The translations under genes were made by a program, and so were the position numbers. The notes beneath the pieces were generated by a model. It ran no database searches. It was not told the DNA's origin and saw only the letters and a list, made by a program, of their open reading frames with translations. Shown here piece after piece: positions 1 through 64,000 of a DNA stretch of 64,000 nucleotides (position 1 is the first letter of the stretch; each line of letters opens with the position of its first letter). Source of the stretch: Streptomyces sp. TS71-3 (GTDB taxonomy: Bacteria; Actinomycetota; Actinomycetes; Streptomycetales; Streptomycetaceae); the NCBI RefSeq assembly GCF_018327685.1, contig NZ_BNEL01000003.1:496001-560000 (forward strand), read 5' to 3'.

Positions 1-184
1 CGCCCTCCGGGTGCGGGGCCCCGCCGTGCGGCTGCGGGGCCCCGCCCGCGTGGGGTCCGCTCGCGGCGCGGGTGCCCGCCGCCGATCCGGCGACCCCGGT
101 GCCCGCGGCGCCCGGCCCGGGGGCCGCCCCGCCGCCCGTACGCGTGGCTCCCGCGCCGGTCCCGCCCGCCCTGCCGTCCGTCAT
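1..184 (-). CDS. possible 5' part of a Gly/Ala-rich protein, cut by the window edge
   Basis: On the minus strand an ATG at 184 opens a frame that stays open to the window edge (61 codons), beginning MTDGRAGGTGAGATRTGG and continuing as low-complexity Gly/Ala/Pro. It lies 137 bp downstream of the FAD oxidase stop on the same strand. A GGGACGGGACAG stretch just before the ATG could serve as a ribosome binding site. No domain is visible, and composition alone would give long open frames at this GC, so this is only a candidate. Confidence 0.3.
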   Translation of the reverse strand, partial: MTDGRAGGTGAGATRTGGGAAPGPGAAGTGVAGSAAGTRAASGPHAGGAPQPHGGAPHPEG

Positions 185-321
185 CGCTGTCCCGTCCCGT
201 CGACTCGACGTCCACGGTACGGAACGGGCAAGCCTCCGGCGCGCCGGTATTCAGGTGCCGGTGGCCGGATCGCTTCCCCGGGGACGCGAGGGACGGCGGG
301 GCCGCGCCCACGGTCCCGTCG

Positions 322-3300
322 TCACATGGGATCGGTGGGAGGGGCGGGATCAGCAGGGCCGGCGCGATCAGCAGCGTCGGCGGGATCGGCAGGGGCGACG
401 GGATCAGCAGGGCCGACGGGATCGGCGGGATCGTCAGCGTCCCGGTCCCGCACCTCGCCGTCCCCGCGCACCGCGAGCCCCTCCGCGAGCACCTCCGCGA
501 GGTGCCGGCCGCGGACGCCGGACAGCTGCTGGAGCTGGGTGCGGCAGGAGTAGCCGTCGGCGAGGACCGCGGCGCCGGGCGGGGCCTGCCGCACGGACGG
601 CAGGAGCTGTTCCTCGGCGCAGGCCACGGACACGTCGTAGTGGCCGCGTTCGAAGCCGAAGTTGCCCGCGAGGCCGCAGCAGCCGCCGCTGAGGGCGCCG
701 GTCAGGCCGGCGCGCTCGCGCAGCCGCTGCTCGGCGGCGTCGCCGAGGACCGCGTGCTGGTGGCAGTGGGTCTGGCCGACGGCCGCCCGGTCCAGACGGG
801 GCGGGAGCCAGTCGGGGGCCTGCTCCTCCAGGGCCTGGGCGAAGGTCCGTACCGAGTCGGCGAGCCTACGCGCGCGTGGGTCGTCGGCCAGCAGCTCCGG
901 CAGGTCCGTCTTGAGCGCCCCCGCGCAGCTCGGCTCCAGGACCACCACGGGGGTGTCCAGGCCGGCGGGCTCCAGCAGGTCGAGGGTGCGCCGCATCACG
1001 GCACGCGCGCGGTCGAGCTGGCCGGTCGACACGTACGTGATGCCGCAGCACACGCCCTTGGGCGGCAGGGCGACCCGGCGGCCCGCGTCGTGCAGGACCC
1101 GCACGGCCGCCTTGCCGACCTCCGGGGAGAGGTGGTCCGTGAAGGTGTCCGGCCACAGCACGGTGACGTCGTCGCCGGGCGCCCCCGCGCGGCGGCCCGC
1201 CCCGCTGTCCGTCGCCAGCGACCCGCCGCGGGACGTCTCCGGCCGGCGCCCGAACCACTCCCGGAACGTCTCCGGGGCCAGCCGCGGGATGTCCCGCTCG
1301 GGAGCCAGGCCGCCGAGCCGCTTGGCGACGGCGGCCAGCGGCCGGACGCGGGACGCGGCGTTCGCCGGCCCCGCGAGCCGCAGCGCCGCCGCGGCGCGCA
1401 GCCAGCGCGGCAGCCACCCCAGCGCGTAGTGCGCCGCCGGCCGCCGTTTGCCCTCGTAGTGGTGGTGCAGGAACTCCGCCTTGTAGGTGGCCATGTCCAC
1501 GCCCACCGGGCAGTCGCTGCGGCATCCCTTGCAGGACAGGCAGAGGTCGAGCGCCTCCATGACCTCGGAGGAGTCCCAGCCGTCGCTGATGACGACGTCC
1601 ACGGGACCCGTGCCGCCGCCCGGCGCGCCCGCAGCGCCCGGGGCGCCGGCCCCGTTCCTGCTGTCGCCCGCGGTGCCCCCGCCCGCCAGCATCTCGTGGA
1701 GCAGCCGGGCACGCCCGCGCGTGGAGTGCTTCTCGTCGCCGGTGACCCGGTACGACGGGCACATGACGGCGGTGCCGCCCGGGGTGACCGTCGTCTCGCG
1801 GCACTTCGCGACGCCCACGCAGCGCCGCACCGCGGCCGAGAAGTCGCCGCCGTCATGCGGGTAGCCGAAGGCCACCGGGACCTTCTCGCGGGGCAGCGGC
1901 GCGAAGCGGAGGTTGTCGTCGAGCCGGGCGGGGCGGACCAGGACGCCGGGGTTGAGCCCGTCGTCCGGGTCCCAGACGGCCTTGACCCGCTCGAAGAGCC
2001 GTACCAGCTCGGGCCCGTACATCCGCGGCAGCAGCTCGGCGCGGGCCAGCCCGTCGCCGTGCTCCCCGGAGAGCGAGCCGCCGTGCTGCACGACGAGGTC
2101 GGCCAGCGCCTCCGAGAACCGCCGGAAGCGCCGGATCCCGTCCGCGCCGATCAGGTCGAAGTCGATGCGGATGTGGATGCACCCGTCGCCGAAGTGCCCG
2201 TAGGGGGTGCCGCGCAGGCCGTGCTCGGCGAGCAGGGGGCGGAAGTCCCGCAGGTACGCGCCGAGCCGGGCGGGCGGCACCGCGCAGTCCTCCCAGCCGG
2301 GCCACGCCTCGCTGCCGTCCAGCATCCGGGTGGCGGTGCCGGAGGCGTCCTCGCGGACCCGCCACAGGGAGCGCTGCCGGGCCGCGTCGGTCACGACCAG
2401 GGAGTCCAGGACGTCGGCGGCGCGCACGATCGCGTCGGCACGCGCGCGTGCCTCCTGCTCCGTGTCGCCGCCGGTCTCCACGAACAGCCACGCGCCGCCC
2501 TCCGGCAGCCCCGCCGTGCCCGGCGGCACCAGGTCGGCGGCCATGCCCTCCACGGTCAGCGGCCCGTACGGCAGCAGCCCGGCCGCGGCGTCCGCGGCGG
2601 CGCCCTCGTCGGAGTAGCCGAGCACGGCGAGGGCACGCACACGTGGGGCGTCGACAAGGCTGACGACCGCCTCGGTGAGCACGCCGAGGGTGCCCTCGCT
2701 GCCGCAGAAGAACCGGGCGACGTCCGCGTCCCGTTCGGGCAGCAGCGCGTCCAGGGCGTATCCGGAGATCAGGCGTGGCAGTTCGGGGAAGCCGGTGCGC
2801 AGCAGCGCGAGATCGCCGTCCACCAGCTCCCGCAGGCCCTCCGGCGCGCCCGCCCAGTTCGGGCCGAGGCGCAGGCGCTCGCCGCGGTAGGTGAGGGCGG
2901 ACAGCTCCCGGACGTTGGCGGCGGTGGTGCCCCAGGCGACGGAGTGCGAGCCGCAGGAGTTGTTCGCGATCATCCCGCCGAGGGAGCAGCGGCCGTGCGT
3001 GGACGGGTCGGGTCCGAACCGCAGCCCGTGCGGCGCCGCCGCCTCCTGGAGCCGGTCGAGGACGACGCCGGGTTGGACGACCGCCGTCTTGGAGCCGGGA
3101 TCCAGGGCGACGATGCGGTTCATGTGGCGGGTGAAGTCCAGGACGACGCCGGTTCCGGTGGCCTGGCCGGCGATGGAGGTGCCGCCGCCCCGGGCGACGA
3201 CCGGCACACCGTGTCTGGCGCACACGGCCAGCGCGGCGGCGACGTCGTCGGCGTCCCGCGGCGTGACGACGCCCACCGGGACGCGGCGGTAGTTCGACGC

Positions 3301-3462
3301 GTCCATGGTGGTGAGGGCCCGGGCGGTGGTGGAGAAGTCCACATCGCCGGCGCCGCCCGCGACGGCGGCGGCCAGCTCGCCGCGGAGGGCGGTGAGGTGG
3401 GCCGGGGTGGTCAGATCCGTGGGGGAGGGCGGGTGGGGGGCCGCGCCGTCTAGATCCGTCAT
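322..3462 (-). CDS. FAD-binding and Fe-S oxidoreductase, D-lactate/glycolate dehydrogenase type
   Basis: The 1046-residue protein fuses a PCMH-type FAD-binding domain with a C-terminal Fe-S/CCG domain, the arrangement of YdiJ-like D-lactate or 2-hydroxyacid dehydrogenases that feed electrons to the respiratory chain. The FAD loop RGGGTSIAGQ lies at about residues 91-100, followed by STHGRCSLGGMIANNSCGSH. A ferredoxin-like cluster CLSCKGCRSDCP lies near residue 640, and a CCG-type GCCGLAGNFGFERGHY near residue 925. The ATG at 3462 is chosen because the domain begins soon after it; the upstream open frame crosses intergenic repeats. The last ~45 residues are a low-complexity PADP-rich tail encoded by short DNA repeats, so the C-terminus may vary between strains. 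The exact substrate cannot be read from the sequence. Confidence 0.9.
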   Translation of the reverse strand: MTDLDGAAPHPPSPTDLTTPAHLTALRGELAAAVAGGAGDVDFSTTARALTTMDASNYRRVPVGVVTPRDADDVAAALAVCARHGVPVVARGGGTSIAGQATGTGVVLDFTRHMNRIVALDPGSKTAVVQPGVVLDRLQEAAAPHGLRFGPDPSTHGRCSLGGMIANNSCGSHSVAWGTTAANVRELSALTYRGERLRLGPNWAGAPEGLRELVDGDLALLRTGFPELPRLISGYALDALLPERDADVARFFCGSEGTLGVLTEAVVSLVDAPRVRALAVLGYSDEGAAADAAAGLLPYGPLTVEGMAADLVPPGTAGLPEGGAWLFVETGGDTEQEARARADAIVRAADVLDSLVVTDAARQRSLWRVREDASGTATRMLDGSEAWPGWEDCAVPPARLGAYLRDFRPLLAEHGLRGTPYGHFGDGCIHIRIDFDLIGADGIRRFRRFSEALADLVVQHGGSLSGEHGDGLARAELLPRMYGPELVRLFERVKAVWDPDDGLNPGVLVRPARLDDNLRFAPLPREKVPVAFGYPHDGGDFSAAVRRCVGVAKCRETTVTPGGTAVMCPSYRVTGDEKHSTRGRARLLHEMLAGGGTAGDSRNGAGAPGAAGAPGGGTGPVDVVISDGWDSSEVMEALDLCLSCKGCRSDCPVGVDMATYKAEFLHHHYEGKRRPAAHYALGWLPRWLRAAAALRLAGPANAASRVRPLAAVAKRLGGLAPERDIPRLAPETFREWFGRRPETSRGGSLATDSGAGRRAGAPGDDVTVLWPDTFTDHLSPEVGKAAVRVLHDAGRRVALPPKGVCCGITYVSTGQLDRARAVMRRTLDLLEPAGLDTPVVVLEPSCAGALKTDLPELLADDPRARRLADSVRTFAQALEEQAPDWLPPRLDRAAVGQTHCHQHAVLGDAAEQRLRERAGLTGALSGGCCGLAGNFGFERGHYDVSVACAEEQLLPSVRQAPPGAAVLADGYSCRTQLQQLSGVRGRHLAEVLAEGLAVRGDGEVRDRDADDPADPVGPADPVAPADPADAADRAGPADPAPPTDPM

Positions 3463-3610
3463 GCGTCCAGCATGCCCCTGCGGGGGGCCGGAACCGTAGT
3501 GCCCCGGTGTTCGTCGCCCGTGGGTGTGTCCCTTCGCCGTGGTTCCCCCGGGCCCCCGTGTGGGGTTGGGCTCGGCTTTTCTGCGCGAGTGCGGGGTGGT
3601 GGCTGTTTCT

Positions 3611-3936
3611 TCGCGCAGTTCCCCGCGCCCCTGATCACAGCGGCTGATCCCCTCACACAGGTGCAGCACAATCGTGGTTGCTCGCGCAGTTCCCCGCGCC
3701 CCTGACGGGGCGTCCCTCGCAGCCGAGCGGCAGGAGCAACCCGCCTGATAAGGGGCGCGGGGAACTGCGCGAGAAGTCCCGCCGGCGGGACAGCCGGAAC
3801 ACAGACCGCAAGAGGGCACGACCGACCCGATCAGGGGCGCGGGGAACTGCGCGAAAAAGCCCCGCCCGCGGACAGCCGGCACACAGACCGCAACCGGCAC
3901 CGCAGGAGCCGATCAGGGGCGCGGGGAACTGCGCGA
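3611..3936. repeat. cluster of five dispersed repeat cores (family R1)
   Basis: The 488-bp gap between the oxidase start and the XRE regulator has no convincing gene. It holds five copies of the core GGGGCGCGGGGAACTGCGCG: inverted at 3611-3631 and 3682-3702, direct at 3752-3772, 3834-3854 and 3916-3936. The three direct copies are spaced 82 bp apart, and their spacers are related (CGGGACAGCCGGAACACAGACC-like text recurs, imperfectly), so this is also a short tandem array. The copies at 3682 and 3752 can pair into a 21-bp stem with a 49-nt loop. The last copy sits 14 bp from the XRE stop and may act as a terminator. Confidence 0.85.
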
Positions 3937-3950
3937 AGTGCGGCCACCGT

Positions 3951-4811
3951 TCACACGCGACCCCGGTACTCCCGCAGAATCTCCCGCGTCCGCTGCGCGG
4001 ACTCCGCATGGGCGACCATGCGGTCCATCGCCTCCATGTGCTCCGTCACCTCATCGGGCTGATCCAGATACAACGCCCCGGTGAGGTACTCGATATACAC
4101 CATGTCGGGCAACTCGGGCGCCGCGAACCGGAACAGTACGAACGGGCTGTACGTCCCCGGATGGTGGCCCGCGGAGAGCTCGGCGATCTGGAGGGTGACG
4201 TTCGGCAGATCCGTCGACTCCAGGATCCGGTCGATCTGCGCCCGCATCACCGCGGACGACCCCACGGGCCGCATCAGCACCGTCTCGTCGACCACCACCC
4301 AGAAGCGCGGCGCGCCCGGGCGGGTCAGCAGTGCCTGGCGTTCGAGACGGAGGGCAACGTGACGTTCGACACGTCCGGGCTCCCTGCGGCCGACGGAACC
4401 GGTGGTGAGGACCGCGCGCGCATAGTCCTCGGTCTGCAACAGCCCGGGCACGAAGTGCGGCTCGTACGAGCGGATCAGGCGCGCCGACTCCTCCAGGCTG
4501 ACGTAGCCGCTGAACCAGTCGGGCAGTATGTCGTGGAACCGCTGCCACCAGCCCGGTTCGTTCGCCTCGTCCGCCAACCGGAGGAATACCTCCACATCGC
4601 TCTCCGACACGCCGTACGCGGGGAGCAGCATCTGGATGTAGGGGATCTTGAGCGAGACCTCGGCCATCTCCATACGGCGGACGGTGCTCGGCGCGACGTG
4701 CAGGAGCCCGGCCGCCTGCTCTCTGCTGACCCCGGCCTTCTCGCGCAGCGCGCGGAGCTGTCTGCTCAGCACCAGCTGACCGATCGTCGGAGCCGATCTC
4801 GGCTCACTCAC
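3951..4811 (-). CDS. XRE-family regulator with DUF5753 C-terminal domain
   Basis: This 286-residue protein has an N-terminal helix-turn-helix (residues ~12-70, RQLRALREKAGVSREQAAGL, then PSTVRRMEMAE) and a DUF5753 ligand or effector domain (VPGLLQTEDYARAVL near residue 125). It belongs to the WhiJ/AbaA-like regulators that are very abundant in Streptomyces. The start is GTG at 4811, preceded by GGAGGTGGGGGA. These regulators usually sit next to a small DUF397 protein; none is adjacent here, so this is an orphan copy. An insertion element lies 220 bp upstream and may have separated it from former neighbours. Confidence 0.9.
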   Translation of the reverse strand: MSEPRSAPTIGQLVLSRQLRALREKAGVSREQAAGLLHVAPSTVRRMEMAEVSLKIPYIQMLLPAYGVSESDVEVFLRLADEANEPGWWQRFHDILPDWFSGYVSLEESARLIRSYEPHFVPGLLQTEDYARAVLTTGSVGRREPGRVERHVALRLERQALLTRPGAPRFWVVVDETVLMRPVGSSAVMRAQIDRILESTDLPNVTLQIAELSAGHHPGTYSPFVLFRFAAPELPDMVYIEYLTGALYLDQPDEVTEHMEAMDRMVAHAESAQRTREILREYRGRV

Positions 4812-5035
4812 TCCCCCACCTCCGAGCCAGATGACGCGCGGCAGTCTGCCACAAGCACAGCGTCACGGAACCGATTCGGAAGTGATGACTCCGTGGAGAG
4901 CACGGAGGGTGACAGGCCCGGTCAGGGGCCCGTGGGACGGGGGAGGCCAGTGGGGTCGGAAGGGTCTTCAACTGCTGGCCATCGAAGTCGGGTAAGTGAG
5001 CGCAACCATGTGTAAATGAGTGTCGTTGTCAGAGC

Positions 5036-5608
5036 GTGAATCTCACGGAATGAGCGAAGAGGCAGGGTGTGCATCCGCAGACCGCGTATCGCTGGTTCCG
5101 TGAGGGGACGCTACCGGTGCCGGCTCAGCGGGTAGGCCCGCGGACGATCCTTGTGAACGTGGGGGCCGGCTCCGCGCCCGGGGCAGTTGGCGGGCTGGGT
5201 CTGTACGCCCGCGTCTGCTCGCACGATCAGAAGGGCGATCTGGAGCGCCAAGTCGACCGGCTGGCCCGGTGGGCTGCCGCCGCGGGCCACCGGGTGGTGC
5301 GGGTGGAGTCGGAAATCGCCTCGGGCATGAACGGCGGCCGTGCCAAGGCCAAGCGGCTGCTTGCCGATCCTGCCGTGCAGGTGGTGGTGGAGCACAAGGA
5401 CCGCCTCGGTCGCATGAACGTCGAGCTGGTCGAGGCCGCTCTGTCCGCGACTGGGCGCCGCCTGGTCGTGCTGGACGACGGCGAGGCCGAGGACGACCTG
5501 GTGCGGGACATGGTGGAGGTGCTGACCTCGTTCTGTGCCCGCCTGTACGGGCGCAGGTCGGCGAAGATCCGCGCCCGCAAGGCCCTGGAGGCCGCCCGGC
5601 ATGGCTGA
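5036..5608 (+). pseudogene. tnpA: IS607 TnpA serine recombinase, with nonsense codon and nucleophile change
   Basis: IS607 transposases join an N-terminal MerR-like helix-turn-helix to a small serine recombinase domain. From GTG at 5036 the frame reads V-N-L-T-E, then TGA at 5051-5053, then A-K-R-Q-G-V-H-P-Q-T-A-Y-R-W. Family members carry a Trp at the stop position, so TGG appears to have become TGA. Translation could restart at GTG 5069, giving 179 residues without the first helix. In addition, the resolvase motif expected as Y-A-R-V-S reads LYARVCSHDQ: the nucleophilic Ser is Cys (TGC at 5216-5218, residue 50 from 5069). Other motifs (EHKDRLGR, DDLVRDMVEVLTSFCARLYG) are present. The gene is probably inactive for transposition. 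Confidence 0.85.
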
Positions 5609-7226
5609 CCTGCGTTCGATCGATCCGCCGTTTGTTGCTCTCGGGCCGTGCGGCGTCGCGATCCGCACGAGCCTCAAGCACCTCACCAGCGAGGATGACA
5701 AGGTGTTGCGCCTGGTCGGCGCGCACCTCGGCTCCCTCGCCTCGAAAGACCTCAAGCGCAGGTGCGCTGACGGGCTGGAGCACTCCACGGACACGTGGGC
5801 CGAGCGGAAGCGGGCCCTGACACAGGAGTCGTCGTCGCGGTGGGCCGGGTCGATCACGAAGGCCAGCCATGATCAGTGGGCGCTCTCCCGTCGCGCTCAG
5901 CTTGCCCACATCCACAGTCTTGAGGCCGGTGTCCGCACGATCGCGCACCGGCTGTCGCTGCCGGTCGGGCAGAAGGGCACCAAGCGGGCTCCGGGCGGCT
6001 ACCGCACCACACAGGAGTGGTTCGCCAAGACACGTCGCCTGCACGTGCTGGAGGACCGGCTGACCAGCAAGCGGGCCGACCGTGAGGCCGGGCGTGTCCG
6101 GGTAGCACGGGGCGGCAAACGCCTGCTCAACACCCGCCACAACCTGGACAAGGCGCAGCTCACCGCCGAGCAGTGGCGCCAGCGCTGGGAGGCCGGACGC
6201 TGGTTCCTCGCCGCCGATGGGGAGTCCGGCAAGCGGTTCGGTAACGAGACGATCCGCCTCACGCCGGACGGCGAGCTCAGCATCAAGCTGCCCACGCCGC
6301 TGGCGTATCTGGCCAACAGCAAGCACGGCCGGTACGTCCTGGCCTCCCGCGTGGTCTTCGGGCACCGGACAGATGAGTGGGCCGACCGCGTCGGCGCGAA
6401 CCGGGCGGTGGCCTACCGCATCCACCACGACGTGGAGCGGGACCGCTGGTATGTGACCGCGTCGTGGACGATCCCGCCGATCAAAACCGTGCCCCTGGCC
6501 CAGGCCCGCACCGGTGGTCTGATCGGTGTGGACACCAACGCCGACCACCTGGCCGCCTGGCGACTCGACCAGCACGGCAACCCGGTGGGTGAGCCACGCC
6601 GCTTCCTCTACGACCTGTCCGGCAGCGCGAACCACCGAGACGCCCAGGTACGGCACGCCCTCACCCAGCTCCTGCATGGGGCCGCACGCCACAACCTGTC
6701 CATTGCGGTCGAAGACCTCGACTTCACCACCGAGAAAACCCGCGAGAAGCACGGTCACCGCAAGCGGTTCCGCAACCTCATCTCCGGCATACCCGTCGCC
6801 AGGCTGCGCGCCCGGCTCGCCAGTATGGCCGCCGAACTCGGCATCACCATCGTGGCCGTCGATCCGGCATACACCTCCCGCTGGGGCGCCGAGCACTGGC
6901 AGAAGTCCCTCACCACGAAGACTCGCAAGGCCACCCGCCACGACAGCGCTGCCGTGGCAATCGGACGACGCGCCCTCGGGCACCGTATCCGGCGACGGAC
7001 GACACCGCCCCACGACGACCAGAGCGATCGTCGCGGGCATCGGACCGGCCAGGCCGCAAACGGCACCCGGGGACGTGAGGAACCCCGCCCCCGCATTCCC
7101 GGACCACGCACAGGATGCGCGCCGCCGGACGCGGAGCGAACGCGGGCGACCGGTGCATCCACAACCGTTCGGGATGCGCCAGATACGCAGGTTCGGGTCC
7201 AAGACTCACTCCTGCTCACTGATTAG
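5601..7226 (+). CDS. tnpB: TnpB, IS607-type RNA-guided RuvC nuclease
   Basis: TnpB is the ancestor-like relative of Cas12: a nuclease guided by an omega RNA made from the element's right end. The start ATG at 5601 overlaps the tnpA stop, suggesting translational coupling; the product is 541 residues. The RuvC triad is complete: Asp311 in LIGVDTNADHLAAWRLD, Glu371 in IAVEDLDF, and Asp448 in TRHDSAAVAIGRRALG. The CxxC zinc ribbon seen in IS605 TnpB is absent, as is usual for actinobacterial IS607 TnpB. The C-terminal ~80 residues are basic and low-complexity and probably overlap the omega RNA template. Because the partner tnpA looks dead, this may be a retained stand-alone nuclease. Confidence 0.9.
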   Translation: MADLRSIDPPFVALGPCGVAIRTSLKHLTSEDDKVLRLVGAHLGSLASKDLKRRCADGLEHSTDTWAERKRALTQESSSRWAGSITKASHDQWALSRRAQLAHIHSLEAGVRTIAHRLSLPVGQKGTKRAPGGYRTTQEWFAKTRRLHVLEDRLTSKRADREAGRVRVARGGKRLLNTRHNLDKAQLTAEQWRQRWEAGRWFLAADGESGKRFGNETIRLTPDGELSIKLPTPLAYLANSKHGRYVLASRVVFGHRTDEWADRVGANRAVAYRIHHDVERDRWYVTASWTIPPIKTVPLAQARTGGLIGVDTNADHLAAWRLDQHGNPVGEPRRFLYDLSGSANHRDAQVRHALTQLLHGAARHNLSIAVEDLDFTTEKTREKHGHRKRFRNLISGIPVARLRARLASMAAELGITIVAVDPAYTSRWGAEHWQKSLTTKTRKATRHDSAAVAIGRRALGHRIRRRTTPPHDDQSDRRGHRTGQAANGTRGREEPRPRIPGPRTGCAPPDAERTRATGASTTVRDAPDTQVRVQDSLLLTD

Positions 7227-7828
7227 GAACGGTTCGTGGAACCCGAGTCGGGGGTGGAGAACATGGAGGACGCCGAGGAACCGGATCCGGTGGACGGCGT
7301 GGCATGGGCGCCCCCCGACGGCGCCGAACCCGGGCCGGCGGAGGCCCCGTGGCCGGGAGCGGAACCCGGCCCGGACCCTGACCCGTGACCGGCCGACGGT
7401 GTCGGGCCCTCACCGGGCGACGTGGCGTCCGGAGCGCGGGACGTCGGAACCCGCGGCGTGGGGCTGACCGGCAGGGGGCCGGCACTGTGCGGCGCGCTCG
7501 GCCGGGGCGTGTGCGGCTGCGACGGGTGCGCGGGCCCGACCGGCTCGCGGTGCCCTTCCCGGTCCCGCACGAGAACGCCCGCGACGAGCAGCACGCACAC
7601 CACCGCGGCCGCCAGCCCGAGCACCGCCAGGGTCCCGCCGGCGGAACCGCGGACCACGCGCAGCCGGCCGCGCGCCGCGGCCACGGACGGCGGGACGGCC
7701 GGCCGCAGGTCGGTGTGGCCGACGGTGCCGGCGCGCGCCTCAAGCGCGGCGCGCAGCCGCCGCTCGACCGCCGCCCTACCGGGTCCCGGCGCGGGTCCCG
7801 GCGCCCGTTCGGACCACCACCGAGTCAT
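7223..7828 (-). CDS. single-pass membrane protein, probable partner of the adjacent sigma factor
   Basis: This 201-residue protein has a cytoplasmic N-terminus of ~60 residues (RAAVERRLRAALEARAGTVG), one membrane helix at about residues 64-87 (GTLAVLGLAAAVVCVLLVAG), and a Ser/Pro/Gly-rich extracellular tail. It follows the sigma factor on the same strand, the usual place for an anti-sigma factor or sigma-linked membrane protein, but no HxxxCxxC zinc anti-sigma motif is seen. Its stop TAA (7225-7223) lies inside the last codons of tnpB, so the insertion element may have changed its C-terminus. Function is inferred from context only. Confidence 0.7.
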   Translation of the reverse strand: MTRWWSERAPGPAPGPGRAAVERRLRAALEARAGTVGHTDLRPAVPPSVAAARGRLRVVRGSAGGTLAVLGLAAAVVCVLLVAGVLVRDREGHREPVGPAHPSQPHTPRPSAPHSAGPLPVSPTPRVPTSRAPDATSPGEGPTPSAGHGSGSGPGSAPGHGASAGPGSAPSGGAHATPSTGSGSSASSMFSTPDSGSTNRS

Positions 7829-7978
7829 CTGCCCGTCCCCTTCATCTTCTCCGGTTCCCCCAGCAGCACATCGACTCCCCGCAGCACATGGATCCTCTGC
7901 GCCTCCTGGATCCTCTGCGCCTCCCGGATCCCCTGCTCCCCCTGCATCCCGTACGCTCCCTCGGTCCGCCGACCCACG

Positions 7979-8716
7979 TCAGCCATCCCCCCTCAACCGT
8001 CTCTCCAGCGCGTCCAGCGCCCTGCTCGCCGTGGACTTGACCGTCCCGCGGGACAGCCCGAGGCTCTCGGCGATCTCCGCCTCGGAGAGGTGCGACCAGT
8101 ACCGCAGCACCAGCACCTCGCGCTGCCTGCGGGTGAGCGTCCCGAGCGCGGCGAGCACTTCCCGGTGCTCCTCGTGGAGCAGGACGTACTCCTCGGCCGG
8201 CGGCACGTGCCCCTCGCGCTCCGGCGTGTGGGCGCGCGCCGTCCTGCGCCGCCGCAGCACGGAACGCGCCCGGTTCACCACGCTCGTGCGGACGTACGCC
8301 TCCGGGTCCTCCACGCCCGCCAGCCGCTCGCCGTGCCGCCGGAACAACGCGGCGAACGCGTCCTGGACGACGTCCTCCGCCGTCGGCAGGTCGTCCACCA
8401 GCAGCAGCGCCAGCCGGACCAGCTCCAGACGGCGGTGGTGGTACAGCTCGTCGATGCGCGGCACCCCGCCCGCACCGGCCGCCGGCCCCGCGGCCGACGC
8501 GGTGCCCGCAGGGCGCGCGGAGCGCCCCCGGCTCCGTTCGATGCTCCGCAGAAGTGCCCCGTTGCTCCGCAGCAGCGCCCGCCACCATCTACGCCCGGAC
8601 GGCACCCACCACCGACCGGGCGCGGCGGGCGCCCTCAGAGGCGCCGCACGCCGCGCCCGGTCCCGCACCGGGACGACCGGAACGGCCGGGACGACCGGAA
8701 ACGTCGCTGTCCTCAT
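7979..8716 (-). CDS. RNA polymerase sigma factor, SigE/ECF-type
   Basis: Region 2 (ELYHHRRLELVRLALLLVDD then TAEDVVQDAFAALFRRH) and region 4 (LTRRQREVLVLRYWSHLSEA, IAESLGLSRGTVKSTASRAL) mark a small sigma factor of the SigE/ECF group, which directs RNA polymerase to a specific promoter set. Length from the first ATG is 245, but the first ~84 residues are low-complexity and unlike the family. The GTG at 8464 (VPRIDELYHH) would give a more typical ~161-residue protein and may be the true start. The membrane protein at 7223-7828 lies 150 bp downstream on the same strand and may control it. Confidence 0.85.
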   Translation of the reverse strand: MRTATFPVVPAVPVVPVRDRARRAAPLRAPAAPGRWWVPSGRRWWRALLRSNGALLRSIERSRGRSARPAGTASAAGPAAGAGGVPRIDELYHHRRLELVRLALLLVDDLPTAEDVVQDAFAALFRRHGERLAGVEDPEAYVRTSVVNRARSVLRRRRTARAHTPEREGHVPPAEEYVLLHEEHREVLAALGTLTRRQREVLVLRYWSHLSEAEIAESLGLSRGTVKSTASRALDALERRLRGDG

Positions 8717-8824
8717 GCATCTCCTGGACGTGGGTGGTGGTACGGGGCACCGGAGCCGCCGGGAGCGGCCGCCGCCGGCCGACGCATCGCCGGCACCCGG
8801 CGGCCCCTCACCGGCGTGCTGGGA

Positions 8825-9304
8825 TCACTTTCCGGGCTGCCCCGCGGGCGCGGGCGCCGGGGTGCCCGGCCGGCTCGGCACCGGAGACGGCGCCGCCCCG
8901 CCGGGCCGGCTCGGCACCGGGGAGGCCTCGGTGGGTCCGGGCACCGGTGTGGCGTACCGGGTCGGCGCCGGAACCGGCGAGGGCGCCGAAGCCCCGGGCC
9001 GCGCGGGCCGCGGCTTCGCCGGCGCGGCCGTGGAGGGCACCGGAGAGGGCCGCGTGCCCCGGGGATCCCCGGTGGCGGACGGGACGGGCCGCGGCGCGGC
9101 CGTGGCCGGCGCCGTGGGGGCCGGCCTGGCGGGCACCGGCTTGGCCGGAGCGGGCTTGGCCGGGGCCGGACGCGGCCCCGAGGTGTCCGCGTGGGCGGCG
9201 AGCGCGCCCCCCAGACCCAGCGCGGCGACGACCACGGACGTTCCCAGGATCTTGCGCGTCCGGCCCCGAAGGGCGCTGCGGGCGGCGGTCAGACGTGCGG
9301 GCAT
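8825..9304 (-). CDS. exported Ala/Pro-rich protein of unknown function
   Basis: The 159-residue product begins MPARLTAARSALRGRTRK and then has a hydrophobic segment (ILGTSVVVAALGLGGALA) ending at AHADTSG, a clear Sec-type signal peptide with an A-H-A cleavage site near residue 37. The mature part is Pro/Ala-rich with repeated APAKPxPA and PSPVPS motifs, suggesting an extended cell-wall or extracellular protein. The ATG at 9304 is preferred over the upstream ATG because of the GAGGAACGGAA ribosome binding site and because the signal peptide then begins normally. It follows the same strand as the sigma factor and could belong to its regulon, but nothing proves that. Confidence 0.7.
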   Translation of the reverse strand: MPARLTAARSALRGRTRKILGTSVVVAALGLGGALAAHADTSGPRPAPAKPAPAKPVPARPAPTAPATAAPRPVPSATGDPRGTRPSPVPSTAAPAKPRPARPGASAPSPVPAPTRYATPVPGPTEASPVPSRPGGAAPSPVPSRPGTPAPAPAGQPGK

Positions 9305-9569
9305 TTCCGTTCCTCGAATCAGTTCGGCGATGGCGTGGACGGGCGCACGGCACGGGTGGCTTCCCGTGCCGACGGCCCCGGTACGAAGGGCGCCTTCACT
9401 CCGACAGACGTCCATCCCCCACGGAGGTTGCGGGTCCCGCGGACTTTTCTCCGGCAGCCGCCGGGCCCGGCCGCGAGAAGCACTCCGAGCGCCGAACGGC
9501 GCAGGTAGGGGCCCGTGCGCCCCCCGAACGTCTCATCGGCCGGACTCCTCCTCCCTCAGATTTCCGTGA

Positions 9570-10706
<1,137 letters not shown>

Positions 10707-10795
10707 CCCGGCGAATCATCGGGCGGCTGCGAGCATCGCCTACGGCTGACCTGGCGTAGGTCCGAGTCCCGCACCGCAGCGCACCACACCACACC

Positions 10796-10827
10796 GAGGG
10801 CCCCGGCGCACGCCCGCCGGGGCCCTC
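10796..10827. terminator. bidirectional terminator hairpin between serC and the exported propeller protein
   Basis: A perfect 13-bp inverted repeat (GAGGGCCCCGGCG at 10796-10808 and its complement at 10815-10827) with a 6-nt loop lies between two convergent genes. No U tract follows, as is normal in Streptomyces. The stem overlaps the first two bases of the stop codon of the 10826-11836 gene. Confidence 0.85.
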
Positions 10828-11836
10828 ACTTCCTTCGCACCGCCTTCTTCGCGCCGAACACCAGCGCCAGGGCGATCAACAGCACCAGCGCGCCCTTCCC
10901 GTAGTTCCCCTCCAGGCCCTTGCCACCGCTCGCGTCGCCGTCCGCCCCGCTGCCGCCGGCCGTCGCCGAACCGGAGCCCGAACCGGACGCCCCCGGCACC
11001 CGTTCCGGCACGACCTCGCTCTGCGCACCCTCGCTTCCGTACATGAGCGTGCCGCCGTCGGGCGTGTAGGTGACGGACTCGCCCTGGTTCTGCATGGGCA
11101 CGTCCAGCCGTGCCTTCCGCACCGGCCGGTCGCCGCGCCAGTCGTAGAGGATGCCGCCGAAGTAGCCGCGCACCGCGAGGTGCTCGCCGTCCGGCGAGAA
11201 CGCCCCGTCGGTCACCCACAGGTCGATGGGGGCGCCCTTCTTGAAGACGTTGGTGCCGGAGGGGGAGAGGGTGGCCGGGCCCTCGTAGAGGTGCCCGCCG
11301 TCCTCGTTCTTGTCGACGATGTAGACCCGCCCGGTCTTCGGATGCACCATCAGCGCCTCCGCGTCCCGCGGGCCGTTGTCGTACTGCACCGTGTACTGCG
11401 TGGCCCGCACCGTCTCGTCGTGCAGCTCCCGGGGCTCGGGGAGCTTGTAGATCCACACGTGCGGCCAGCTCCCGCCGAGGTTGTCGCCGATGTCGCCCAC
11501 GTAGAGGGTGTTGCCGGGGCCCATGGAGATGGCCTCCACGTCGCGGGGGCGGCCGACGCCGGTCAGGGTGACGGTGGCGACGGTCTTTCCCGTCCGCGAG
11601 TCGACGGCGTAGATGTACGGGCCGTCGTCGCTGTCGTTGTGCGTCCAGTAGATGCCGGGGTGGAGGCGGCTGGCGGCGAGGCCGCTGGACTCCTTGATCC
11701 GCGGGTCCTTGATGGTGAACGCGTGGGGCGCGCCGTCCGCCACGGCGGTCCCCGGGGAGAGGACGACAGCGCCCCCTGACAGGGCGGACACGGCGACGAG
11801 CAGGGCGGCCCCGGCCAGGGGCGTCAGCGAGCGCAT
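10826..11836 (-). CDS. exported beta-propeller-like protein with C-terminal membrane anchor
   Basis: The 336-residue protein starts MRSLTPLAGAALLVAVSALS, a signal peptide with cleavage near TAVADGAP. The middle contains propeller-like repeats (SSGLAASRLHPGIYWTHNDS, DVEAISMGPGNTLYVGDIGD, DGAFSPDGEHLAVRGYFGG, ESVTYTPDGGTLMYGSEG) as in WD40-like or SdiA-regulated/esterase-like surface proteins. A Ser/Gly-rich linker then leads to a membrane helix (GALVLLIALALVFGAKKAVRRK) with a basic cytoplasmic end, so it is membrane-anchored outside the cell. It lacks an LPXTG sorting motif. ATG 11836 is chosen because the signal peptide starts there. No enzymatic function can be assigned. Confidence 0.85.
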   Translation of the reverse strand: MRSLTPLAGAALLVAVSALSGGAVVLSPGTAVADGAPHAFTIKDPRIKESSGLAASRLHPGIYWTHNDSDDGPYIYAVDSRTGKTVATVTLTGVGRPRDVEAISMGPGNTLYVGDIGDNLGGSWPHVWIYKLPEPRELHDETVRATQYTVQYDNGPRDAEALMVHPKTGRVYIVDKNEDGGHLYEGPATLSPSGTNVFKKGAPIDLWVTDGAFSPDGEHLAVRGYFGGILYDWRGDRPVRKARLDVPMQNQGESVTYTPDGGTLMYGSEGAQSEVVPERVPGASGSGSGSATAGGSGADGDASGGKGLEGNYGKGALVLLIALALVFGAKKAVRRK

Positions 11837-11909
11837 GGACCAAGCCTGCCATCCCGGCCTGTGGAGCGGACGGCGAGCGCCCGGCCGCGGGGGCGCCCGC
11901 CGGTGCCGG

Positions 11910-12218
11910 TCAGCGTCCGCCGGCCTCCGTCGGCCTCCGTCGGCCTCCCCCGGCCTCACGCCGGGGGAGGCCGCCCGAGAACGCGGCGGCCATGCGCAGC
12001 CACGGCGCCGCCTCGTCGGAGCGGCCCTGGCGCTCCAGCGTCCGCCCCAGCATGAGGTGCGCGTAGTGCTCGACCGGGTCGCGGTCGATGACCAGGCGCA
12101 GCTGCTCCTCGGCCCGCCGCAGCTGGGCGGAGTGGTAGTAGGCGCGCGCCAGCAGCAGCCGGGACCACCCTTCCTTATTTAGTTGATGAATCAACCACCT
12201 TCGGAACGGCGCCCCCAC
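11910..12218 (-). pseudogene. truncated tetratricopeptide repeat protein
   Basis: The frame encodes a clean TPR pair, LLLARAYYHSAQLRRAEEQL then VEHYAHLMLGRTLERQGR and DEAAPWLRMAAAF. Homologues known from Streptomyces are about 120 residues and carry 30-40 further residues before the first TPR. Here the similarity stops near 12170, where the sequence changes abruptly to an AT-rich patch (CTTATTTAGTTGATGAATCAACC). The C-terminus is a low-complexity tail (GGLPRREAGGGRRRPTEAGG) encoded by CGGCCTCCGT repeats. I read this as a remnant whose 5' end was lost, though a shortened functional protein starting at 12218 is possible. Confidence 0.55.
12181..12196. promoter_or_regulatory. MarR-type palindrome in an AT-rich patch
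   Basis: GTTGAT-GA-ATCAAC (12182-12195) is a perfect 6-bp inverted repeat, close to the AGTTGAT/ATCAACT half-sites bound by MarR regulators. No marR gene is next to it. It marks the junction where the truncated TPR gene loses its 5' end, so it may be left from the promoter of a deleted gene. Confidence 0.35.
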
Positions 12219-12406
12219 GCCGTCCTATTCCGGACCGCCTTCTACTCCGGACCGCCGCCTGCCTCCGGACCGCGGTCGACTCCGGACCGCCGTGCCCCGC
12301 TGCCCGTGCCCTACTCCCCGGGCCCACTCCCCGTGCCCCACTGCCCTTGCCCCACTGCCCGGGCCCCGAGCGCCCGGGGGCCGGGCACGTCCGGAATGAT
12401 GTCGGC

Positions 12407-13093
12407 ATGCTGAGGTTCATGTTCGTCGGCGACTCCATGACGATAGGGAGCGCCGGAGAGCACACCTGGCGCTACCGGATGTGGCAGCACCTGTGCGCCA
12501 CCTTCGGGGGCCCCTTCGCCATCGTCGGGCCGCGCGAGGCGCTGTACGACAAGGTGGCCGACGCGCCCGTGTCGTCCGAGTACGCCGATCCCGCCTTCCC
12601 CGAGCGTGCCCGGCGGCACCTGGCCGGCTGGGGCGAGGGCTGGCGGCACATGGCGCCGGTGATCGGCGAGAGCGTGGCCCGGGGGAAGGCCGACGTGCTC
12701 CTGGTGTCGCTGGGCCTGATCGACCTCGGCTTCTTCACGGACGCGCCCGGCACCGCGGAGAACATGCACCGGTTCGTGGCTCAGGCGCGGGACGCCAACC
12801 CGGACGTGGGGATCGTGCTGCTGCCCGTCATCCCCAACATCCGGGCGGACACGGACGCGTTCTTCGCCGCGGAGGTGGAGCACTTCAACGCCCTGCTCGC
12901 GAAGGCCGTCGCCAACCTCGACCGGCCCGCGTCACCGCTGCTCGCGGCCTCCCCGCCCGAGTCGTACGACGTCCACCGGGACACCTACGACGGCACCCAC
13001 CCGAACGCCTCCGGCGAGCACAAGCTGGCGGCGGCGTTCGCCGAGGCGATGCACCAGGCGTGGGACCTCGGGGGGCCGTACGAGCAGCGGTAG
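12407..13093 (+). CDS. SGNH/GDSL-type hydrolase
   Basis: The 228-residue protein has the block I nucleophile motif MFVGDSMTIGSAGE directly after the start, and the C-terminal catalytic Asp-His in DTYDGTHPNASGEHKLA. It is therefore an SGNH-fold esterase or acylhydrolase, with the Ser10-Asp-His triad visible. No signal peptide is present, so it acts in the cytoplasm; the substrate cannot be predicted. ATG 12407 places the GDSx motif at the N-terminus as in the family, but its ribosome binding site is weak. The ~190 bp upstream consist of degenerate tandem repeats (ACTCCGGACCGCC, then CCCACTGCCCGTGCC units). Confidence 0.85.
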   Translation: MLRFMFVGDSMTIGSAGEHTWRYRMWQHLCATFGGPFAIVGPREALYDKVADAPVSSEYADPAFPERARRHLAGWGEGWRHMAPVIGESVARGKADVLLVSLGLIDLGFFTDAPGTAENMHRFVAQARDANPDVGIVLLPVIPNIRADTDAFFAAEVEHFNALLAKAVANLDRPASPLLAASPPESYDVHRDTYDGTHPNASGEHKLAAAFAEAMHQAWDLGGPYEQR

Positions 13094-13153
13094 GCCGGGC
13101 GGGCGGCAGCATCCCGCCCCGGCCTCCCCGGCCCCGGCCTCCCCGCCGCCGGA

Positions 13154-14143
13154 TCACCAGCGGTCGTGCACCTGCGGCCTGATCCTCTGGTCGTACAGGT
13201 CCCGGACGGCGGCCAGGGTCATGGGCGACAGCGGCGGGAGCGCGGCCGCGGCGGAGTTCGCGCGGGCCTGCTCCTCGGAGCGGGCGCCCGGGATGACGGT
13301 GGTGACGCCGGGCTGCTGCACGATCCAGCGCAGCGCGGTCTGCGCGGGCGTGGCACCGTCCTGCGCGAGCGCCGAGAACTCCGCCGCGGCCTCCACACCG
13401 GTCGCGTAGTCGACACCGGAGAACGTCTCGCCCTGGTCGAACGCCTCGCCGTGCCGGTTGAACGTGCGGTGGTCGTCGGGAGCGAAGACGGTGTCCTTGG
13501 TGTAGCGGCCGGACAGCAGCCCCGAGGCGAGCGGCACGCGCGCGATGATGGCCACTCCCGCCTCCTGGGCGGCCGGCAGCACCTTCTCCAGGGGCTTCAT
13601 CCGGAACGCGTTCAGGATGATCTGCACGCTGGCCACGCCGGGGCGCACGATGGCCGCCAGCGCCTCCTCGCAGGTCTCCACGCTCACCCCGTAGCCGGCG
13701 ATGCGCTCCTCGGCGACCAGGGTGTCCAGCGCGTCGTAGACCTCGTCGGAGGAGTAGACGGGGGTCGGGGGGCAGTGCAGCTGGACGAGGTCGAGGCGGT
13801 CCACGCCGAGGTTGCGGCGGGAGCGGTCGTTCCAGGTCCGGAAGTTGTCCAGGACGTAGTTCTCGGGGAGCTGCTCCATGCGGCGCCCCATCTTCGTGGC
13901 GACCAGGACGCCGGCGTCCGGGCGCGCCTTGCGGAAGGCCGCTATGCGCTGCTCGCTGCGCCCGTCGCCGTAGACGTCGGCCGTGTCGAAGAACGTCACG
14001 CCGCTCTCGACGGCGGCGTCCAGGACGTCCAGCGCCTCCTTCTCGGCGACGTCTCCCCAGTCCGCCCCGAGCTGCCATGTACCGAGGCCGACGACGGACA
14101 CCTGCCTGCCGAGCCTGCTGATCTCACGTTGTTCCATACCCAT
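13154..14143 (-). CDS. aldo/keto reductase
   Basis: This NADPH-dependent oxidoreductase of 329 residues has the full catalytic tetrad in the usual order: Asp in FFDTADVYGDG, Tyr of DVYGDG, Lys in VLVATKMGRR, and His in DLVQLHCPP. The C-terminal cofactor motif is TTVIPGARSEEQARAN. It is a YghZ/general stress type AKR with a (beta/alpha)8 barrel. ATG 14143 reads MGMEQREISRLGRQVSVVGL. It transcribes away from the Uma2 gene. The substrate is not predictable; aldehydes are typical for the family. Confidence 0.93.
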   Translation of the reverse strand: MGMEQREISRLGRQVSVVGLGTWQLGADWGDVAEKEALDVLDAAVESGVTFFDTADVYGDGRSEQRIAAFRKARPDAGVLVATKMGRRMEQLPENYVLDNFRTWNDRSRRNLGVDRLDLVQLHCPPTPVYSSDEVYDALDTLVAEERIAGYGVSVETCEEALAAIVRPGVASVQIILNAFRMKPLEKVLPAAQEAGVAIIARVPLASGLLSGRYTKDTVFAPDDHRTFNRHGEAFDQGETFSGVDYATGVEAAAEFSALAQDGATPAQTALRWIVQQPGVTTVIPGARSEEQARANSAAAALPPLSPMTLAAVRDLYDQRIRPQVHDRW

Positions 14144-14275
14144 CAGTGTGACAAGCCGCGCCCGCGCCCCTTGCCCGGGCCGCCCCCACCGAATTCCGAC
14201 GTGGCCAGGTCACCGTGCGTATCGTTGTACTGCGCGGCCGACACGATCGAGTGGCGGCCGGGGAGGAGCGCCACG

Positions 14276-14863
14276 ATGACCGTCGTCGAGATCGGCAGGA
14301 TCAGCATGGCCGACATGAACACACAGAGCCTCGACGAGATGTTCGAGCGCTTTGAGCACATGCCCGTCCCCGAGGGATACAAGCTCGAGATCGTCGGGGG
14401 AAGCGCCTTCATGTCGCCGCAGCGGGACACCCACTGGGAAATCATCCTCGACATCATTGAGCAATTGCGGGCCAAGTATCCCCGGCGGCGGCTGAAGTCC
14501 GACGTACGCATCGACTACCCGGGCCACCTCAACGGTTTCGCCAGCGATGTGACGGGGCTCGTGGACGGCGCCGTCAAGAGCGAGGAGGGCCGCTGGCGCC
14601 ACCAGGACGTCGAGTTCGTCGCGGAGGTGATCTCCAAGGACACCGCCCGCAACGACTACGGGCCCAAGCTGGCCGCCTACGCCGCCGCGGAGGTCCCGGT
14701 CTACCTGATCGCCGACCCGTACCAGGGCAGGTGCCATGTGTACACGCAGCCCAAGGACGGCACGTACATCAGCGACCTGAGCATCGCCTTCGGCGCGGAC
14801 GTCGACCTCTCCGACACCGCCGTCGGCCTCGTCCTGCACACGGCCGACTTCCCGCGGGACTGA
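14276..14863 (+). CDS. Uma2-family (DUF820) putative PD-(D/E)xK endonuclease
   Basis: The 195-residue protein matches the Uma2 fold: KLEIVGGSAFMSPQRDTHWE near the N-terminus, FASDVTGLVDG, then VEFVAEVISKDTARNDYGPK and YAAAEVPVYLIADPYQGRCH. The conserved Glu, Asp and Glu-x-x-Ser residues of the restriction-endonuclease-like core are present. Uma2 proteins are abundant in cyanobacteria and Streptomyces, often in many copies, but their physiological role is unknown. The start at ATG 14276 has a good GGGGAGGAGCG ribosome binding site. It stands between two aldo/keto reductase genes and ends at a strong terminator. Confidence 0.88.
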   Translation: MTVVEIGRISMADMNTQSLDEMFERFEHMPVPEGYKLEIVGGSAFMSPQRDTHWEIILDIIEQLRAKYPRRRLKSDVRIDYPGHLNGFASDVTGLVDGAVKSEEGRWRHQDVEFVAEVISKDTARNDYGPKLAAYAAAEVPVYLIADPYQGRCHVYTQPKDGTYISDLSIAFGADVDLSDTAVGLVLHTADFPRD

Positions 14864-14883
14864 TCCCCGACCGGCACCGGACA

Positions 14884-14935
14884 CACGAGGGCCGCCGCCC
14901 CCACGCGCTTCCGTGGAAGGACGGCGGCCCTCGTG
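14884..14935. terminator. bidirectional terminator hairpin after the Uma2 gene
   Basis: CACGAGGGCCGCCG (14884-14897) pairs perfectly with 14922-14935, a 14-bp stem around a 24-nt loop that itself contains CTTCCGTGGAAG. It separates the convergent Uma2 and aldo/keto reductase genes. Just after it, 14941-15010 contains imperfect direct repeats of CATACGAACGCxGACAxCxCGCC. Confidence 0.85.
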
Positions 14936-15024
14936 CGAACGCGGACACCGCGCCGTACGCACGCCATACGAACGCCGACATCACGCCATACGAACGCGGA
15001 CACCGCGCCGCTACGTCACCGGGC

Positions 15025-16011
15025 TCACCAGGCGAACGCCTCCGGCGAGGGGCCCTGCTCCGGGAAGATCTCGTCCAGGGACTTCAGCAGATCGCCGCTC
15101 AGCTCCAGCTCGACGGCGCGGATCGCGGAGTCGAGCTGCTCCTGGGTCCGGGGGCCGATGATCGGGCCGGTCACGCCGGGCCGGGTGAGCAGCCAGGCAA
15201 GGGCGGCCTCTCCGGGCTCCAGACCGTGCTTGTCCAGCAGGTCCTCGTACGCCTGGATCTGGCCCCGCTTGGCCGGGTCCGCCAGCGAGTCGGCGGCGCG
15301 GCCACCCGCGCGGCGGCCGCCCTGCACGGTCTTCTTGATCACGCCGCCGAGCGCCCCGCCGTGCAGCGGCGACCACGGGATGACGCCGAGGCCGTACTCC
15401 TGCGCGGCCGGTATGACCTCGTTCTCGGCGCGGCGCTCGGCCAGGTTGTAGAGGCACTGCTCGCTGACCAGGCCGAGGCTGCTGCGGCGCCGGGCCGCCT
15501 CGTTGGCCTGGGCGATGTGCCAGCCGGCGAAATTGGACGAACCCGCGTACAGGATCTTGCCCTGCTGCACCAGGACGTCGATGGCCTGCCAGATCTCGTC
15601 CCACGGGGTGAGCCGGTCGACGTGGTGGAACTGGTACAGGTCGATGTGGTCCGTCTGGAGCCGCTTCAGGCTGGCGTCGACGGCACGCCGGATGTTCACC
15701 GCGGAGAGCTTGTTGTGGTTGGGCCAGGGGTCGCCCGTGCCCATGTAGCCGTTCACCTTGGTGGCCAGGACGACCTTGTCGCGCCTGTCGCCGCCCTTGG
15801 CGAACCAGCTGCCGATGATCGATTCCGTACGGCCCTTGTTCTCACCCTGGCCGTAGACGTTGGCGGTGTCCCAGAAGTTCATGCCCGCATCGAGCGCGGC
15901 ATCCATGATGGCGTGGCTGTCGGCCTCGTCGGTCTGCGGACCGAAGTTCATCGTCCCGAGAACCAGCCGGCTGACCTTGAGACCTGTTCGTCCGAGCTGC
16001 GTGTACTCCAT
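15025..16011 (-). CDS. aldo/keto reductase
   Basis: This 328-residue oxidoreductase differs from the neighbouring AKR. It begins MEYTQLGRTGLKVSRLVLGT and has the tetrad in MNFWDTANVYGQGENKGRTE (Asp, Tyr), VVLATKVNGYMG (Lys) and IDLYQFHHVDR (His), with GVTGPIIGPRTQEQLDSA for NADPH binding. It resembles YajO/IolS-type or voltage-channel-beta-like AKRs common in actinobacteria. ATG 16011 is chosen because the LGRTGLKVS motif opens the family; the in-frame upstream ATG at 16086 adds 25 basic residues without support. Substrate unknown. Confidence 0.93.
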   Translation of the reverse strand: MEYTQLGRTGLKVSRLVLGTMNFGPQTDEADSHAIMDAALDAGMNFWDTANVYGQGENKGRTESIIGSWFAKGGDRRDKVVLATKVNGYMGTGDPWPNHNKLSAVNIRRAVDASLKRLQTDHIDLYQFHHVDRLTPWDEIWQAIDVLVQQGKILYAGSSNFAGWHIAQANEAARRRSSLGLVSEQCLYNLAERRAENEVIPAAQEYGLGVIPWSPLHGGALGGVIKKTVQGGRRAGGRAADSLADPAKRGQIQAYEDLLDKHGLEPGEAALAWLLTRPGVTGPIIGPRTQEQLDSAIRAVELELSGDLLKSLDEIFPEQGPSPEAFAW

Positions 16012-16144
16012 GGCTGTCAGCCAACGCCTTAGAGCGCGCTCCAGGCAATATGGCGGAGATCTTCTCACCGATGTCACATACCGCACCCCGGCCGGGGAGC
16101 GCCGTCACCCACCGGCCGCCGCCGGCCGGGCGCGCGGGCAGGGG

Positions 16145-16234
16145 TCATCTGTTGACCGCCGCCGCCACGACGACGACGGCGAACATCAGGGCGAGCACAC
16201 CGGCCATGATCCGGTTCCGGGTCTTGGGGTCCAC
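16145..16234 (-). CDS. 29-residue single-helix membrane protein
   Basis: GTG at 16234 opens a 29-codon frame, MDPKTRNRIMAGVLALMFAV followed by VVVAAAVNR and TGA. The product is a basic N-terminus plus one hydrophobic helix, the form of many actinobacterial small membrane proteins. It begins 10 bp after the thpR stop on the same strand, so the two probably form an operon. I recall similar MDPKTRNR-type small proteins in other Streptomyces but cannot verify it here. The function is unknown; a role in membrane protein regulation is only a guess. Confidence 0.6.
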   Translation of the reverse strand: MDPKTRNRIMAGVLALMFAVVVVAAAVNR

Positions 16235-16244
16235 AGAGCCGAGG

Positions 16245-16823
16245 TTAACCGGCCCCGGTGAGCGGCCAGCCGCCGACCTTGGTGTACTTCGGCTGCTCGC
16301 CGGGCACGCCGCTGACGGGCAGCCTGCTGCGGACCAGCGCCAGCTCCTCGACGGTCCACTCGCTCCCCGTGAACGCCTCCAGCTCGGCCACGCACGGGTC
16401 CAGGTCCCGCTGCACGCGGCTGCTGGCGAGGGTCAGGTGGGGGTTGTAGGTGCGGTGCCGGCCCGTGTCCAGGCCCGCCCTGCGCCCCGCGGCCTTCGAG
16501 CGCTCCGCGAGCCGCCGCAGCACCGGGATCTCGCCGTCGGCCCCGGCCCACAGGGTCCGCCCGGGACCGAACTGCCCGCCGCCCCGCAGGCCCAGCCGGA
16601 ACGGCGCCGTCCGGCCCGCCGCGCGCTCCAGCCGCTCCGACAGCTCCGGGACGGTCTCGTCGGGCACCTCCCCGTAGAACGCGAGGGTGAAGTGCCATCC
16701 CTGCCTCTGGGTCCAGCGCAGGCCGTCCACGGCGGGCCCGCCGCGGCCGCGCAGCGCGCCGACGGCGTCGGCCAGCTCGGCCATGGCGTGCTCCGGCGGG
16801 ATGACCGCTGTGAAAAGTCTCAT
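16245..16823 (-). CDS. thpR: RNA 2',3'-cyclic phosphodiesterase (2H family)
   Basis: ThpR hydrolyses 2',3'-cyclic phosphate ends of RNA and was first known as 2'-5' RNA ligase LigT. The 192-residue protein has both HxTx motifs of the 2H fold, HFTLAFYGEV and HLTLASSRVQ, spaced as expected. The ATG at 16823 starts MRLFTAVIPP, the family's usual N-terminus; the upstream in-frame extension to 16922 is encoded by tandem repeats and is rejected. It is followed 10 bp later by a small membrane-protein gene. Confidence 0.93.
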   Translation of the reverse strand: MRLFTAVIPPEHAMAELADAVGALRGRGGPAVDGLRWTQRQGWHFTLAFYGEVPDETVPELSERLERAAGRTAPFRLGLRGGGQFGPGRTLWAGADGEIPVLRRLAERSKAAGRRAGLDTGRHRTYNPHLTLASSRVQRDLDPCVAELEAFTGSEWTVEELALVRSRLPVSGVPGEQPKYTKVGGWPLTGAG

Positions 16824-16856
16824 ACGAGTCCGGGAGCTCCCGTCTTCCGTTCCGTA

Positions 16857-16980
16857 CCGTACTGATCCGCAACTGATCCGCAACTGATCCGTACTGATCT
16901 GCACCGATCCACACCGGTCCATACCGGTCCGTTCAGCCCTGGACGGGCTCCGGCCGGGTTCCGGCCGGGCTCCGGCCGCC
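16857..16980. repeat. two short tandem repeat arrays upstream of thpR
   Basis: From 16857 to about 16932 a 10-11-bp unit (ACTGATCCGCA, drifting to CACCGATCCA and TACCGGTCC) is repeated about seven times. From 16942 to 16980 an 11-bp CTCCGGCCGGG unit is repeated about four times. They fill the space between the convergent-facing ends of the thpR promoter and the TetR gene, so thpR transcription must start in or beyond them. Confidence 0.75.
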
Positions 16981-16982
16981 GC

Positions 16983-17627
16983 TCAGCCGGGCAGCGTCGC
17001 CGAGACCACCCGGCGGATCGCGTCCAGTTCGGCGTCCTCGACCCGCACCTCGTCCCCGGGCATCTCCTTGCTCAGCTCGTCGACCCCGAGCAGCGCCCGG
17101 AACAGCCGCGGCAGCACCGCCCGGCCCACCAGCCCCTCCGCGAGCGCCGCGCCGTCCGCCCGCGTCACGCCGTACCGCTCGACGACGTAGGCGGCCAGCC
17201 GCTCGTAGGCGCTGGCGAACATGGCGTCGAAGTACGCCTTCGAGCTGCCGGGCAGGCGCTCGGCCGCCGCGATGGCCAGCCGGCAGGTCCGCACCTGCGG
17301 CTCCCAGGACATCAGCTGCATGAACCGCGCGCAGAACAGCGCCACGGCCTCCACGGGGTCCTCGGCGTACGCGTCGGGGGTTCGCAGCTTGACGAGGTAG
17401 AGGTCGCGGACGAGTTCCAGGACCGCCAGGAACAGCTTGTCCTTGCTCTCGAAGTGGGCGTAGAGGGACCGCTTGGACGTGCCGGCGCGGGTCGCGACGG
17501 TGTCCATCGACGCCCGTTCGTAGCCGGTCTCCAGGAACACGTCCTTGGCCGCGAAGAGGATGTGCCGGCGCAGCTCCTCGCCGCGGCGCTGCGGGCCCCG
17601 CTTCTGCGCCTCGCCTCCGGTGCTCAT
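16983..17627 (-). CDS. TetR/AcrR-family transcriptional repressor
   Basis: The 214-residue protein has the N-terminal TetR helix-turn-helix (RRHILFAAKDVFLETGYERA, SMDTVATRAGTSKRSLYAHF) and a C-terminal TetR_C-like domain (FCARFMQLMSWEPQVRTCRL). It is divergent from the NAD(P)-binding gene at 17702, with a palindrome between them, so it most likely represses that gene and itself. Ligand unknown. Confidence 0.93.
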   Translation of the reverse strand: MSTGGEAQKRGPQRRGEELRRHILFAAKDVFLETGYERASMDTVATRAGTSKRSLYAHFESKDKLFLAVLELVRDLYLVKLRTPDAYAEDPVEAVALFCARFMQLMSWEPQVRTCRLAIAAAERLPGSSKAYFDAMFASAYERLAAYVVERYGVTRADGAALAEGLVGRAVLPRLFRALLGVDELSKEMPGDEVRVEDAELDAIRRVVSATLPG

Positions 17628-17641
17628 CGGCGCCCCTCAGG

Positions 17642-17666
17642 AGTAAACGGTACGGTAGAGTTTACT
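17642..17666. promoter_or_regulatory. probable TetR operator in the divergent promoter
   Basis: AGTAAAC (17642-17648) and GTTTACT (17660-17666) are perfect 7-bp inverted arms 11 bp apart, in the 74-bp gap between the divergent TetR and NmrA-like genes. The inner GGTACGGTA adds partial symmetry. Position, size and AT content fit a TetR dimer site covering both promoters. Confidence 0.7.
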
Positions 17667-17701
17667 TGTGCAGGCATCCCGGCCACCCTTGGAGAGCACT
17701 C

Positions 17702-18598
17702 ATGATCGTCATTACCGCCCCTACCGGAAACATCGGGCACCAGGTCCTCGACACCGTCCTCGCCGACGGCCGCCGGCCGGTCCGCGTCATCGTCCGCGAC
17801 CCGGCCAAGCTGCCTGATGACGTCCGGGACCGGGTCGAGGTGGTCCGGGGCTCGCACGGCGACCCCGAGATCGTGGGCCGCGCCTTCGACGGCGCCGACG
17901 CGCTGTTCTGGCTGCTGCCGACGGACCACCGCGCCGCCAGCGTAGACGAGGCGTACACCGGATTCTCCCGCCCCGCGGCCGAGGCGGTGCGCAGCCGCGG
18001 CGTCAAGCACGTCGTGGGGGTCTCCGCCCTGGGCCGCGGCACCGCGCACGCCGGGCGGGCCGGGCTCGTGACGGGTTCCCTGGCGATGGACGACCTGATG
18101 GCGGGCACCGGCACGGCGTACCGCGCGCTGGCCGCGGCCTCGTTCATGGACAACGTGGTGCGGCAGGCGGCGGTGATCAGGGATCAGGGCGCGTTCTTCG
18201 GCGTCGTCTCCCCCGACCGTCCCGCGCCCGCCGTGGCCACGCGTGACATCGCGGCCGTCGCCGCCCGCCTGCTGCTCGACACGGCGTGGGACGGTCAGGA
18301 GGAGGTGCCGCTGCTCGGCCCCGAGAACCTGTCGTACGACGACATGGCGGCCGTCGCCTCCGAGGTGCTCGGCACGCCGGTGCGGTACCGGCAGATCGGC
18401 GGTGAGGCGCTGAAGCGGCAGATGATCGACGGCGGCGCGTCCGAGGCGATCGCCCAGGGCATGGTGGACATGGTCCTCGCGAAGGACGACGGCCTGGACG
18501 ACGGGGTCGCCCGCGCGGCGCGGCACGCCGCGGAGACGCCGACCACGTTCCGGCAGTGGTGCGAGGGGGTGCTGCGGCCGGCGGTACGGGGCGCCTGA
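17702..18598 (+). CDS. NmrA-like NAD(P)H-binding protein
   Basis: This 298-residue atypical short-chain dehydrogenase starts MIVITAPTGNIGHQVLDTVL, the glycine-rich Rossmann motif (G-x-x-G-x-x-x-x) being APTGNIG. It continues with GVKHVVGVSALGRG and a C-terminal NmrA-like domain. Close relatives include NAD(P)H:quinone-sensing or azoreductase-like QorB-type proteins. ATG 17702 has GGAGAGC upstream; the TTG at 17666 would overlap the operator and is rejected. It is probably induced when the divergent TetR repressor binds a ligand such as a quinone or electrophile. Confidence 0.9.
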   Translation: MIVITAPTGNIGHQVLDTVLADGRRPVRVIVRDPAKLPDDVRDRVEVVRGSHGDPEIVGRAFDGADALFWLLPTDHRAASVDEAYTGFSRPAAEAVRSRGVKHVVGVSALGRGTAHAGRAGLVTGSLAMDDLMAGTGTAYRALAAASFMDNVVRQAAVIRDQGAFFGVVSPDRPAPAVATRDIAAVAARLLLDTAWDGQEEVPLLGPENLSYDDMAAVASEVLGTPVRYRQIGGEALKRQMIDGGASEAIAQGMVDMVLAKDDGLDDGVARAARHAAETPTTFRQWCEGVLRPAVRGA

Positions 18599-18642
18599 AC
18601 CGCACCCCTCTGCTGCCGGTGGCCCGGTCACGACGGAAACGG

Positions 18643-18950
18643 TCGCGCAGTTCCCCGCTGGGCGGGCTGCGCCCGCAGGCGACACGACAGAAACCGCCCC
18701 TTCCGGACCAGGACGACCTACCGCTTGATCGTGGCTGGTCGCGCAGTTCCCCGCGCCCCTTTCACAGCGGGCTGCGCCCGCAAAACACGACCGAAACCGC
18801 CCCTTTCCGATCAGGACGACCTGCGGCTCGTCGTGGCTGGTCGCGCAGTTCCCCGCGCCCCTTTCGGGGCGCTGGAGTGTCGGTCACCAGTGCGCCCTGA
18901 AGGGGCGCGGGGCTGTGTCCCATATGCGGCTCCGCCGCGTGGGCGCGAGC
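18643..18950. repeat. R1 repeat cluster between the NmrA-like gene and the MFS gene
   Basis: The 468-bp gap 18599-19066 has no gene. It holds a truncated R1 core at 18643-18657, full inverted cores at 18739-18759 and 18841-18861, and a variant at 18902 reading AGGGGCGCGGGGCTGTGTCC followed by CATATGCGGCTCCGCCGCGT. The spacers between cores repeat GGGCTGCGCCCGC and GACCGAAACCGCCCCTTTCC text at about 102-bp spacing. The genes on both sides converge here, so the block could end transcription from both. Confidence 0.8.
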
Positions 18951-19066
18951 GACCACCACTCACGGAAGGTCCGGACACAACAGAGAACCACCCCACCGAG
19001 CCGGCGACGGGGCGCAGCCCCATGAGGAGGACGGGGTGACCCGACGGCACACGGCTGAACGCGGCG

Positions 19067-20944
19067 CTACGCCGCTGTTGCCAGTTCCTTCCGTGGAACG
19101 AACTGCACCGTCCGCCGCCCCCGCCGCAGATCCACCTTGATCCGCAGGTTGGCAGCCCGTACCAGCATCAGGCCGACCACGACCGCCGCCGTCGCGCAGA
19201 CCAGGCCGCCGACGCAGAAGCTGACCCGGACACCGAAGGAGTCGGCGAGCCAGCCGAAGAGCGGGCCGCCGAGCGGGGTGCCGCCGGTGAAGACCATCAT
19301 GAACAGGCTCATCACCCGGCCCCGCATCTCCGGATCCGTCGCCATCTGCACGGAGGAGTTCGCGGTGACGTTGGTGGTCATACCGGCGATGCCGATCGGC
19401 ACCACCAGCACCACGAACATCCAGTAGGACGGCGCCCAGGACGCCGCCATCTCCAGGACGGCCATGGTCAGGCCCGCCCCGATCAGCATCCGCTGCGTGG
19501 TCCTGCGGCGCCGCGCGGCGAGCAGCGCGCCGAGCAGGGAGCCGCCGGCCATCAGGATGTTGAACAGGCCGTACATCCCGACGCCGCCGTGGAAGATGTC
19601 GTTGGCGTAGGCGCTGAGCCAGATCGGGAAGTTGAACGCGAACGTGCCGACGAAGCCGATCAGGACGATCGGCCAGATCAGCTCCGGGTGCCCGCTGACG
19701 TACTTCAGGCCCTCGCGGAGCTGGCCCTTGCCGCGTGCGGTGGGCCGGATCGCGTGCAGCTCGCTCGGGCGCATCAGCAGCAGGCCCGTGAGCGGCGCGA
19801 GGAAGGACAGGCCGTTGGCGAGGAACGCCCAGCCGGGGCCGACGGCCGCGGTCAGCGCGCTGGCGACGGCGGGGCCGATGAGGCGGGCGGACTGGAAGTT
19901 CGCCGAGTTCAGGCTGACGGCGTTGCGCACCCGGCTCGGGCCGACCATCTCGGAGACGAAGGTCTGCCGGGTGGGGTTGTCGACGACGGTGACCAGGCCC
20001 GTCCAGAACGCCGCCAGGTACACGTGCCAGACCTGCACCACGCCGCTGAGGGTGAGCGCGGCCAGCATCAGGCCGCTGATGCTCATCGCGCTCTGGGTGC
20101 AGAACAGCAGCTTCCGCTTGGCGAAGCGGTCGGCGATGAGGCCGCCGTACAGGCCGAAGAGCAGCATCGGCAGGAACTGCATCGCGGTGGTGATGCCCAC
20201 CGCCGCGGAGGAGCCCGTCAGGCTCAGCACCAGCCAGTCCTGGGTGATCCGGGACATCCAGGTGCCGGTGTTGGAGATCACGGCCCCGGAGGCGAACAGC
20301 CGGTAGTTGCGGATCCGCAGCGAGGAGAACATCCCGTCCCGGGGGCCGGGTGGCGTGCCCGGGTCCTTGGGACCGCCGAGGGCGGCGGCGGAGGAGGAGC
20401 CGGCGCCCGGCCCGGCGGCGCGCCGGCTGCCCGGTGCGCCAGGGGCGGCGGGGGCGGCGGGGGCGCCAGGGGCGGCGGCGGGGGCAGGGGCAGGCGCGGA
20501 ATGCTGCCCGGACGGAACCGGAGCGACGGGATCCGAGGTGACCGAGGCCGCGGCGACGGGGTCCGGTGCGGCGGAGTCCGGTGCGGCGGAGTCCTGTACG
20601 GCGGGGTCCGGTACGGCGGGATCGAGGATGCCGGGCTCGCAGCCACCCGGATCACGGCTGCCGGACTCGGAGGCGCCCTCATCGAGGGCCACGGGGTCGG
20701 AAACGCGCCGGTCGAGGGCTGCCGCGTCAGAAACGCCCTGGTCAGGGGCTGCCGGGTCAGAAACTCCCCGGTCAAGGGCCGCCGGGTCAGTCACTCCCCG
20801 GTCAGGATTCGCGGGGTCAGAAACCCCCGGGTCAGGGTTCGCCGGCTCGCAGGCGCCCTGGTCAAGGGTCGCCGGGTGCTGCGGGTGCCGGGTGGGGTCG
20901 GGTATCGGTGCGGGGGCGGAATCTGCTCCGGATCCCGTACTCAA
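19067..20944 (-). CDS. MFS transporter with long repetitive N-terminal tail
   Basis: The 625-residue protein has a normal ~410-residue DHA3/enterobactin-exporter-like MFS core (SLRIRNYRLFASGAVISNTG, GLYGGLIADRFAKRKLLFCT, NPTRQTFVSEMVGPSRVRNA, twelve predicted helices). Before it are ~210 residues of low-complexity sequence with about 11-residue repeats of the form DRGVSDPAxPD. TTG at 20944 is the start: AAGGAGG lies 8 nt upstream and the product begins STGSGADSAPAP as family members do. The upstream MarR gene on the same strand probably represses it, so it is likely a drug or metabolite exporter. Confidence 0.9.
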   Translation of the reverse strand: MSTGSGADSAPAPIPDPTRHPQHPATLDQGACEPANPDPGVSDPANPDRGVTDPAALDRGVSDPAAPDQGVSDAAALDRRVSDPVALDEGASESGSRDPGGCEPGILDPAVPDPAVQDSAAPDSAAPDPVAAASVTSDPVAPVPSGQHSAPAPAPAAAPGAPAAPAAPGAPGSRRAAGPGAGSSSAAALGGPKDPGTPPGPRDGMFSSLRIRNYRLFASGAVISNTGTWMSRITQDWLVLSLTGSSAAVGITTAMQFLPMLLFGLYGGLIADRFAKRKLLFCTQSAMSISGLMLAALTLSGVVQVWHVYLAAFWTGLVTVVDNPTRQTFVSEMVGPSRVRNAVSLNSANFQSARLIGPAVASALTAAVGPGWAFLANGLSFLAPLTGLLLMRPSELHAIRPTARGKGQLREGLKYVSGHPELIWPIVLIGFVGTFAFNFPIWLSAYANDIFHGGVGMYGLFNILMAGGSLLGALLAARRRRTTQRMLIGAGLTMAVLEMAASWAPSYWMFVVLVVPIGIAGMTTNVTANSSVQMATDPEMRGRVMSLFMMVFTGGTPLGGPLFGWLADSFGVRVSFCVGGLVCATAAVVVGLMLVRAANLRIKVDLRRGRRTVQFVPRKELATAA

Positions 20945-21065
20945 AGGGGTTCGCCTCCTTGGCGGGTGGGCACGCGAGGCGTGCCGCGATCGGGTGCGTG
21001 TACGTGCGCGTCTGCATGTACGTGTACGTGTGCGGGGGTGGACGGGGACTCGACGGGCGGGCGGG

Positions 21066-21503
21066 TCAGCGGTGGGCCAGCTTCTCCAGTACCGGGGCGG
21101 CGGCCCGAAGCTTCGCCCACTCCTCCTCGTCGAGGCCCGCCGCAAGGTCCGCCAGCCATGCGTTACGCCGGCGGCGGCTCTCCTCCAGCATGGCCTCCGC
21201 TCGCTCGGTCTGCGTGACGACCTTCTGGCGCCGGTCCTCCGGGTGCGGCTCCAGACGGACCAGGCCCTTGGCCTCCAGCAGCGCCACGATGCGCGTCATC
21301 GAAGGCGGCTGCACATGCTCCTTTCGGGCGAGCTCACCCGGTGTGGCCGTGCCACAGCGGGCCAGGGTGCCCAGCACCGACATCTCCGTCGGGCTGAGCG
21401 ACTCGTCGACCCGCTGGTGCTTGAGTCGACGCGACAGGCGCATGACCGCGGAACGCAGCGCGTTCACGGCGGCGGCGTCATCGCCCAGGGAAAGATCCGG
21501 CAT
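21066..21503 (-). CDS. MarR-family transcriptional regulator
   Basis: The 145-residue protein shows the winged helix of MarR: LSPTEMSVLGTLARCG, TPGELARKEHVQPPSMTRIV, then the wing GLVRLEPHPEDRRQKVV. It lies directly upstream of the MFS gene on the same strand, a common pairing in which MarR represses the pump until a toxic ligand binds. An imperfect palindrome lies over its own promoter. Confidence 0.93.
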   Translation of the reverse strand: MPDLSLGDDAAAVNALRSAVMRLSRRLKHQRVDESLSPTEMSVLGTLARCGTATPGELARKEHVQPPSMTRIVALLEAKGLVRLEPHPEDRRQKVVTQTERAEAMLEESRRRRNAWLADLAAGLDEEEWAKLRAAAPVLEKLAHR

Positions 21504-21512
21504 GGTCTTTAG

Positions 21513-21539
21513 GGTAACTCATTACTCTGGCTAAGTACC
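21513..21539. promoter_or_regulatory. candidate MarR operator
   Basis: The AT-rich stretch between the MarR start and the CopG-like gene contains an imperfect inverted repeat with outer arms GGTAACT and AGTACC (21513-21519 and 21534-21539). It covers the region where the marR -10 would lie, which fits autoregulation. Confidence 0.4.
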
Positions 21540-21667
21540 ACTGTGACACTCGTCCCCCCAGCGCAATGCCCACCGGATCCCCACAGGAAGCCCCTGCTCA
21601 CCCAAACGAGTGACGCGGTGCCGGAAAGTGATACAAACCCCGGTCGCGCCCCGGGACCCTCGTGTCC

Positions 21668-21853
21668 ATGGGGACCAACGTGCTCAGCCTGCGGATAGAC
21701 GACCAGCTCCTCGACCGCCTGCGGAAGCACGCCGCACGAAGGGGCGTGAGCGTGCAGGACTACGTCCTCCAGATGCTCGTCCGCGACGACTTCGACGAGC
21801 GGTTCAGCGCCGCGGTGGAGGAGACGGAGCGCTTCTACGGCGTCGGCGGCTGA
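21668..21853 (+). CDS. small ribbon-helix-helix (CopG-like) protein
   Basis: The 61-residue product MGTNVLSLRIDDQLLDRLRK continues HAARRGVSVQDYVLQMLVRD. The pattern of a beta strand (VLSLRID) and two helices is that of ribbon-helix-helix DNA-binding proteins such as CopG or antitoxins. No toxin gene follows, so an antitoxin role is not supported. ATG 21668 is used; GTG 21662 would add two residues. Divergent from marR. Confidence 0.75.
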   Translation: MGTNVLSLRIDDQLLDRLRKHAARRGVSVQDYVLQMLVRDDFDERFSAAVEETERFYGVGG

Positions 21854-21959
21854 GCAGCGGGAAGCGGTCGCACCCATTCCCCGCCCCGGTGGCGCCCGGC
21901 GAGGGGCGTGGAGGGCGTGGGGGCGTGGAGGGCGTGGGTCCCCTGGGGGCTGCGGGGCC

Positions 21960-23408
21960 TCAGAGCAGCCCCAGCGCCGGCATCAGGTAGAAGAAGGCGA
22001 AGACCACCGAGACCACGTACATCGGCACCGGCACCTCGCGCCACCGCCCCACCACGAGCCTCAGCACCACGAACGCGATGAAGCCCATCCCGATGCCGTT
22101 GGTGATCGAGTAGGTGAAGGGCATCAGGAGCATCGTCAGGAACGCCGGGATGGCGATCGTGAAGTCGCTCCAGTCGATCTCGGTGATCGACCCGGCGAAG
22201 ATCAGGAAGCCGACGGTGACCAGCGCGGGCGTCGCCGCCTGCGACGGCACCATGGTGGCGAGGGGCGTCAGGAAGAGGGCGACCACGAAGAGTCCGCCCG
22301 TGACCAGGTTGGCGAGGCCGGTGCGGGCCCCCTCGCCGACGCCCGCCGTGGACTCCACGTAACAGGTCGTCGCCGACGAGGACGTGGCGCCGCCGGCCGC
22401 CACGGCTATGCCGTCCACGAAGAGCACGCGGCCCATCCCCGGCATGTTCCCGCGATCGTCCGTCAGGCCGGCCTCGTCGCCGATGCCCATGATCGTGCCC
22501 ATCGCGTCGAAGAAGCTGGACAGCAGCACGCTGAAGACGAACAGCACGCCCGTCACGACGCCGACCTCGTGGAAGCCGCCGAACAGGCTGACCTTGCCGA
22601 GCAGTCCGAAGTCCGGGTTCGCCACCGGGTTGCCGGGCCACTCCGGAGTGGTCAGGCCCCAGGACGGCACGTGCCCGACCGCGTTGATGATCACCGCGAC
22701 GACCGTCATGGCGATGATGCTGATCAGGATCGCGCCCGGCACCTTGCGCACCAGCAGCGCCATGGTGAGCAGCACCCCCAACGCGAACACCAGCACCGGC
22801 CATCCGTTCAGCCGGCCGTCCATGCCGAGCTGGACCGGGACGGTGGTGTGGGCGGCGTCCGGGATGCGCGTGACGAAGCCGGAGTCGACCAGGCCGATCA
22901 GCAGGATGAACAGGCCGATGCCGATGGCGATGCCCTTGCGCAGGCCGTGCGGCACCGCGTTCATCACCCGCTCCCGCAGGCCCGTGGCGACCAGCACCAT
23001 CACGATGAAGCCGGCCAGCACCACCATGCCCATCGCGTCCGGCCAGGTCATCCGGGGCGCGAGTTGCAGCGCCACGACGGTGTTCACACCGAGCCCGGCG
23101 GCCAGCGCGATGGGGACGTTGCCTATGACGCCCATCAGCAGCGTGGTGAACGCCGCGGTCAGCGCGGTCGCCGTGACCAGCTGCCCGTTGTCCAGGTGGT
23201 GGCCGTTGATGTCGTGCGCGCTGCTGAGGATGATCGGGTTCAGCACGATGATGTAGGCCATCGCGAAGAAGGTGGCGAAGCCGCCGCGGATCTCCCTGGC
23301 GAAGCTCGATCCCCGCTCGGAGATCTTGAAGTAGCGGTCTATCGCGTCCCGCGGAGGCTGGGGACCGGCCTCGGCGGTGTCGCGGCCGGCCTCGGCGGTG
23401 TTCGGCAT
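21960..23408 (-). CDS. NCS2-family (AzgA-like) purine permease
   Basis: The 482-residue membrane protein begins with a cytoplasmic DRYFKISERGSSFAREIRGG, then GFATFFAMAYIIVLNPIILS, GLGVNTVVA, the signature DAMGTIMGIGDEAGLTDDRG and SSSATTCYVESTAGVGEGAR. These are the marks of AzgA/PbuG-type hypoxanthine, guanine or adenine proton symporters with 12-14 helices. Length and start are typical. It supplies purines for salvage. No riboswitch was recognised in its leader. Confidence 0.94.
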   Translation of the reverse strand: MPNTAEAGRDTAEAGPQPPRDAIDRYFKISERGSSFAREIRGGFATFFAMAYIIVLNPIILSSAHDINGHHLDNGQLVTATALTAAFTTLLMGVIGNVPIALAAGLGVNTVVALQLAPRMTWPDAMGMVVLAGFIVMVLVATGLRERVMNAVPHGLRKGIAIGIGLFILLIGLVDSGFVTRIPDAAHTTVPVQLGMDGRLNGWPVLVFALGVLLTMALLVRKVPGAILISIIAMTVVAVIINAVGHVPSWGLTTPEWPGNPVANPDFGLLGKVSLFGGFHEVGVVTGVLFVFSVLLSSFFDAMGTIMGIGDEAGLTDDRGNMPGMGRVLFVDGIAVAAGGATSSSATTCYVESTAGVGEGARTGLANLVTGGLFVVALFLTPLATMVPSQAATPALVTVGFLIFAGSITEIDWSDFTIAIPAFLTMLLMPFTYSITNGIGMGFIAFVVLRLVVGRWREVPVPMYVVSVVFAFFYLMPALGLL

Positions 23409-23730
23409 GCGGGGACCTCTGGAGTTCGGAAGCGGAGCCGACGCTTTTTATAGCGGCCGGGTGTGCCCCGAACCAGCGCGGGATTGTTTCCTTATGAATA
23501 CATCACGGACGCCGTCGGGCTCTGCGCCCCCGTTATCCGCTTTACGTCCGGAAACGACCGCATTTATCTCGGCGTCAGACGCGCATCAGACGCGGCTCAG
23601 GCGAGGCTCAGACGCGGCTCAGATACCGATCAGGCGCGGAAGGGTGCGGAACATCACGCCGCCCCGCGCGGCGCCCGAGCGCCGCCCGAGCCCCGTAGGA
23701 CCCCGAACGGCCCGCACGTAAGCTGAGCGC
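23409..23730. other. gene-free leader region between the purine permease and the DUF2530 gene
   Basis: This 322-bp divergent gap has no convincing gene. It contains a relatively AT-rich patch (TTTTTATAGCGG near 23447 and TTTCCTTATGAATACATC near 23488), which is the likely promoter area for the permease. From about 23575 to 23640 short direct repeats of CAGACGCGGCTCAG occur three times. I looked for a purine riboswitch fold and did not see its conserved core. Confidence 0.5.
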
Positions 23731-24006
23731 ATGCCCGGAGTCCCCAGATCCTTTCGCCAGCCGGTCAGGCACGAAGCCCCCGACCCCCTGGAAGGCCCCG
23801 TCGTCGCCACCATCACCGGCGGCACGATCATCTGGTTCGTCCTCTTCCTCGCGCAGCTCCCCTTCTACGGGTGGTTCCACTCCCACGGCCACACCTGGTG
23901 GCTGTGGACCTGCCTCACCGGCGGGGTCCTCGGCACCTTCGGCATCTGGTACGTGCGGCGGCGCGACGCGGCGATAAAGCGGGCTGCGGGCAGCGCCGAG
24001 CAGTAG
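23731..24006 (+). CDS. DUF2530 two-helix membrane protein
   Basis: The 91-residue protein has two hydrophobic segments, GGTIIWFVLFLAQLPFYGWF and WWLWTCLTGGVLGTFGIWYV, followed by a basic RRRDAAIKR tail. The PDPLEGP...VATITGGTIIWFV pattern is that of the DUF2530 family found across actinobacteria next to permease genes. The function is unknown; it is an inner membrane protein by topology. Confidence 0.88.
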   Translation: MPGVPRSFRQPVRHEAPDPLEGPVVATITGGTIIWFVLFLAQLPFYGWFHSHGHTWWLWTCLTGGVLGTFGIWYVRRRDAAIKRAAGSAEQ

Positions 24007-24140
24007 CCGGCGTTCCGGCGCTCCGGCGCCCCACGGGCAGACCGGCCGCGGCGCGAACCGGGCGGCACGCGTACCCGCGGCAACCCGTCCACCGGTACAT
24101 ACATCACCCAAACCGGCATATCCCCCGTACCGTCTGATAC

Positions 24141-26582
24141 ATGGCGGCCAACGACCCGCGCGGAAAGCTCACCCCCCTGCCCACCGACGACGCCGGCACC
24201 CGCGGCCTGACCGCGGCTCAGGTCGCCGAGCGCGTCGCCCGCGGCGAGGTCAACGACATCTCCGTCCGCTCCAGCCGCTCCGCCGTCGACATCGTCCGCG
24301 CCAACGTCCTCACCCGTTTCAACGCCATCATCGGCATCCTCTGGCTGATCATGCTGGCGGTCGCCCCGGTCCAGGACACCCTGTTCGGCTACGTGATCGT
24401 CGCCAACACCGGCATCGGCATCATCCAGGAGCTGCGCGCCAAGAAGACCCTGGACGGCCTCGCCGTGATCGGCGAGGCCAGGCCCACCGTCCGCAGGGAC
24501 GGCCGCGCCGGGCGCGTCGGCACCGCGGACATCGTCCTCGGCGACGTGATCGAGATCGGCCCCGGCGAGAGGATCGTGGTGGACGGCGCCTGCCTGGAGA
24601 GCCGCGGACTGGAGATCGACGAGTCCCTGCTCACCGGCGAACCGGACCCCGTCGCGAAGCGCCCCGGCGACGAGCTGCTGTCCGGCAGCTTCGTGGTCGC
24701 GGGCACGGGCGCGTTCACCGCCACCAAGGTCGGCAGGGACGCCTACGCGGCCCGGCTCACCGAGGAGGCGTCCCGCTTCACGCTGGTCCACTCCGAGCTG
24801 CGCGGCGGCGTCTCCGTGATCCTCAAGTACGTCACGTGGATGATGGTCCCGAGCGCGATCGCGCTGGCGGTCAGCCAGCTCGTGGCACACCACACCGACC
24901 TCAAGATGTCGGTGGCCCGCGCCGTCGGCGGCATCATCCCGATCGTCCCCGAGGGGCTGGTGCTGCTGACGTCGGTGGCCTTCGCGATCGGGGTGATCCG
25001 GCTGGGCCGCCGCCGCTGCCTGGTGCAGGAGCTGCCCGCCATCGAGGGCCTGGCCCGGGTCGACACCGTCTGCCTGGACAAGACGGGCACCCTCACCGAG
25101 GGCGGCATGAGCGTCACCGAGCTGCGCACCCTGGACGGCAGCGACGAGAAGGAGATCCGCGCGGTGCTGGCCGCCCTCGGCGACACCGACCCGCGGCCCA
25201 ACGCCAGCCTGCGCGCCATCATCGACGCCTTCCCCGGCGAGAGGCGCCGGCCGGCGGGGCTCGGCACCCGGGTGCTGCCGTTCTCCTCCGCGCGCGGATA
25301 CAGCGCGGCCCGGCTCGACGCCCCCGACGGCGACACCGCAGGCGACACCGCCGGCGAAGCACCGGCCCCCCGCACCTGGCTGCTCGGCGCCCCCGACGTG
25401 CTGCTGCCCGCCGCCCACCCGCAGCTGACCGCCGCCATCCGCCTGGGCGAACAGGGCATGCGCGTCCTGCTGCTCGCCCGCGCCGCCCGCGACCGCGACG
25501 TGGACGACCCCGACGTCACCGCGGGCGCCCGGCCCACCGCGCTGGTCGTCATGGAGCAGCGGCTGCGCCAGGACGCGCCGGACACCCTGCGGTACTTCGC
25601 CGCCGAGCGAGTGGACACGAAGGTGCTCTCCGGCGACAACGCCGTCTCCGTCGGCGCCGTCGCCGCCAAGCTCGGTCTCGCCGGCGCCGAACGCGCCCTG
25701 GACGCCCGGACGCTGCCCGCCGAACCCGGCGCCATGGCCGAGGCCGTCGAGGCGCACACCGTGTTCGGCCGGGTCGCGCCCCGGCAGAAGCAGCAGATGG
25801 TGCGGGCGCTCCAGTCCCGCGGCCACATCGTGGCGATGACCGGCGACGGCGTGAACGACGTCCTGGCGCTGAAGGACGCCGACGTCGGCGTCTGCATGGG
25901 CTCCGGGTCCGAGGCGACGAAGGCCGTGGCGCAGGTGGTGCTGCTCGACAACACCTTCGCCGCGCTGCCCGCGGTGGTCGCCGAGGGGCGCCGCGTCATC
26001 GGCAACATCACCCGCGTCGCCACGCTCTTCCTGCTGAAGACCGTCTACTCCGTGCTGCTCGCCATCCTGGTGGTGCTCTTCCAGGTGGAGTACCCGTTCC
26101 TGCCGCGGCACCTGACGCTGCTCTCCACGCTCACCATCGGCGTCCCGGCGTTCTTCCTGGCCCTCGCGCCCAACACGGAACGGGCCCGGCCGGACTTCGT
26201 GCGGCGCGTGATGCGGTACGCGATCCCCGGCGGCATCCTCATGGGCGCGGCCACCTTCGCGACGTACATCCTGGCCCGGCACTACTACACGGGCCCCGGC
26301 GCGCTCGACGCGGAGACCAGCGCGGCGACGCTCACTCTCTTCCTGGCCTCGCTGTGGGTGCTCGCGATCGTCGCCCGCCCCTACACGTGGTGGCGGATCC
26401 TCCTGGTGCTGGCGATGGGCCTGTGCTTCCTGCTGGTGCTGACGGTGCCGTGGCTCCAGCGGTTCTTCGCGCTGAAGCTGGTGGGGGCGGTGGTGCCGTG
26501 GGCGGCGGTCCTGATCGCCGCGGTGGCTTCGGCGGGGCTTGAGGTGGTGTGGCGGCGGGCGGGGCGGTACGGGGGTGTTTAG
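24141..26582 (+). CDS. P-type cation-transporting ATPase, CtpE-like
   Basis: The 813-residue ATPase has the actuator motif SLLTGEPDPV, the phosphorylation motif VCLDKTGTLTEGG, the hinge MTGDGVNDVLALKDADVGVC, and the ion-site helix IIPIVPEGLVLLTSVAFAIG. The PEGL form of helix M4 and the HAD hinge place it with P2-like Ca/Mg or CtpE ATPases rather than copper or potassium pumps. Mycobacterial CtpE takes up calcium, so calcium is the best guess. About ten membrane helices are visible, with an extra C-terminal set. A strong hairpin follows its stop. Confidence 0.92.
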   Translation: MAANDPRGKLTPLPTDDAGTRGLTAAQVAERVARGEVNDISVRSSRSAVDIVRANVLTRFNAIIGILWLIMLAVAPVQDTLFGYVIVANTGIGIIQELRAKKTLDGLAVIGEARPTVRRDGRAGRVGTADIVLGDVIEIGPGERIVVDGACLESRGLEIDESLLTGEPDPVAKRPGDELLSGSFVVAGTGAFTATKVGRDAYAARLTEEASRFTLVHSELRGGVSVILKYVTWMMVPSAIALAVSQLVAHHTDLKMSVARAVGGIIPIVPEGLVLLTSVAFAIGVIRLGRRRCLVQELPAIEGLARVDTVCLDKTGTLTEGGMSVTELRTLDGSDEKEIRAVLAALGDTDPRPNASLRAIIDAFPGERRRPAGLGTRVLPFSSARGYSAARLDAPDGDTAGDTAGEAPAPRTWLLGAPDVLLPAAHPQLTAAIRLGEQGMRVLLLARAARDRDVDDPDVTAGARPTALVVMEQRLRQDAPDTLRYFAAERVDTKVLSGDNAVSVGAVAAKLGLAGAERALDARTLPAEPGAMAEAVEAHTVFGRVAPRQKQQMVRALQSRGHIVAMTGDGVNDVLALKDADVGVCMGSGSEATKAVAQVVLLDNTFAALPAVVAEGRRVIGNITRVATLFLLKTVYSVLLAILVVLFQVEYPFLPRHLTLLSTLTIGVPAFFLALAPNTERARPDFVRRVMRYAIPGGILMGAATFATYILARHYYTGPGALDAETSAATLTLFLASLWVLAIVARPYTWWRILLVLAMGLCFLLVLTVPWLQRFFALKLVGAVVPWAAVLIAAVASAGLEVVWRRAGRYGGV

Positions 26583-26595
26583 GCCCGCACACCTC

Positions 26596-26646
26596 ATCGG
26601 GGCTGGGCCCCGGCCTACCCAGGGGGTACCGGGGCGCAGCCCCGAT
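26596..26646. terminator. bidirectional terminator between the P-type ATPase and the sacsin-like gene
   Basis: ATCGGGGCTG (26596-26605) pairs perfectly with CAGCCCCGAT (26637-26646), and inner GGCCCCGG/CCGGGG segments extend the structure. It lies between two convergent genes. Confidence 0.75.
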
Positions 26647-26667
26647 CAGGGCTCGCCCCGTGCGGGG

Positions 26668-29600
26668 TCAGTCGAACCAGCGGTCCCGGGCCAGTTCGTC
26701 CGTGCGGGACGGGTCCTCCAGGAGTGCCGCCACCTCGAAGCGGCGCGGCCACTCGCGGGCCACCCACGCCAGGCCCGCCGCGACCCCCTCGAACGTCGCC
26801 GCGTGCACCGTGCCGTCCGGGGCGCGGTACCAGTCCAGTTCGACGCCGTCGACGACCAGCTCCTCGTGCTCGACGTACGAGCCGGGAGTGGCCGCGCCCA
26901 GCAGCACCCGCACCGAGTCGGGCACCTCGCGCGTGACGCCCTCGCCGTGCACCTCGCCGGAGACCGTCTCGCCGAGCCGCCGCACCTGGAACAGCTCGGC
27001 CAGGTCCCCGGCCGCCGAGGGACGCACCGGCAGCAGCGGGCGCTCGTCGGCCAGCGGCAGCACGTCCGGGGAGTCCGCGACCAGCGCCTCGCGCGCGTCC
27101 ACGACGACCACGTCGCCGTCGCCCCGCACCGCCCGCAGGTCGTCCGGCAGCGTCACCTGCTCCGGGTCGAGGTCCGCGAGCGCCCCGTACAGGGCGTGCA
27201 ACTGTGCGGCGCCGACCTCGCGGTCCGGGTCGGCGAGCCGGTCGAGCAGTTCCGCGGCGCCGCCCGGCTCGTCGAGCAGCGCGGCCACCGAGGTGCGCAC
27301 GCCGAGCGACCGCAGCACCTGCTCGTCCTCGAAACCGGTGGCGTCCGCGGAGTCGTAGAGCCCCGCCAGCAGCGGATCGCCGCCGGCCGCGCGCAGCCCG
27401 GCGGGCCGCCGGCCGTCCAGCACCGGATGGCCGCGCAGCCACCACGCGGTGTACGGGCGGACGGTCTCGGAGGTGCCGTCCGGCAGCAGGATCCGCACCG
27501 GCTGCGTCAGCGCGTCGCGCAGCGGCGGGCGGGACAGCATCGCCAGCGCCTGCGGCCAGCGGTCCTCGTCGACCAGGTCGAGGTCCCGCACGGCGACGAC
27601 CTCGGTGGCCACCGGCGGCACGGACGTCTCCGGGAGCCGGTCGAGCACGTCCTCGCACCAGACGTCGACGGCGTCCAGCAGGCCGACGTCGTCGGGCTCC
27701 GCGTAGTCGCCCTCGCGGGGGTCCATGTCGTCCGGGTCGAGCACCACGTCGGTGGCCCGCACGAGCTGGAACTCCGCGAGCGCGCCGCACGCCGCGAGCG
27801 GCCGGCTGCCCCAGCGGTCGGCCAGCTCCGCGTCCACCTCGGCCAGCTCACCCTCCCGCATGACCTGCGCGAACGGGCTGCCCGGCACGACCAGTTCGCC
27901 CGCGGGCGCCAGCTCGCCGTCCTCGTCCGGCAGCGCCAGGGCGCCGAGCCAGGGCTCGTCACCCGGCTCCAGGGCCGCGTCCCGCACCAGCGCGAGCACC
28001 ACCTCGGCGAGCTCCTCGGCGTCCAGGCTGCCGGCTCCTTCGGAGCCCGGCCCGTCCGGGAACCAGTCGCCGTCGTCCTCCAGCGACGCCGCCACGGCGG
28101 CCCGCACCTGCGGGGTCGTCAGCACGGCGCGCGGCGACGCGGGGAGCGCGCCGAGCTTCTCCAGGAGGGGGTGCGAGGCGTCCGGGTGCGCCACCTTCAG
28201 GCCGAGGCGGGTGAGGGCCGCCGCGGACGGGGCGGCGGACGAGGCGTCCGTGCCGGTGTCCGCCGGCTCCGGTGCCCGATCGGACGGCGGCAGCGGGAGC
28301 AGGACGTGGCGGGGGCCGATCGTCGTGTGCGGCAGCGCGGGGCCGAGCCTGCCCGGCTCGGCCGCCTCCTCCCGCGCCTCCCCCGCGCGCGGCGCACCGC
28401 CCGCCAGCGGGACCGGCAGGCCGGAGAGCCGCTCCGGGTCCACGCCCGCCAGGCTGTCGTACAGCCGCCACCACCAACCGGGCTCGCGCTCCAGGCCGGC
28501 GAGCCGGTCGACCGCCTCCGTCAGCGGCACCCGGACGACGCCCAGGGTGCGCAGCTCCACGCGGCGCTCCAGGCCCGCGGGCAGCAGGTTGGGCAGCACC
28601 TCGGCCAGCACCCGGACGGTCTCCGCGCCGGCGCCCTCCACCACCTCGGCGTCCCGCGGGCGCAGCGCGGCGGTGCCGTCCTCCTCCATGCCGGTACCGA
28701 GGCCTGCGCCGAGGCCGGGGCCGGGGCCGCTCAGGTCCGGCCGGCCCGGTCCGGCGAGGTCGTCGGCGATCTCCCGGGCCCATGCCTTCTCCGGGTCCTC
28801 GGCGGTCGTCGCGACGGCGGGCGGCAGGAACGCGGTGCGGGGCAGCCGCTCCAGGATCGCCCGGCGCAGCGCGCCGTCCAGCTCTCCCTTGCCCAGAGGG
28901 CCCGGCACCAGGTCGAGCAGGCCGACGCTCACCGGCCGCCAGGCGGCGAGCAGTGCGGCGTACGTGTCCGCGGCGCGCTCGACCAGGAAGTCGGTGAGCG
29001 GTCCTGCGGCGACGTGCCGGCGCGTGGTGTCCAGCGGCAGCGTGGCGATCAGCAGCGCGGGGACGCCGAGGGGTTCGTCGCTCGGCGTCGGCGCGTGCAC
29101 CACGGGCTCGGTGCCGGGGCGGCGCGGGGCGCCCTCGTCGTCCACCGGGACGGCCCAGGTCACGGACCAGTGCGGGCGGAGCCGCTCCTCGATCGGGCGG
29201 TCCCGCAGGAGTTCCCTGCCCAGCTCGCCGTAGCTGTGGGCGGTGCGCCAGCGGGTGGTGCCCTCGCGGGTGTCCTCGATGACGGTGAGGGTGTGGGGGG
29301 TGAGCGGGGTGCCGGGTTCGGGCGCCTCGGCCCCGGTCCCGGTCGCGGGCTGGGTCCCGGTCGCGGGCTGGGTCGCGGTCGCGGGTTGGGTCCCGGTCCC
29401 GGGTTGGGTCCCGGTCGCGGGTTGGGTCGCGGTCCCGGGTTGGGTTCCGGTTTCGCTTCCGGTCTGGCGGCGGAGGGTGCGGGTGCCCGCCGGGGTCTCG
29501 ACGACGACCTCGGCGAGGCCGGGGAGGGTGAGGAGGAGGGCCGCGTCGATGGCGTCGAGCAGCCGCTCCACCAGGTCGCGGGCCGCGGCGTCCCGCAACG

Positions 29601-30336
29601 GCAGGATCACCACCGTGTCGTAGCCCTGCGGGGCCGTGCCCTCCGCCGGGAACGGCAGCCTCAGCAGCGGCACGTGGCCCTCGCGGCGGCGCAGTTCGTC
29701 GCGGAGGCCCTTGCTGTCCCGGGCGATCTCGGTGGCCAGGCCGCGGGCCTCGACCAGCGACCAGCGGACGCCGCCGGTGCGGCCGACGATCGCCGGCTCG
29801 TCGCTGACGGCGAGGACGGCGGCGAAGCCGACGCCGAAACGGCCGACCGGGGTGGGTGCGGGGGGTGTGCGGGTGCCTGCGGCGGCGGGGGGCGTGGTTT
29901 CGGTGCCGGTGCCTGTTTCGGCGCCTGTTCCGGTTCCGGTTCCGGGTTCGGGTTCGGTCCCGGTGCCGGTGCCGGTGCCGGTGCCGGTCACGGCGTCCGG
30001 CTCGTCGCGTTTGGCGGAGGCGCGGAGGGTGGCGAGGGATTCGACGCCTGCCTCATCGAGGGGGGCGCCGGTGTTCGCTGCGACCAGCACGTCGTCGTGC
30101 AGCGTGAGACTGAGGCGGCCCCGGTTGCCCGCGCGTGCCGCCGCGTCTGCCGCGTTCTGAGCGAGTTCCACGATCAGGCGGTCGCGGTAGCCGCCCAGGG
30201 CGAGGTCCTCCTCGGCGTTCGCGTCCTCGCGGAAGCGGGCGGGGCTGGTGCGCCAGGCGTCGAGGACACCGCGGCGCAGGCGCGCGGTTCCGAATGGGTC
30301 CGCCCCTTCGGCGGCCGGCCGCACGAACTTGCTCAC
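26668..30336 (-). CDS. sacsin-type GHKL ATPase-domain protein
   Basis: The 1222-residue protein opens with a HSP90/sacsin-like ATP-binding domain: N box DRLIVELAQNAADAAAR near residue 55 and the glycine loop PVGRFGVGFAAVLAV near residue 165. The rest is a large Streptomyces-conserved region with no named domain. GTG 30336 (VSKFVRPAAEGADPFGT) is chosen because AACGAGGAG lies ~8 nt upstream; GTG 30345 would sit directly on the Shine-Dalgarno. Two in-frame DNA repeats enlarge it: a GT/EP-rich run between the N box and glycine loop (the ATP lid) and a TQPAT/GTQPGT run near residue 300. Probably a cytoplasmic chaperone-like ATPase; substrate unknown. Confidence 0.88.
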   Translation of the reverse strand: MSKFVRPAAEGADPFGTARLRRGVLDAWRTSPARFREDANAEEDLALGGYRDRLIVELAQNAADAAARAGNRGRLSLTLHDDVLVAANTGAPLDEAGVESLATLRASAKRDEPDAVTGTGTGTGTGTEPEPGTGTGTGAETGTGTETTPPAAAGTRTPPAPTPVGRFGVGFAAVLAVSDEPAIVGRTGGVRWSLVEARGLATEIARDSKGLRDELRRREGHVPLLRLPFPAEGTAPQGYDTVVILPLRDAAARDLVERLLDAIDAALLLTLPGLAEVVVETPAGTRTLRRQTGSETGTQPGTATQPATGTQPGTGTQPATATQPATGTQPATGTGAEAPEPGTPLTPHTLTVIEDTREGTTRWRTAHSYGELGRELLRDRPIEERLRPHWSVTWAVPVDDEGAPRRPGTEPVVHAPTPSDEPLGVPALLIATLPLDTTRRHVAAGPLTDFLVERAADTYAALLAAWRPVSVGLLDLVPGPLGKGELDGALRRAILERLPRTAFLPPAVATTAEDPEKAWAREIADDLAGPGRPDLSGPGPGLGAGLGTGMEEDGTAALRPRDAEVVEGAGAETVRVLAEVLPNLLPAGLERRVELRTLGVVRVPLTEAVDRLAGLEREPGWWWRLYDSLAGVDPERLSGLPVPLAGGAPRAGEAREEAAEPGRLGPALPHTTIGPRHVLLPLPPSDRAPEPADTGTDASSAAPSAAALTRLGLKVAHPDASHPLLEKLGALPASPRAVLTTPQVRAAVAASLEDDGDWFPDGPGSEGAGSLDAEELAEVVLALVRDAALEPGDEPWLGALALPDEDGELAPAGELVVPGSPFAQVMREGELAEVDAELADRWGSRPLAACGALAEFQLVRATDVVLDPDDMDPREGDYAEPDDVGLLDAVDVWCEDVLDRLPETSVPPVATEVVAVRDLDLVDEDRWPQALAMLSRPPLRDALTQPVRILLPDGTSETVRPYTAWWLRGHPVLDGRRPAGLRAAGGDPLLAGLYDSADATGFEDEQVLRSLGVRTSVAALLDEPGGAAELLDRLADPDREVGAAQLHALYGALADLDPEQVTLPDDLRAVRGDGDVVVVDAREALVADSPDVLPLADERPLLPVRPSAAGDLAELFQVRRLGETVSGEVHGEGVTREVPDSVRVLLGAATPGSYVEHEELVVDGVELDWYRAPDGTVHAATFEGVAAGLAWVAREWPRRFEVAALLEDPSRTDELARDRWFD

Positions 30337-30535
30337 GGTGGTCACTCCTCGTTACGGACGATGCGATTCGCCGGGGATCCCTCTTCACCGGAGCGACGAG
30401 GGTACGCCGCTGCCCGAAGGTACCGCGTCGGGGGCGGTGGATGGGCAGCGGTACGCCTGCGGCTGGGCTCAGCCGGGGGCGCCTTCTGTTCTTGTGGTGC
30501 GGTGAGTTGGCGGGTGTGGCTTTCGTCGCGGTTGC

Positions 30536-30716
30536 TCGCGCAGTTCCCCGCGCCCCTTGGTGGGGCGCCCCTTACAGCTGGGGCGCTCCGGTTCCCTCAG
30601 GGGCGCGGGGAACTGCGCGAGCAACCACCCACGGGCAGAAGATCCGGACGCAACCAGCGCCACCCACTCTGGACGGCGGGGCAACGCCCCGAAAAGGGGC
30701 GCGGGGAACTGCGCGC
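30536..30716. repeat. R1 repeat cluster upstream of the sacsin-like gene
   Basis: The 919-bp gap 30337-31255 has no credible gene. Its first part holds R1 cores at 30536-30556 (inverted), 30600-30620 (direct) and 30696-30716 (direct, last base changed). The first two can form a 21-bp stem with a 43-nt loop. Confidence 0.85.
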
Positions 30717-30793
30717 TCAGCCGGCCACCGGCCGATGGTCCGAACACGACCTGCGCCACTTCCCTGGACGGTGGAACGCCATCTGTTACGTCG

Positions 30794-30990
30794 TGGGGCG
30801 GGGCCGCGGGCGGATATCCGTCCTCGGTCCCGCGTCCTCCGCCAACAGAAGGCTCCCCTGGGCCTGACGCAGGACACTGCGGGCGGACATCCCCCCACGT
30901 CCCCTCACGTGACATCGGCGGCCAACGGCCGGTGAGGGTACGCGCCCCTGCGCGGACGGGGCGAAGGGGGCACGTCTCGTCGGCGGGTGC
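30794..30990 (+). repeat. long dispersed repeat R2, copy A
   Basis: Starting at GGGGCGGGGCCGCGGGCGGA and running through GATATCCGTCCTCGGTCC, CCCCTGGGCCTGACGCAGGA, GCGGGCGGACATCCCCCCAC and GTCCCCTCACGT, this ~200-bp element matches the minus strand of 49898-50115 almost base for base, and its first ~125 bp also match 49701-49830. No frame is conserved between copies, so it is not a gene fragment in an obvious sense. Confidence 0.8.
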
Positions 30991-31205
30991 GGCCGAGTGG
31001 GGCTGCGCCTCCTGCGCGGACGGGGCGAAGGGGGCACCCCTCGTACGCGACAGCGGCCCGGTGGGGGTACGCGCACCAGCGGGGACGGAGCGAAGGGGGC
31101 CGTCTCGTCGGCGAGTGCGGCCGAGTGGGGGGCTCGCGCCTCGTACGCGAAGGGGGCACGTCTCGTCCGCGGGTGCGGGCCGGCGGGGCCGCGCGTACGG
31201 CAGCC
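30961..31205 (+). repeat. four-unit ~64-bp tandem repeat at the end of R2 copy A
   Basis: GCGAAGGGGGC recurs at 30961, 31025, 31090 and 31147 (spacings 64, 65 and 57). Each is followed by variants of ACGTCTCGTCGGCGGGTGCG and a GTGGGG stretch. One such unit is also found inside R2 copy C (near 49930, minus strand), so copy A has expanded the end of the element. Confidence 0.8.
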
Positions 31206-31255
31206 CGAACGGTACCGGGGCCAAGGGAAAGGGGTCGCCGCACCCGCCAGGGTGC

Positions 31256-32176
31256 TCAGCTGTGGCCGAGGTCCTCCGGGGGGACCGGGGGCTCCACCGA
31301 GCCCGAGTCGTCGGAGGGGTGGAGGGGGAGGGGGTCCACCTGGGTCTCGTCGATGACCGGGGGCGCCGGCTGCGGCGGGTGGGGCATCACCGCGGCCTCC
31401 GAGTGGCCGCCGCAGCCGAAGCCCAACGACACCATGTGGCCGTCGGCCGGCGAGTACTCGTTCGCGCAGACACCGAACGCCTGCCGCAGTGACCCCGCGA
31501 TCGGCACCAGGAACGCGCAGGTCACGCAGGACGCGGGGGCGGCCTGCGCCATCGCCGTGCGCGGACCGTACTGCTCCTCCCAGCGCTCCGCGGACGTCAG
31601 CAGCCCGTAGCGGGACAGCACCCGCGGCCGGGCCATGCCCAGTTCCTCGGCGACGGCGGCGATGCTGCCGCGGGACGGCGCGGCGGGCAGGTTCGCCGGG
31701 GGACCCGAGGTGACCTCGGCGTCCTCGGCCTCGACGAGGTCGGCCATCTCGTGCGAGACGGCGGAGTTCGGGGGCGGGACGTCCTCGCCGGTGTAGCCCG
31801 GTTCGAGCCGCAGGTCGTCGGCGTCCGTGGGGAGCAGGTCGCCGGGGCCCAGGTCGCCGGGGCGCAGCCGCTCGCTCCAGGGCACCCACTCGGGGGCGAG
31901 CAGGGCGTCGGGGCCGGGCAGCAGAACGGACTCGTCGAGCGTGACGACCTTGGCGCGGGAGGCGCGGGTGACGGTCACGGCCCACCGCCAGCCGCGGTAG
32001 CCCGGCTCCCTGCACTCGAAGAAGTGCGTGACGACGCGATCGCCCTCACCCACCGCCTCGACGTGCTCGCCGACCGTGCCGGGCGCCGCCGCCTCCTCCG
32101 CGGCACTCCGGGCAAGGCCGACCGCCTCGACGCACAGACGGTCAGGGGTACGGCCTCGCGTTGTCGCTGCGCTCAC
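31256..32176 (-). CDS. DUF3027 protein
   Basis: This 306-residue actinobacterial protein of unknown function matches DUF3027: HFFECREPGYRGWRWAVTVT, the APEWVPWSERLRPGDLGPGD segment, and a C-terminal Cys-rich part (SCVTCAFLVPIAGSLRQAFG, VCANEYSPADGHMVSLGFGC). The four Cys could bind a metal. GTG 32176 is the start, with AGGAGAGAAGCG upstream; the frame further up to 32431 has no support. It is conserved beside the sacsin-like and MFS genes in Streptomyces as far as I recall. Cytoplasmic; role unknown. Confidence 0.88.
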   Translation of the reverse strand: MSAATTRGRTPDRLCVEAVGLARSAAEEAAAPGTVGEHVEAVGEGDRVVTHFFECREPGYRGWRWAVTVTRASRAKVVTLDESVLLPGPDALLAPEWVPWSERLRPGDLGPGDLLPTDADDLRLEPGYTGEDVPPPNSAVSHEMADLVEAEDAEVTSGPPANLPAAPSRGSIAAVAEELGMARPRVLSRYGLLTSAERWEEQYGPRTAMAQAAPASCVTCAFLVPIAGSLRQAFGVCANEYSPADGHMVSLGFGCGGHSEAAVMPHPPQPAPPVIDETQVDPLPLHPSDDSGSVEPPVPPEDLGHS

Positions 32177-32698
32177 AGGTATCGCTTCTCTCCTACGCCG
32201 TCTCACGAGTGCGCCGTCCGCTCGGCGAGGGTGCGGACGGAGCGGACCGGGGGACCGCGTCGACGTCCGCGCCCGGTCGTCCTCGGGCGCGCCTGCTGAT
32301 CCCATTCTGCGGGATGCACGCAGACGCGGGGGTGAGTGGACCGCCGCGGGGCGCGTTACGCACGCTACCCCTTCTGGAGCCACGGTCCCACACCACCGGG
32401 TGACCACGTGGTATGCCGCCCCGCTGTCCACGGCGGCGGGGGAGGGGCTTCGGAGGGGGATCGGAGCCGGCTTCCGAGCGGGTTCGTGGGGGCGGAGGGG
32501 GCTTCCGAGCGGGCTCGTGGATGTGTAGGGGGCTTCTTCGTCGGCCGCCCCGGCCCGGGAACGCGTCCCCGTGCGCCTCGTGGGCCGGCGTGGCCGGATG
32601 CGTTCGGTTCGCCCCCGCGACGGGCCCCTACCGCCATCCGTGCCGAGCGCGGAGCACGAATCAAGCTAGCTCCGGGTGTCTGGGGGCACTATGACGGA
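32177..32698. other. 522-bp divergent intergenic region
   Basis: No gene is supported between the DUF3027 and MFS starts. A direct repeat is visible: GCTTCCGAGCGGGTTCGTGG near 32477 and its near copy GCTTCCGAGCGGGCTCGTGG near 32501, with a third partial GGGGGCTTC at 32529. A lower-GC patch (CACGAATCAAGCTAGCTCC, 32655-32673) just before the MFS start is the likely promoter area. Confidence 0.5.
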
Positions 32699-34093
32699 GT
32701 GGCAGCCGCACGGGCGTCTCTGACCGCCGGCGGACCCGGCCCGTTGCGCCGGACCGTCCGGATGCTGGGGCATGCCCTGAAGTTCCCCTTCGCCCTCACC
32801 GGGCGGGCGATCCGCAAGGCCACCCACGCCCACGGCGCCGGCGAGTCCGGGCTGGCCAAGCTGATCGAGCTGCACGGCGTCAACGGCGCAGGCGACGTGA
32901 TGATCACCGTCGCCCTCGCGTCCACCGTCTTCTTCTCCGTGCCGACCGACGAGGCCCGCGGCCGGGTGGCCCTCTACCTGGCCGTCACCCTCGCCCCCTT
33001 CGCCCTCCTCGCCCCCGTCATCGGCCCCTTCCTCGACCGCATCCCGCACGGGCGCCGCGCCGCCATGGCCACCGCGATGCTGGCCCGCGTCCTGCTCGCG
33101 CTGCTGCTGTCGAACGCCGTCGTCACGGGATCCCTGGAGCTGTACCCGGCCGCGCTGGGCGTGCTGGTGGCGTCGAAGGCGTACGGAGTGGTGCGCAGCG
33201 CGGTCACGCCGCGCCTGCTGCCGCCGGGCTTCTCGCTGGTGAAGGCGAACTCCCGGGTGACGCTCTGCGGCCTGCTCGCCACCGGTGCCGCCGCCCCGAT
33301 CGGTGCGGCGCTGCACCTGGCCGGTGCCCGCTGGCCCCTGTACGGCGCCTGCGTGATCTTCATCGCGGGCACTGTGCTCTCCTTCCAGCTGCCTCCGAAG
33401 GTCGACTCCGGCAAGGGCGAGGACAAGGCGCTGCTCGCGTCGGACGAGGAGCACCTGCACGGCCTGCGCGAGGCGGCACATGTCCGGCGTCCGGGGCTGC
33501 GCTCCGTCGGGCCTGCGGTGACGCACGCCCTGGCGGCCAACGCGGTGCTGCGCTGGCTCTCCGGGTTCCTCATCTTCTTCCTGGCGTTCCTGCTCCGCGA
33601 GCACCCCCTCGCGGGGCAGAGCGCCGCGGTCTCGCTGGGCGCGGCGGGCGTCGGGGCGGGGGCGGGCAACGCGCTGGGCACGGCCGTCGGCGCGTGGCTG
33701 AAGGCCCGGGCACCCGAGCTGATCGTCGTGACCGTGGTCGCGCTGGCCGCCGGGGTCGCCGTCGCCGCCGCCGCGCTGTTCGGCGCGCTGCTGGTGGCGG
33801 TCCTGGCCGCGGTCGCCGGGTTCGCGCAGGCGCTGGCGAAGCTGTCGCTGGACGCGATGATCCAGCGGGACGTGCCGGAGGTGGTGCGCACGTCCGCGTT
33901 CGCCAAGTCGGAGACAGTGCTCCAGATGGCGTGGGTGGTGGGCGGCGCGATCGGCATCGCGCTGCCGCTCAACGGCACGCTGGGGCTGTCGGTCGCCGCG
34001 GCGGTGGTGGCCATCGGCTGGCTGACGACCGTCCGGGGGTTGCTGTCGTCGGCGCGGCACGGCGGGGCGCCGGGCCGCACGCGCGTGGTCTGA
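32699..34093 (+). CDS. MFS-type membrane transporter
   Basis: The 464-residue protein has about twelve membrane helices (VMITVALASTVFFSVPTDEA, VALYLAVTLAPFALLAPVIG, RWLSGFLIFFLAFLLREHPL) and the MFS loop signature GPFLDRIPHGRRAAM. A basic N-terminal stretch (FALTGRAIRKATHAHGAGES) precedes helix 1. The GTG at 32699 follows GACGGA; an overlapping ATG at 32691 in another frame would encode only ten residues (MTEWQPHGRL). The substrate is unknown. It is followed by the DUF2771 lipoprotein and the mqn genes on the same strand. Confidence 0.88.
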   Translation: MAAARASLTAGGPGPLRRTVRMLGHALKFPFALTGRAIRKATHAHGAGESGLAKLIELHGVNGAGDVMITVALASTVFFSVPTDEARGRVALYLAVTLAPFALLAPVIGPFLDRIPHGRRAAMATAMLARVLLALLLSNAVVTGSLELYPAALGVLVASKAYGVVRSAVTPRLLPPGFSLVKANSRVTLCGLLATGAAAPIGAALHLAGARWPLYGACVIFIAGTVLSFQLPPKVDSGKGEDKALLASDEEHLHGLREAAHVRRPGLRSVGPAVTHALAANAVLRWLSGFLIFFLAFLLREHPLAGQSAAVSLGAAGVGAGAGNALGTAVGAWLKARAPELIVVTVVALAAGVAVAAAALFGALLVAVLAAVAGFAQALAKLSLDAMIQRDVPEVVRTSAFAKSETVLQMAWVVGGAIGIALPLNGTLGLSVAAAVVAIGWLTTVRGLLSSARHGGAPGRTRVV

Positions 34094-34161
34094 CCCCGCG
34101 CCCGGGTGACCCGTGGGGGCACCTCCCTCTCCCGTGGGGCACCGGGGGATAGCCTGCGCCC

Positions 34162-34764
34162 ATGAGCTCCCCGCCCCCGGCGGGTCCGCGCCCGCCCCGC
34201 GCACTCCACCCGGCGGGCCCGCACCGGCCGCGCCCGTCACGCCCGGCCCCCGGCGCCCGGTCCCGGCGCCCCGGAACGGTCCCGGCCCACCGGTCGCACC
34301 GGTCCCGTGTCCGCCGCCTCCGCCCGGCGACCGCCGCCGGCGCGCTCTGCGCGGCGCTGCTCGCGCTCTCCGGGTGCGAGAAGCCGACGCCGCTGGCCAC
34401 GGTCACCGTCGGCGAGGACTCGGTGCACACGGCAGCCGCGTGCTACCACGGCGGGAAGCGGATCCCGGCGCCGGAGCTGGCCCAGTGCCTGCGGCAGCGC
34501 CACTTCCACGGCGTCGGGGTGGACCCGGACGCCACGGTCAGGTTCGGCGTGGACCCGGCCATCGCGGACGAGGGCTGGACGATCCTGCTGAACGGCCGGC
34601 CGATCACCGACCCCACCCCGAAGACCTACCGCACCATCCCGGGCAGCGTCTTCTTCAACCCGCAGTTCGGGGCGCGGGGCGGCGCCAGCACCGTCAGCAT
34701 CCTGGAGGGCAGCGCGAGCCGGCCGATCGGCCTATGGTCGTTCACGTTCAAGAAGCAGACCTGA
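34162..34764 (+). CDS. DUF2771 lipoprotein
   Basis: The 200-residue product has a long Pro/Arg-rich start, then a hydrophobic segment ending in a lipobox (AALLALSGCEKPT, Cys at about residue 72), so it is predicted to be lipid-anchored on the outer face of the membrane. The mature domain (VTVGEDSVHTAAACYHGGKR, IADEGWTILLNGRPI, GLWSFTFKKQ) is DUF2771. A later start nearer the signal peptide, giving a standard short n-region, is quite possible because the first ~50 residues are atypical. Function unknown. Confidence 0.85.
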   Translation: MSSPPPAGPRPPRALHPAGPHRPRPSRPAPGARSRRPGTVPAHRSHRSRVRRLRPATAAGALCAALLALSGCEKPTPLATVTVGEDSVHTAAACYHGGKRIPAPELAQCLRQRHFHGVGVDPDATVRFGVDPAIADEGWTILLNGRPITDPTPKTYRTIPGSVFFNPQFGARGGASTVSILEGSASRPIGLWSFTFKKQT

Positions 34765-34820
34765 ACGGCCGGACGGCCACGCAGAAGATCCGATCCACCA
34801 CGAAGGACGCCCAGGCCCCC

Positions 34821-35603
34821 ATGCGCATTCTCGTCGCCACCGCGGTCGCCCCGGAACAGGACGCCGTGGCGCGGGCGCTCGCCGCCGACCGGGCCCGCGG
34901 CGGGGTCCACGACCAGCGGATCCCCGGTGCCGCCCTGCTCGCCCTGGCCGGCTCCCCCGCGGAGCCCGATGCGCCCGCGGCACGGGACGGCGGCGTGCCC
35001 CCGGCCGCCCGGGGGCCCCGCTGGGACCTGCTGACCGCCGGCGTCGGACCGGGCCGTGCCGCGGCGAGCACCAGCGCCGCGCTCACCGCGGCCGCGCTCG
35101 CCGGCGAGCCGTACGGGCTCGTGGTCTCCGCCGGCATCGGCGGCGGCTTCGCGCCCGTGGCACCGCCCCTGACGGTCGTCGTCGCCGAGGCGATCACCGC
35201 CGCCGACCTGGGCGCCGACACCCCGGACGGCTTCCTCCCCGTCACCGCCCTCGGCTTCGGCACGGTCACGCACCGGGTGCCGCCGTCCCTGGTCCGGGAG
35301 GCCGCCGCGGCGACCTCCGCGGTCACCGGCACCGTGCTCACCGTCTCGACCGCGACCGGCACCGCCGAGCGGTGCGCCGTACTCCGCGAACGCCACCCGG
35401 ACGCCGTCGCCGAGGCCATGGAGGGCTTCGGGGTCGCGGAGGCCGCCTCGGCACACGGCGTGCCGGTCCTGGAGGTGCGCACGATCTCCAATCCCGTCGG
35501 CCCCCGCGACCGGGCGGCCTGGCGGATCGGGGAGGCGCTGGCGGCGCTCACGGAGGCGTTCGGGAAGCTGGGACCCGTACTGGAAGGTTGGAGACAAGCA
35601 TGA
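34821..35603 (+). CDS. mqnB: futalosine hydrolase
   Basis: MqnB removes hypoxanthine from futalosine (or acts after adenosine deamination) in the futalosine route to menaquinone. The 260-residue protein is a purine-nucleosidase-fold enzyme: MRILVATAVAPEQDAVARAL, LLTAGVGPGRAAASTSAAL, VVSAGIGGGFAPV, AVAEAMEGFGVAEAASAHGV with the catalytic EAMEGFG, and VRTISNPVGPRDRAAW. Its stop overlaps the mqnD start (ATGA). The protein carries a ~20-residue low-complexity insertion (EPDAPAARDGGVPPAARG) near residue 50. Confidence 0.95.
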   Translation: MRILVATAVAPEQDAVARALAADRARGGVHDQRIPGAALLALAGSPAEPDAPAARDGGVPPAARGPRWDLLTAGVGPGRAAASTSAALTAAALAGEPYGLVVSAGIGGGFAPVAPPLTVVVAEAITAADLGADTPDGFLPVTALGFGTVTHRVPPSLVREAAAATSAVTGTVLTVSTATGTAERCAVLRERHPDAVAEAMEGFGVAEAASAHGVPVLEVRTISNPVGPRDRAAWRIGEALAALTEAFGKLGPVLEGWRQA

Positions 35604-36484
35604 ACGCCACGCCCGGAACGACATCCGCCACGGCGGCCGGAACGAAGCCCCTGCGGATCGCCTACTCGCCCTGCCCGAACGACACGTTCACCTTCGACGC
35701 CTGGGCGCACGGCCGCGTCCCCGGCGCCCCCGCGCTGGACGTCACCTTCGCCGACATCGACATCACCAACGGCATGGCGGAGCGCGGCGAGCACGACATC
35801 CTCAAGGTGTCGTACGCGGTGCTGCCGTGGGTGCTCGACGAGTACGCGCTGCTGCCGTGCGGCGGCGCGCTCGGCCGGGGCTGCGGGCCGCTGGTGCTGA
35901 CCGCCGAGCCGGGCCGGGACCTCACGGGCGCGGTGGTCGCGGTGCCCAGCGAGAAGTCGACCGCCTACCTGCTCTTCAGGCTCTGGGCCGCGGCCACCGT
36001 GCCGGGCGGGGTCGGCCAGATAGTCGTGCTGCCGTTCGACCAGATCATGCCCGCGGTGCGGGACGGCAAGGTGGACGCCGGCCTCGTCATCCACGAGGCA
36101 CGCTTCACGTACCAGAACTACGGGCTGCACTGCCTCGCCGACATGGGCGAGCACTGGGAGTCCACCACCGGCCTGCCGATCCCGCTCGGCGCCATCATCG
36201 CCCGCCGCTCGCTCGGCACGGACACCCTGCGGCGGCTGGCGGAAGCCGCACGCAGCTCGGTCCGGATGGCCTGGGACGACCCGGAGGCATCCCGTCCGTA
36301 TGTCCTGGAGCACGCCCAGGAGATGGACCCCGCGGTGGCGGACCAGCACATCGGTCTCTACGTCAACGAGTTCACCGCGGATCTCGGCGAGGACGGGTAC
36401 GCGGCGGTGCGGGGGCTGCTGGAGCGCGCCGCGACGGAGGGGTTGGTTCCGGGGGTGGGGGCGCAGGCGCTGGCGTTTCCCTGA
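35600..36484 (+). CDS. mqnD: 1,4-dihydroxy-6-naphthoate synthase
   Basis: MqnD converts cyclic dehypoxanthine futalosine to 1,4-dihydroxy-6-naphthoate in menaquinone synthesis. The 294-residue protein has the periplasmic-binding-like fold of the family: RIAYSPCPNDTFTFDAWAHG, DITNGMAERGEHDILKVSYA, GPLVLTA, VIHEARFTYQNYGLHCLADM with the catalytic His of VIHEAR, and LPIPLGAI. It overlaps mqnB by four bases and is surely cotranscribed with it. mqnA and mqnC are not in the window. Confidence 0.96.
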   Translation: MNATPGTTSATAAGTKPLRIAYSPCPNDTFTFDAWAHGRVPGAPALDVTFADIDITNGMAERGEHDILKVSYAVLPWVLDEYALLPCGGALGRGCGPLVLTAEPGRDLTGAVVAVPSEKSTAYLLFRLWAAATVPGGVGQIVVLPFDQIMPAVRDGKVDAGLVIHEARFTYQNYGLHCLADMGEHWESTTGLPIPLGAIIARRSLGTDTLRRLAEAARSSVRMAWDDPEASRPYVLEHAQEMDPAVADQHIGLYVNEFTADLGEDGYAAVRGLLERAATEGLVPGVGAQALAFP

Positions 36485-36490
36485 CGGGGG

Positions 36491-36528
36491 CCCGCGGGAG
36501 TGCCGGGATGGGTGGCAGGTCCCGCGGG
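36491..36528. terminator. bidirectional terminator between mqnD and the cold-shock gene
   Basis: CCCGCGGGA (36491-36499) pairs perfectly with TCCCGCGGG (36520-36528) around a 20-nt loop, between two convergent stops 51 bp apart. Confidence 0.75.
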
Positions 36529-36535
36529 GGTGTTC

Positions 36536-36919
36536 TCACACGTCCAGCTGGTCCGCCACCGCGCGGAGCAGGCCCGCGATCTTCTTGCCGGACGTCTTCT
36601 CCGGGTAGCGGCCCTTCTCCAGGATCGGGGTGATGTTCTCCAGCAGCGTCGTCAGGTCCTGGACGATCGAGGCGAGTTCGTCGGGCTTGCGGCGCTGGGC
36701 CGCGGCGACCGAGGGAGTGGGGTCGAGGAGGGTGACGGACAGTGCCTGGTCCCCGCGTTGTCCGGCCACGACGCCGAATTCCACCCGCTGTCCCGGCTTG
36801 AGCACGTCGACGCCGGCCGGCAGGACTGAGGAATGAACGAAGACGTCGCCGCCGTCGTCGCGGGAGAGAAAGCCGAAGCCCTTCTCGCTGTTGAACCACT
36901 TGACCTTGCCGGTGGGCAC
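36536..36919 (-). CDS. cold-shock domain protein with C-terminal extension
   Basis: The 127-residue protein begins VPTGKVKWFNSEKGFGFLSR and carries RNP1 (KGFGFL) and RNP2 (VFVHSS), so residues 1-68 form a nucleic-acid-binding cold-shock domain. Unlike the 67-residue CspA type it has a ~60-residue helical extension (KPDELASIVQDLTTLLENIT ... KKIAGLLRAVADQLDV), a form common in Streptomyces. GTG 36919 is preceded by ACGAGGACTTCAG. Probably an RNA chaperone. Confidence 0.93.
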   Translation of the reverse strand: MPTGKVKWFNSEKGFGFLSRDDGGDVFVHSSVLPAGVDVLKPGQRVEFGVVAGQRGDQALSVTLLDPTPSVAAAQRRKPDELASIVQDLTTLLENITPILEKGRYPEKTSGKKIAGLLRAVADQLDV

Positions 36920-37086
36920 CTGAAGTCCTCGTCCTCGTACTCGGGTCATGCCGCTTCGTCGCAGAAAAACGGCTTCGGATAGCACTACAGCGGGTCACCC
37001 GACCCGCCGTCACCAAGGCTAATGGTCCCGTGGCTGGTGACAAGACGCCGCCGGAGTTCCTCCGGGCTGGGAACTACCCTGGTGGG

Positions 37087-37317
37087 GTGCGTGACAAAAC
37101 CACTCGGAGCGACACCGGTTCGGGAGAACGGCTGGTTCGAATCGGTGCGATCGTTTTCTTTGCCGGGGCCGTGGCCACGCTGGTCACCGTCGCACCGCTC
37201 TTCCTCGGGGTCAAACCTTTTCCGCTGTATATGTTCGCCCTGAGCATGCTGATGGCCGTGGGGTTCGTGATGGCCGCGGCGGGATTGCTGAGGGTGGCAT
37301 GGAGGCAGCGGCGATAA
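37087..37317 (+). CDS. two-helix membrane protein of unknown function
   Basis: From GTG 37087 the 76-residue product reads MRDKTTRSDTGSGERLVRIG and then has two membrane helices (AIVFFAGAVATLVTVAPLFL and YMFALSMLMAVGFVMAAAGL) with a basic end (RVAWRQRR). GTG 37030 would add 19 residues and is possible, but the shorter form fits the usual small-protein pattern. Divergent from the cold-shock gene. No function is known to me. Confidence 0.75.
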   Translation: MRDKTTRSDTGSGERLVRIGAIVFFAGAVATLVTVAPLFLGVKPFPLYMFALSMLMAVGFVMAAAGLLRVAWRQRR

Positions 37318-37344
37318 CCGCCGGTTCGCCGGTTTTCCGTTCAC

Positions 37345-37445
37345 TGGTCCGGGAGTTCGCGGGGGCCGGGAGTTCACAGGTCCGGGGAGTTCGCGGGCCC
37401 CGGAGTTCGGCTGCCCGGACTTCAGCGATCCGGGAGTTCGGCGGT
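37345..37445. repeat. degenerate tandem repeat of CCGGGAGTTCGC
   Basis: Between the small membrane protein and the HAD gene, variants of TCCGGGAGTTCGCGG recur about six times with spacing of 14-22 bp (for example at 37351, 37369, 37384, 37399 and 37430). No dyad structure is obvious. Confidence 0.6.
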
Positions 37446-37461
37446 GCGCGGTCCGGCGTTG

Positions 37462-38085
37462 TCAGGCCGCGACGGCGATGTGGTCGTCCAGCCACTTCGG
37501 GAACTCGCCCAGACCGGCGAGGACGGTGTGCGCGCCCGCCGCGCGGAGCTCGTCGGCCGAGCAGGGGCCGGTGGCCACCGCGACGGACAGCGCGTCCGCG
37601 GCGCGTGCGCCCCGCACGTCCCCGACGTGGTCGCCCACGTAGACGCTCGCACCGTGCAGGCGCAGGGCCTCCGCCTTGCCCTCCGCCCACAGGTCCCCGA
37701 CCACGACGTCCGCCTCGATGCCCAGGTGGCGGATGTGCAGGAGGGCGTTGGGCTGGTGCTTGGCGGTGACCACGACGGCCCTGCCGCCGGCCGCGTGGAC
37801 GGCGTCGACGGCCTCGCGTGCGCCGGGCATCGCGAGGGTGGCCGCGATCGCGTGGTCCGGGTACATCGCGCGGTAGAGGTCGCTCATCTCCGCGACCCGC
37901 TCGGCCGGGACCCAGTGCGCCATCTCCTCGTCGATCGGGGGGCCGAGGCGGCTGACGGCCAGGTCGGCGTCTATGTGCACGCCGGTGGCGGTGCTGATGG
38001 CCCGGTGGACGGCGCGGATTCCGGGGCGGGAGTCAATGAGGGTCATGTCGAGGTCGAAGCCGACCGTCAGGGGGCGGGAGCTCAT
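37462..38085 (-). CDS. HAD-superfamily phosphatase
   Basis: The 207-residue protein has the HAD motifs in order: VGFDLDMTLIDSRPG (nucleophile Asp), AVVVTAKHQPNAL (motif II Thr), GKAEALRLHG (Lys) and VYVGDHVGDVRGARAADALS (motif IV). The cap is the alpha-helical C1 type, as in phosphoglycolate phosphatase-like enzymes. ATG 38085 (MSSRPLTVGFDLD) is chosen since the motif must be near the N-terminus. The substrate is unknown, probably a small phosphate ester. Confidence 0.93.
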   Translation of the reverse strand: MSSRPLTVGFDLDMTLIDSRPGIRAVHRAISTATGVHIDADLAVSRLGPPIDEEMAHWVPAERVAEMSDLYRAMYPDHAIAATLAMPGAREAVDAVHAAGGRAVVVTAKHQPNALLHIRHLGIEADVVVGDLWAEGKAEALRLHGASVYVGDHVGDVRGARAADALSVAVATGPCSADELRAAGAHTVLAGLGEFPKWLDDHIAVAA

Positions 38086-38105
38086 ACCGCCATTGTGCGG
38101 GTCGC

Positions 38106-38235
38106 GCGGCGGGGTGCGGCGGGGTGCGGTGGGTCGCACGGCGGTCGGTAGCGGTCGCGCGGCGGTCTGTGGCGGGTCGCGCGGCGGTCTGTCGCGGTCG
38201 CACGGCGGTCTGTGGTGGGGCGCGCGGCAGGCCGC
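38106..38235. repeat. short tandem repeat of GGTCGCGCGGCGGTCTGT-like units
   Basis: Between the HAD gene and the secreted-protein stop, a ~20-23-bp unit (GGTCGCGCGGCGGTCTGTxG) is repeated about five times from 38140 to 38225, preceded by GGGGTGCGGC repeats. It overlaps the region upstream of the HAD gene start, where its promoter should be. Confidence 0.75.
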
Positions 38236-38275
38236 GGTGGCTTCCGTCGTGGTGCCGGGACGACCCCGGCCCGGC

Positions 38276-39127
38276 TCACCGGGAGCAGGTGACCGTGGGG
38301 CCGGCGATCATGCCGCCGGTGACGTTCTGCCCGGCCGGCGCCCAGTACCCGAGCATGGACACGATCGTCGAGCACTCGCGGCCCAGCGTGACGTGCACGA
38401 CCACCCGCGCCGGCCGTCCCGGCTGCACGTCCGTGAGCGCGCAGTCCAGCGCGTGCCCGTCCCGCGCGGTCGACGGGTAGCGCCCCGTGAGGGGGTTCAC
38501 GCACCGCCCGTCCGTCGAGGCCAGGACGATCCCCGACGACTCCTGCCCGATCATCCCGACGCGCGCGCTGCTGTCCCCGTCCCCGGTCCGGGAGACCGTG
38601 TACGTGAGGGTGGTCGTCCGGCCGGGCCGCACCACCCGCGGGTGCACCTCGATCCGCCGGGTGACCGGCGGCTTCGCGGCGGTGAGGGTGAACGTGCCCC
38701 GCACCTGCCGCCGCACCGCGGGCGCCGTCCCGTCGCCGGTGCGCGCTTCGGCCGTGGCCGTGATGTCGTACGTGCCGGGCCCGGGGTAGTCGGCCCGCCC
38801 CGCGAGCGCGCCCGAGGCGACGACGGCCCCGCCGCGGCCCGCCGCACGCGCCTGCCAGGTACCGGACACCCGGCAGCGGCAGGGTTCGAACGCCGACACC
38901 GTCATCGCGGCACCGGCGACCGTGACGCACAGCCCGGCGCCGTGGCGGTCGGCGGGAGCGCAGTACGTGGCGGGCGCGGGCACGGGCGGGGCCGGGTCCC
39001 GGGGCGCGGGAGCGGGCGCCGCGCCCGCGGGCGCCGGCCACAGCAGCGCGCCGGTGAGTGCGGCCGCGAGCGCGGTCGCGGCGGTGGCCCGGACGGATCC
39101 GGAGCGCGGTCTGGGGGCGAGACGCAT
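38276..39127 (-). CDS. secreted Ig-like or cysteine-containing protein
   Basis: The 283-residue protein begins MRLAPRPRSGSVRATAATAL with a signal peptide ending in PAGAAPAP (cleavage near residue 37). The mature part has beta-rich segments (VSGTWQARAAGRGGAVVASG, YDITATAEARTGDG, VVRPGRTTTLTYTVSRTGDG) like Ig/filamin-type domains, and eight Cys that could form disulfides. ATG 39127 has GGGAG upstream; the ATG at 39172 would bury the signal peptide. The function is unknown. Extracellular or wall-associated. Confidence 0.8.
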   Translation of the reverse strand: MRLAPRPRSGSVRATAATALAAALTGALLWPAPAGAAPAPAPRDPAPPVPAPATYCAPADRHGAGLCVTVAGAAMTVSAFEPCRCRVSGTWQARAAGRGGAVVASGALAGRADYPGPGTYDITATAEARTGDGTAPAVRRQVRGTFTLTAAKPPVTRRIEVHPRVVRPGRTTTLTYTVSRTGDGDSSARVGMIGQESSGIVLASTDGRCVNPLTGRYPSTARDGHALDCALTDVQPGRPARVVVHVTLGRECSTIVSMLGYWAPAGQNVTGGMIAGPTVTCSR

Positions 39128-39380
39128 GGGGCACTCCCGGCGGGATCTGGGGCGGAGGGGCTGGTCCGGCACAGATCCTTCCGGGAGCGCCCGCCTCCCG
39201 CGCGCGGGGTGGGCCGATGGGAGGCGCAGTGTACTCCGTGTGCGGGAGCCTGGAACCCGGCGTGCGAGGCACCACGGGCGCTACTCCTGCTGTCCGGCTG
39301 AGCGGGGCACCCGCCAGGGGCGCGGGAAGCTGCGCGAACCGCCACGGCTCCGGGCACTGGGGAACGCCGATCGGCCACCC

Positions 39381-40553
39381 CTAACGCCCGCGCTGCGACC
39401 GCCATATGAGGAAGAGCGCCGAGGCGAGGGCGGCGGCGCGCACCACCCACGGCCAGGTGCCGTCGACCGCGACGTTCATGTGTCCCTGGGCGATGGGCTC
39501 GCCCCAGCGCCCGTTCTGCCGGCCCCACAGCCAGATCACCCCGCCGGCGGCGGCGAGGCCGGGCAGGATGACGACCGCCCACTTGGTCTCCGCCGCCGTC
39601 AGCCGACGTGACGCGTAGGCGATGACCCAGCCGACGCCGAGCACGATCCAGTTGCTCGCCGCGGCGCCCGCGATGAGGAGGGCGGCGGCGAGCAGCAGCA
39701 GGGGGTTGGTCCAACGCCTGGCCCGCCCCGTCGCGGCCGCGGCCCCCGCGGCGCGCCGCGACCGCAGCAGCCCCCGCCGCCCGGCGCGCGCGGGCGGGGC
39801 GGCCGGCTCGGCGGCGGGCGCTCCGGGCGCCCCGCCCGGGGCGGGCTCCACCGCCGCCTCGCCCTTCGCCTCGAACGGCCGTACCGGGGGCGGCTTCAGT
39901 ATTTCCGGGATCTCCACGCCGCCGGTGAAGCCGGGCACCATGCCGGGTCCGCCGAGCGGTTCCGCGTCGAAGCGCCACCAGTCGGGCTGGGAGCCGGGCG
40001 GGCCCAGTTCGTCGGAGCCGGCGAGGTGCGGCGGGGAGGGGCCGTCGAGCGGGACGGCCTCGTAGACGGGCAGTTCGGGCGCCACGGACTTGCCGGACCC
40101 GGATCCGCCCCCGGCCTCCGTGTCCGCCTGCGGGGAGCGGGGCCCTGGCATCCGGCGGCGCAGCCCGCGGGGCAGCGGGGACCGCTTGCGCGCCGGCCCG
40201 TCACCGTCCTGCGCGGCGCTCTTCCCGGCGGCGTCCCGTCCCGCGCCGCCCCACCCGAACCGTTCCGACGTCCGCTCCGACGTCCGTTCCGGCTCCGGCT
40301 CGGCCCTCGGCGGCGCCGGAGCCGTGCCGCCCGCGGCCGTGACCACGTCGTCCGGGCTGCCGAGCCGGGACAGGATGCGGCGGACGGCGGCGGGGCTGTC
40401 GCCGCCACCGCCACCGCCACGGCTCCGCTCGATCTCGCCGCGCAGTTCGGTCACCAACCGCATCCGCTCGGACGACGGGAGTTGCCGCTGCTGGGCAAGG
40501 TCGCCGACCTTGCTCAGATAGTCCAAGACGAGCCGATCGCTCTCGATCCCCAC
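39381..40553 (-). CDS. multi-helix membrane protein with DUF1700-like N-terminus
   Basis: The 390-residue protein starts VGIESDRLVLDYLSKVGDLA (GTG 40553, GGAGGGG 8 nt upstream). Its first ~65 residues form helices (RMRLVTELRGEIERSR, AAVRRILSRLGSPDDVVTAA) that resemble the DUF1700 N-terminal region found in HAAS-type sensor proteins. A long Pro/Gly-rich linker follows, then three or four membrane helices at the C-terminus (NPLLLLAAALLIAGAAASNW, KWAVVILPGLAAAGGVIWLW, VVRAAALASALFLIW). Its role is unknown; a membrane sensor is a guess. A degenerate R1 core lies downstream at 39317-39336. Confidence 0.75.
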   Translation of the reverse strand: MGIESDRLVLDYLSKVGDLAQQRQLPSSERMRLVTELRGEIERSRGGGGGGDSPAAVRRILSRLGSPDDVVTAAGGTAPAPPRAEPEPERTSERTSERFGWGGAGRDAAGKSAAQDGDGPARKRSPLPRGLRRRMPGPRSPQADTEAGGGSGSGKSVAPELPVYEAVPLDGPSPPHLAGSDELGPPGSQPDWWRFDAEPLGGPGMVPGFTGGVEIPEILKPPPVRPFEAKGEAAVEPAPGGAPGAPAAEPAAPPARAGRRGLLRSRRAAGAAAATGRARRWTNPLLLLAAALLIAGAAASNWIVLGVGWVIAYASRRLTAAETKWAVVILPGLAAAGGVIWLWGRQNGRWGEPIAQGHMNVAVDGTWPWVVRAAALASALFLIWRSQRGR

Positions 40554-40730
40554 GAAGTCCCCTCCGGGACGCACCCGTTCCAGTACCCGGCCCGACGGTA
40601 CCGCGCCCCGCCCGGCCCCGTGGCCCACCGGTGCCCGGGGCGTGTTCCGGCGCCGCTGGTGCGGACCCGGTGCAGAGCCGAGACGGACACCACCCCCGTG
40701 ATGTCACCCGCACCCATTACCGTGAACAGG

Positions 40731-43601
40731 ATGAGCAGTCATGCACCCCAGGACGGCGGCACCGCACCCCGCTCCCTCGCCGAGGACCTCCGCCTCCGCG
40801 CTGACTCCTCCCTTGCCGCCCTCCTGCGCGCCCGCCCCGACCTGCTCTCCCCCGTCCCCGGCGACCTGACGCAGCTGGCCACCCGTGCGGGCACCCGTGC
40901 GTCCGTGGTGCGCGCGCTGGGCCGCCTGGACCTGTTCGCGCTCCAGACCGCCCAGGCCCTGGCGGTCGCGCCGGAGCCCACGCCCTACGCGACCCTGCGC
41001 ACGCTCCTCACCGGAGACACCGGCCTCTGCGAGGACACCGGCTCAGGGGACTCCGGCTCTCGGAACACCGGTTCTCGGAACACCGGCCTCACCGGGGACC
41101 CGGGCGGGACCCCCGCCCCGGATGCACCCGGGGACCCGGGCGGGACCCCCGCCCCGCATACCCCCGGGGCCGCATCCCCCGCCACCGTCGCCGGCGCCCT
41201 CCCCCGCGCCCTGGCCACCCTGCGCGAGCAGGCGCTGGTGTGGGGCACGGACGAGCAGCTGCGCCTGGTGCGCACGGCGCGCGAGCTCCTGGCGCCGGCG
41301 CCGCGGCACCCGTCGCCGACCGGTCTGGGTCCGACGGTCGCGGAGGCCGCCGCGGGGATCTCGCCGGGCCGGATCCAGGAGATCGTGGTCGCGGCGGGAC
41401 TGCCCACGACGCACGACTCGGTCTCCGCGGTCGCCGCGCTGTCCGGCCTGTTCGCGGACCGGGAACGGATGGCGGACCTGCTGGAGAAGGCGCCGGCCGC
41501 GTCGCTGGAGGTGCTCGACCGGCTGGTCTGGGGGCCGCCGTACGGGCAGGTGACGGCCGATCCGGCGGCGCACCTGCGCTGGCTGCTGGACCGCGGCCTG
41601 CTGCTGCCCACCTCGCCCGGCACCGTCGTGCTGCCCCGCGAGGCGGCCCTGCACCTGCGTGGCGGCCGAGCGCACCGCGACCTGGAGCCGCTGCCGCCGG
41701 AGGTCACTACCGCGGCGGAGCACCGGCCGTACTCTCAACGGGTCGTGGACAGCACTGCGGCAGGCCAGGCGCACACCGCGCTCGCCACCGTCGAGGAACT
41801 GCTCAAGAACTGGGGCGCGGGCGGTCCGCCGGTGCTGCGCGCGGGCGGGCTCAGCGTGCGCGACCTGAAGCGGACGGCCGCGCTGCTGAACGTGCCCGAG
41901 CAGACGGCCGCGTTCTGGGTGGAGCTGGCGTACGCGGCGGGTCTCGTGGCGTCCGACGGCGGTTACGAGGGCGCGCACCCGGACGACGCGGCGGGCACGC
42001 GGCGCGAGGCCGAGCGGTACGCCCCCACGCCCGCGTACGACGACTGGCTCGACCTGCCCGCCGCGCAGCGCTGGGCCCGGCTGGTGTCGGTGTGGCTGGC
42101 GGCCACCCGGACGTCCGGCGTGGTCGGCGGCCGGGACGGCAAGGACCGCGTGATGTCGGCGCTCGGCCCCGGACTCGACCGCTCCGCGGCCCCCGAGGTG
42201 CGGCACCGGGTGCTCACCCTGCTCGCCGCGCTCCCCGAGGGGACCGCGCCCGACCATGAGGCGCTGCTGGCCCGGCTGCACTGGGAGCGGCCCCTGCGCG
42301 GGTCGGCGCCCGGCCAGCCGGTGACGGCGGGCCAGGCCGAGCCGCCCGGGCCCCGCCGCCCCGGCTCCGCCTCCGCCGACCCGGGAGCCCGCCGCCCGGC
42401 TCCGTCCGACCAGGACGACCCGGGCGCCCTCAGCCGGTCCCGGCTGCACTCGACGGCGGTGGCCCCGCTCGCCCGGTGGACGCTCGCGGAGGCGGAACTG
42501 CTCGGCGTCACGGGCCGCGGCGCCCTGTCGGCACACGGCCGCGCCCTGCTCGGCGCGGCACGGGAGGACGGCGCCGGGGGCGCGCGGGCAAACGACACAG
42601 GGACCGCGCGGGCGGACGACTCCGGGGCCGCTCGGGCGGTGGCCGCCGCCGAGGCCGCCCGCCGGCTCGCGCCGCTGCTGCCGGAGCCGCTGGACCACGT
42701 GCTGCTCCAGGCCGACCTGACCGCCGTCGCCCCCGGCCCGCTGCTCCGGCCGCTCGCGGCGATGCTCGACGTGCTGGCGGAGGTGGAGTCCAAGGGCGGC
42801 GCGACCGTCTACCGCTTCACGCCCGGCTCGGTGCGGCGCGCGCTGGACGCCGGCCAGTCCGCCGCCGAGCTGCACGCGTTCCTCGCGGCGCACTCGCGCA
42901 CTCCGGTGCCGCAGCCGCTGTCGTACCTCATCGACGACGTGGCGCGCCGGCACGGCCACCTGCGGATCGGTGCCGCGGCGGCGTACGTGCGCTGCGACGA
43001 CGACGCCGTGCTGGGCGAGATCCTCGCCGACAAGCGCGCGGCGGCACTGCGGCTGCGCAGGCTCGCGCCGACGGTGCTGGCCGCCCAGGCCGACCCGGCG
43101 ACGCTCCTCGACGGGCTGCGGTCCATGGGGTTCGCGCCGGCCGCGGAGTCACCGGATGGCGATGTACTGATCACCCGCGCGACCGCACACCGGACACCGC
43201 CGCGCACCGCGCCCGAGCCGGTGCCCGACGGCCCCCCGCTGCCGGACGGCACGCTGCTGGGCGCCGCGGTACGGGCGATCCGGGCGGGTGACGCGGCGTC
43301 CACGGCGCCCCGCAAGGCCGTGCCCCAGGCCGGCGGTCCGACCGGGGTCCCGGCCGCCCCGGCGTCGGGTCTGCCCCGGACGAACTCGGCGGACACGCTC
43401 GCCACCATGCAGGCGGCCGTGCTGGCCGGGGAGCCGGTGTGGATCGGGTACGTGAACGCCGACGGCGCGGCGAGCCAGCGCGTGATCGCCCCCATCAGCG
43501 TGGAGGGCGGCTTCGTCACCGCCTTCGACCACACCGCGGACGAGGTCCGCACCTACCCCCTCCACCGCATCACGGGCGTCGCGGAACTGGCCACGGAGTA
43601 G
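40731..43601 (+). CDS. helicase-C-terminal-domain protein without motor, WYL-like C-terminus
   Basis: The 956-residue protein belongs to the actinobacterial group annotated as helicase conserved C-terminal domain (helicase_C_3) proteins. It lacks Walker A and DExH motifs. Visible parts are an N-terminal winged-helix-like region (RARPDLLSPVPGDLTQLATR, LGRLDLFALQTAQALAV), the conserved middle (GRLHSTAVAPLARWTL-like, MLDVLAEVESKGGATVYRFT, YLIDDVARRHGHLRIGAAAA), and a C-terminal WYL-like segment VWIGYVNADGAASQRVIAPI. A GDPGGTPAPDAPG repeat near residue 125 comes from an expanded DNA repeat. It lies directly upstream of the XPB-type helicase and probably works with it in DNA repair or transcription-coupled processes. 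Confidence 0.85.
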   Translation: MSSHAPQDGGTAPRSLAEDLRLRADSSLAALLRARPDLLSPVPGDLTQLATRAGTRASVVRALGRLDLFALQTAQALAVAPEPTPYATLRTLLTGDTGLCEDTGSGDSGSRNTGSRNTGLTGDPGGTPAPDAPGDPGGTPAPHTPGAASPATVAGALPRALATLREQALVWGTDEQLRLVRTARELLAPAPRHPSPTGLGPTVAEAAAGISPGRIQEIVVAAGLPTTHDSVSAVAALSGLFADRERMADLLEKAPAASLEVLDRLVWGPPYGQVTADPAAHLRWLLDRGLLLPTSPGTVVLPREAALHLRGGRAHRDLEPLPPEVTTAAEHRPYSQRVVDSTAAGQAHTALATVEELLKNWGAGGPPVLRAGGLSVRDLKRTAALLNVPEQTAAFWVELAYAAGLVASDGGYEGAHPDDAAGTRREAERYAPTPAYDDWLDLPAAQRWARLVSVWLAATRTSGVVGGRDGKDRVMSALGPGLDRSAAPEVRHRVLTLLAALPEGTAPDHEALLARLHWERPLRGSAPGQPVTAGQAEPPGPRRPGSASADPGARRPAPSDQDDPGALSRSRLHSTAVAPLARWTLAEAELLGVTGRGALSAHGRALLGAAREDGAGGARANDTGTARADDSGAARAVAAAEAARRLAPLLPEPLDHVLLQADLTAVAPGPLLRPLAAMLDVLAEVESKGGATVYRFTPGSVRRALDAGQSAAELHAFLAAHSRTPVPQPLSYLIDDVARRHGHLRIGAAAAYVRCDDDAVLGEILADKRAAALRLRRLAPTVLAAQADPATLLDGLRSMGFAPAAESPDGDVLITRATAHRTPPRTAPEPVPDGPPLPDGTLLGAAVRAIRAGDAASTAPRKAVPQAGGPTGVPAAPASGLPRTNSADTLATMQAAVLAGEPVWIGYVNADGAASQRVIAPISVEGGFVTAFDHTADEVRTYPLHRITGVAELATE

Positions 43602-43774
43602 TCCGCACCGGCCACGGAGTAGTCCGCCCGCCCGCCCCGCCCGGTAGACTCCGTTATTTGGCGTCTGTTCGGCGCCGGAGCGGAGGCGCCCCGCGCGAGC
43701 CGGGAAGACCCGCACACCCCAGCACACGACCCCGACCCCACCACCCCACCACCACCTCCGCCGGAGGCCCGAGC

Positions 43775-45424
43775 GTGTCCTGCCTGATCGTCCAGTCCGA
43801 CAAAACCCTCCTCCTCGAAGTCGACCACGAGCAGGCCGACGCGTGCCGCCGCGCCATCGCCCCCTTCGCCGAGCTGGAACGCGCCCCCGAGCACATCCAC
43901 ACCTACCGCGTGACCCCCCTCGGCCTCTGGAACGCCCGCGCCGCCGGCCACGACGCCGAGCAGGTCGTGGACGCCCTGGTGCAGTTCTCCCGCTACCCGG
44001 TCCCGCACGCCCTCCTGGTCGACATCGCCGAGACCATGGACCGCTACGGCCGCCTCACGCTCAGCAAGGACCCGGCGCACGGTCTCGTCCTCACCACCAC
44101 CGACCGCCCGGTGCTGGAGGAGATCCTGCGCTCCAAGCGCATCAAGCCGCTGGTGGGCGCCCGGATCGACGACGACACCGTCGCCGTCCACCCCTCCGAG
44201 CGCGGCCAGATCAAGCAGACGCTGCTGAGGCTCGGCTGGCCGGCCGAGGACCTGGCGGGCTACGTGGACGGCGAGGCGCACGCCATCGAGCTCGCACAGG
44301 ACGGCTGGGCGCTGCGCCCGTACCAGAAGCAGGCCGTGGAGAGCTTCTGGCACGGCGGCTCGGGCGTCGTCGTGCTGCCCTGCGGCGCCGGCAAGACGCT
44401 GGTCGGCGCGGGCGCGATGGCCGAGGCGAAGGCGACGACGCTGATCCTCGTCACCAACACGGTCTCGGCCCGGCAGTGGAAGCACGAGCTGGTCGCCCGC
44501 ACCTCCCTCACCGCGGACGAGATCGGCGAGTACAGCGGGACGAGGAAGGAGATCCGCCCGGTCACCATCGCCACCTACCAGGTGCTGACGACCAGGCGGA
44601 AGGGCGTCTACCCGCACCTGGAGCTCTTCGACTCCCGCGACTGGGGCCTGATCCTCTACGACGAGGTGCACCTGCTCCCGGCGCCGGTCTTCAAGTTCAC
44701 CGCGGACCTCCAGGCCCGCCGCCGGCTCGGGCTCACGGCGACGCTGGTACGGGAGGACGGCCGCGAGTCGGACGTGTTCTCGCTGATCGGCCCGAAGCGG
44801 TTCGACGCGCCGTGGAAGGAGATCGAGGCGCAGGGCTACATCGCGCCCGCGGACTGCGTGGAGGTCCGGGTCAACCTCACCGAGCGCGAGCGGCTCGCGT
44901 ACGCCACCGCGGAGACCGAGGAGAAGTACCGGTTCTGCGCGACGACGGACAGCAAGCGCCGGGTCACGGAGGCGCTGGTGCGCCGGCACGCGGGCGAGCA
45001 GACGCTGGTGATCGGCCAGTACATCGACCAGCTCGACGAGCTCGGCGAGCACCTGGACGCTCCGGTGATCAAGGGCGAGACGACCAACGCCCAGCGCGAG
45101 AAGCTGTTCGGCGCCTTCCGTGAGGGCGAGATCTCGGTGCTCGTGGTCTCCAAGGTGGCCAACTTCTCGATCGACCTGCCGGAGGCGACCGTCGCGATCC
45201 AGGTGTCGGGCACCTTCGGCTCCCGCCAGGAGGAGGCCCAGCGCCTCGGACGCGTGCTGCGCCCGAAGGCGGACGGCCACGAGGCGCGGTTCTACTCGAT
45301 CGTCGCCCGCGACACCATCGACCAGGACTTCGCGGCCCACCGCCAGCGCTTCCTGGCCGAGCAGGGGTACGCCTACCGCATCGTCGACGCGGACGACCTG
45401 CTCACGGGCGAGCTGGAGGCGTGA
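43775..45424 (+). CDS. XPB/Ssl2-type DNA repair helicase
   Basis: The 549-residue superfamily 2 helicase has Walker A VVLPCGAGKTLVGAGAMAEA, the DEVH box GLILYDEVHLLPAPVFKFTA, LGLTATLVREDG (motif III), and the C-terminal motifs IQVSGTFGSRQEEAQRLGRV (motifs V-VI). Bacterial XPB is a 3'-5' DNA helicase; its role is thought to be in excision repair, and mycobacterial forms unwind DNA. GTG 43775 follows GGAGG with 7-nt spacing and gives VSCLIVQSDKTLLLEV, the family's start. It lies 173 bp after its motor-less partner. Confidence 0.95.
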   Translation: MSCLIVQSDKTLLLEVDHEQADACRRAIAPFAELERAPEHIHTYRVTPLGLWNARAAGHDAEQVVDALVQFSRYPVPHALLVDIAETMDRYGRLTLSKDPAHGLVLTTTDRPVLEEILRSKRIKPLVGARIDDDTVAVHPSERGQIKQTLLRLGWPAEDLAGYVDGEAHAIELAQDGWALRPYQKQAVESFWHGGSGVVVLPCGAGKTLVGAGAMAEAKATTLILVTNTVSARQWKHELVARTSLTADEIGEYSGTRKEIRPVTIATYQVLTTRRKGVYPHLELFDSRDWGLILYDEVHLLPAPVFKFTADLQARRRLGLTATLVREDGRESDVFSLIGPKRFDAPWKEIEAQGYIAPADCVEVRVNLTERERLAYATAETEEKYRFCATTDSKRRVTEALVRRHAGEQTLVIGQYIDQLDELGEHLDAPVIKGETTNAQREKLFGAFREGEISVLVVSKVANFSIDLPEATVAIQVSGTFGSRQEEAQRLGRVLRPKADGHEARFYSIVARDTIDQDFAAHRQRFLAEQGYAYRIVDADDLLTGELEA

Positions 45425-45470
45425 CCGTACGCGACCGGAGGAGTACCCGGGGCCGGGGGCGGGACGGCGC

Positions 45471-45674
45471 TCAACGGCGCCGGATCCTCACCCCCGCCTC
45501 CTCCCAGTACTCCCCGAGGACCGCCACCTCGAAGGCGGAGGACACGTAGACCCTGATCGCCCGCAGCCCCTCGCCGAGGCGGTGCTGATGGGACGTCCCG
45601 GTCGCGGCCGAGGCGCCCGGCGGGCGGGGCGGCACGGCGGCCAGGTTGAAGGAGAAAGCCGATCCGCTGCTCAT
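45471..45674 (-). CDS. possible small protein of unknown function
   Basis: A 67-codon frame begins MSSGSAFSFNLAAVPPRPPG and ends RVYVSSAFEVAVLGEYWEEA then GVRIRRR. The second half reads like a real folded peptide rather than shadow sequence, and codon third positions are GC-rich on this strand. AGAGGG abuts the ATG, an awkwardly short spacing. It converges on the XPB helicase gene. No family is recognised. Confidence 0.45.
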   Translation of the reverse strand: MSSGSAFSFNLAAVPPRPPGASAATGTSHQHRLGEGLRAIRVYVSSAFEVAVLGEYWEEAGVRIRRR

Positions 45675-45871
45675 CCCTCTATGGTCGTTTCCGCCCAGTT
45701 CAGAGGCATCAGCCCACAGATGTAATCACTGCCCCCGTCCCCGTACGCCCCGGGGCCGACCCCGTACACCCCGGGACTGACCCCACCGAGCCCGCGCCCC
45801 TAGGGGAGCCGGTCCGGCTGGACGGGTCCGCCTCCCGTGTCATCCGGACGTGACGCCGTCCGGACGTGACG

Positions 45872-46216
45872 TCATCCGGACGTCACGCGTTCGTCGTCGG
45901 CGAAGGACAGGTGGCGTGACCTGTCGAGGAACCTCGCCTCGTCGTCGGGGACCCGGCTCCCTGCCGCGCCCAGGGCGTCGAGCCACCGGTCGAACGACTC
46001 CCGATCCGCGAAGGCCACCTCCGTCACCACGTCGAAGTCGATGTCGTCCTCGCGAAGGTTCAGTTCATCGCCGCGGACGACGTAGTGCCGCTTGTAGACG
46101 TCCGGTGCCGGCGCCAGGTCGAGGATCAGCGGCACGTGGTGGTTCTCGTAGTAGTCGATGAAGTCCTCGGCCGTCATCCCGTCACGTTTCGTGAGGAAAG
46201 AGATCTTCTTGTACAT
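45872..46216 (-). CDS. EthD-domain protein
   Basis: The 114-residue protein begins MYKKISFLTKRDGMTAEDFI and has the ferredoxin-like dimeric alpha/beta-barrel pattern of EthD (DYYENHHVPLILDLAPAP, DVVTEVAFADRESFDRWLDA). EthD proteins aid degradation of small compounds or act as polyketide cyclase-like or decarboxylase-like enzymes; which applies here is not clear. It is divergent from a TetR gene with two operators between them. The last codons are encoded by CCGGACGTGACG direct repeats at 45841-45885. Confidence 0.88.
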   Translation of the reverse strand: MYKKISFLTKRDGMTAEDFIDYYENHHVPLILDLAPAPDVYKRHYVVRGDELNLREDDIDFDVVTEVAFADRESFDRWLDALGAAGSRVPDDEARFLDRSRHLSFADDERVTSG

Positions 46217-46241
46217 CCGCGGGCCTCCCTCCCCCCCCCAT

Positions 46242-46297
46242 AACCGGGGAGTCCCCCGGTTGTACCTGAAGTACGCTAACCGGGGAGGTCCCCGATT
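46242..46297. promoter_or_regulatory. pair of TetR-type operators
   Basis: Two near-palindromes of the form AACCGGGGAGtCCCCCGGTT (46242-46261) and AACCGGGGAGGTCCCCGATT (46278-46297) lie 36 bp apart centre to centre between the divergent EthD and TetR genes. Two similar sites on nearby helix faces are typical for TetR autoregulation and repression of the divergent gene. Confidence 0.75.
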
Positions 46298-46327
46298 GGC
46301 AAGGACGGGGCGGAGTGGGAGGTGCCC

Positions 46328-46936
46328 GTGTCACAGCCGATCGCCGGCTCGCCCCGCGCGGAGCTGGCACGACTGGCCAGTCCTCCGCTGCGTGCGGACG
46401 CGCGGCGCAACTACGAGGCGGTGCTGGCCGCTGCCGCGGAGGTGTTCGGGGCAGGAGGGCCGGACGCGTCACTGGACGAGATCGCCCGCCGGGCCGGCGT
46501 GGGCAACGCGACCCTCTACCGCCACTTCCCCCACCGCCGCGACCTCCTCATCGCGGTCTGCGTCGACGAGGTCGAAAAGCTCTGCGTCATCGGAGAGGAA
46601 CTCCGGTCCCAAGGCCATGGACCTTCGGGTGACGCGCTGGAGTCGTGGCTGCACGCCTACATCGACCACGTCCGTACGCGAAGCGGCCTCGGCGCCGCGT
46701 TCGCCACCGGGAACAGCCAGGACTCCCCGTTCGTCGCCACCTGCCGGGCCGCGGTGGGCGAGGTCGGCTCGGCCCTGCTGCGGGATGCCCAGCAGGCCGG
46801 GACCGCCCGCGCCGATCTCCGCCTCGACGACCTGCTCACGCTGGCCAATGCGATCGCCATCGTCACGGAGTCGAGCACCGGGGATCAGGCGAGGGACCTG
46901 CTGAAGCTGGTGATGGAGGGGGTCAGGCCCCGGTAG
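46328..46936 (+). CDS. TetR/AcrR-family transcriptional repressor
   Basis: The 202-residue protein has a TetR helix-turn-helix (YEAVLAAAAEVFGAGGPDAS, LDEIARRAGVGNATLYRHFP) and a SbtR-like C-terminal domain (AYIDHVRTRSGLGAAFATGN). GTG 46328 is preferred over GTG 46322, since GGGAGG then lies 6 nt upstream. It probably represses the divergent EthD gene and itself through the two palindromes. Confidence 0.93.
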   Translation: MSQPIAGSPRAELARLASPPLRADARRNYEAVLAAAAEVFGAGGPDASLDEIARRAGVGNATLYRHFPHRRDLLIAVCVDEVEKLCVIGEELRSQGHGPSGDALESWLHAYIDHVRTRSGLGAAFATGNSQDSPFVATCRAAVGEVGSALLRDAQQAGTARADLRLDDLLTLANAIAIVTESSTGDQARDLLKLVMEGVRPR

Positions 46937-46942
46937 GCCGCC

Positions 46943-47040
46943 GGGGCAGCTTGCCGGGGCAGGCCGCCCGGAGGACGTGGGGCCGGAGGACGTGGGGGAG
47001 GGAAAAACCCTTAGACCGCCCACACCCCACCGGGTAAACT
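46943..47040 (+). promoter_or_regulatory. candidate promoter and upstream element of the HelR-type gene
   Basis: TTAGAC (47011-47016) and TAAACT (47035-47040) are separated by 18 bp and could form the promoter for the gene starting at 47226, leaving a ~180-nt leader. About 45 bp upstream, 46943-46965 reads GGGGCAGCTTGCC then GGGGCAGGCC. It resembles, loosely, the rifamycin-associated element (GGGGCTTGCGGCAAGGCCC type) described before rifamycin-inducible genes. The match is partial and needs testing. Confidence 0.35.
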
Positions 47041-47225
47041 CCACCCTCTTGCCCGCCTCCCTCCCGTGGAGCGCCGCCGCCCGGACGGAAACCGGCCGGC
47101 TCTTCGCGCGCGCCAACGCGCACCCACCGCACCCCCGCCCGGCCGCCCGGCGGCACCCCGCGCCCTCGTGCGCTCCGCCACCCGCGCCGGCCGGCCTGTT
47201 CGTCACGCTCCCGGAGGCAGTACCC

Positions 47226-49418
47226 GTGTCCACCCCACCCGCCGACCCCCACCCCGCCGGCACCCGCGCCGACCCCGACCCCGACCCGCTGGCCCGCGAG
47301 CAAGCGCACCTGACGGCCTCCCGTACGGCCCTGCGCGCCATGCGCGAGGACGTCGAATCCCTGGACATCCGCGACGTCACGGCGAACTGGGTGAACGCCG
47401 AGGTCCTCCAGCGCCAGATGGAGGCCCGCATCAAGGCCCTGGCGGACCTGGCCCACACGCCCCTCTTCTTCGGCCGCCTCGACTACCGCCACGCCCCGGG
47501 CCTCAAGCGACCGGCCGGGGCGGAAGGGCCCGAGGGGCCTGAAGGATCCGACGGACCCCTCACCGGATCACCCGGCGGCACCGCCGCGGACCGCGGCCGT
47601 CCGGCGGACCAAGCGGTGAACGCGGACGAGGCGACCGCCCTCTACATCGGCCGCCGCCACGTCCACGACGCCGACGGCGACCCGATGGTGATCGACTGGC
47701 GCGCCCCGGTCTCGCAGCCGTTCTACCAGGCGTCGAAGAAGAACCCGATGGACGTCGTGCTGCGCCGCAGGTTCGGCTACACCGGCGGCGACCTGACGGC
47801 GTACGAGGACGAGCACCTGACGGACCCGGCCGAGGCGGTCCGGACCAGCCGGCTGCTGCAACAGGAGATCGAGCGGCCGCGCGTGGGCCCCATGCGGGAC
47901 ATCGTGGCGACCATCCAGCCCGAGCAGGACGAGATCGTCCGGTCGGGGCTGACCGGCACGGTCTGCGTGCAGGGCGGTCCCGGCACCGGGAAGACCGCGG
48001 TGGGCCTGCACCGCGTCGCGTACCTGCTGTACGCCCACCGCGAGCGGCTGGCGCGGACCGGCACCCTCGTCATCGGCCCGAACGCGTCGTTCCTGCGCTA
48101 CATCGAGCAGGTGCTGCCCGCCCTCGGCGAGCTGGAGGTGAAGCAGGCGACGGTCGGGGAACTGGTCGGGCAGGTGCCGGTGCGCGGGACGGACGACCCG
48201 GCCGCCGCGCTGGTCAAGGGTGACGCGCGGATGGCGGAGGTGCTGCGGCGTGCGCTGCGCTCGCACGTGACGCCGCCGCGGGAGCCGCTGGTCGTGGTGC
48301 GGGGCTCGCGCCGCTGGCGGATCCCGGCGCACGAGGTGGCGGAGATCGTGGACGAGCTGCTGGCGCGGGACATCCGCTACGGCGCCGCCCGCGACGCCCT
48401 CCCGCAGCGCATCGCGCACGCCGTGCTGGTCCGCATGGAGCACTCCGGAGAGGCCCCGGACGACCGCGTGCAGGACGCGGTGGCGCGCAACGCGGCCGTG
48501 AAGGCGGCGGTCAAGGCGGTCTGGCCGGCGGTCGACCCGGCGAAGCTGGTGCTGCGCCTGCTCACCGACGGCGACTTCCTCGCCGCGCACGCCGGCGGGC
48601 TGCTCAGCGAGCAGGAGCAGAAGACGATCCTGTGGGCGAAACCGGCCCGGAGCGTGAAGTCGGCGCCGTGGTCGGCGGCCGACGCGGTCCTCATCGACGA
48701 GGCGTCCGACCTGGTCGCGCGCACCCCGTCGCTCGGGCACGTGGTGCTGGACGAGGCGCAGGACCTGTCGCCGATGCAGTACCGGGCGGTGGGGCGGCGC
48801 TGCTCGACGGGGTCGGCGACGGTCCTCGGCGACCTCGCCCAGGGCACCACGCCGTGGGCCACGGAGAGCTGGGACGAGGCGCTGGCGCACCTGGGCAAGC
48901 CGGACGCCCTGGTGGAGGAGCTGACGGCGGGCTTCCGGGTGCCGCGCGAGGTCATCGCGTACGCGTCGCGCCTGCTGCCGGCCATCGCGCCGCAGCTCAC
49001 CGAGGTGGCGTCGGTGCGGGAGTCCCCAGGGTCGCTGGAGGTACGGCGGGCGGCGCCCGAGGAGCTGACGGACGCGGTGGTGGACGCCTGCCGCGCGGCG
49101 CTGCGGCACGAGGGGTCGATCGGCCTGATCGCGGCGGACGTCCGCGTTCCGGTACTGGCCCGGGCGCTGGCGTCGGCGGGCCTCGCGCACCTGGCCCCCG
49201 GCGAGGAGACCACGCTCGCCACGCGCCTCACGCTGGTCCCGGCGTCGCTGGCGAAGGGCCTGGAGTACGACTACGTGGTCGTCGACGAACCCGAGGCGAT
49301 CATCACCGGCGAGCCCGACGAACGCACCGGCCTGCGCCGCCTGTACGTCTGCCTCACGCGAGCGGTCTCGGGGCTCACGGTCCTGCACGGGGCGGCTTTG
49401 CCGCCGCAGCTCGCGTGA
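47226..49418 (+). CDS. helR: HelR-type RNA polymerase-recycling ATPase (HelD family)
   Basis: HelR proteins are UvrD-like ATPases that bind RNA polymerase and displace rifamycins, giving tolerance or resistance. The 730-residue protein has a helical N-terminal arm (REQAHLTASRTALRAMREDV), the VIDWRAPVSQPFYQASKKNP segment, Walker A VQGGPGTGKTAVGLHRVAYL, motif II VVLDEAQDLSPMQYRAVGRR and motif VI-type LRRLYVCLTRAVSGLTVLHG. GTG 47226 has GGAGG at 8-nt spacing; the open frame upstream is not family-like. A low-complexity insert (GAEGPEGPEGSDGPLTG) sits near residue 105. Assignment to HelR rather than class I HelD is from overall resemblance. Confidence 0.85.
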   Translation: MSTPPADPHPAGTRADPDPDPLAREQAHLTASRTALRAMREDVESLDIRDVTANWVNAEVLQRQMEARIKALADLAHTPLFFGRLDYRHAPGLKRPAGAEGPEGPEGSDGPLTGSPGGTAADRGRPADQAVNADEATALYIGRRHVHDADGDPMVIDWRAPVSQPFYQASKKNPMDVVLRRRFGYTGGDLTAYEDEHLTDPAEAVRTSRLLQQEIERPRVGPMRDIVATIQPEQDEIVRSGLTGTVCVQGGPGTGKTAVGLHRVAYLLYAHRERLARTGTLVIGPNASFLRYIEQVLPALGELEVKQATVGELVGQVPVRGTDDPAAALVKGDARMAEVLRRALRSHVTPPREPLVVVRGSRRWRIPAHEVAEIVDELLARDIRYGAARDALPQRIAHAVLVRMEHSGEAPDDRVQDAVARNAAVKAAVKAVWPAVDPAKLVLRLLTDGDFLAAHAGGLLSEQEQKTILWAKPARSVKSAPWSAADAVLIDEASDLVARTPSLGHVVLDEAQDLSPMQYRAVGRRCSTGSATVLGDLAQGTTPWATESWDEALAHLGKPDALVEELTAGFRVPREVIAYASRLLPAIAPQLTEVASVRESPGSLEVRRAAPEELTDAVVDACRAALRHEGSIGLIAADVRVPVLARALASAGLAHLAPGEETTLATRLTLVPASLAKGLEYDYVVVDEPEAIITGEPDERTGLRRLYVCLTRAVSGLTVLHGAALPPQLA

Positions 49419-49487
49419 GGGGTGACCCTGCCGGGGGGTGACCCTGCCGGGGTGACCCCTTGCCGGCGGGTGGGTCCCTGCCGGGGG

Positions 49488-49650
49488 GTGCCCTCCGGGC
49501 GGGTGCTTCCGGTTATTCCGGGATCGTCCCCCGCCGGTTGGGTGCCCTCCGGGCCGGGTGCTTCCGGTTATCCCGGGATCGTCCCCCGCCGGTTGGGTGC
49601 CCTCCGGGCCGGGTGCTTCCGGTTATCCCGGGATCGTCCCCTGATGGGGG
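49488..49650 (+). repeat. three-unit 54/55-bp tandem repeat downstream of helR
   Basis: GTGCCCTCCGGGC starts units at 49488, 49542 and 49597, each continuing GGGTGCTTCCGGTTATxCCG and GGATCGTCCCC. The unit is the reverse complement of part of the 205-bp tandem repeat at 50129-50947 (family R3). The whole 1.5-kb stretch 49419-50935 between helR and cutC contains no gene. Confidence 0.85.
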
Positions 49651-49700
49651 TGCTCGCGCAGTTCCCCGCGCCCCTTATAGGGCGCCTTCCGGTTCGCTGT

Positions 49701-50115
49701 GGGTGCGGGGCCGCGGGGGGATATCCGTCCTCGGTCCGGTCCCGTCACCGTCCACCGGACACTCCCCCTGGGCCTGGGACCGGCCGCTGCGGGCGGACAT
49801 CCCCCCACGTCCCCTCCCGTTTCGTACGCGGCTGCGGGCCGGTGGGACAGCGCGAAGTGGGAGCGGGGCTGCACTCGGAACAGCCGGGGGCCTGCCCCTC
49901 CCCACCGGCCGGCAGTCGCCGGCGAGACGTGCCCCCTTCGCCCCATCCGCGCAGGAGACACGAACCCCCACCGGCCGTTAGCCGCCGATGCGACGTGAGG
50001 GGACGTGGGGGGATGTCCGCCCGCAGCGTCCTGCGTCAGGCCCAGGGGAACCCTCTGGTTGACGGAGGACGCGGGACCGAGGACGGATATCCCCCCGCGG
50101 CCCCGCCCCACAACG
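49701..50115. repeat. R2 repeat copies B (+) and C (-), facing each other
   Basis: Copy B runs 49701-49870 on the plus strand and copy C runs from 50115 down to about 49898 on the minus strand. Both open with GGGGCCGCGGGGGGATATCC followed by GTCCTCGGTCC and share GCTGCGGGCGGACATCCCCC then CACGTCCCCTC. Copy C matches copy A (30794-30990) more closely than B does. B and C can fold onto each other as a ~120-bp stem. Confidence 0.8.
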
Positions 50116-50128
50116 AAACAGAAGGCGC

Positions 50129-50947
50129 ACCGGCCACGACGAAGGCCGCGCACAAGAGACCGCCGGAGCCCCCGCGACCCGAAGGGGCGCGGGGAACTGC
50201 GCGAGCAACCAGCCACCGGGCGGACGATCCCGCAAAAACCGAAACCACCCTCCCCGGAGGGCACCCCCGGCAGGGAACCACCCCCCGACAAGGGGCCACC
50301 CCGGAAAACGGCCGGCCCGCGTCAAGCGCCAAGCACCGGCCACGACGAAGGCCGCGCACAAGAGACCGCCGGAGCCCCCGCGACCCGAAGGGGCGCGGGG
50401 AACTGCGCGAGCAACCAGCCACCGGGCGGACGATCCCGCAAAAACCGAAACCACCCCGCCCCGAGGGCACCCCCGGCAGGGAACCACCCCCCGACAAGGG
50501 GCCACCCCGGAAAACGGCCGGCCCGCGTCAAGCGCCAAGCACCGGCCACGACGAAGGCCGCGCACAAGAGACCGCCGGAGCCCCCGCGACCCGAAGGGGC
50601 GCGGGGAACTGCGCGAGCAACCAGCCACCGGCGGACGATCCCGCAAAAACCGAAACCACCCCGCCCCGAGGGCACCCCCGGCAGGGAACCACCCCCCGAC
50701 AAGGGGCCACCCCGGAAAACGGCCGGCCCGCGTCAAGCGCCAAGCACCGGCCACGACGAAGGCCGCGCACAAGAGACCGCCGGAGCCCCCGCGACCCGAA
50801 GGGGCGCGGGGAACTGCGCGAGCACCCCCGCCAACAGACGATCCCGCAAAAACCGAAACCACCCCGCCCCGAGGGCACCCCCGGCAGGGAGCCACCCCCC
50901 GACAAGGGGCCACCCCGGAAAACGGCCGGCCCGCGTCAAGCGCCAAG
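50129..50947 (+). repeat. four-copy ~205-bp tandem array ending in the cutC stop codon
   Basis: Units start with ACCGGCCACGACGAAGGCC at 50129, 50335, 50541 and 50746 (spacings 206, 206 and 205). Copies differ at only a few positions. Each contains GACCGCCGGAGCCCCCGCG, one R1 core (50184, 50390, 50596, 50801), GACGATCCCGCAAAAACCG (R3), GGGCACCCCCGGCAGGGA, CCCCCCGACAAGGGGCCACC, and ends CGCGTCAAGCGCCAAGC. The last unit covers the cutC stop codon (50936-50938) and its final four codons. Confidence 0.92.
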
Positions 50948-51643
50948 CGCCGCCCGCCACGACGAAACCGCCCCCGCGGAAACCCGCTCCGTCCAGCCCC
51001 CGGGCCGCGCCGCACCGCCGATGTGGAACGCCCGCACCCCCGCGGCCAGCAGCCCCGCCACATGCGGCAGCCGCAAACCCCCGCCCACCATCAGCTCCTG
51101 CTCGTACCCGGGCTCGCCCCGGCGCCCGGCCTCCGCCAGCAGCACCTGCATACCGTCGTCCACTCCGCGCGCGGACCCCGCCGTCAGGTACGTGTCGAGC
51201 CCCGCGGCGTCGGCGAGCTGCTTGCGCAGGGCCGCACGGTCCGCCGCGCGGTCGATGGCCCGGTGGAACGTCCACCGGCAGCCGTGCAGCGCCCCGACCA
51301 GGTCCTCCAGCACGGCGAGGTCCGGTGCCCCGGCCTCGTCCAGGAACCCGAGCACGAACTCCTCGGCGCCCTCCGCCCGCAGCTCCCCGGCCCGGCGCAC
51401 CAGCGCGGCGACGTCCGCGGGCGCCTCCAGCGTGAACCCGTCCGAGGGCCGGAGCATCACGCGCACCGGGATGCGCACGGCCGCGCACACCGCGGCGACC
51501 GTCGCGTGGGACGGGGTCAGCCCGTCCGCGTCCATCTCGGAGACGAGTTCGAGCCGGTCGGCGCCCCCTTCCTCCGCGGCCACCGCGTCCTCGGCATCGA
51601 GGGCGATCACCTCCAGCAGCGCACGGCCGGCAGGCTTGCTCAT
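50936..51643 (-). CDS. cutC: CutC family protein
   Basis: The 235-residue TIM-barrel protein begins MSKPAGRALLEVIALDAEDA and shows GADRLELVSEMDADGLTPSH, VRVMLRPSDGFTLEA, FHRAIDRAADRAALRKQLAD, DTYLTAGSARGVDDGMQVL and FHIGGAARPGGW. CutC was described as a copper homeostasis protein, but its biochemical role is uncertain. The 3' end has been captured by the tandem repeat: the last codons and stop belong to a repeat unit, so the final residues (SWRAALGA) may differ from close relatives. A DasR-like site lies 70 bp upstream of the start. Confidence 0.93.
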   Translation of the reverse strand: MSKPAGRALLEVIALDAEDAVAAEEGGADRLELVSEMDADGLTPSHATVAAVCAAVRIPVRVMLRPSDGFTLEAPADVAALVRRAGELRAEGAEEFVLGFLDEAGAPDLAVLEDLVGALHGCRWTFHRAIDRAADRAALRKQLADAAGLDTYLTAGSARGVDDGMQVLLAEAGRRGEPGYEQELMVGGGLRLPHVAGLLAAGVRAFHIGGAARPGGWTERVSAGAVSSWRAALGA

Positions 51644-51712
51644 GGAACCCCGCTCCTCGATAGACGGACGACGGACAGAACGGACAGGGGGTACGGACTA
51701 CCGCCTCAATCT

Positions 51713-51728
51713 ACAGGTCTAGTCCACT
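51713..51728. promoter_or_regulatory. candidate DasR (dre) site upstream of cutC
   Basis: ACAGGTCTAGTCCACT differs at two of sixteen positions from the DasR consensus ACTGGTCTAGACCACT. DasR is the GntR regulator that senses amino-sugar phosphates in Streptomyces. The site is 70 bp before the cutC start on the minus strand, where an operator would be expected. Confidence 0.5.
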
Positions 51729-51768
51729 TACCGCCGGGCCACCGGGCCACCGCGCCGCCGCCCCGCCC

Positions 51769-52488
51769 TCACCTGAACAGCCGCAGCTCCCCCTCCCGCG
51801 CCCCCGCCAGCTCGTACCGCGCCCCCACGACCGGCCGCCCCGCGTAGAGCCGTACCAGCGTCGGGGCGTCCCCGATGTAGCGGGCCGGCGGCGCGTCGCC
51901 CGCCGGGGCGCCGAGGAGCAGCGGCTCGTCCTGGTCGTCCAGGTCGGCGTGGAGCGCCGGGTGCTCCCGCGCCCGGGTGACCCCGGCCAGCAGCAGGAGG
52001 GCGGCCGGCAGCCCGTCCCCCGCGTACGCCCCGGGCTCCCCGAACGCGTCCCGCACGTCGCCGGCGTGCACCCACTCGCCGAGCGCCACGCGGTCCAGCG
52101 GTCCGCCGGCCGCGGCGATGACGGGGCCCGCGTCGGTCATGCCGCGTTCCAGCTCGTCCAGCACCCGTTCGATCGGCCAGTCGGCGCGCTCGGCGACGTC
52201 CCGCTCGTTCGCCTCGGGCGTGAAAGCGCCGTCACCGGTCCGCCCCTCCACGACCCGCAGCAGCGCCGCGGCGCAGTGCGCGAGCACATGGCGGACCGTC
52301 CAGCCGGGGCAGGCCGTGTAGGTGGCGAAGTCGGCGGCGTCGCGGGAGCGCAGCAGCGGCAGCAGCGCGTCGCGTTCGAGCCGCAGGAGTTCTCCGGGGA
52401 GTTCGGGGTCGCGGTTCTCCGCGCCGTTCGCGGCACCGGGCCGCCCGGAATGGCGTGCGTTGAGCTCATCGCTTACGTCAGCAGTCAT
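51769..52488 (-). CDS. maleylpyruvate isomerase-family (mycothiol-dependent type) protein
   Basis: The 239-residue protein has the DinB/MDMPI four-helix-bundle N-terminus with metal-ligand pattern CPGWTVRHVLAHCAAALLRV and ALGEWVHAGDVRDAFGEPGA. Actinobacterial members use mycothiol or are of unknown substrate. ATG 52488 gives MTADVSDELNARHSGRPGAA, a variable N-terminal stretch; the domain begins at about residue 30. Cytoplasmic. It is divergent from the HD hydrolase gene. The reaction cannot be specified. Confidence 0.88.
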   Translation of the reverse strand: MTADVSDELNARHSGRPGAANGAENRDPELPGELLRLERDALLPLLRSRDAADFATYTACPGWTVRHVLAHCAAALLRVVEGRTGDGAFTPEANERDVAERADWPIERVLDELERGMTDAGPVIAAAGGPLDRVALGEWVHAGDVRDAFGEPGAYAGDGLPAALLLLAGVTRAREHPALHADLDDQDEPLLLGAPAGDAPPARYIGDAPTLVRLYAGRPVVGARYELAGAREGELRLFR

Positions 52489-52645
52489 GGCTCCACGCTA
52501 GGGGCAACCCGATGCCCAGGACCCGGCCCACGCCCGATCCCCGGACCCGGCCCACGCCCGCTCCCCTCACCGGCCGGTTACCTGCCGGCTTCCCGTACCG
52601 GACCGCCACCCGCCCCCTCCCGGGCCCCCGCGGATAATGGCCCGC

Positions 52646-53308
52646 ATGGCCGACCTCCCGCCGCACCCCGCCCACGACGACCTCCGCGCACGCTGGCGTG
52701 CGGCCCTGCTCGCCGCCCGTGGGGGCGCGCCCGGCCCCGACCCCGCGCCGTACGCCGAGAACCTGCTCGCCCGCTGGGCCGAACCCCAGCGGCGCTACCA
52801 CACAACCGACCACCTCGCGGCCGTCCTCGACCGCATCGACGTCCTGGAGTCGTACGCGCGGCAGCCCGCGGTGGTCCGGCTGGCCGCATGGTTCCACGAC
52901 GCCGTGTACCGCCCCGACCGCTCCGAGAACGAGGAGCGGTCCGCCGCGCTGGCCGAGCGCGCGCTGCCCGAGGCGGGGCTCGGGCCCGAGTCCACGGCGG
53001 AGGTGGCCCGCCTGGTCCGGCTCACCTTCGGCCACGACCCGGGGCCCGGCGACGCCGACGGCGAGGTGCTGTGCGACGCGGACCTGGCGATCCTGGCCGC
53101 GCCGGCCGCGGAGTACGCGGCATACGCCGCGGCGGTCCGCGAGGAGTACGGGTTCGTGCCGGACGACGCCTTCCGCGCGGGCCGCGCCGGCGTACTGCGC
53201 CAACTCCTCGCGCTCCCCGCGCTGTTCCGCACGCCGTACGGCGCCGAGCACTGGGAGGCCGCGGCCCGCCGCAACCTCACCGCGGAACTGGAACTGCTCT
53301 CCGTATGA
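52646..53308 (+). CDS. HD-domain phosphohydrolase
   Basis: The 220-residue protein shows the HD signature: RRYHTTDHLAAVLDRIDVLE with the first His, AAWFHDAVYRPDRSENEERS with the His-Asp pair, and a later Asp in VLCDADLAILAAP. It matches the small metal-dependent HD superfamily proteins of actinobacteria, whose substrates are unknown. ATG 52646 or ATG 52637 (three residues longer) may be the start; neither has a clear ribosome binding site. Confidence 0.88.
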   Translation: MADLPPHPAHDDLRARWRAALLAARGGAPGPDPAPYAENLLARWAEPQRRYHTTDHLAAVLDRIDVLESYARQPAVVRLAAWFHDAVYRPDRSENEERSAALAERALPEAGLGPESTAEVARLVRLTFGHDPGPGDADGEVLCDADLAILAAPAAEYAAYAAAVREEYGFVPDDAFRAGRAGVLRQLLALPALFRTPYGAEHWEAAARRNLTAELELLSV

Positions 53309-53359
53309 CGCGGGGTCAGGACGGGAATGGGGCCGGGGGGAACCCCTGTTCCCCTGGAC

Positions 53360-54961
53360 ATGTCCTCACCCGAGCCCACCGGCCCGAGTCCCCTGCCCAC
53401 CGGCCCGACGCCGGAGCCCACCAGCTCCGCTCCGGAGCGCACCAGCTCCGTTCCGGAGCCCACCGACCCCGCTCCGGGGCCCGCCGGCCCCGGCTCCGGG
53501 GCCGTCCCCCGTTCCGGACCGGCCGCGCCCGGCGCCCCGGCTGACGGCGGGCGCACCCCGGCCCCCGCGGTCGCCTCCCCGGCGCGGCGCCTCGATCCCC
53601 CCGCCCGTTCGCGCTCCCGCGCGCCCATGCCCCTGGCCGTCTACGTGCTGGGGCTCGCTGTCTTCGCGCTGGGCACGAGCGAGTTCATGCTGTCCGGGCT
53701 GCTGCCGCCGATCGCCGACGACATGGGGGTGACCATCCCCCAGGCCGGCCTGCTGATCTCGGCCTTCGCGATCGGCATGGTGGTCGGCGCCCCGCTGCTC
53801 GCGGTGGCGACGCTGCGGCTGCCGCGCCGCGCGACCCTGCTCGCGCTGATCGCCGTCTTCGGCCTGGGCCAGGTCGCGGGGGCGCTGTCGCCCTCGTACC
53901 CGGTGCTGTTCGCGTCCCGGGTGGTGAGCGCGCTGGCGTGCGCCGGCTTCTGGGCCGTGGGCGCGGCGGTCGCGATCGCGATGGTGCCGGTGACGGCGCG
54001 GGCCCGCGCGATGGCCGTGATGATAGGCGGGCTGTCGATCGCGAACGTGCTGGGCGTGCCGGCCGGCGCCTTCCTCGGCGAGGGCCTCGGCTGGCGTTCG
54101 GCGTTCTGGGCGGTCGGCGGGGCGTCGGCGGTGGCGTTCGCGGGCATCGCGACGCTGATCCCGGCCATCCCCCGGCCCGAGCGGATGCCGCAGCTGCGCC
54201 GCGAGGCGCGCATCTACCGCGACCGGCAGGTCTGGCTGACGGTCGTCCTCATCGCGCTCTCCGCGGGCTCCGTCTTCTGCCTGTTCAGCTATCTCGCCCC
54301 GGTGCTGACGCAGGTCGCGCACCTGGGCGACGGCTGGGTGCCGACGGTGCTGGCGCTGTTCGGCGTGGGCGCGCTGATCGGTACGGCGGTCGGCGGGCGG
54401 ATCGCGGACGCGCACCTGTTCGGGGTGATGTTCTCCGGCATCGCGGCGAGTGCGGTACTCCTCGCCGCGCTCGCGCTGTTCGGCGGGTACCCCGTCGCCG
54501 CGGTGGGCCTCTCCCTGCTGCTGGGCGTCTCCGCCTTCTACACGGCTCCGGCGCTCAACGCCCGGATGTTCAACCTGGGCGGCGCCGCGCCGACGCTGGC
54601 GGGCGCGACCACCACCGCCGCCTTCAACGTCGGCAACTCCGGCGGCCCCTGGGTCGGTGGCACGGTCATCGACGCGGGCTTCGGCTACGCGGCCACGGCC
54701 TGGGCGGGCGCGGCGATGGCGGTGGCCGCGATCGCCGTGGTGGCCGTCTCGGCACGCCTGCACCGGACGACGCGGACGCCGAGCCGCATGGTCGCCGCCT
54801 CCGCCGGTGCCCTCTCGGGCCCGGCACCGGCCGGCTCCCGTCCGGCTACCGCCGCTCCGACTCCTCCGACTCCCGCCCCTGTCGCCCCTGTCGCCCCTGC
54901 TGCCCCTTCCGCCTCCGCAGCCCGGCAGCCGTCAGCAGACGCACCACCTCACGACTGCTGA
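53360..54961 (+). CDS. Cmx/CmrA-type MFS drug exporter with proline-rich tails
   Basis: The core from about residue 90 (MPLAVYVLGLAVFALGTSEF, then MLSGLLPPIADDMGVTIPQA) matches the 12-helix chloramphenicol-type exporters of Streptomyces (Cmx/CmlR family); MFS motif A-like and NVLGVPAGAFLGEGLGWRSA motifs follow. Before it lie 89 residues of repeated P-E-P-T-S-S-A-P units encoded by ~27-bp DNA repeats, and after it a Pro/Ala tail. ATG 53627 would remove the tail, but neither start has a clear Shine-Dalgarno. The 3' end overlaps the convergent DUF4031 gene by 116 bp. Probably exports chloramphenicol-like or endogenous compounds. Confidence 0.85.
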   Translation: MSSPEPTGPSPLPTGPTPEPTSSAPERTSSVPEPTDPAPGPAGPGSGAVPRSGPAAPGAPADGGRTPAPAVASPARRLDPPARSRSRAPMPLAVYVLGLAVFALGTSEFMLSGLLPPIADDMGVTIPQAGLLISAFAIGMVVGAPLLAVATLRLPRRATLLALIAVFGLGQVAGALSPSYPVLFASRVVSALACAGFWAVGAAVAIAMVPVTARARAMAVMIGGLSIANVLGVPAGAFLGEGLGWRSAFWAVGGASAVAFAGIATLIPAIPRPERMPQLRREARIYRDRQVWLTVVLIALSAGSVFCLFSYLAPVLTQVAHLGDGWVPTVLALFGVGALIGTAVGGRIADAHLFGVMFSGIAASAVLLAALALFGGYPVAAVGLSLLLGVSAFYTAPALNARMFNLGGAAPTLAGATTTAAFNVGNSGGPWVGGTVIDAGFGYAATAWAGAAMAVAAIAVVAVSARLHRTTRTPSRMVAASAGALSGPAPAGSRPATAAPTPPTPAPVAPVAPAAPSASAARQPSADAPPHDC

Positions 54962-55157
54962 CCCGCACGGCACCGGCGCGAACGGCGTCGGCGTAGCGGT
55001 GCGACGGCAGGTCGTAGTGGTCGCGCTCGAACCCGCGCGGCGGCACGCCGATGCGGGCGGCGAAGGCGTGCAGCTCCTCGTACGAGACGTCGCTGACGAG
55101 GTGCGACCACAGGCGGTCATGGCCGGGCCAGGTGGGCGGGTCGATGTAGATGGTCAT
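54846..55157 (-). CDS. DUF4031 protein
   Basis: The 103-residue protein MTIYIDPPTWPGHDRLWSHL, followed by VSDVSYEELHAFAARIGVPP and FERDHYDLPSHRYADAV, is a typical DUF4031 protein. These are small cytoplasmic proteins of unknown function, widespread in actinobacteria. The C-terminal ~25 residues (RRRKGQQGRQGRQGRESEES) are low-complexity and lie inside the oppositely oriented MFS gene, a 116-bp convergent overlap. Confidence 0.85.
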   Translation of the reverse strand: MTIYIDPPTWPGHDRLWSHLVSDVSYEELHAFAARIGVPPRGFERDHYDLPSHRYADAVRAGAVRVSSREVVRLLTAAGLRRRKGQQGRQGRQGRESEESERR

Positions 55158-55236
55158 GACGCCCCGCCGGGGCGCACCGTGCGGTGGCTCGCGGACGCCC
55201 CCATGGGGCCGGCAGGGCTCATACGACCCATACCGC

Positions 55237-55662
55237 TCACAGGGACTGCGCCCCGCCGCCGTGGCCCGGCGCGGTGCCGAGGTCGCCGACGGGGGCCACC
55301 TGCACGCCCGTCTCGTGGCACACCCAGTGCGGATCGGGGCCCAACTCGGGGCGGACGTCGAGGACGTGCGGCTCGTGGGTGCGGCACACGGGGCACAGCG
55401 GCCACCGCCCGTACCGTTCGAGCAGGGCGTCCTGCACGTCCTGGGCGACCAGGCCCGCGACGTACTGCGCGCCCTCCGGCCACTGCTCGACCCACCACCG
55501 CCGGTGCGCCACCGCGTCCTCGACCATGGAGACGATGTCGGCGTCCGTCACGTCCCCCACGGCGAGGTCGGCCAGCACCAGTGCCCTGGCCGCGTGCAGG
55601 GCGCGCTCCAGGGCGCCCACCGCGGCCGTCTCGGGATCTTCCGAATCCGCCATGCACTCCAT
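55237..55662 (-). CDS. Streptomyces-type small protein with CxxC pair
   Basis: The 141-residue protein has helical N-terminal text (MECMADSEDPETAAVGALER, DLAVGDVTDADIVSMVEDAV) and a C-terminal zinc-ribbon-like segment RWPLCPVCRTHEPHVLDVRP followed by HWVCHETGV. The two Cys pairs and His could bind zinc. ATG 55662 follows GGGGAG at 6-nt spacing and is preferred over ATG 55653 or the far upstream ATG. No family name is known to me. Confidence 0.78.
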   Translation of the reverse strand: MECMADSEDPETAAVGALERALHAARALVLADLAVGDVTDADIVSMVEDAVAHRRWWVEQWPEGAQYVAGLVAQDVQDALLERYGRWPLCPVCRTHEPHVLDVRPELGPDPHWVCHETGVQVAPVGDLGTAPGHGGGAQSL

Positions 55663-55757
55663 TGTGCGCTCCCCGGGTGCGGCGCGGCCCTGAACCGTCC
55701 GGGCGGCGCCATAGCGCCCCGGCGCGCGATGCCCGTATCGTGCGCTCCCGCACCCCC

Positions 55758-55796
55758 TTGACCCGTCGGCCCGCTCGAAAATATCTTTCAGACGTG
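55758..55796 (+). promoter_or_regulatory. promoter with palindrome, likely leaderless start of murR
   Basis: TTGACC (55758-55763), an 18-bp spacer and TATCTT (55782-55787) form a housekeeping-type promoter whose predicted start falls at about 55794, exactly the GTG of the regulator. No Shine-Dalgarno precedes that GTG, so a leaderless mRNA is likely. GAAA-ATATC-TTTC (55777-55789) is a small palindrome over the -10 and may be an autoregulatory site. Confidence 0.55.
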
Positions 55797-56720
55797 ACCA
55801 ATAACGTGAAGGAAATTTTCCTAGGGGAGACGCCGCCCGCCCCGGCGGCGCTCGCCGCGAAGGTCCGCACCCTGGCACCGTCCATGACCCGCTCCATGCA
55901 GCGGGTCGCCGAGGCGGTCGCGGGCGACCCGGCGGGCTGCGCCGCGCTCACGGTCACCGGCCTCGCCGAGCTCACCGGCACCAGCGAGGCCACCGTCGTG
56001 CGCACCGCCCGCCTCCTCGGCTACCCCGGCTACCGCGACCTCCGCCTCGCGCTGGCCGGCCTCGCCGCGCAGCAGCAGTCCGGCCGCGCCCCCGCCGTCA
56101 CGGCGGACATAGCGGTCGACGACCCCATCGCCGACGTCGTCGCCAAGCTCGCCTACGACGAGCAGCAGACGCTCGCCGACACGGCAGCCGCGCTGGACAC
56201 GGTGCAGCTCGGCGCCGCCGTGGGCAGCCTCGCCACCGCCCGCCGCATCGACATCTACGGCCACGGCGCCTCCTCCCTGGTCGGCCAGGACCTCGCCCAG
56301 AAGCTGCTGCGGATCGGCCTGATCGCGCATGCGCACGGCGATCCCCACCTGGCCATCACGAACGCCGTGCAGCTGCGCGCGAAGGACGTGGCGATAGCGA
56401 TCACCCACTCCGGTTCGACGGGCGACGTGATCGAGCCGCTGCGCGTCGCCTTCGAGCACGGGGCGACGACGATCGCGATCACGGGCCGCCCCGACGGCCC
56501 GGTCACGCAGTACGCGGACCACGTGCTCACCACGTCCACGGCCCGCGAGAGCGAGCTGCGCCCGGCCGCGATGTCGTCGCGCACGAGCCAGCTCCTCGTC
56601 GTGGACTGCCTCTTCATCGGCGTGGCCCAGCGCACGTACGAGACGGCGGCGCCCGCGCTCTCCGCGTCCTACGAGGCGCTGGCCCACCGGCACACGCCCC
56701 GCCCCGGAAGCCAGCGCTGA
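55794..56720 (+). CDS. MurR/RpiR-family regulator
   Basis: The 308-residue protein starts MTNNVKEIFLGETPPAPAAL (GTG) and has an RpiR helix-turn-helix (CAALTVTGLAELTGTSEATV, VRTARLLGYPGYRDLRLALA) and a C-terminal SIS phosphosugar-binding domain (RRIDIYGHGASSLVGQDLAQ, AIAITHSGSTGDVIEPLRVA). Such regulators sense sugar phosphates. Lying just upstream of murQ on the same strand, it most likely controls MurNAc-6-phosphate recycling, as MurR does in other bacteria. The promoter suggests leaderless translation. Confidence 0.93.
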   Translation: MTNNVKEIFLGETPPAPAALAAKVRTLAPSMTRSMQRVAEAVAGDPAGCAALTVTGLAELTGTSEATVVRTARLLGYPGYRDLRLALAGLAAQQQSGRAPAVTADIAVDDPIADVVAKLAYDEQQTLADTAAALDTVQLGAAVGSLATARRIDIYGHGASSLVGQDLAQKLLRIGLIAHAHGDPHLAITNAVQLRAKDVAIAITHSGSTGDVIEPLRVAFEHGATTIAITGRPDGPVTQYADHVLTTSTARESELRPAAMSSRTSQLLVVDCLFIGVAQRTYETAAPALSASYEALAHRHTPRPGSQR

Positions 56721-56916
56721 CCAGCGGTGCTCCCCGGAACCTCCGACCGGCCCGCCCGGCTCCCCGCGCCACCCGCATCACCGCCCGCACCCCGTCACCC
56801 CGTACCGTCGCATCCCCCTGTGCGGGGCGTGTGCCGCTGGGCCGCCCCCGTGCGGTCGTACGCTCCGGCCGCGCGCCTGCGCACCGTCAGCAGCAGCCCC
56901 GCTCCACCGCCGCACA

Positions 56917-57059
56917 CGTCACATGCGAACCCCCACTCGCGAACCCACACTTTCGCGACCAAGCGCATGTGACATCGACACCCATGTGACATTGCCCCCC
57001 CATGACATTGACCCCCGTATGGCATCGACACCCATGTGACAACGGCACCCATGTGACAA
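56917..57059. repeat. ~17-bp repeat array in the murQ leader
   Basis: The 367-bp gap between murR and murQ has no gene. CATGTGACA-like units begin at 56966, 56983, 57001 (CATGACATT), 57017 (GTATGGCAT), 57033 and 57050, spaced 16-18 bp, with CGACACC or CGGCACC between them. In addition GTCACATGCG at 56917-56926 is the exact inverted partner of CGCATGTGAC at 56964-56973. The array ends ~28 bp before the murQ ATG, inside its promoter or 5' leader. Confidence 0.8.
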
Positions 57060-57087
57060 CGGAAAGCACCGGAAAGAGCCGCACGCC

Positions 57088-58167
57088 ATGACCTCCACGC
57101 CCGACGACCCCACCACGCCCGACGGCGCTGCCAAGCCCGAGGGCGCCAGTGCGCCCGCCGGCGTCACCGCCCCCGGGGACACCCCCGCCAACTCCGGCGA
57201 AGCCCTCGCGGGCTCCGGCGACACCCCAGCGGGCTCCGGCGGCCCGGAGACGTACTCCGCCCTGCGCGCGGAGCTGGCCCACCTCACCACCGAGGCGTTC
57301 CGGCCGGAGCTGGCCGAGATCGACCGGCTGCCGACGGAGGAGATCGCGCGGATCATGAACGGCGAGGACGCCACCGTCCCCGCCGCGGTCGCCGCGCGGC
57401 TGCCGCAGATCGCCGCGGCCATCGACGCCACCGCCGACCGGATGTCCCGGGGCGGCCGGCTGATCTACGCGGGCGCGGGCACGGCGGGCCGGATGGGGGT
57501 GCTGGACGCCAGCGAGTGCCCGCCCACGTTCAACACCGACCCGTCCGACGTGGTGGGCCTGATCGCGGGCGGCCCCGGGGCGATGGTGACCTCGGTGGAG
57601 GGCGCGGAGGACTCCGCGGAGCTGGCCGCCCGGAACCTCGACGACATGGCGCTGACCGGCAAGGACGTGGTCGTCGGCATCTCCGCGTCGGGCCGCACGC
57701 CGTACGCGGTGGGCGCCGTCGAGCACGCCCGCGCGCGGGGTGCCCTGACCATCGGCCTGTCGTGCAACGCGGACAGCCCGCTGGCGGCGGCGGCCGAGCA
57801 CGGCATAGAGATCGTCGTCGGCCCGGAACTGCTCACCGGTTCCACCCGCCTGAAGGCGGGCACGGCACAGAAGCTGGTCCTCAACATGATCTCGACGATC
57901 ACCATGATCCGCCTCGGCAAGACCTTCGGAAACCTGATGGTGGACGTCCGCGCGTCGAACGAGAAGCTGCGCGCCCGCTCCCGCCGCATCGTCGCCCTCG
58001 CCACGGAGGCCCCGGACACGGAGATCGAGGCAGCCCTGACGGCCACGCACGGCGAGGTGAAGAACGCCATCCTCATGATCCTCGGCAAGGTCGACGCGAC
58101 GACGGCGGAACGGTTGCTGTCCCGCACGAGCGGGCACTTGCGGGAGGCACTGACGGAGGCGGGGTAG
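57088..58167 (+). CDS. murQ: N-acetylmuramic acid 6-phosphate etherase
   Basis: MurQ splits the lactyl ether of MurNAc-6-phosphate to GlcNAc-6-phosphate and D-lactate in cell-wall recycling. The 359-residue SIS-fold protein has GGRLIYAGAGTAGRMGVLDA, SECPPTFNTDPSDVVGLIAG, SVEGAEDSAELA with the catalytic Glu, VVVGISASGRTPYAVGAVEH and GSTRLKAGTAQKLVLNMIST. The first ~55 residues are a low-complexity Gly/Ser/Pro tail not found in E. coli MurQ. murR lies upstream on the same strand, and a ~17-bp repeat array precedes the gene. Confidence 0.95.
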   Translation: MTSTPDDPTTPDGAAKPEGASAPAGVTAPGDTPANSGEALAGSGDTPAGSGGPETYSALRAELAHLTTEAFRPELAEIDRLPTEEIARIMNGEDATVPAAVAARLPQIAAAIDATADRMSRGGRLIYAGAGTAGRMGVLDASECPPTFNTDPSDVVGLIAGGPGAMVTSVEGAEDSAELAARNLDDMALTGKDVVVGISASGRTPYAVGAVEHARARGALTIGLSCNADSPLAAAAEHGIEIVVGPELLTGSTRLKAGTAQKLVLNMISTITMIRLGKTFGNLMVDVRASNEKLRARSRRIVALATEAPDTEIEAALTATHGEVKNAILMILGKVDATTAERLLSRTSGHLREALTEAG

Positions 58168-58255
58168 GCGGCGGCCTCAGACCCGGAGAACGGGGGCACC
58201 CCCCGAAGCGGGCACGGGCGAAGGGGGCACGGAAGCGTAGGCCTGCGCCCCGAAA

Positions 58256-58440
58256 GGGGCGCGGGGTGGGGGTACCTCCCACGCCCTCAAGGCTGTGGGG
58301 GAGCGAGCAAGCGCCATGGCCGGACGATCCCGCAACAACCGGAACCACCCCGCCCGGAGGGCACCCCCCGGCAGGGAGCCAGACCCCGCCGGCAGGGGGG
58401 CCAGACCCCGGCAGGGGCCACCGCACGGCGGCGCAGCCAC
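58256..58440 (+). repeat. R1-R3 composite repeat downstream of murQ
   Basis: In the 390-bp gap 58168-58557 a truncated R1 core (58256-58267, GGGGCGCGGGGT) is followed by a hairpin-like insert GGGGGTACCTCCCACGCCCT and CAAGGCTGTGGGGGAG. Next comes R3: GGACGATCCCGCAACAACCG (58321), GGAGGGCACCCCCCGGCAGG and two GGCAGGGGCC stretches. The order R1 then R3 is the same as in each unit of the 50129-50947 array. GCGAAGGGGGCAC at 58219 matches the unit of the 30961 array. Confidence 0.75.
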
Positions 58441-58557
58441 GGAAACGGAACGGGCGCCGAAGTCGTACCCGCGGCGCCACCCCCTCCCCCGCGGGGCGGA
58501 GGCGGATGAGCCGGCCGGCCGACGCGGCAGCGCCCCGCACCGCCGGACGATCGGAAC

Positions 58558-59277
58558 GTGACGCACGCACAGGAACGGACAACGGCCGAACGCCGGAAAC
58601 CCACAGGTGAACCCCCCGGGGAACACCCCGCAGAACACGCAGGGGAATACTCAGCGGAAGACCCCGGGGAACGCACCCGGAACCGCACCCGGAAGCCCGC
58701 CCTCTCCTCACGCCTGCACGGCCGCACGGCCGCGAACGTGCCCCGCTGGGCGGTGCTCGCGGCCTACGCCGCCGCTCTCACGACCCTGCCGTCGGGCATC
58801 TGGCGCATCGCGGCGGTCACCTTCCACACCCCGCTGCTGGAGCACCCGGCGCGGGAGGTGGACGGCCACGGCCCGGTCGTCTTCACCGGCACGTGGTACG
58901 TCGTCGCGCTGACCGTCGTCAGCGAGGCCCTGGCGTTCCTCACGGTGGGCCTGGTGAGCGAGTGGGGCGAGCGCGTACCGCGCTGGATCCCCCTGCTGGG
59001 CGGCCGCAGAATCCCACCACGGGCCGCCACGATCCCCGCCGCCCTCGGCGCCACGACCCTCACCGCGCTCTTCCCCTACGCCCTCCTCATGCTCTCCCTG
59101 GGCCGCACCCTCAACGGCTCCCCCGGCACCGGCGTCGTCCTGCACGGCTGGCAGATCCCGGCGTTCGTCATCGCGTACGCGCCGTTGGCGGCGTGGGGGC
59201 CGCTGTTGGGGGTGGTGACGGTGCATTACCACCGGCGCAGGGCGAGGCGGGCGGGTCGAGCGGCGCAACCCCGCTGA
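58558..59277 (+). CDS. four-helix membrane protein of unknown function
   Basis: The 239-residue product (GTG start) has a hydrophilic N-terminus of ~60 residues rich in Glu/Arg/Pro (EPPGEHPAEHAGEYSAEDPG), then about four membrane helices (WAVLAAYAAALTTLPSGIWR, WYVVALTVVSEALAFLTVGL, IPAALGATTLTALFPYALLM, IPAFVIAYAPLAAWGPLLGV). The tail is basic. Related proteins of unknown role are common in Streptomyces. The low-complexity N-terminus suggests a later start is possible. Substrate or function unknown. Confidence 0.8.
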   Translation: MTHAQERTTAERRKPTGEPPGEHPAEHAGEYSAEDPGERTRNRTRKPALSSRLHGRTAANVPRWAVLAAYAAALTTLPSGIWRIAAVTFHTPLLEHPAREVDGHGPVVFTGTWYVVALTVVSEALAFLTVGLVSEWGERVPRWIPLLGGRRIPPRAATIPAALGATTLTALFPYALLMLSLGRTLNGSPGTGVVLHGWQIPAFVIAYAPLAAWGPLLGVVTVHYHRRRARRAGRAAQPR

Positions 59278-59319
59278 GCCGACGGAAAGTGCGAGCCATG
59301 GCGCCCCCAGCGCGAGGAC

Positions 59320-59580
59320 CTACCTGCCCGTTCCCCTCCGGAGCGCGTCTGTGAGACGTCGAGCCGTCTGAAGGTTGCAGCGGCCAAGCTCGACCAGTGG
59401 GCGCGGCCAGGCGTCCGCATACGCGGCAGGCTCCACGCACAGCGACGGCAGGGTGATCCCGAACGCGTGCAGTGCAGCCCACAGTTCGTCACGCACATTC
59501 TCGGCTTCCTTGATCCGCTCGGCCGCGGTCACCGGCCGTTTGCCGTTCGTATTTCCATCTGTCTCTACCACTAGGGTCAT
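59320..59580 (-). CDS. small conserved Streptomyces protein
   Basis: The 86-residue product MTLVVETDGNTNGKRPVTAA, followed by ERIKEAENVRDELWAALHAF and RCNLQTARRLTDALRRG, is a soluble, largely helical protein. Proteins of this form are frequent beside XRE-DUF5753/DUF397 genes in Streptomyces accessory loci. It marks the left border of a lower-GC segment. Function unknown. Confidence 0.75.
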   Translation of the reverse strand: MTLVVETDGNTNGKRPVTAAERIKEAENVRDELWAALHAFGITLPSLCVEPAAYADAWPRPLVELGRCNLQTARRLTDALRRGTGR

Positions 59581-59632
59581 CCATTCGTCGTCGCGTACTG
59601 ATGTGGCTCTGGCTGACCTTCGCTACGCCGCG

Positions 59633-59842
59633 TCATGAACCGCCCAGCCCGCTTTCCGAGTGCCGCAAGTCGCCGTAGCGGGTGTGCCAGTGCCGTTCGA
59701 GGTCCCCCGGATGGTCGGGATCGGCGAGGCAGATCCACGTTCCCGGCTGGGGTTGGTGGGTGATGATCCCGTTTCGCTTGTTGCGGATGTCGTATGCGGT
59801 GTCTCCCTCAAGGAATACGTCAGCGCCCGCCTTGTTGGTCAT
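59633..59842 (-). CDS. small protein with WICLADPDHPGDLERHWH motif
   Basis: From ATG 59842 (GGAAGAGGACGT upstream) the 69-residue product reads MTNKAGADVFLEGDTAYDIR then NKRNGIITHQPQPGTWICLA and ends in LRHSESGLGGS. The DPDHPGDLERHWHTRYGDLR section suggests a small beta domain. No domain name is known to me. It lies 52 bp before the 59580 start, on the same strand, so the two may be cotranscribed. Confidence 0.75.
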   Translation of the reverse strand: MTNKAGADVFLEGDTAYDIRNKRNGIITHQPQPGTWICLADPDHPGDLERHWHTRYGDLRHSESGLGGS

Positions 59843-60121
59843 ACGTCCTCTTCCTGTCGTCTGGGGTGGTTCTCGCACCCTCCGCACGGGTCTCTACGCC
59901 GGCTTCGCTTGCCGTGGCGTTGGCCGCACACCGAACTCCCACGCTCAACACATGGGCATGCGGCTGCACTTCGGCCTGGTGGGGCTCCGTCCGACGTAGC
60001 ATCAGACCATACGGTGCACGGGTGTACCGGTGCAAGGGTTCACCTAGGAGGCTCCACGAACTGGTGGACCGTGCCCTGGCCGCGGGGGAGACTGACACCC
60101 ACCGAAGGAGGAAGGTGAGGA

Positions 60122-60976
60122 ATGCCGCCGAGGGATTACCCGACCGCACGACAGGCTCGACTTGGGGCGGAGCTCCGCAAAATGCGCGAGAGCGCCGGGA
60201 AGACAGCTGTGGACGCGGCAGCTCTAATTGCGGCAGATCGAACAAGGATCAGCAACATCGAAGCAGGGCGCCTAGGAATCAGCGAAGAACGCATCCGGCG
60301 GCTGGCGACGTTCTACTCGTGCGACGACGCAGCATATGTGGACGCGCTGTGCGCAATGTCCAGAGAGCATCGCGGACAATTCTGGTGGGATGAGTACAGG
60401 GGAATCCTCGCTCCAGCATTTCTCGATATCGCCGAGCTGGAATACCATGCCACTTACCTTCGGTCACTCCAAACGGTTACGCTGCCTGGACTAGTCCAAA
60501 CAGAGGACTACATGCGCGTCATCTTCAACGGGGCGACCCCGAAACTGCCCACCGAAGAGGTGGAGGTACGTACCGAGCACCGCATGCGACGCCGGATCAT
60601 CTTCGAAAGAGACCCATCGACCCCGCTCGAAGCGATCATTCATGAGGCCGCGCTACGCATGAAGTTCGGCGGGCGAAAGGTTGCAAGGGCACAGTTGGAA
60701 TACCTCCTGGAGTGCACGGAGAGAAAGAACATCACAGTTCGGGTGATCCCATTCACGAATGAGACGTTCATCGAAACTACACATCCGGTCTTGTATGCGG
60801 GTGGCGTCGTTCCACAACTGGACACCGTTCGGGTCGACAGTCATCTGGGCGACCAGTTTATGGACTTGGAAACCGAACTCAGGAAGTGCCGGAGTCTATT
60901 CACCGTAGCCGAGCAGGTGTCACTCGACCCCGACGATTCTCAACAATTGATTCGCGGTATCGTAGCTGAAGCATGA
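60122..60976 (+). CDS. XRE-family regulator with DUF5753 domain
   Basis: The 284-residue protein has an N-terminal helix-turn-helix (LGAELRKMRESAGKTAVDAA, ADRTRISNIEAGRLGIS) and a DUF5753 domain (VTLPGLVQTEDYMRVIFNGA). It has the classic Streptomyces layout: a strong GGAGGAAGGTGAGG ribosome binding site and a DUF397 gene 13 bp downstream. Its GC content is clearly lower than the flanking genes, with many A/T-ending codons, pointing to horizontal transfer. Such pairs regulate development or accessory loci; the target here is unknown. Confidence 0.93.
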   Translation: MPPRDYPTARQARLGAELRKMRESAGKTAVDAAALIAADRTRISNIEAGRLGISEERIRRLATFYSCDDAAYVDALCAMSREHRGQFWWDEYRGILAPAFLDIAELEYHATYLRSLQTVTLPGLVQTEDYMRVIFNGATPKLPTEEVEVRTEHRMRRRIIFERDPSTPLEAIIHEAALRMKFGGRKVARAQLEYLLECTERKNITVRVIPFTNETFIETTHPVLYAGGVVPQLDTVRVDSHLGDQFMDLETELRKCRSLFTVAEQVSLDPDDSQQLIRGIVAEA

Positions 60977-60989
60977 AAGGAAGCAGGAA

Positions 60990-61190
60990 GTGAACGAAGA
61001 AATCCGATGGCAGAAGTCTTCTTTCTCCGGCGCAAATGGAGCAGACTGCATGGAGATAGCACACATGGATGACCGTATTCTCGTGCGAGAAAGCGACGAT
61101 CCGGATCTGATTATCACCACCAACCCTGAGAAATTGCGTGCATTTATTCTAGGTGTGAAATCAGGGGAGTTCGATCACTTTGTGAACTGA
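60990..61190 (+). CDS. DUF397 protein
   Basis: The 66-residue product MNEEIRWQKSSFSGANGADC continues MEIAHMDDRILVRESDDPDL. The W-x-K-S-S-x-S motif with a following acidic segment defines DUF397. These small proteins act with the upstream XRE-DUF5753 regulator, apparently as antagonist or partner. AGGAAG lies just upstream. Low GC like its neighbour. Confidence 0.95.
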   Translation: MNEEIRWQKSSFSGANGADCMEIAHMDDRILVRESDDPDLIITTNPEKLRAFILGVKSGEFDHFVN

Positions 61191-61263
61191 CCAGGACAAC
61201 GCAGACCGCCGCACCGTACTTTGATGTGTTGTGATCGTGTCCGCAGAGAACGCCAGTCATAGG

Positions 61264-61866
61264 TCACCAGAGAGTCGGTTGCTCTCCCGGTTCGGGTGCG
61301 CCGGGCAGGCCGGGCGGTACGGCTACAGCGATGAGCTGGTCCCAGGTGCCGTAGTGGTCAGCCATGGACACGAGAAGTTGCGCCGTGGCGTATGCGTCAT
61401 ATGTGGCGCGGTGCCGCTGGCCGGAGGTTGCACTGAGGTCCGGCTGGATGTCTTCGATCAGGGCATCGAGAGTGTATTTCGGCAGGTGCGGGTAGGTGGC
61501 TTTGGCCAGCCGAAGTGTGTCAAGAACGCCGGCCGGCTGCCACTGCGGCAGATGCGCGGAGAGCACCCGGTAGTCCACTTGGGCGTTGTGGGCGCAGATC
61601 CACGACGTGCCGAGGAGGGTGAGGACCTGATCGGCGATCTCCTGCCAGCCCGGCTCGTTCTCCAGCCGCTGGTTGGTCAGGCCATGGACGCGAGCGGCGT
61701 AGGGGGTGACCGGGCGCCGTGGTCTGGTCAGCCATGCCCCGGCCGTACTTGTGTCCAGCCGCCCGTCGCGGACGGGCAGGGCGGCTACTTCAACGAGGTC
61801 GGGCGGGTTGGTGCCGTTGCCTTCGACATCGACCACGAGGAGCGGGGGCCAGGAGGAGAAGTTCAT
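61264..61866 (-). CDS. DEDDh 3'-5' exonuclease, DnaQ-like
   Basis: The 200-residue protein has the DEDDh residues in order: LLVVDVEGNGTNPPDLVEVA (Asp, Glu), WICAHNAQVDYRVL (Asp) and HRATYDAYATAQLLV (His, Asp). It resembles the exonuclease domain of PolC/DnaQ and removes 3' nucleotides of DNA or RNA. ATG 61866 overlaps the radical SAM stop (ATGA), so it is the last gene of a coupled operon. It could degrade a nucleic acid or modified nucleotide made by the upstream enzymes; that is inference only. Confidence 0.9.
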   Translation of the reverse strand: MNFSSWPPLLVVDVEGNGTNPPDLVEVAALPVRDGRLDTSTAGAWLTRPRRPVTPYAARVHGLTNQRLENEPGWQEIADQVLTLLGTSWICAHNAQVDYRVLSAHLPQWQPAGVLDTLRLAKATYPHLPKYTLDALIEDIQPDLSATSGQRHRATYDAYATAQLLVSMADHYGTWDQLIAVAVPPGLPGAPEPGEQPTLW

Positions 61867-63041
61867 CCGGGTTGGGGTCCGTTCTCTGCCGGCCAGCCGA
61901 TGGAAGCTCGGCCGTGCCGGCGGTAGTGGTGGGGCTTGGCGCGGTCGTGGCACTGGTAGCCGAAGCCGTGCTGGAGGAAGTACCTCGGCGGCTCGTCCAA
62001 TCCCTCGACGACAATGGCACGGTCGGTGACCTCTACCACGCCCGTCGCGCCGACGCGTCGCGCCTCTTCGGTGACGGTTGTCGGTTCGGGTTTGTCCCAG
62101 GCTGCCTGGCAGCGGGCGATCTGCTCTTCGGGGCAGATGTCGCACAGCTCCCGGATACCGAAGTGGCCGTTGTAGTCGGCCTCGCCATGGGCGTACGCGA
62201 CCCCGCAGGAGGTCTTGCGGAACAGGGCACCCCAGGAGTCGCCCTTGTGGAAGGTATCGAGTATGCGCTGCTCGGCGGCCTCGGGCATGATCTTCCGCCG
62301 CGCCGTCGCCTCGTACGGCATCGGCAGCCCGTGCGTCTCGTAGTACGCCTTGATCTCGTTGCGGAAGAAGAGTCCGGTGAAAACGGTGGCGTGCGCATGG
62401 TGGGACAGTTCCCGAGCACGCTCAAGGTGGGCGTCTGAGTCGTTCAGGCCGGGCACGACCGGTCGCCAGTACAGGACCGTGCGGTACCGCTCGGCGTGCT
62501 CGTGCAGGGTACGCAGGCTGCGGGCTGCGATGGCGGAGTCCACCGGCTCGATGGACGGGTTGTCGATGCCTGAGTGGGTGACCAAGACGGTCAGGCGTAA
62601 GTGCTGAAAGGAATTGAGCAGTGCACAGTCTTCGGCCGTGGTCCGCCAGCGGGTGATGATCAGGACGTGATTGGTCAGGCCCTGGTCGTCCAGATGGCGC
62701 AAGACGGTGAACAGGTGAGGCTTGACCACCGGGAGCATGGGGTCGGTCGCTCGGTTCAGAAGCTGGAGGGGCGTGGTGTGCGGGCGGAAGTACTCGTGGC
62801 TGACGAGGGCTGCGACCGCTGCTTCGTCGCTCATCAGCCGCCGCGGGCTCTTCATCCCGAAGTTGTCGAACAGGTGACGTACGCAGTAGCCACACTCCAG
62901 GGGACAGCCCACGATCCAGTTCAGGGACAGCCCCGACTTGCGGTACTCGATCACGTCGGCCAGTGCTGGCTTGAGGGCGCCGATCTCGTCCGAGCTGAGA
63001 ATCGGCAGGGCTCGGCGCTGGGACGGAATGGGAGCGGTCAT
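61863..63041 (-). CDS. radical SAM protein of unknown function
   Basis: The 392-residue protein has the radical SAM cluster motif CPLECGYC (CxxxCxxC) in GLSLNWIVGCPLECGYCVRH at about residues 43-50, so it binds a [4Fe-4S] cluster and SAM. The C-terminal half has further Cys (CGVAYAHGEADYNGHFGIRE, CDICPEEQIARCQAAW), which suggest an extra cluster, although these are not the SPASM pattern. The start is ATG 63041 with CTGGAGGACTG upstream, sharing one base with the preceding stop (TGATG). The substrate is unknown; close operon genes suggest nucleotides. Confidence 0.9.
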   Translation of the reverse strand: MTAPIPSQRRALPILSSDEIGALKPALADVIEYRKSGLSLNWIVGCPLECGYCVRHLFDNFGMKSPRRLMSDEAAVAALVSHEYFRPHTTPLQLLNRATDPMLPVVKPHLFTVLRHLDDQGLTNHVLIITRWRTTAEDCALLNSFQHLRLTVLVTHSGIDNPSIEPVDSAIAARSLRTLHEHAERYRTVLYWRPVVPGLNDSDAHLERARELSHHAHATVFTGLFFRNEIKAYYETHGLPMPYEATARRKIMPEAAEQRILDTFHKGDSWGALFRKTSCGVAYAHGEADYNGHFGIRELCDICPEEQIARCQAAWDKPEPTTVTEEARRVGATGVVEVTDRAIVVEGLDEPPRYFLQHGFGYQCHDRAKPHHYRRHGRASIGWPAENGPQPG

Positions 63042-63607
63042 CAGTCCTCCAGGGAAGTAGGGCTCTCGTGTGCCGTCTTCGGGACGATCAGGTCGCTTTG
63101 GCGGGCGCCGTACCAGGTGCCGAAGTCGCGGCACGCCGCGCCGGGATCATCCGAGGTGTGCACGAGGTTGTTCACAAGGCGGCGTTCAGTGAGCGCGGCG
63201 TCATGGCTGTCGCGTCCGAGGTCGCCACGGATGGTGCCGGGGCGGGCACGTGATGGGTCCCAGTGGCCAAGGAGGCTGCGCAGCCGAACGGAGATGCCGG
63301 CTGGGCCGGAGGCGAGGGCGACGGTAACCGTCCGGCCGACGTACAGCTCATCGAGGGCGCGGGGGATATCCCGGTCGGCGAACCAGTCGCGATCGACGAG
63401 TAGGTCCCCATAGTGCACGTGGATCTGCCATGCGGCCACGGTCACGTCTTGGCGTCCGAGGATCGTCACGTCAGGCAGGGTGAGGCGCTTGAGGATGGTG
63501 GACACGAGCCCGCGTTGCTGGGCGTCGGGCTTGCAGAGAATGATCGACCAACGATTCCAGTCGACGCCGTCCACCACGGCGCCGCTGACGGAGGGTTTGC
63601 GCTTCAT
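63041..63607 (-). CDS. nucleoside-diphosphate-kinase-like protein
   Basis: The 188-residue protein carries an NDPK fold: SIILCKPDAQQRGLVSTILK (with the conserved Lys), SRARPGTIRGDLGRDSHDAA, and VNNLVHTSDDPGAACRDF, where Asn and the phospho-acceptor His of the NxVH(G)SD motif are kept but Gly is Thr. It is longer than the ~137-residue housekeeping Ndk, with an N-terminal and a C-terminal extension and an altered middle (kpn-type loop). So it is a specialised paralogue, perhaps acting on unusual nucleotides. Its start and stop both overlap neighbours. Confidence 0.85.
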   Translation of the reverse strand: MKRKPSVSGAVVDGVDWNRWSIILCKPDAQQRGLVSTILKRLTLPDVTILGRQDVTVAAWQIHVHYGDLLVDRDWFADRDIPRALDELYVGRTVTVALASGPAGISVRLRSLLGHWDPSRARPGTIRGDLGRDSHDAALTERRLVNNLVHTSDDPGAACRDFGTWYGARQSDLIVPKTAHESPTSLED

Positions 63608-64000
63608 CGGCTCTCACCGCCGTGAGTAGAGCAGGCCGGCCAGCGGTGGGAAACGAGCCACTGTAAGCCGGGATCGAGTGCCTGGAGGATGCCGCTGGCC
63701 ACTCTTTCGACCTGGTCGTGCTGAAGCTGGCGGTAGGCCTCGAACAGCAGCAGGACTTGCTGCCAGTACGGCTCAAACCCAAGGCTCGCGATGTCATGAG
63801 CGCTGTAGTGGGCCTGGTTTGTACGCAGGGCATCCTCATGGTGGAGCAGACGGGTCACGGTCGCGGCAGTGGTCGTCGTCGGCATCGCCGGGAACGGAAA
63901 CCGAAGCGCGGACCCACGAGTGGCAACCTCGTGCAGCACGCGCCGAACACGGGAGGTGTTCCGTTTGTTGACGTGGGCCGAGCCGATGAAGTGAATGTAC
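63604..64000 (-). CDS. unknown protein, first visible gene of the coupled operon, 5' end outside window
   Basis: The frame is open to the window edge, reading YIHFIGSAHVNKRNTSRVRR, then VLHEVATRGSALRFPFPAMP, LLHHEDALRTNQAHYSAHDI and VLLLFEAYRQLQHDQVERVA. GTG 63939 is unlikely to be the start because the upstream codons are coding-like. The stop overlaps the NDPK-like ATG (ATGA). No domain is recognised in the ~132 visible residues; the text is helical and has several His. Confidence 0.75.
   Translation of the reverse strand, partial: YIHFIGSAHVNKRNTSRVRRVLHEVATRGSALRFPFPAMPTTTTAATVTRLLHHEDALRTNQAHYSAHDIASLGFEPYWQQVLLLFEAYRQLQHDQVERVASGILQALDPGLQWLVSHRWPACSTHGGESR

Follow-up and report, generated by a model that had tools for sequence, protein, structure and literature searches.

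A coupled Streptomyces operon as a possible expanded form of a mobile nucleotide-analogue cassette acting against phages

Introduction

What might an operon achieve in which a nucleoside-diphosphate kinase (NDPK), a radical SAM enzyme and a 3'-5' exonuclease are translated together? Such an operon lies at the edge of a 64,000-nucleotide stretch of Streptomyces sp. TS71-3 (contig NZ_BNEL01000003.1, positions 496,001 to 560,000), here called the window. The original prediction, made from the sequence of the window, described four coupled genes headed by an unknown protein, placed them in a transferred, lower-GC locus beside an XRE-DUF5753/DUF397 pair, and proposed modified-nucleotide metabolism or defence. 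No description of a radical SAM-exonuclease-kinase cassette was found in the open literature, subscription papers and bioRxiv lying outside that search, and the available portions of PMC10853773 and PMC12926258 hold nothing on it, while a radical SAM gene is reported to flank a defence hotspot of P. aeruginosa (PMC10250203).

Results

Reading the contig to the right of the window revealed that the window edge interrupts a five-gene coupled operon on the minus strand, encoding in 5' to 3' order a TauD-type dioxygenase, a MilA-like CMP 5-hydroxymethylase, an NDPK, a radical SAM enzyme and a DEDDh exonuclease (Table 1). The four genes of the window are joined on one strand by ATGA, TGATG and ATGA junctions, just as predicted, which bears out their translational coupling, and the gene that had been recognised as cut by the edge is completed on the contig to 361 aa. 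The operon is, however, one gene longer than the four foreseen, the TauD/TfdA dioxygenase gene being joined to the hydroxymethylase gene by a further ATGA junction. All five genes are open and coupled, and because the gene order is conserved across phyla, the arrangement is not a product of chance. A NUDIX gene and an XRE-type regulator, the latter recognised by weak HTH and TPR matches, are divergent from the operon. The lower GC content also held (whole operon 0.656, window 0.732); at 0.554, the DUF5753/DUF397 pair next to the operon lies below both, and the three 2-kb segments of lowest GC begin at 59001, 60001 and 61001.

Table 1. Features of the operon in window numbering (window position = L003 position + 60000)
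Feature	Position	Strand	Remark
TauD/TfdA 2OG dioxygenase, fifth coupled gene	65489-64686	-	contig right of window
MilA-like CMP 5-hydroxymethylase (thymidylate-synthase fold)	63604..64000 in window, to 64689 on contig (L003 3604-4689)	-	PF00303, 361 aa
Divergent NDPK	63041..63607	-	PF00334, 52.5 bits
NDPK His150 codon	63158..63160	-	His in 67/67 aligned NDPK domains
Radical SAM enzyme, cassette core	61863..63041	-	without Pfam family
CxxxCxxC motif (Cys46, Cys50, Cys53), radical SAM 4Fe-4S cluster	62883..62906	-	invariant in 38/38 aligned
Second cysteine set (Cys279, Cys300, Cys303, Cys311)	62109..62207	-	invariant in 38/38 aligned
DEDDh 3'-5' exonuclease	61264..61866	-	PF00929, 67.8 bits
Exonuclease C-terminal QPTLW tail, putative sliding-clamp-binding motif	61267..61281	-	

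The protein that had been listed as unknown is a MilA-like CMP hydroxymethylase. Its profile (A2) scored 336 bits against the CMP hydroxymethylase 5jnh vs 64 bits against the best thymidylate synthase, and by this comparison MilA is its closest solved relative by a wide margin. Residues Cys178, Glu90, Lys156 and Asp209 are kept in 41/41 relatives and Ala199 in 39/41, and the protein carries the cytosine-type Asp, the ribo-type Lys/Ala pair and the catalytic Cys/Glu named for MilA-type enzymes in PMC5175136, a specificity signature that is, as judged from these residues, of the CMP type. The Lys/Ala/Asp set is the same as in MilA and BcmA, the CMP 5-hydroxymethylases of mildiomycin and bacimethrin. 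In contrast, the ribose-binding Tyr218 of MilA is replaced in the 41 relatives (N in 24, G in 11, C in 4 and R in 2), and the protein is therefore named MilA-like, not MilA. It also differs from MilA and BcmA in being followed by an NDPK and a radical SAM enzyme, and a hydroxymethylated nucleotide could be carried on to the triphosphate. The NDPK keeps its His motif in 28/28 loci with a single-domain form and 20/20 loci with a two-domain form, and by analogy His150 is presumably the phosphate-carrying histidine. Together with a nucleotide kinase in the relatives, these features agree with the modified-nucleotide theme of the original prediction.

In searches with Pfam, PADLOC and solved-structure profiles the radical SAM enzyme could be assigned to no characterised family, so that no family with an unrelated substrate speaks against that theme; it matched no Pfam family, and its profile gave no convincing match to solved structures. 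Its second cysteine set is a possible auxiliary cluster. In fold comparisons the Z scores were tied among several radical SAM enzymes, and therefore no substrate can be deduced from the fold. Spore photoproduct lyase (SplB) was among the longest of these matches (238-248 residues), at 10% identity and with a Z score tied with those of other radical SAM enzymes. By sequence, no solved structure matched convincingly enough to place the enzyme among the spore photoproduct lyases or the viperins, and by fold the rows were tied. We know of no counterpart of the operon partners of the cassette for SplB. Relatives of the enzyme are named DNA repair photolyase by JGI.

The exonuclease carries DxE, HNxxxD and HxxxxD motifs and an RNase_T domain; its closest solved relatives are the PolC, ExoX, DinG and DnaQ exonucleases, and by sequence it is of the DNA type. 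Among 117 distinct cassette exonucleases, 109 end in LW (93), LF (12) or LL (4). E takes the position fifth from the end in 61 of the 117, D in 26 and Q in 16, the Q occurring in the listed Pseudomonas, Melainabacteria and alphaproteobacterial members. This conserved tail is similar to the ImuB clamp motif QLPLWG (PMC10421592), but 87/117 carry E or D where that motif has Q; its resemblance to a sliding-clamp-binding motif makes it a putative site of clamp binding.

To describe the surroundings of the radical SAM gene, 90 distinct loci were picked by that gene alone, after loci L046-L056 and five duplicates had been dropped; L046-L051 and L054-L056 are fragments, and L052 and L053 are remote relatives (26% and 24% identity) that lack an exonuclease homologue. 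One set of relatives comprised the best 80 of 250 loci and therefore favours close relatives. The genes of the predicted unit are indeed conserved together: the exonuclease follows the radical SAM gene in 90/90 loci and is its most constant partner, a P-loop nucleotide kinase is present in 84/90, an aldo/keto reductase in 51/90, and the hydroxymethylase with the NDPK in 43/90. Hence, the core of the cassette consists of the radical SAM enzyme, the DEDDh exonuclease and the P-loop nucleotide kinase. In the Nostoc copy (L139) no exonuclease is annotated between radical SAM gene and kinase, and a kinase was not detected in the phage-like L161 and L162. The kinase gave nothing convincing against solved structures (best E 0.0014, MobB). 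In several alphaproteobacterial copies the gene after the kinase encodes an HD-domain protein. The DUF5753/DUF397 pair was rejected as a component, since it is not conserved beside the cassette: tblastn found DUF5753 within 8 kb in 12/95 loci and DUF397 in 2/95, and looser ORF clustering found DUF5753-like genes at 16 loci.

The cassette core occurs in actinobacteria, Pseudomonas, rhizobial plasmids, a Melainabacteria contig and phage-like contigs. Among further Pseudomonadota 0/397 had a match (E ≤ 1e-8), and none was found among 50,697 phage genome records. The 35 E. coli matches listed or counted were rejected: they are short, those shown covering 4% of the query, and they fall on pdxI, which corresponds to the reductase part. 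The core is thus patchy and mobile, and its carriage on plasmids and phage-like contigs, together with the patchy distribution, argues for horizontal transfer, in agreement with the transferred locus that had been proposed.

Outside actinobacteria the cassette core sits in defence islands. At eight non-actinobacterial loci, 107 neighbouring proteins matched 199 PADLOC families (E ≤ 1e-15), whereas a control of 106 proteins, drawn from seven of the replicons that carry these loci, matched 6. For each control stretch the first 14-16 complete genes were taken, giving 106 proteins out of 310 annotated features. Among the 25 neighbour families listed are Shedu, Gabija, CBASS cyclase and E1-E2, HerA, IetA, dGTPase, LmuB and ThsB. 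SIR2-HerA lies directly upstream of the cassette both in Pseudomonas (L134) and on a contig with phage head genes (L159), and a GajB-like helicase adjoins the Melainabacteria copy. The proposed defence setting accordingly stood for the non-actinobacterial relatives, but not for the 31 non-Streptomyces actinobacterial loci, where 109 neighbours matched 33 PADLOC families, figures that carry no control of their own; since the 25 families listed are mostly cytosine-methyltransferase models with one protein each, we see no clear enrichment there.

At the window locus, the PADLOC 2.0.0 scan (E ≤ 0.1) took in the operon and the two divergent genes. Within the operon, only the exonuclease gave matches, to DEDDh and PDC-S48 models, and the radical SAM, hydroxymethylase, NDPK and TauD proteins gave none; the two divergent genes, NUDIX and XRE, were hit by PDC-S07 and HTH-type models. 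In the Rhizobium copy, the proteins scanned (radical SAM, kinase and HD) likewise matched no PADLOC family at E ≤ 1e-10. The cassette is absent from the systems listed in the 2023 PADLOC library.

Discussion

Given the defence-gene surroundings in some bacteria, the cassette may be a new means of acting against viruses. We propose that a mobile nucleotide-analogue cassette with a radical SAM, exonuclease and kinase core acts against phage and that the operon represents its expanded form in Streptomyces, a proposal we hold to be about equally likely to prove right or wrong. What the analysis establishes is the set of genes, their coupling and their conserved order, the intact catalytic motifs, the CMP-type residues, the mobility and, outside actinobacteria, the defence-island setting. 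An altered building block of DNA or RNA is the probable product of the cassette, and our best reading is a nucleotide-analogue system that would be anti-phage at least in proteobacteria. The radical SAM enzyme would radically modify a nucleotide, one or more kinases would bring it to the triphosphate, and the analogue would then poison an invading phage as it synthesises nucleic acid. With its C-terminal tail on the host sliding clamp, the exonuclease could edit the analogue out of host DNA or, alternatively, attack poisoned ends. In the window version, CMP would be hydroxymethylated first and the dedicated NDPK would complete the triphosphate; this copy may still work without the kinase.

Two known systems come close to this scheme. 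Viperins make ddh-NTPs (PMC10732462). The cassette differs from the prokaryotic viperins (pVips) by its constant exonuclease and kinase partners and by the extra C-terminal cysteine set of its radical SAM enzyme. PADLOC includes viperin models, and the cassette enzyme, unlike the pVips, matches no PADLOC model. The thmA-C genes of Photorhabdus, as described in the available text of PMC12691670, make 4'-thiothymidine via a radical SAM enzyme and a kinase, a product that is built into DNA and acts as an inhibitor of replication. Likened by gene content, both are minimal sets of radical SAM enzyme, nucleoside kinase and a third gene in varying surroundings, and a kinase beside the radical SAM gene is common to the cassette (84/90 loci), though absent from the window copy. 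The third gene encodes a triphosphatase in thmA-C, whereas in the cassette it encodes the DEDDh exonuclease, often with reductase, hydroxymethylase and NDPK.

The same likeness feeds the main rival explanation, a pathway for a secreted nucleoside antibiotic, in which the radical SAM enzyme and kinase (with hydroxymethylase, reductase and dioxygenase) would build the compound and the exonuclease, HD protein or NDPK would tailor it or protect the producer. The logic would be that of thmA-C with its self-resistance triphosphatase (PMC12691670), the hydroxymethylase has its closest solved relative in MilA, an enzyme of mildiomycin biosynthesis, the upstream neighbour in two Streptomyces plasmids is named 'DUF6415 family natural product biosynthesis protein' by NCBI, and both the HD-domain protein after the kinase and the lack of clear defence enrichment around the non-Streptomyces actinobacterial copies would suit it. 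However, the strong defence-island setting outside actinobacteria, the cassette beside SIR2-HerA among phage head genes and the constancy of the exonuclease point elsewhere, and no transporter was noticed among the part of the conserved neighbour clusters that was profiled; we consider an antibiotic somewhat unlikely. Nucleic-acid modification or repair, with the radical SAM enzyme (SPL-like in fold) acting on DNA bases, the exonuclease resecting, and hydroxymethylase and kinases feeding modified cytosine into DNA, appears quite improbable to us: the tied fold rows yield no substrate, the hydroxymethylase has the ribo-type Lys/Ala pair, and a patchy island distribution (0/397) would be unusual for general repair genes.

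Returning to the nucleotide-analogue reading, we can also imagine, as an unlikely but specific form of it, a 'poison and proofreader' immunity, in which a replication-poisoning nucleotide is paired with a clamp-tethered exonuclease that clears host DNA only. Phage polymerases would be stopped, as phages use other clamps or none, and Streptomyces would have added a hydroxymethyl-CMP supply and a private NDPK. If the nucleotide-analogue reading is right, immunity of this kind would extend past viperins to a second family of radical SAM enzymes that shows no detectable sequence kinship with them, and it would include a built-in means of sparing host DNA the analogue. The cassette would then be a lead to new nucleotide chemistry, antiviral or antibacterial and possibly acting on hydroxymethylcytidine, and would offer a clear test of how a cell tolerates chain poisons that it makes itself. 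Its presence in Streptomyces, on rhizobial plasmids and on phage-like contigs would also be explained.

For the window copy itself, a decaying or re-purposed relic, having lost kinase and reductase and being idle or dependent on host enzymes, has also to be weighed. No kinase lies beside its exonuclease and no reductase follows, and a search across the source genome found no kinase, an empty answer that shows little for such a search. Of the 25 genus genomes with a match, 8 contain fragments alone, and the source genome carries a second, truncated copy (L051). Thus, the window copy may be a variant or decaying. The open and coupled state of all five genes, and the checked residues kept in the hydroxymethylase, NDPK, radical SAM enzyme and exonuclease, nevertheless make a relic very improbable in our view. 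L072, another locus with the TauD module, also has neither kinase nor reductase, and the window copy may therefore be a stable variant.

Operon structure

The original prediction described four coupled genes at the right edge of the window, encoding an unknown protein, an NDPK, a radical SAM enzyme and a DEDDh exonuclease. All four minus-strand genes were present as described, and extending the contig to the right (L003; window position = L003 position + 60000) completed the cut gene and added one further coupled gene, of the TauD/TfdA family (see table). The observation is real and the operon, five genes joined at ATGA, ATGA, TGATG and ATGA junctions in reading order on the contig, is larger than first reported. 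Its GC content is 0.656 compared to 0.732 for the window, and a NUDIX gene and an XRE-type regulator point away from it. Just past this regulator lies a large BTAD/NB-ARC/TPR protein, which a second large protein beside it resembles over residues 348-1001 (tblastn). Convergent to the operon, the XRE-DUF5753 and DUF397 genes (55% GC) lie within the lowest-GC stretch of the window; they were rejected as cassette members, not being part of the conserved set.

Coordinates of the operon and related features
Feature	Location	Strand	Remarks
TauD/TfdA 2OG dioxygenase	window 65489-64686	minus	PF02668; first gene
Thymidylate-synthase-fold protein ("unknown protein")	window 64689-63604	minus	PF00303; second gene
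NDPK	window 63607-63041	minus	PF00334; third gene
Radical SAM enzyme	window 63041-61863	minus	fourth gene
DEDDh exonuclease	window 61866-61264	minus	PF00929; fifth gene
XRE-DUF5753 and DUF397 genes	window 60122-61190		
Two large proteins	L003 7584-11009 and 11567-14158 (window 67584-74158)		first: BTAD, NB-ARC, TPR domains
Second, truncated copy, same genome	L051 9097-10215 (G000:C3:2233717-2234202)		
Hydroxymethylase-NDPK-radical SAM-exonuclease set	L161 327-4655; L162 8467-11783		phage-like contigs
SIR2-HerA pair directly upstream of cassette	L159 7012-12236; L134 6683-12332		contig with phage head genes; Pseudomonas
Nostoc plasmid copy	L139 9980-11788		
HD-domain protein genes	L137 12302-13738; L142 12298-13734; L140 12310-13740; L148 12302-13732		

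The conserved cassette

Loci were picked with the radical SAM protein as the only query, and neighbours were inspected afterwards. Of 295 same-genus genomes 25 had a match, which was full-length in 15, limited to fragments in 8 and remote in 2. From this set and a one-genome-per-species scan (best 80 of 250 relatives) 95 loci were taken, or 90 after removal of five duplicates. The exonuclease lay downstream in 90/90 and a P-loop kinase (AAA_28, or the thymidylate-kinase relative PF02223) was present in 84, being missing from six, an aldo/keto reductase occurred in 51, NDPK in 44 and the thymidylate-synthase-fold gene, a probable hydroxymethylase, in 43, never without NDPK. The TauD-NUDIX-XRE module was found in only 5 of the 95 loci. 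Neither kinase nor reductase was found beside the window copy, nor a kinase by genome-wide search of its 9.79 Mb genome. Thus, the core consists of radical SAM enzyme, exonuclease and kinase, and the window carries a Streptomyces elaboration lacking kinase and reductase.

A second copy in this genome is truncated: a radical SAM fragment covering residues about 14-173 precedes a piece of the exonuclease, and the copy resembles the thymidylate-kinase-type cassette of other Streptomyces. Among the eight fragment-only loci (L046, L047, L048, L049, L050, L054, L055, L056), five (L047, L049, L054, L055, L056) retain a single long exonuclease match beside the fragment, suggesting that the radical SAM gene is lost rapidly.

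Spread on plasmids and phage-like contigs

The window radical SAM enzyme is 54-57% identical to plasmid copies of Rhizobium, Sinorhizobium, Mesorhizobium, Agrobacterium vitis, Labrenzia/Roseibium and Gluconobacter, 58-60% to Pseudomonas and Candidatus Obscuribacterales contig copies and 50% to a Nostoc plasmid copy, where no exonuclease is annotated between radical SAM and kinase genes. No match was obtained in 397 further genomes of the Pseudomonas phylum (E<=1e-8). Alphaproteobacterial copies form one cluster in a tree of 29 rows. The Melainabacteria and Pseudomonas copies are split from it in a region that the tree leaves unresolved, and Nostoc is joined by the phage-like L161 and L162.

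None of 50,697 phage records matched the radical SAM gene; nine IMG/VR contigs carry it. On L159, portal, terminase, major and minor head and head protease genes surround SIR2, HerA, radical SAM, exonuclease and kinase genes. On L161 and L162, where no kinase was detected, the hydroxymethylase-containing set adjoins endolysin and tail genes; since this set sits on a separate radical SAM branch, the hydroxymethylase-NDPK module may have joined the core early or twice.

Defence neighbourhood

Shedu and an ABC-three-component system are annotated neighbours in Rhizobium and S. chiapasense, and in S. meliloti about 0.8 kb separates the radical SAM gene from the end of a CBASS-like patatin/DncV/ThiF set. 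The A. vitis copy has an AAA-helicase pair, a TIR protein and an 'anti-phage deoxyguanosine triphosphatase' nearby; Pseudomonas has SIR2-HerA together with another SIR2-like protein, and Obscuribacterales a GajB-like helicase. Less telling are an N-6 methylase (Labrenzia), a restriction endonuclease with toxin-antitoxin genes (Mesorhizobium), an HNH nuclease with RelE toxin (Gluconobacter) and toxin-antitoxin genes only (Nostoc). A SIR2-HerA pair directly upstream, both in Pseudomonas and among phage head genes, possibly forms a joint unit with the cassette.

As controls we used 45-50 kb stretches, picked by coordinates, of seven of the same plasmids (Pseudomonas had none); these held no named anti-phage system by annotation, and toxin-antitoxin genes only, in two. 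With PADLOC (E<=1e-15), 107 neighbour proteins from eight loci (every complete annotated non-cassette gene of the seven plasmid stretches, and nine ORFs of Pseudomonas L134) matched 199 families and 106 control proteins matched 6, counted as families rather than proteins, one Shedu protein alone matching 11. The 25 of the 199 listed include GajA, GajB, CBASS cyclase, E1-E2, HerA, IetA, dGTPase, SduA, LmuB and ThsB. In contrast, 109 proteins from 31 non-Streptomyces actinobacterial loci (nearest called genes each side) matched 33 families, the 25 listed being for the most part DNA methyltransferase models, each represented by a single member. Defence-gene enrichment therefore holds outside actinobacteria and is not seen in these 31 loci.

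MilA-like protein and exonuclease tail

A nine-sequence profile, window protein included, scored the CMP 5-hydroxymethylase MilA (5jnh) at 336 bits and the best thymidylate synthase at 64 bits. Lys133 and Ala176, described as favouring CMP over dCMP, and the cytosine residue Asp186 of MilA (PMC5175136) align with Lys156, Ala199 and Asp209 of the window protein (HMMER). Across 41 relatives the Lys, the Asp, catalytic Cys178 and Glu90 are each invariant and the Ala is kept in 39, thus making CMP hydroxymethylation the likely reaction of the thymidylate-synthase-fold protein. One departure is that the ribose-binding Tyr218 of MilA is replaced by Asn, Gly, Cys or Arg in this family.

Among the 117 distinct cassette exonucleases, the final two residues are LW in 93, LF in 12 and LL in 4 (109 in total), and FL in another five; entropy falls to 0.4 and 1.0 bit at these two positions, against at least 2.06 at the twelve preceding. 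Only 4 of 1510 other gene calls in the 95 loci share the LW/LF/LL ends, none with LW. Counting back five residues from the C-terminus, E is found in 61 of the 117, D in 26 and Q in 16. Individual ends are QPTLW (window), QGSLW (Pseudomonas), QEKLF (Obscuribacterales), QESFL, QSSFL or QDNLL (rhizobia) and DQLTLDL (phage-like L162). As the tail resembles clamp-binding peptides, e.g., the QLPLWG reported for mycobacterial ImuB (PMC10421592), we infer that it may bind the sliding clamp.

Proposed function

Targeted searches, with subscription papers and bioRxiv outside their scope, found no description of the cassette. Viperins are a described precedent for nucleotide analogues made by radical SAM enzymes (PMC10732462), and in thmA-C a radical SAM enzyme, kinase and triphosphatase reportedly yield 4'-thiothymidine, an inhibitor of DNA replication, with efficient incorporation by polymerases without 3'-5' proofreading cited in the same paper (PMC12691670). 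By analogy, the cassette would produce a nucleotide analogue, kinase and NDPK would raise it to the triphosphate, and a clamp-docked exonuclease would exclude it from host DNA. The main alternative, a secreted nucleoside antibiotic, is rather unlikely; it fits the surroundings of the actinobacterial copies no worse than analogue-based defence does. A role in nucleic-acid modification or repair appears improbable. The original proposal, a modified nucleotide or a defence system, stands in part, the modified-nucleotide theme being likely and defence likely for the core cassette in proteobacteria and possible for the window copy.

Rhizobial and Labrenzia copies have no aldo/keto reductase after the kinase; in its place stands an HD-domain protein of 476-478 aa, which may be a nucleotide phosphohydrolase.
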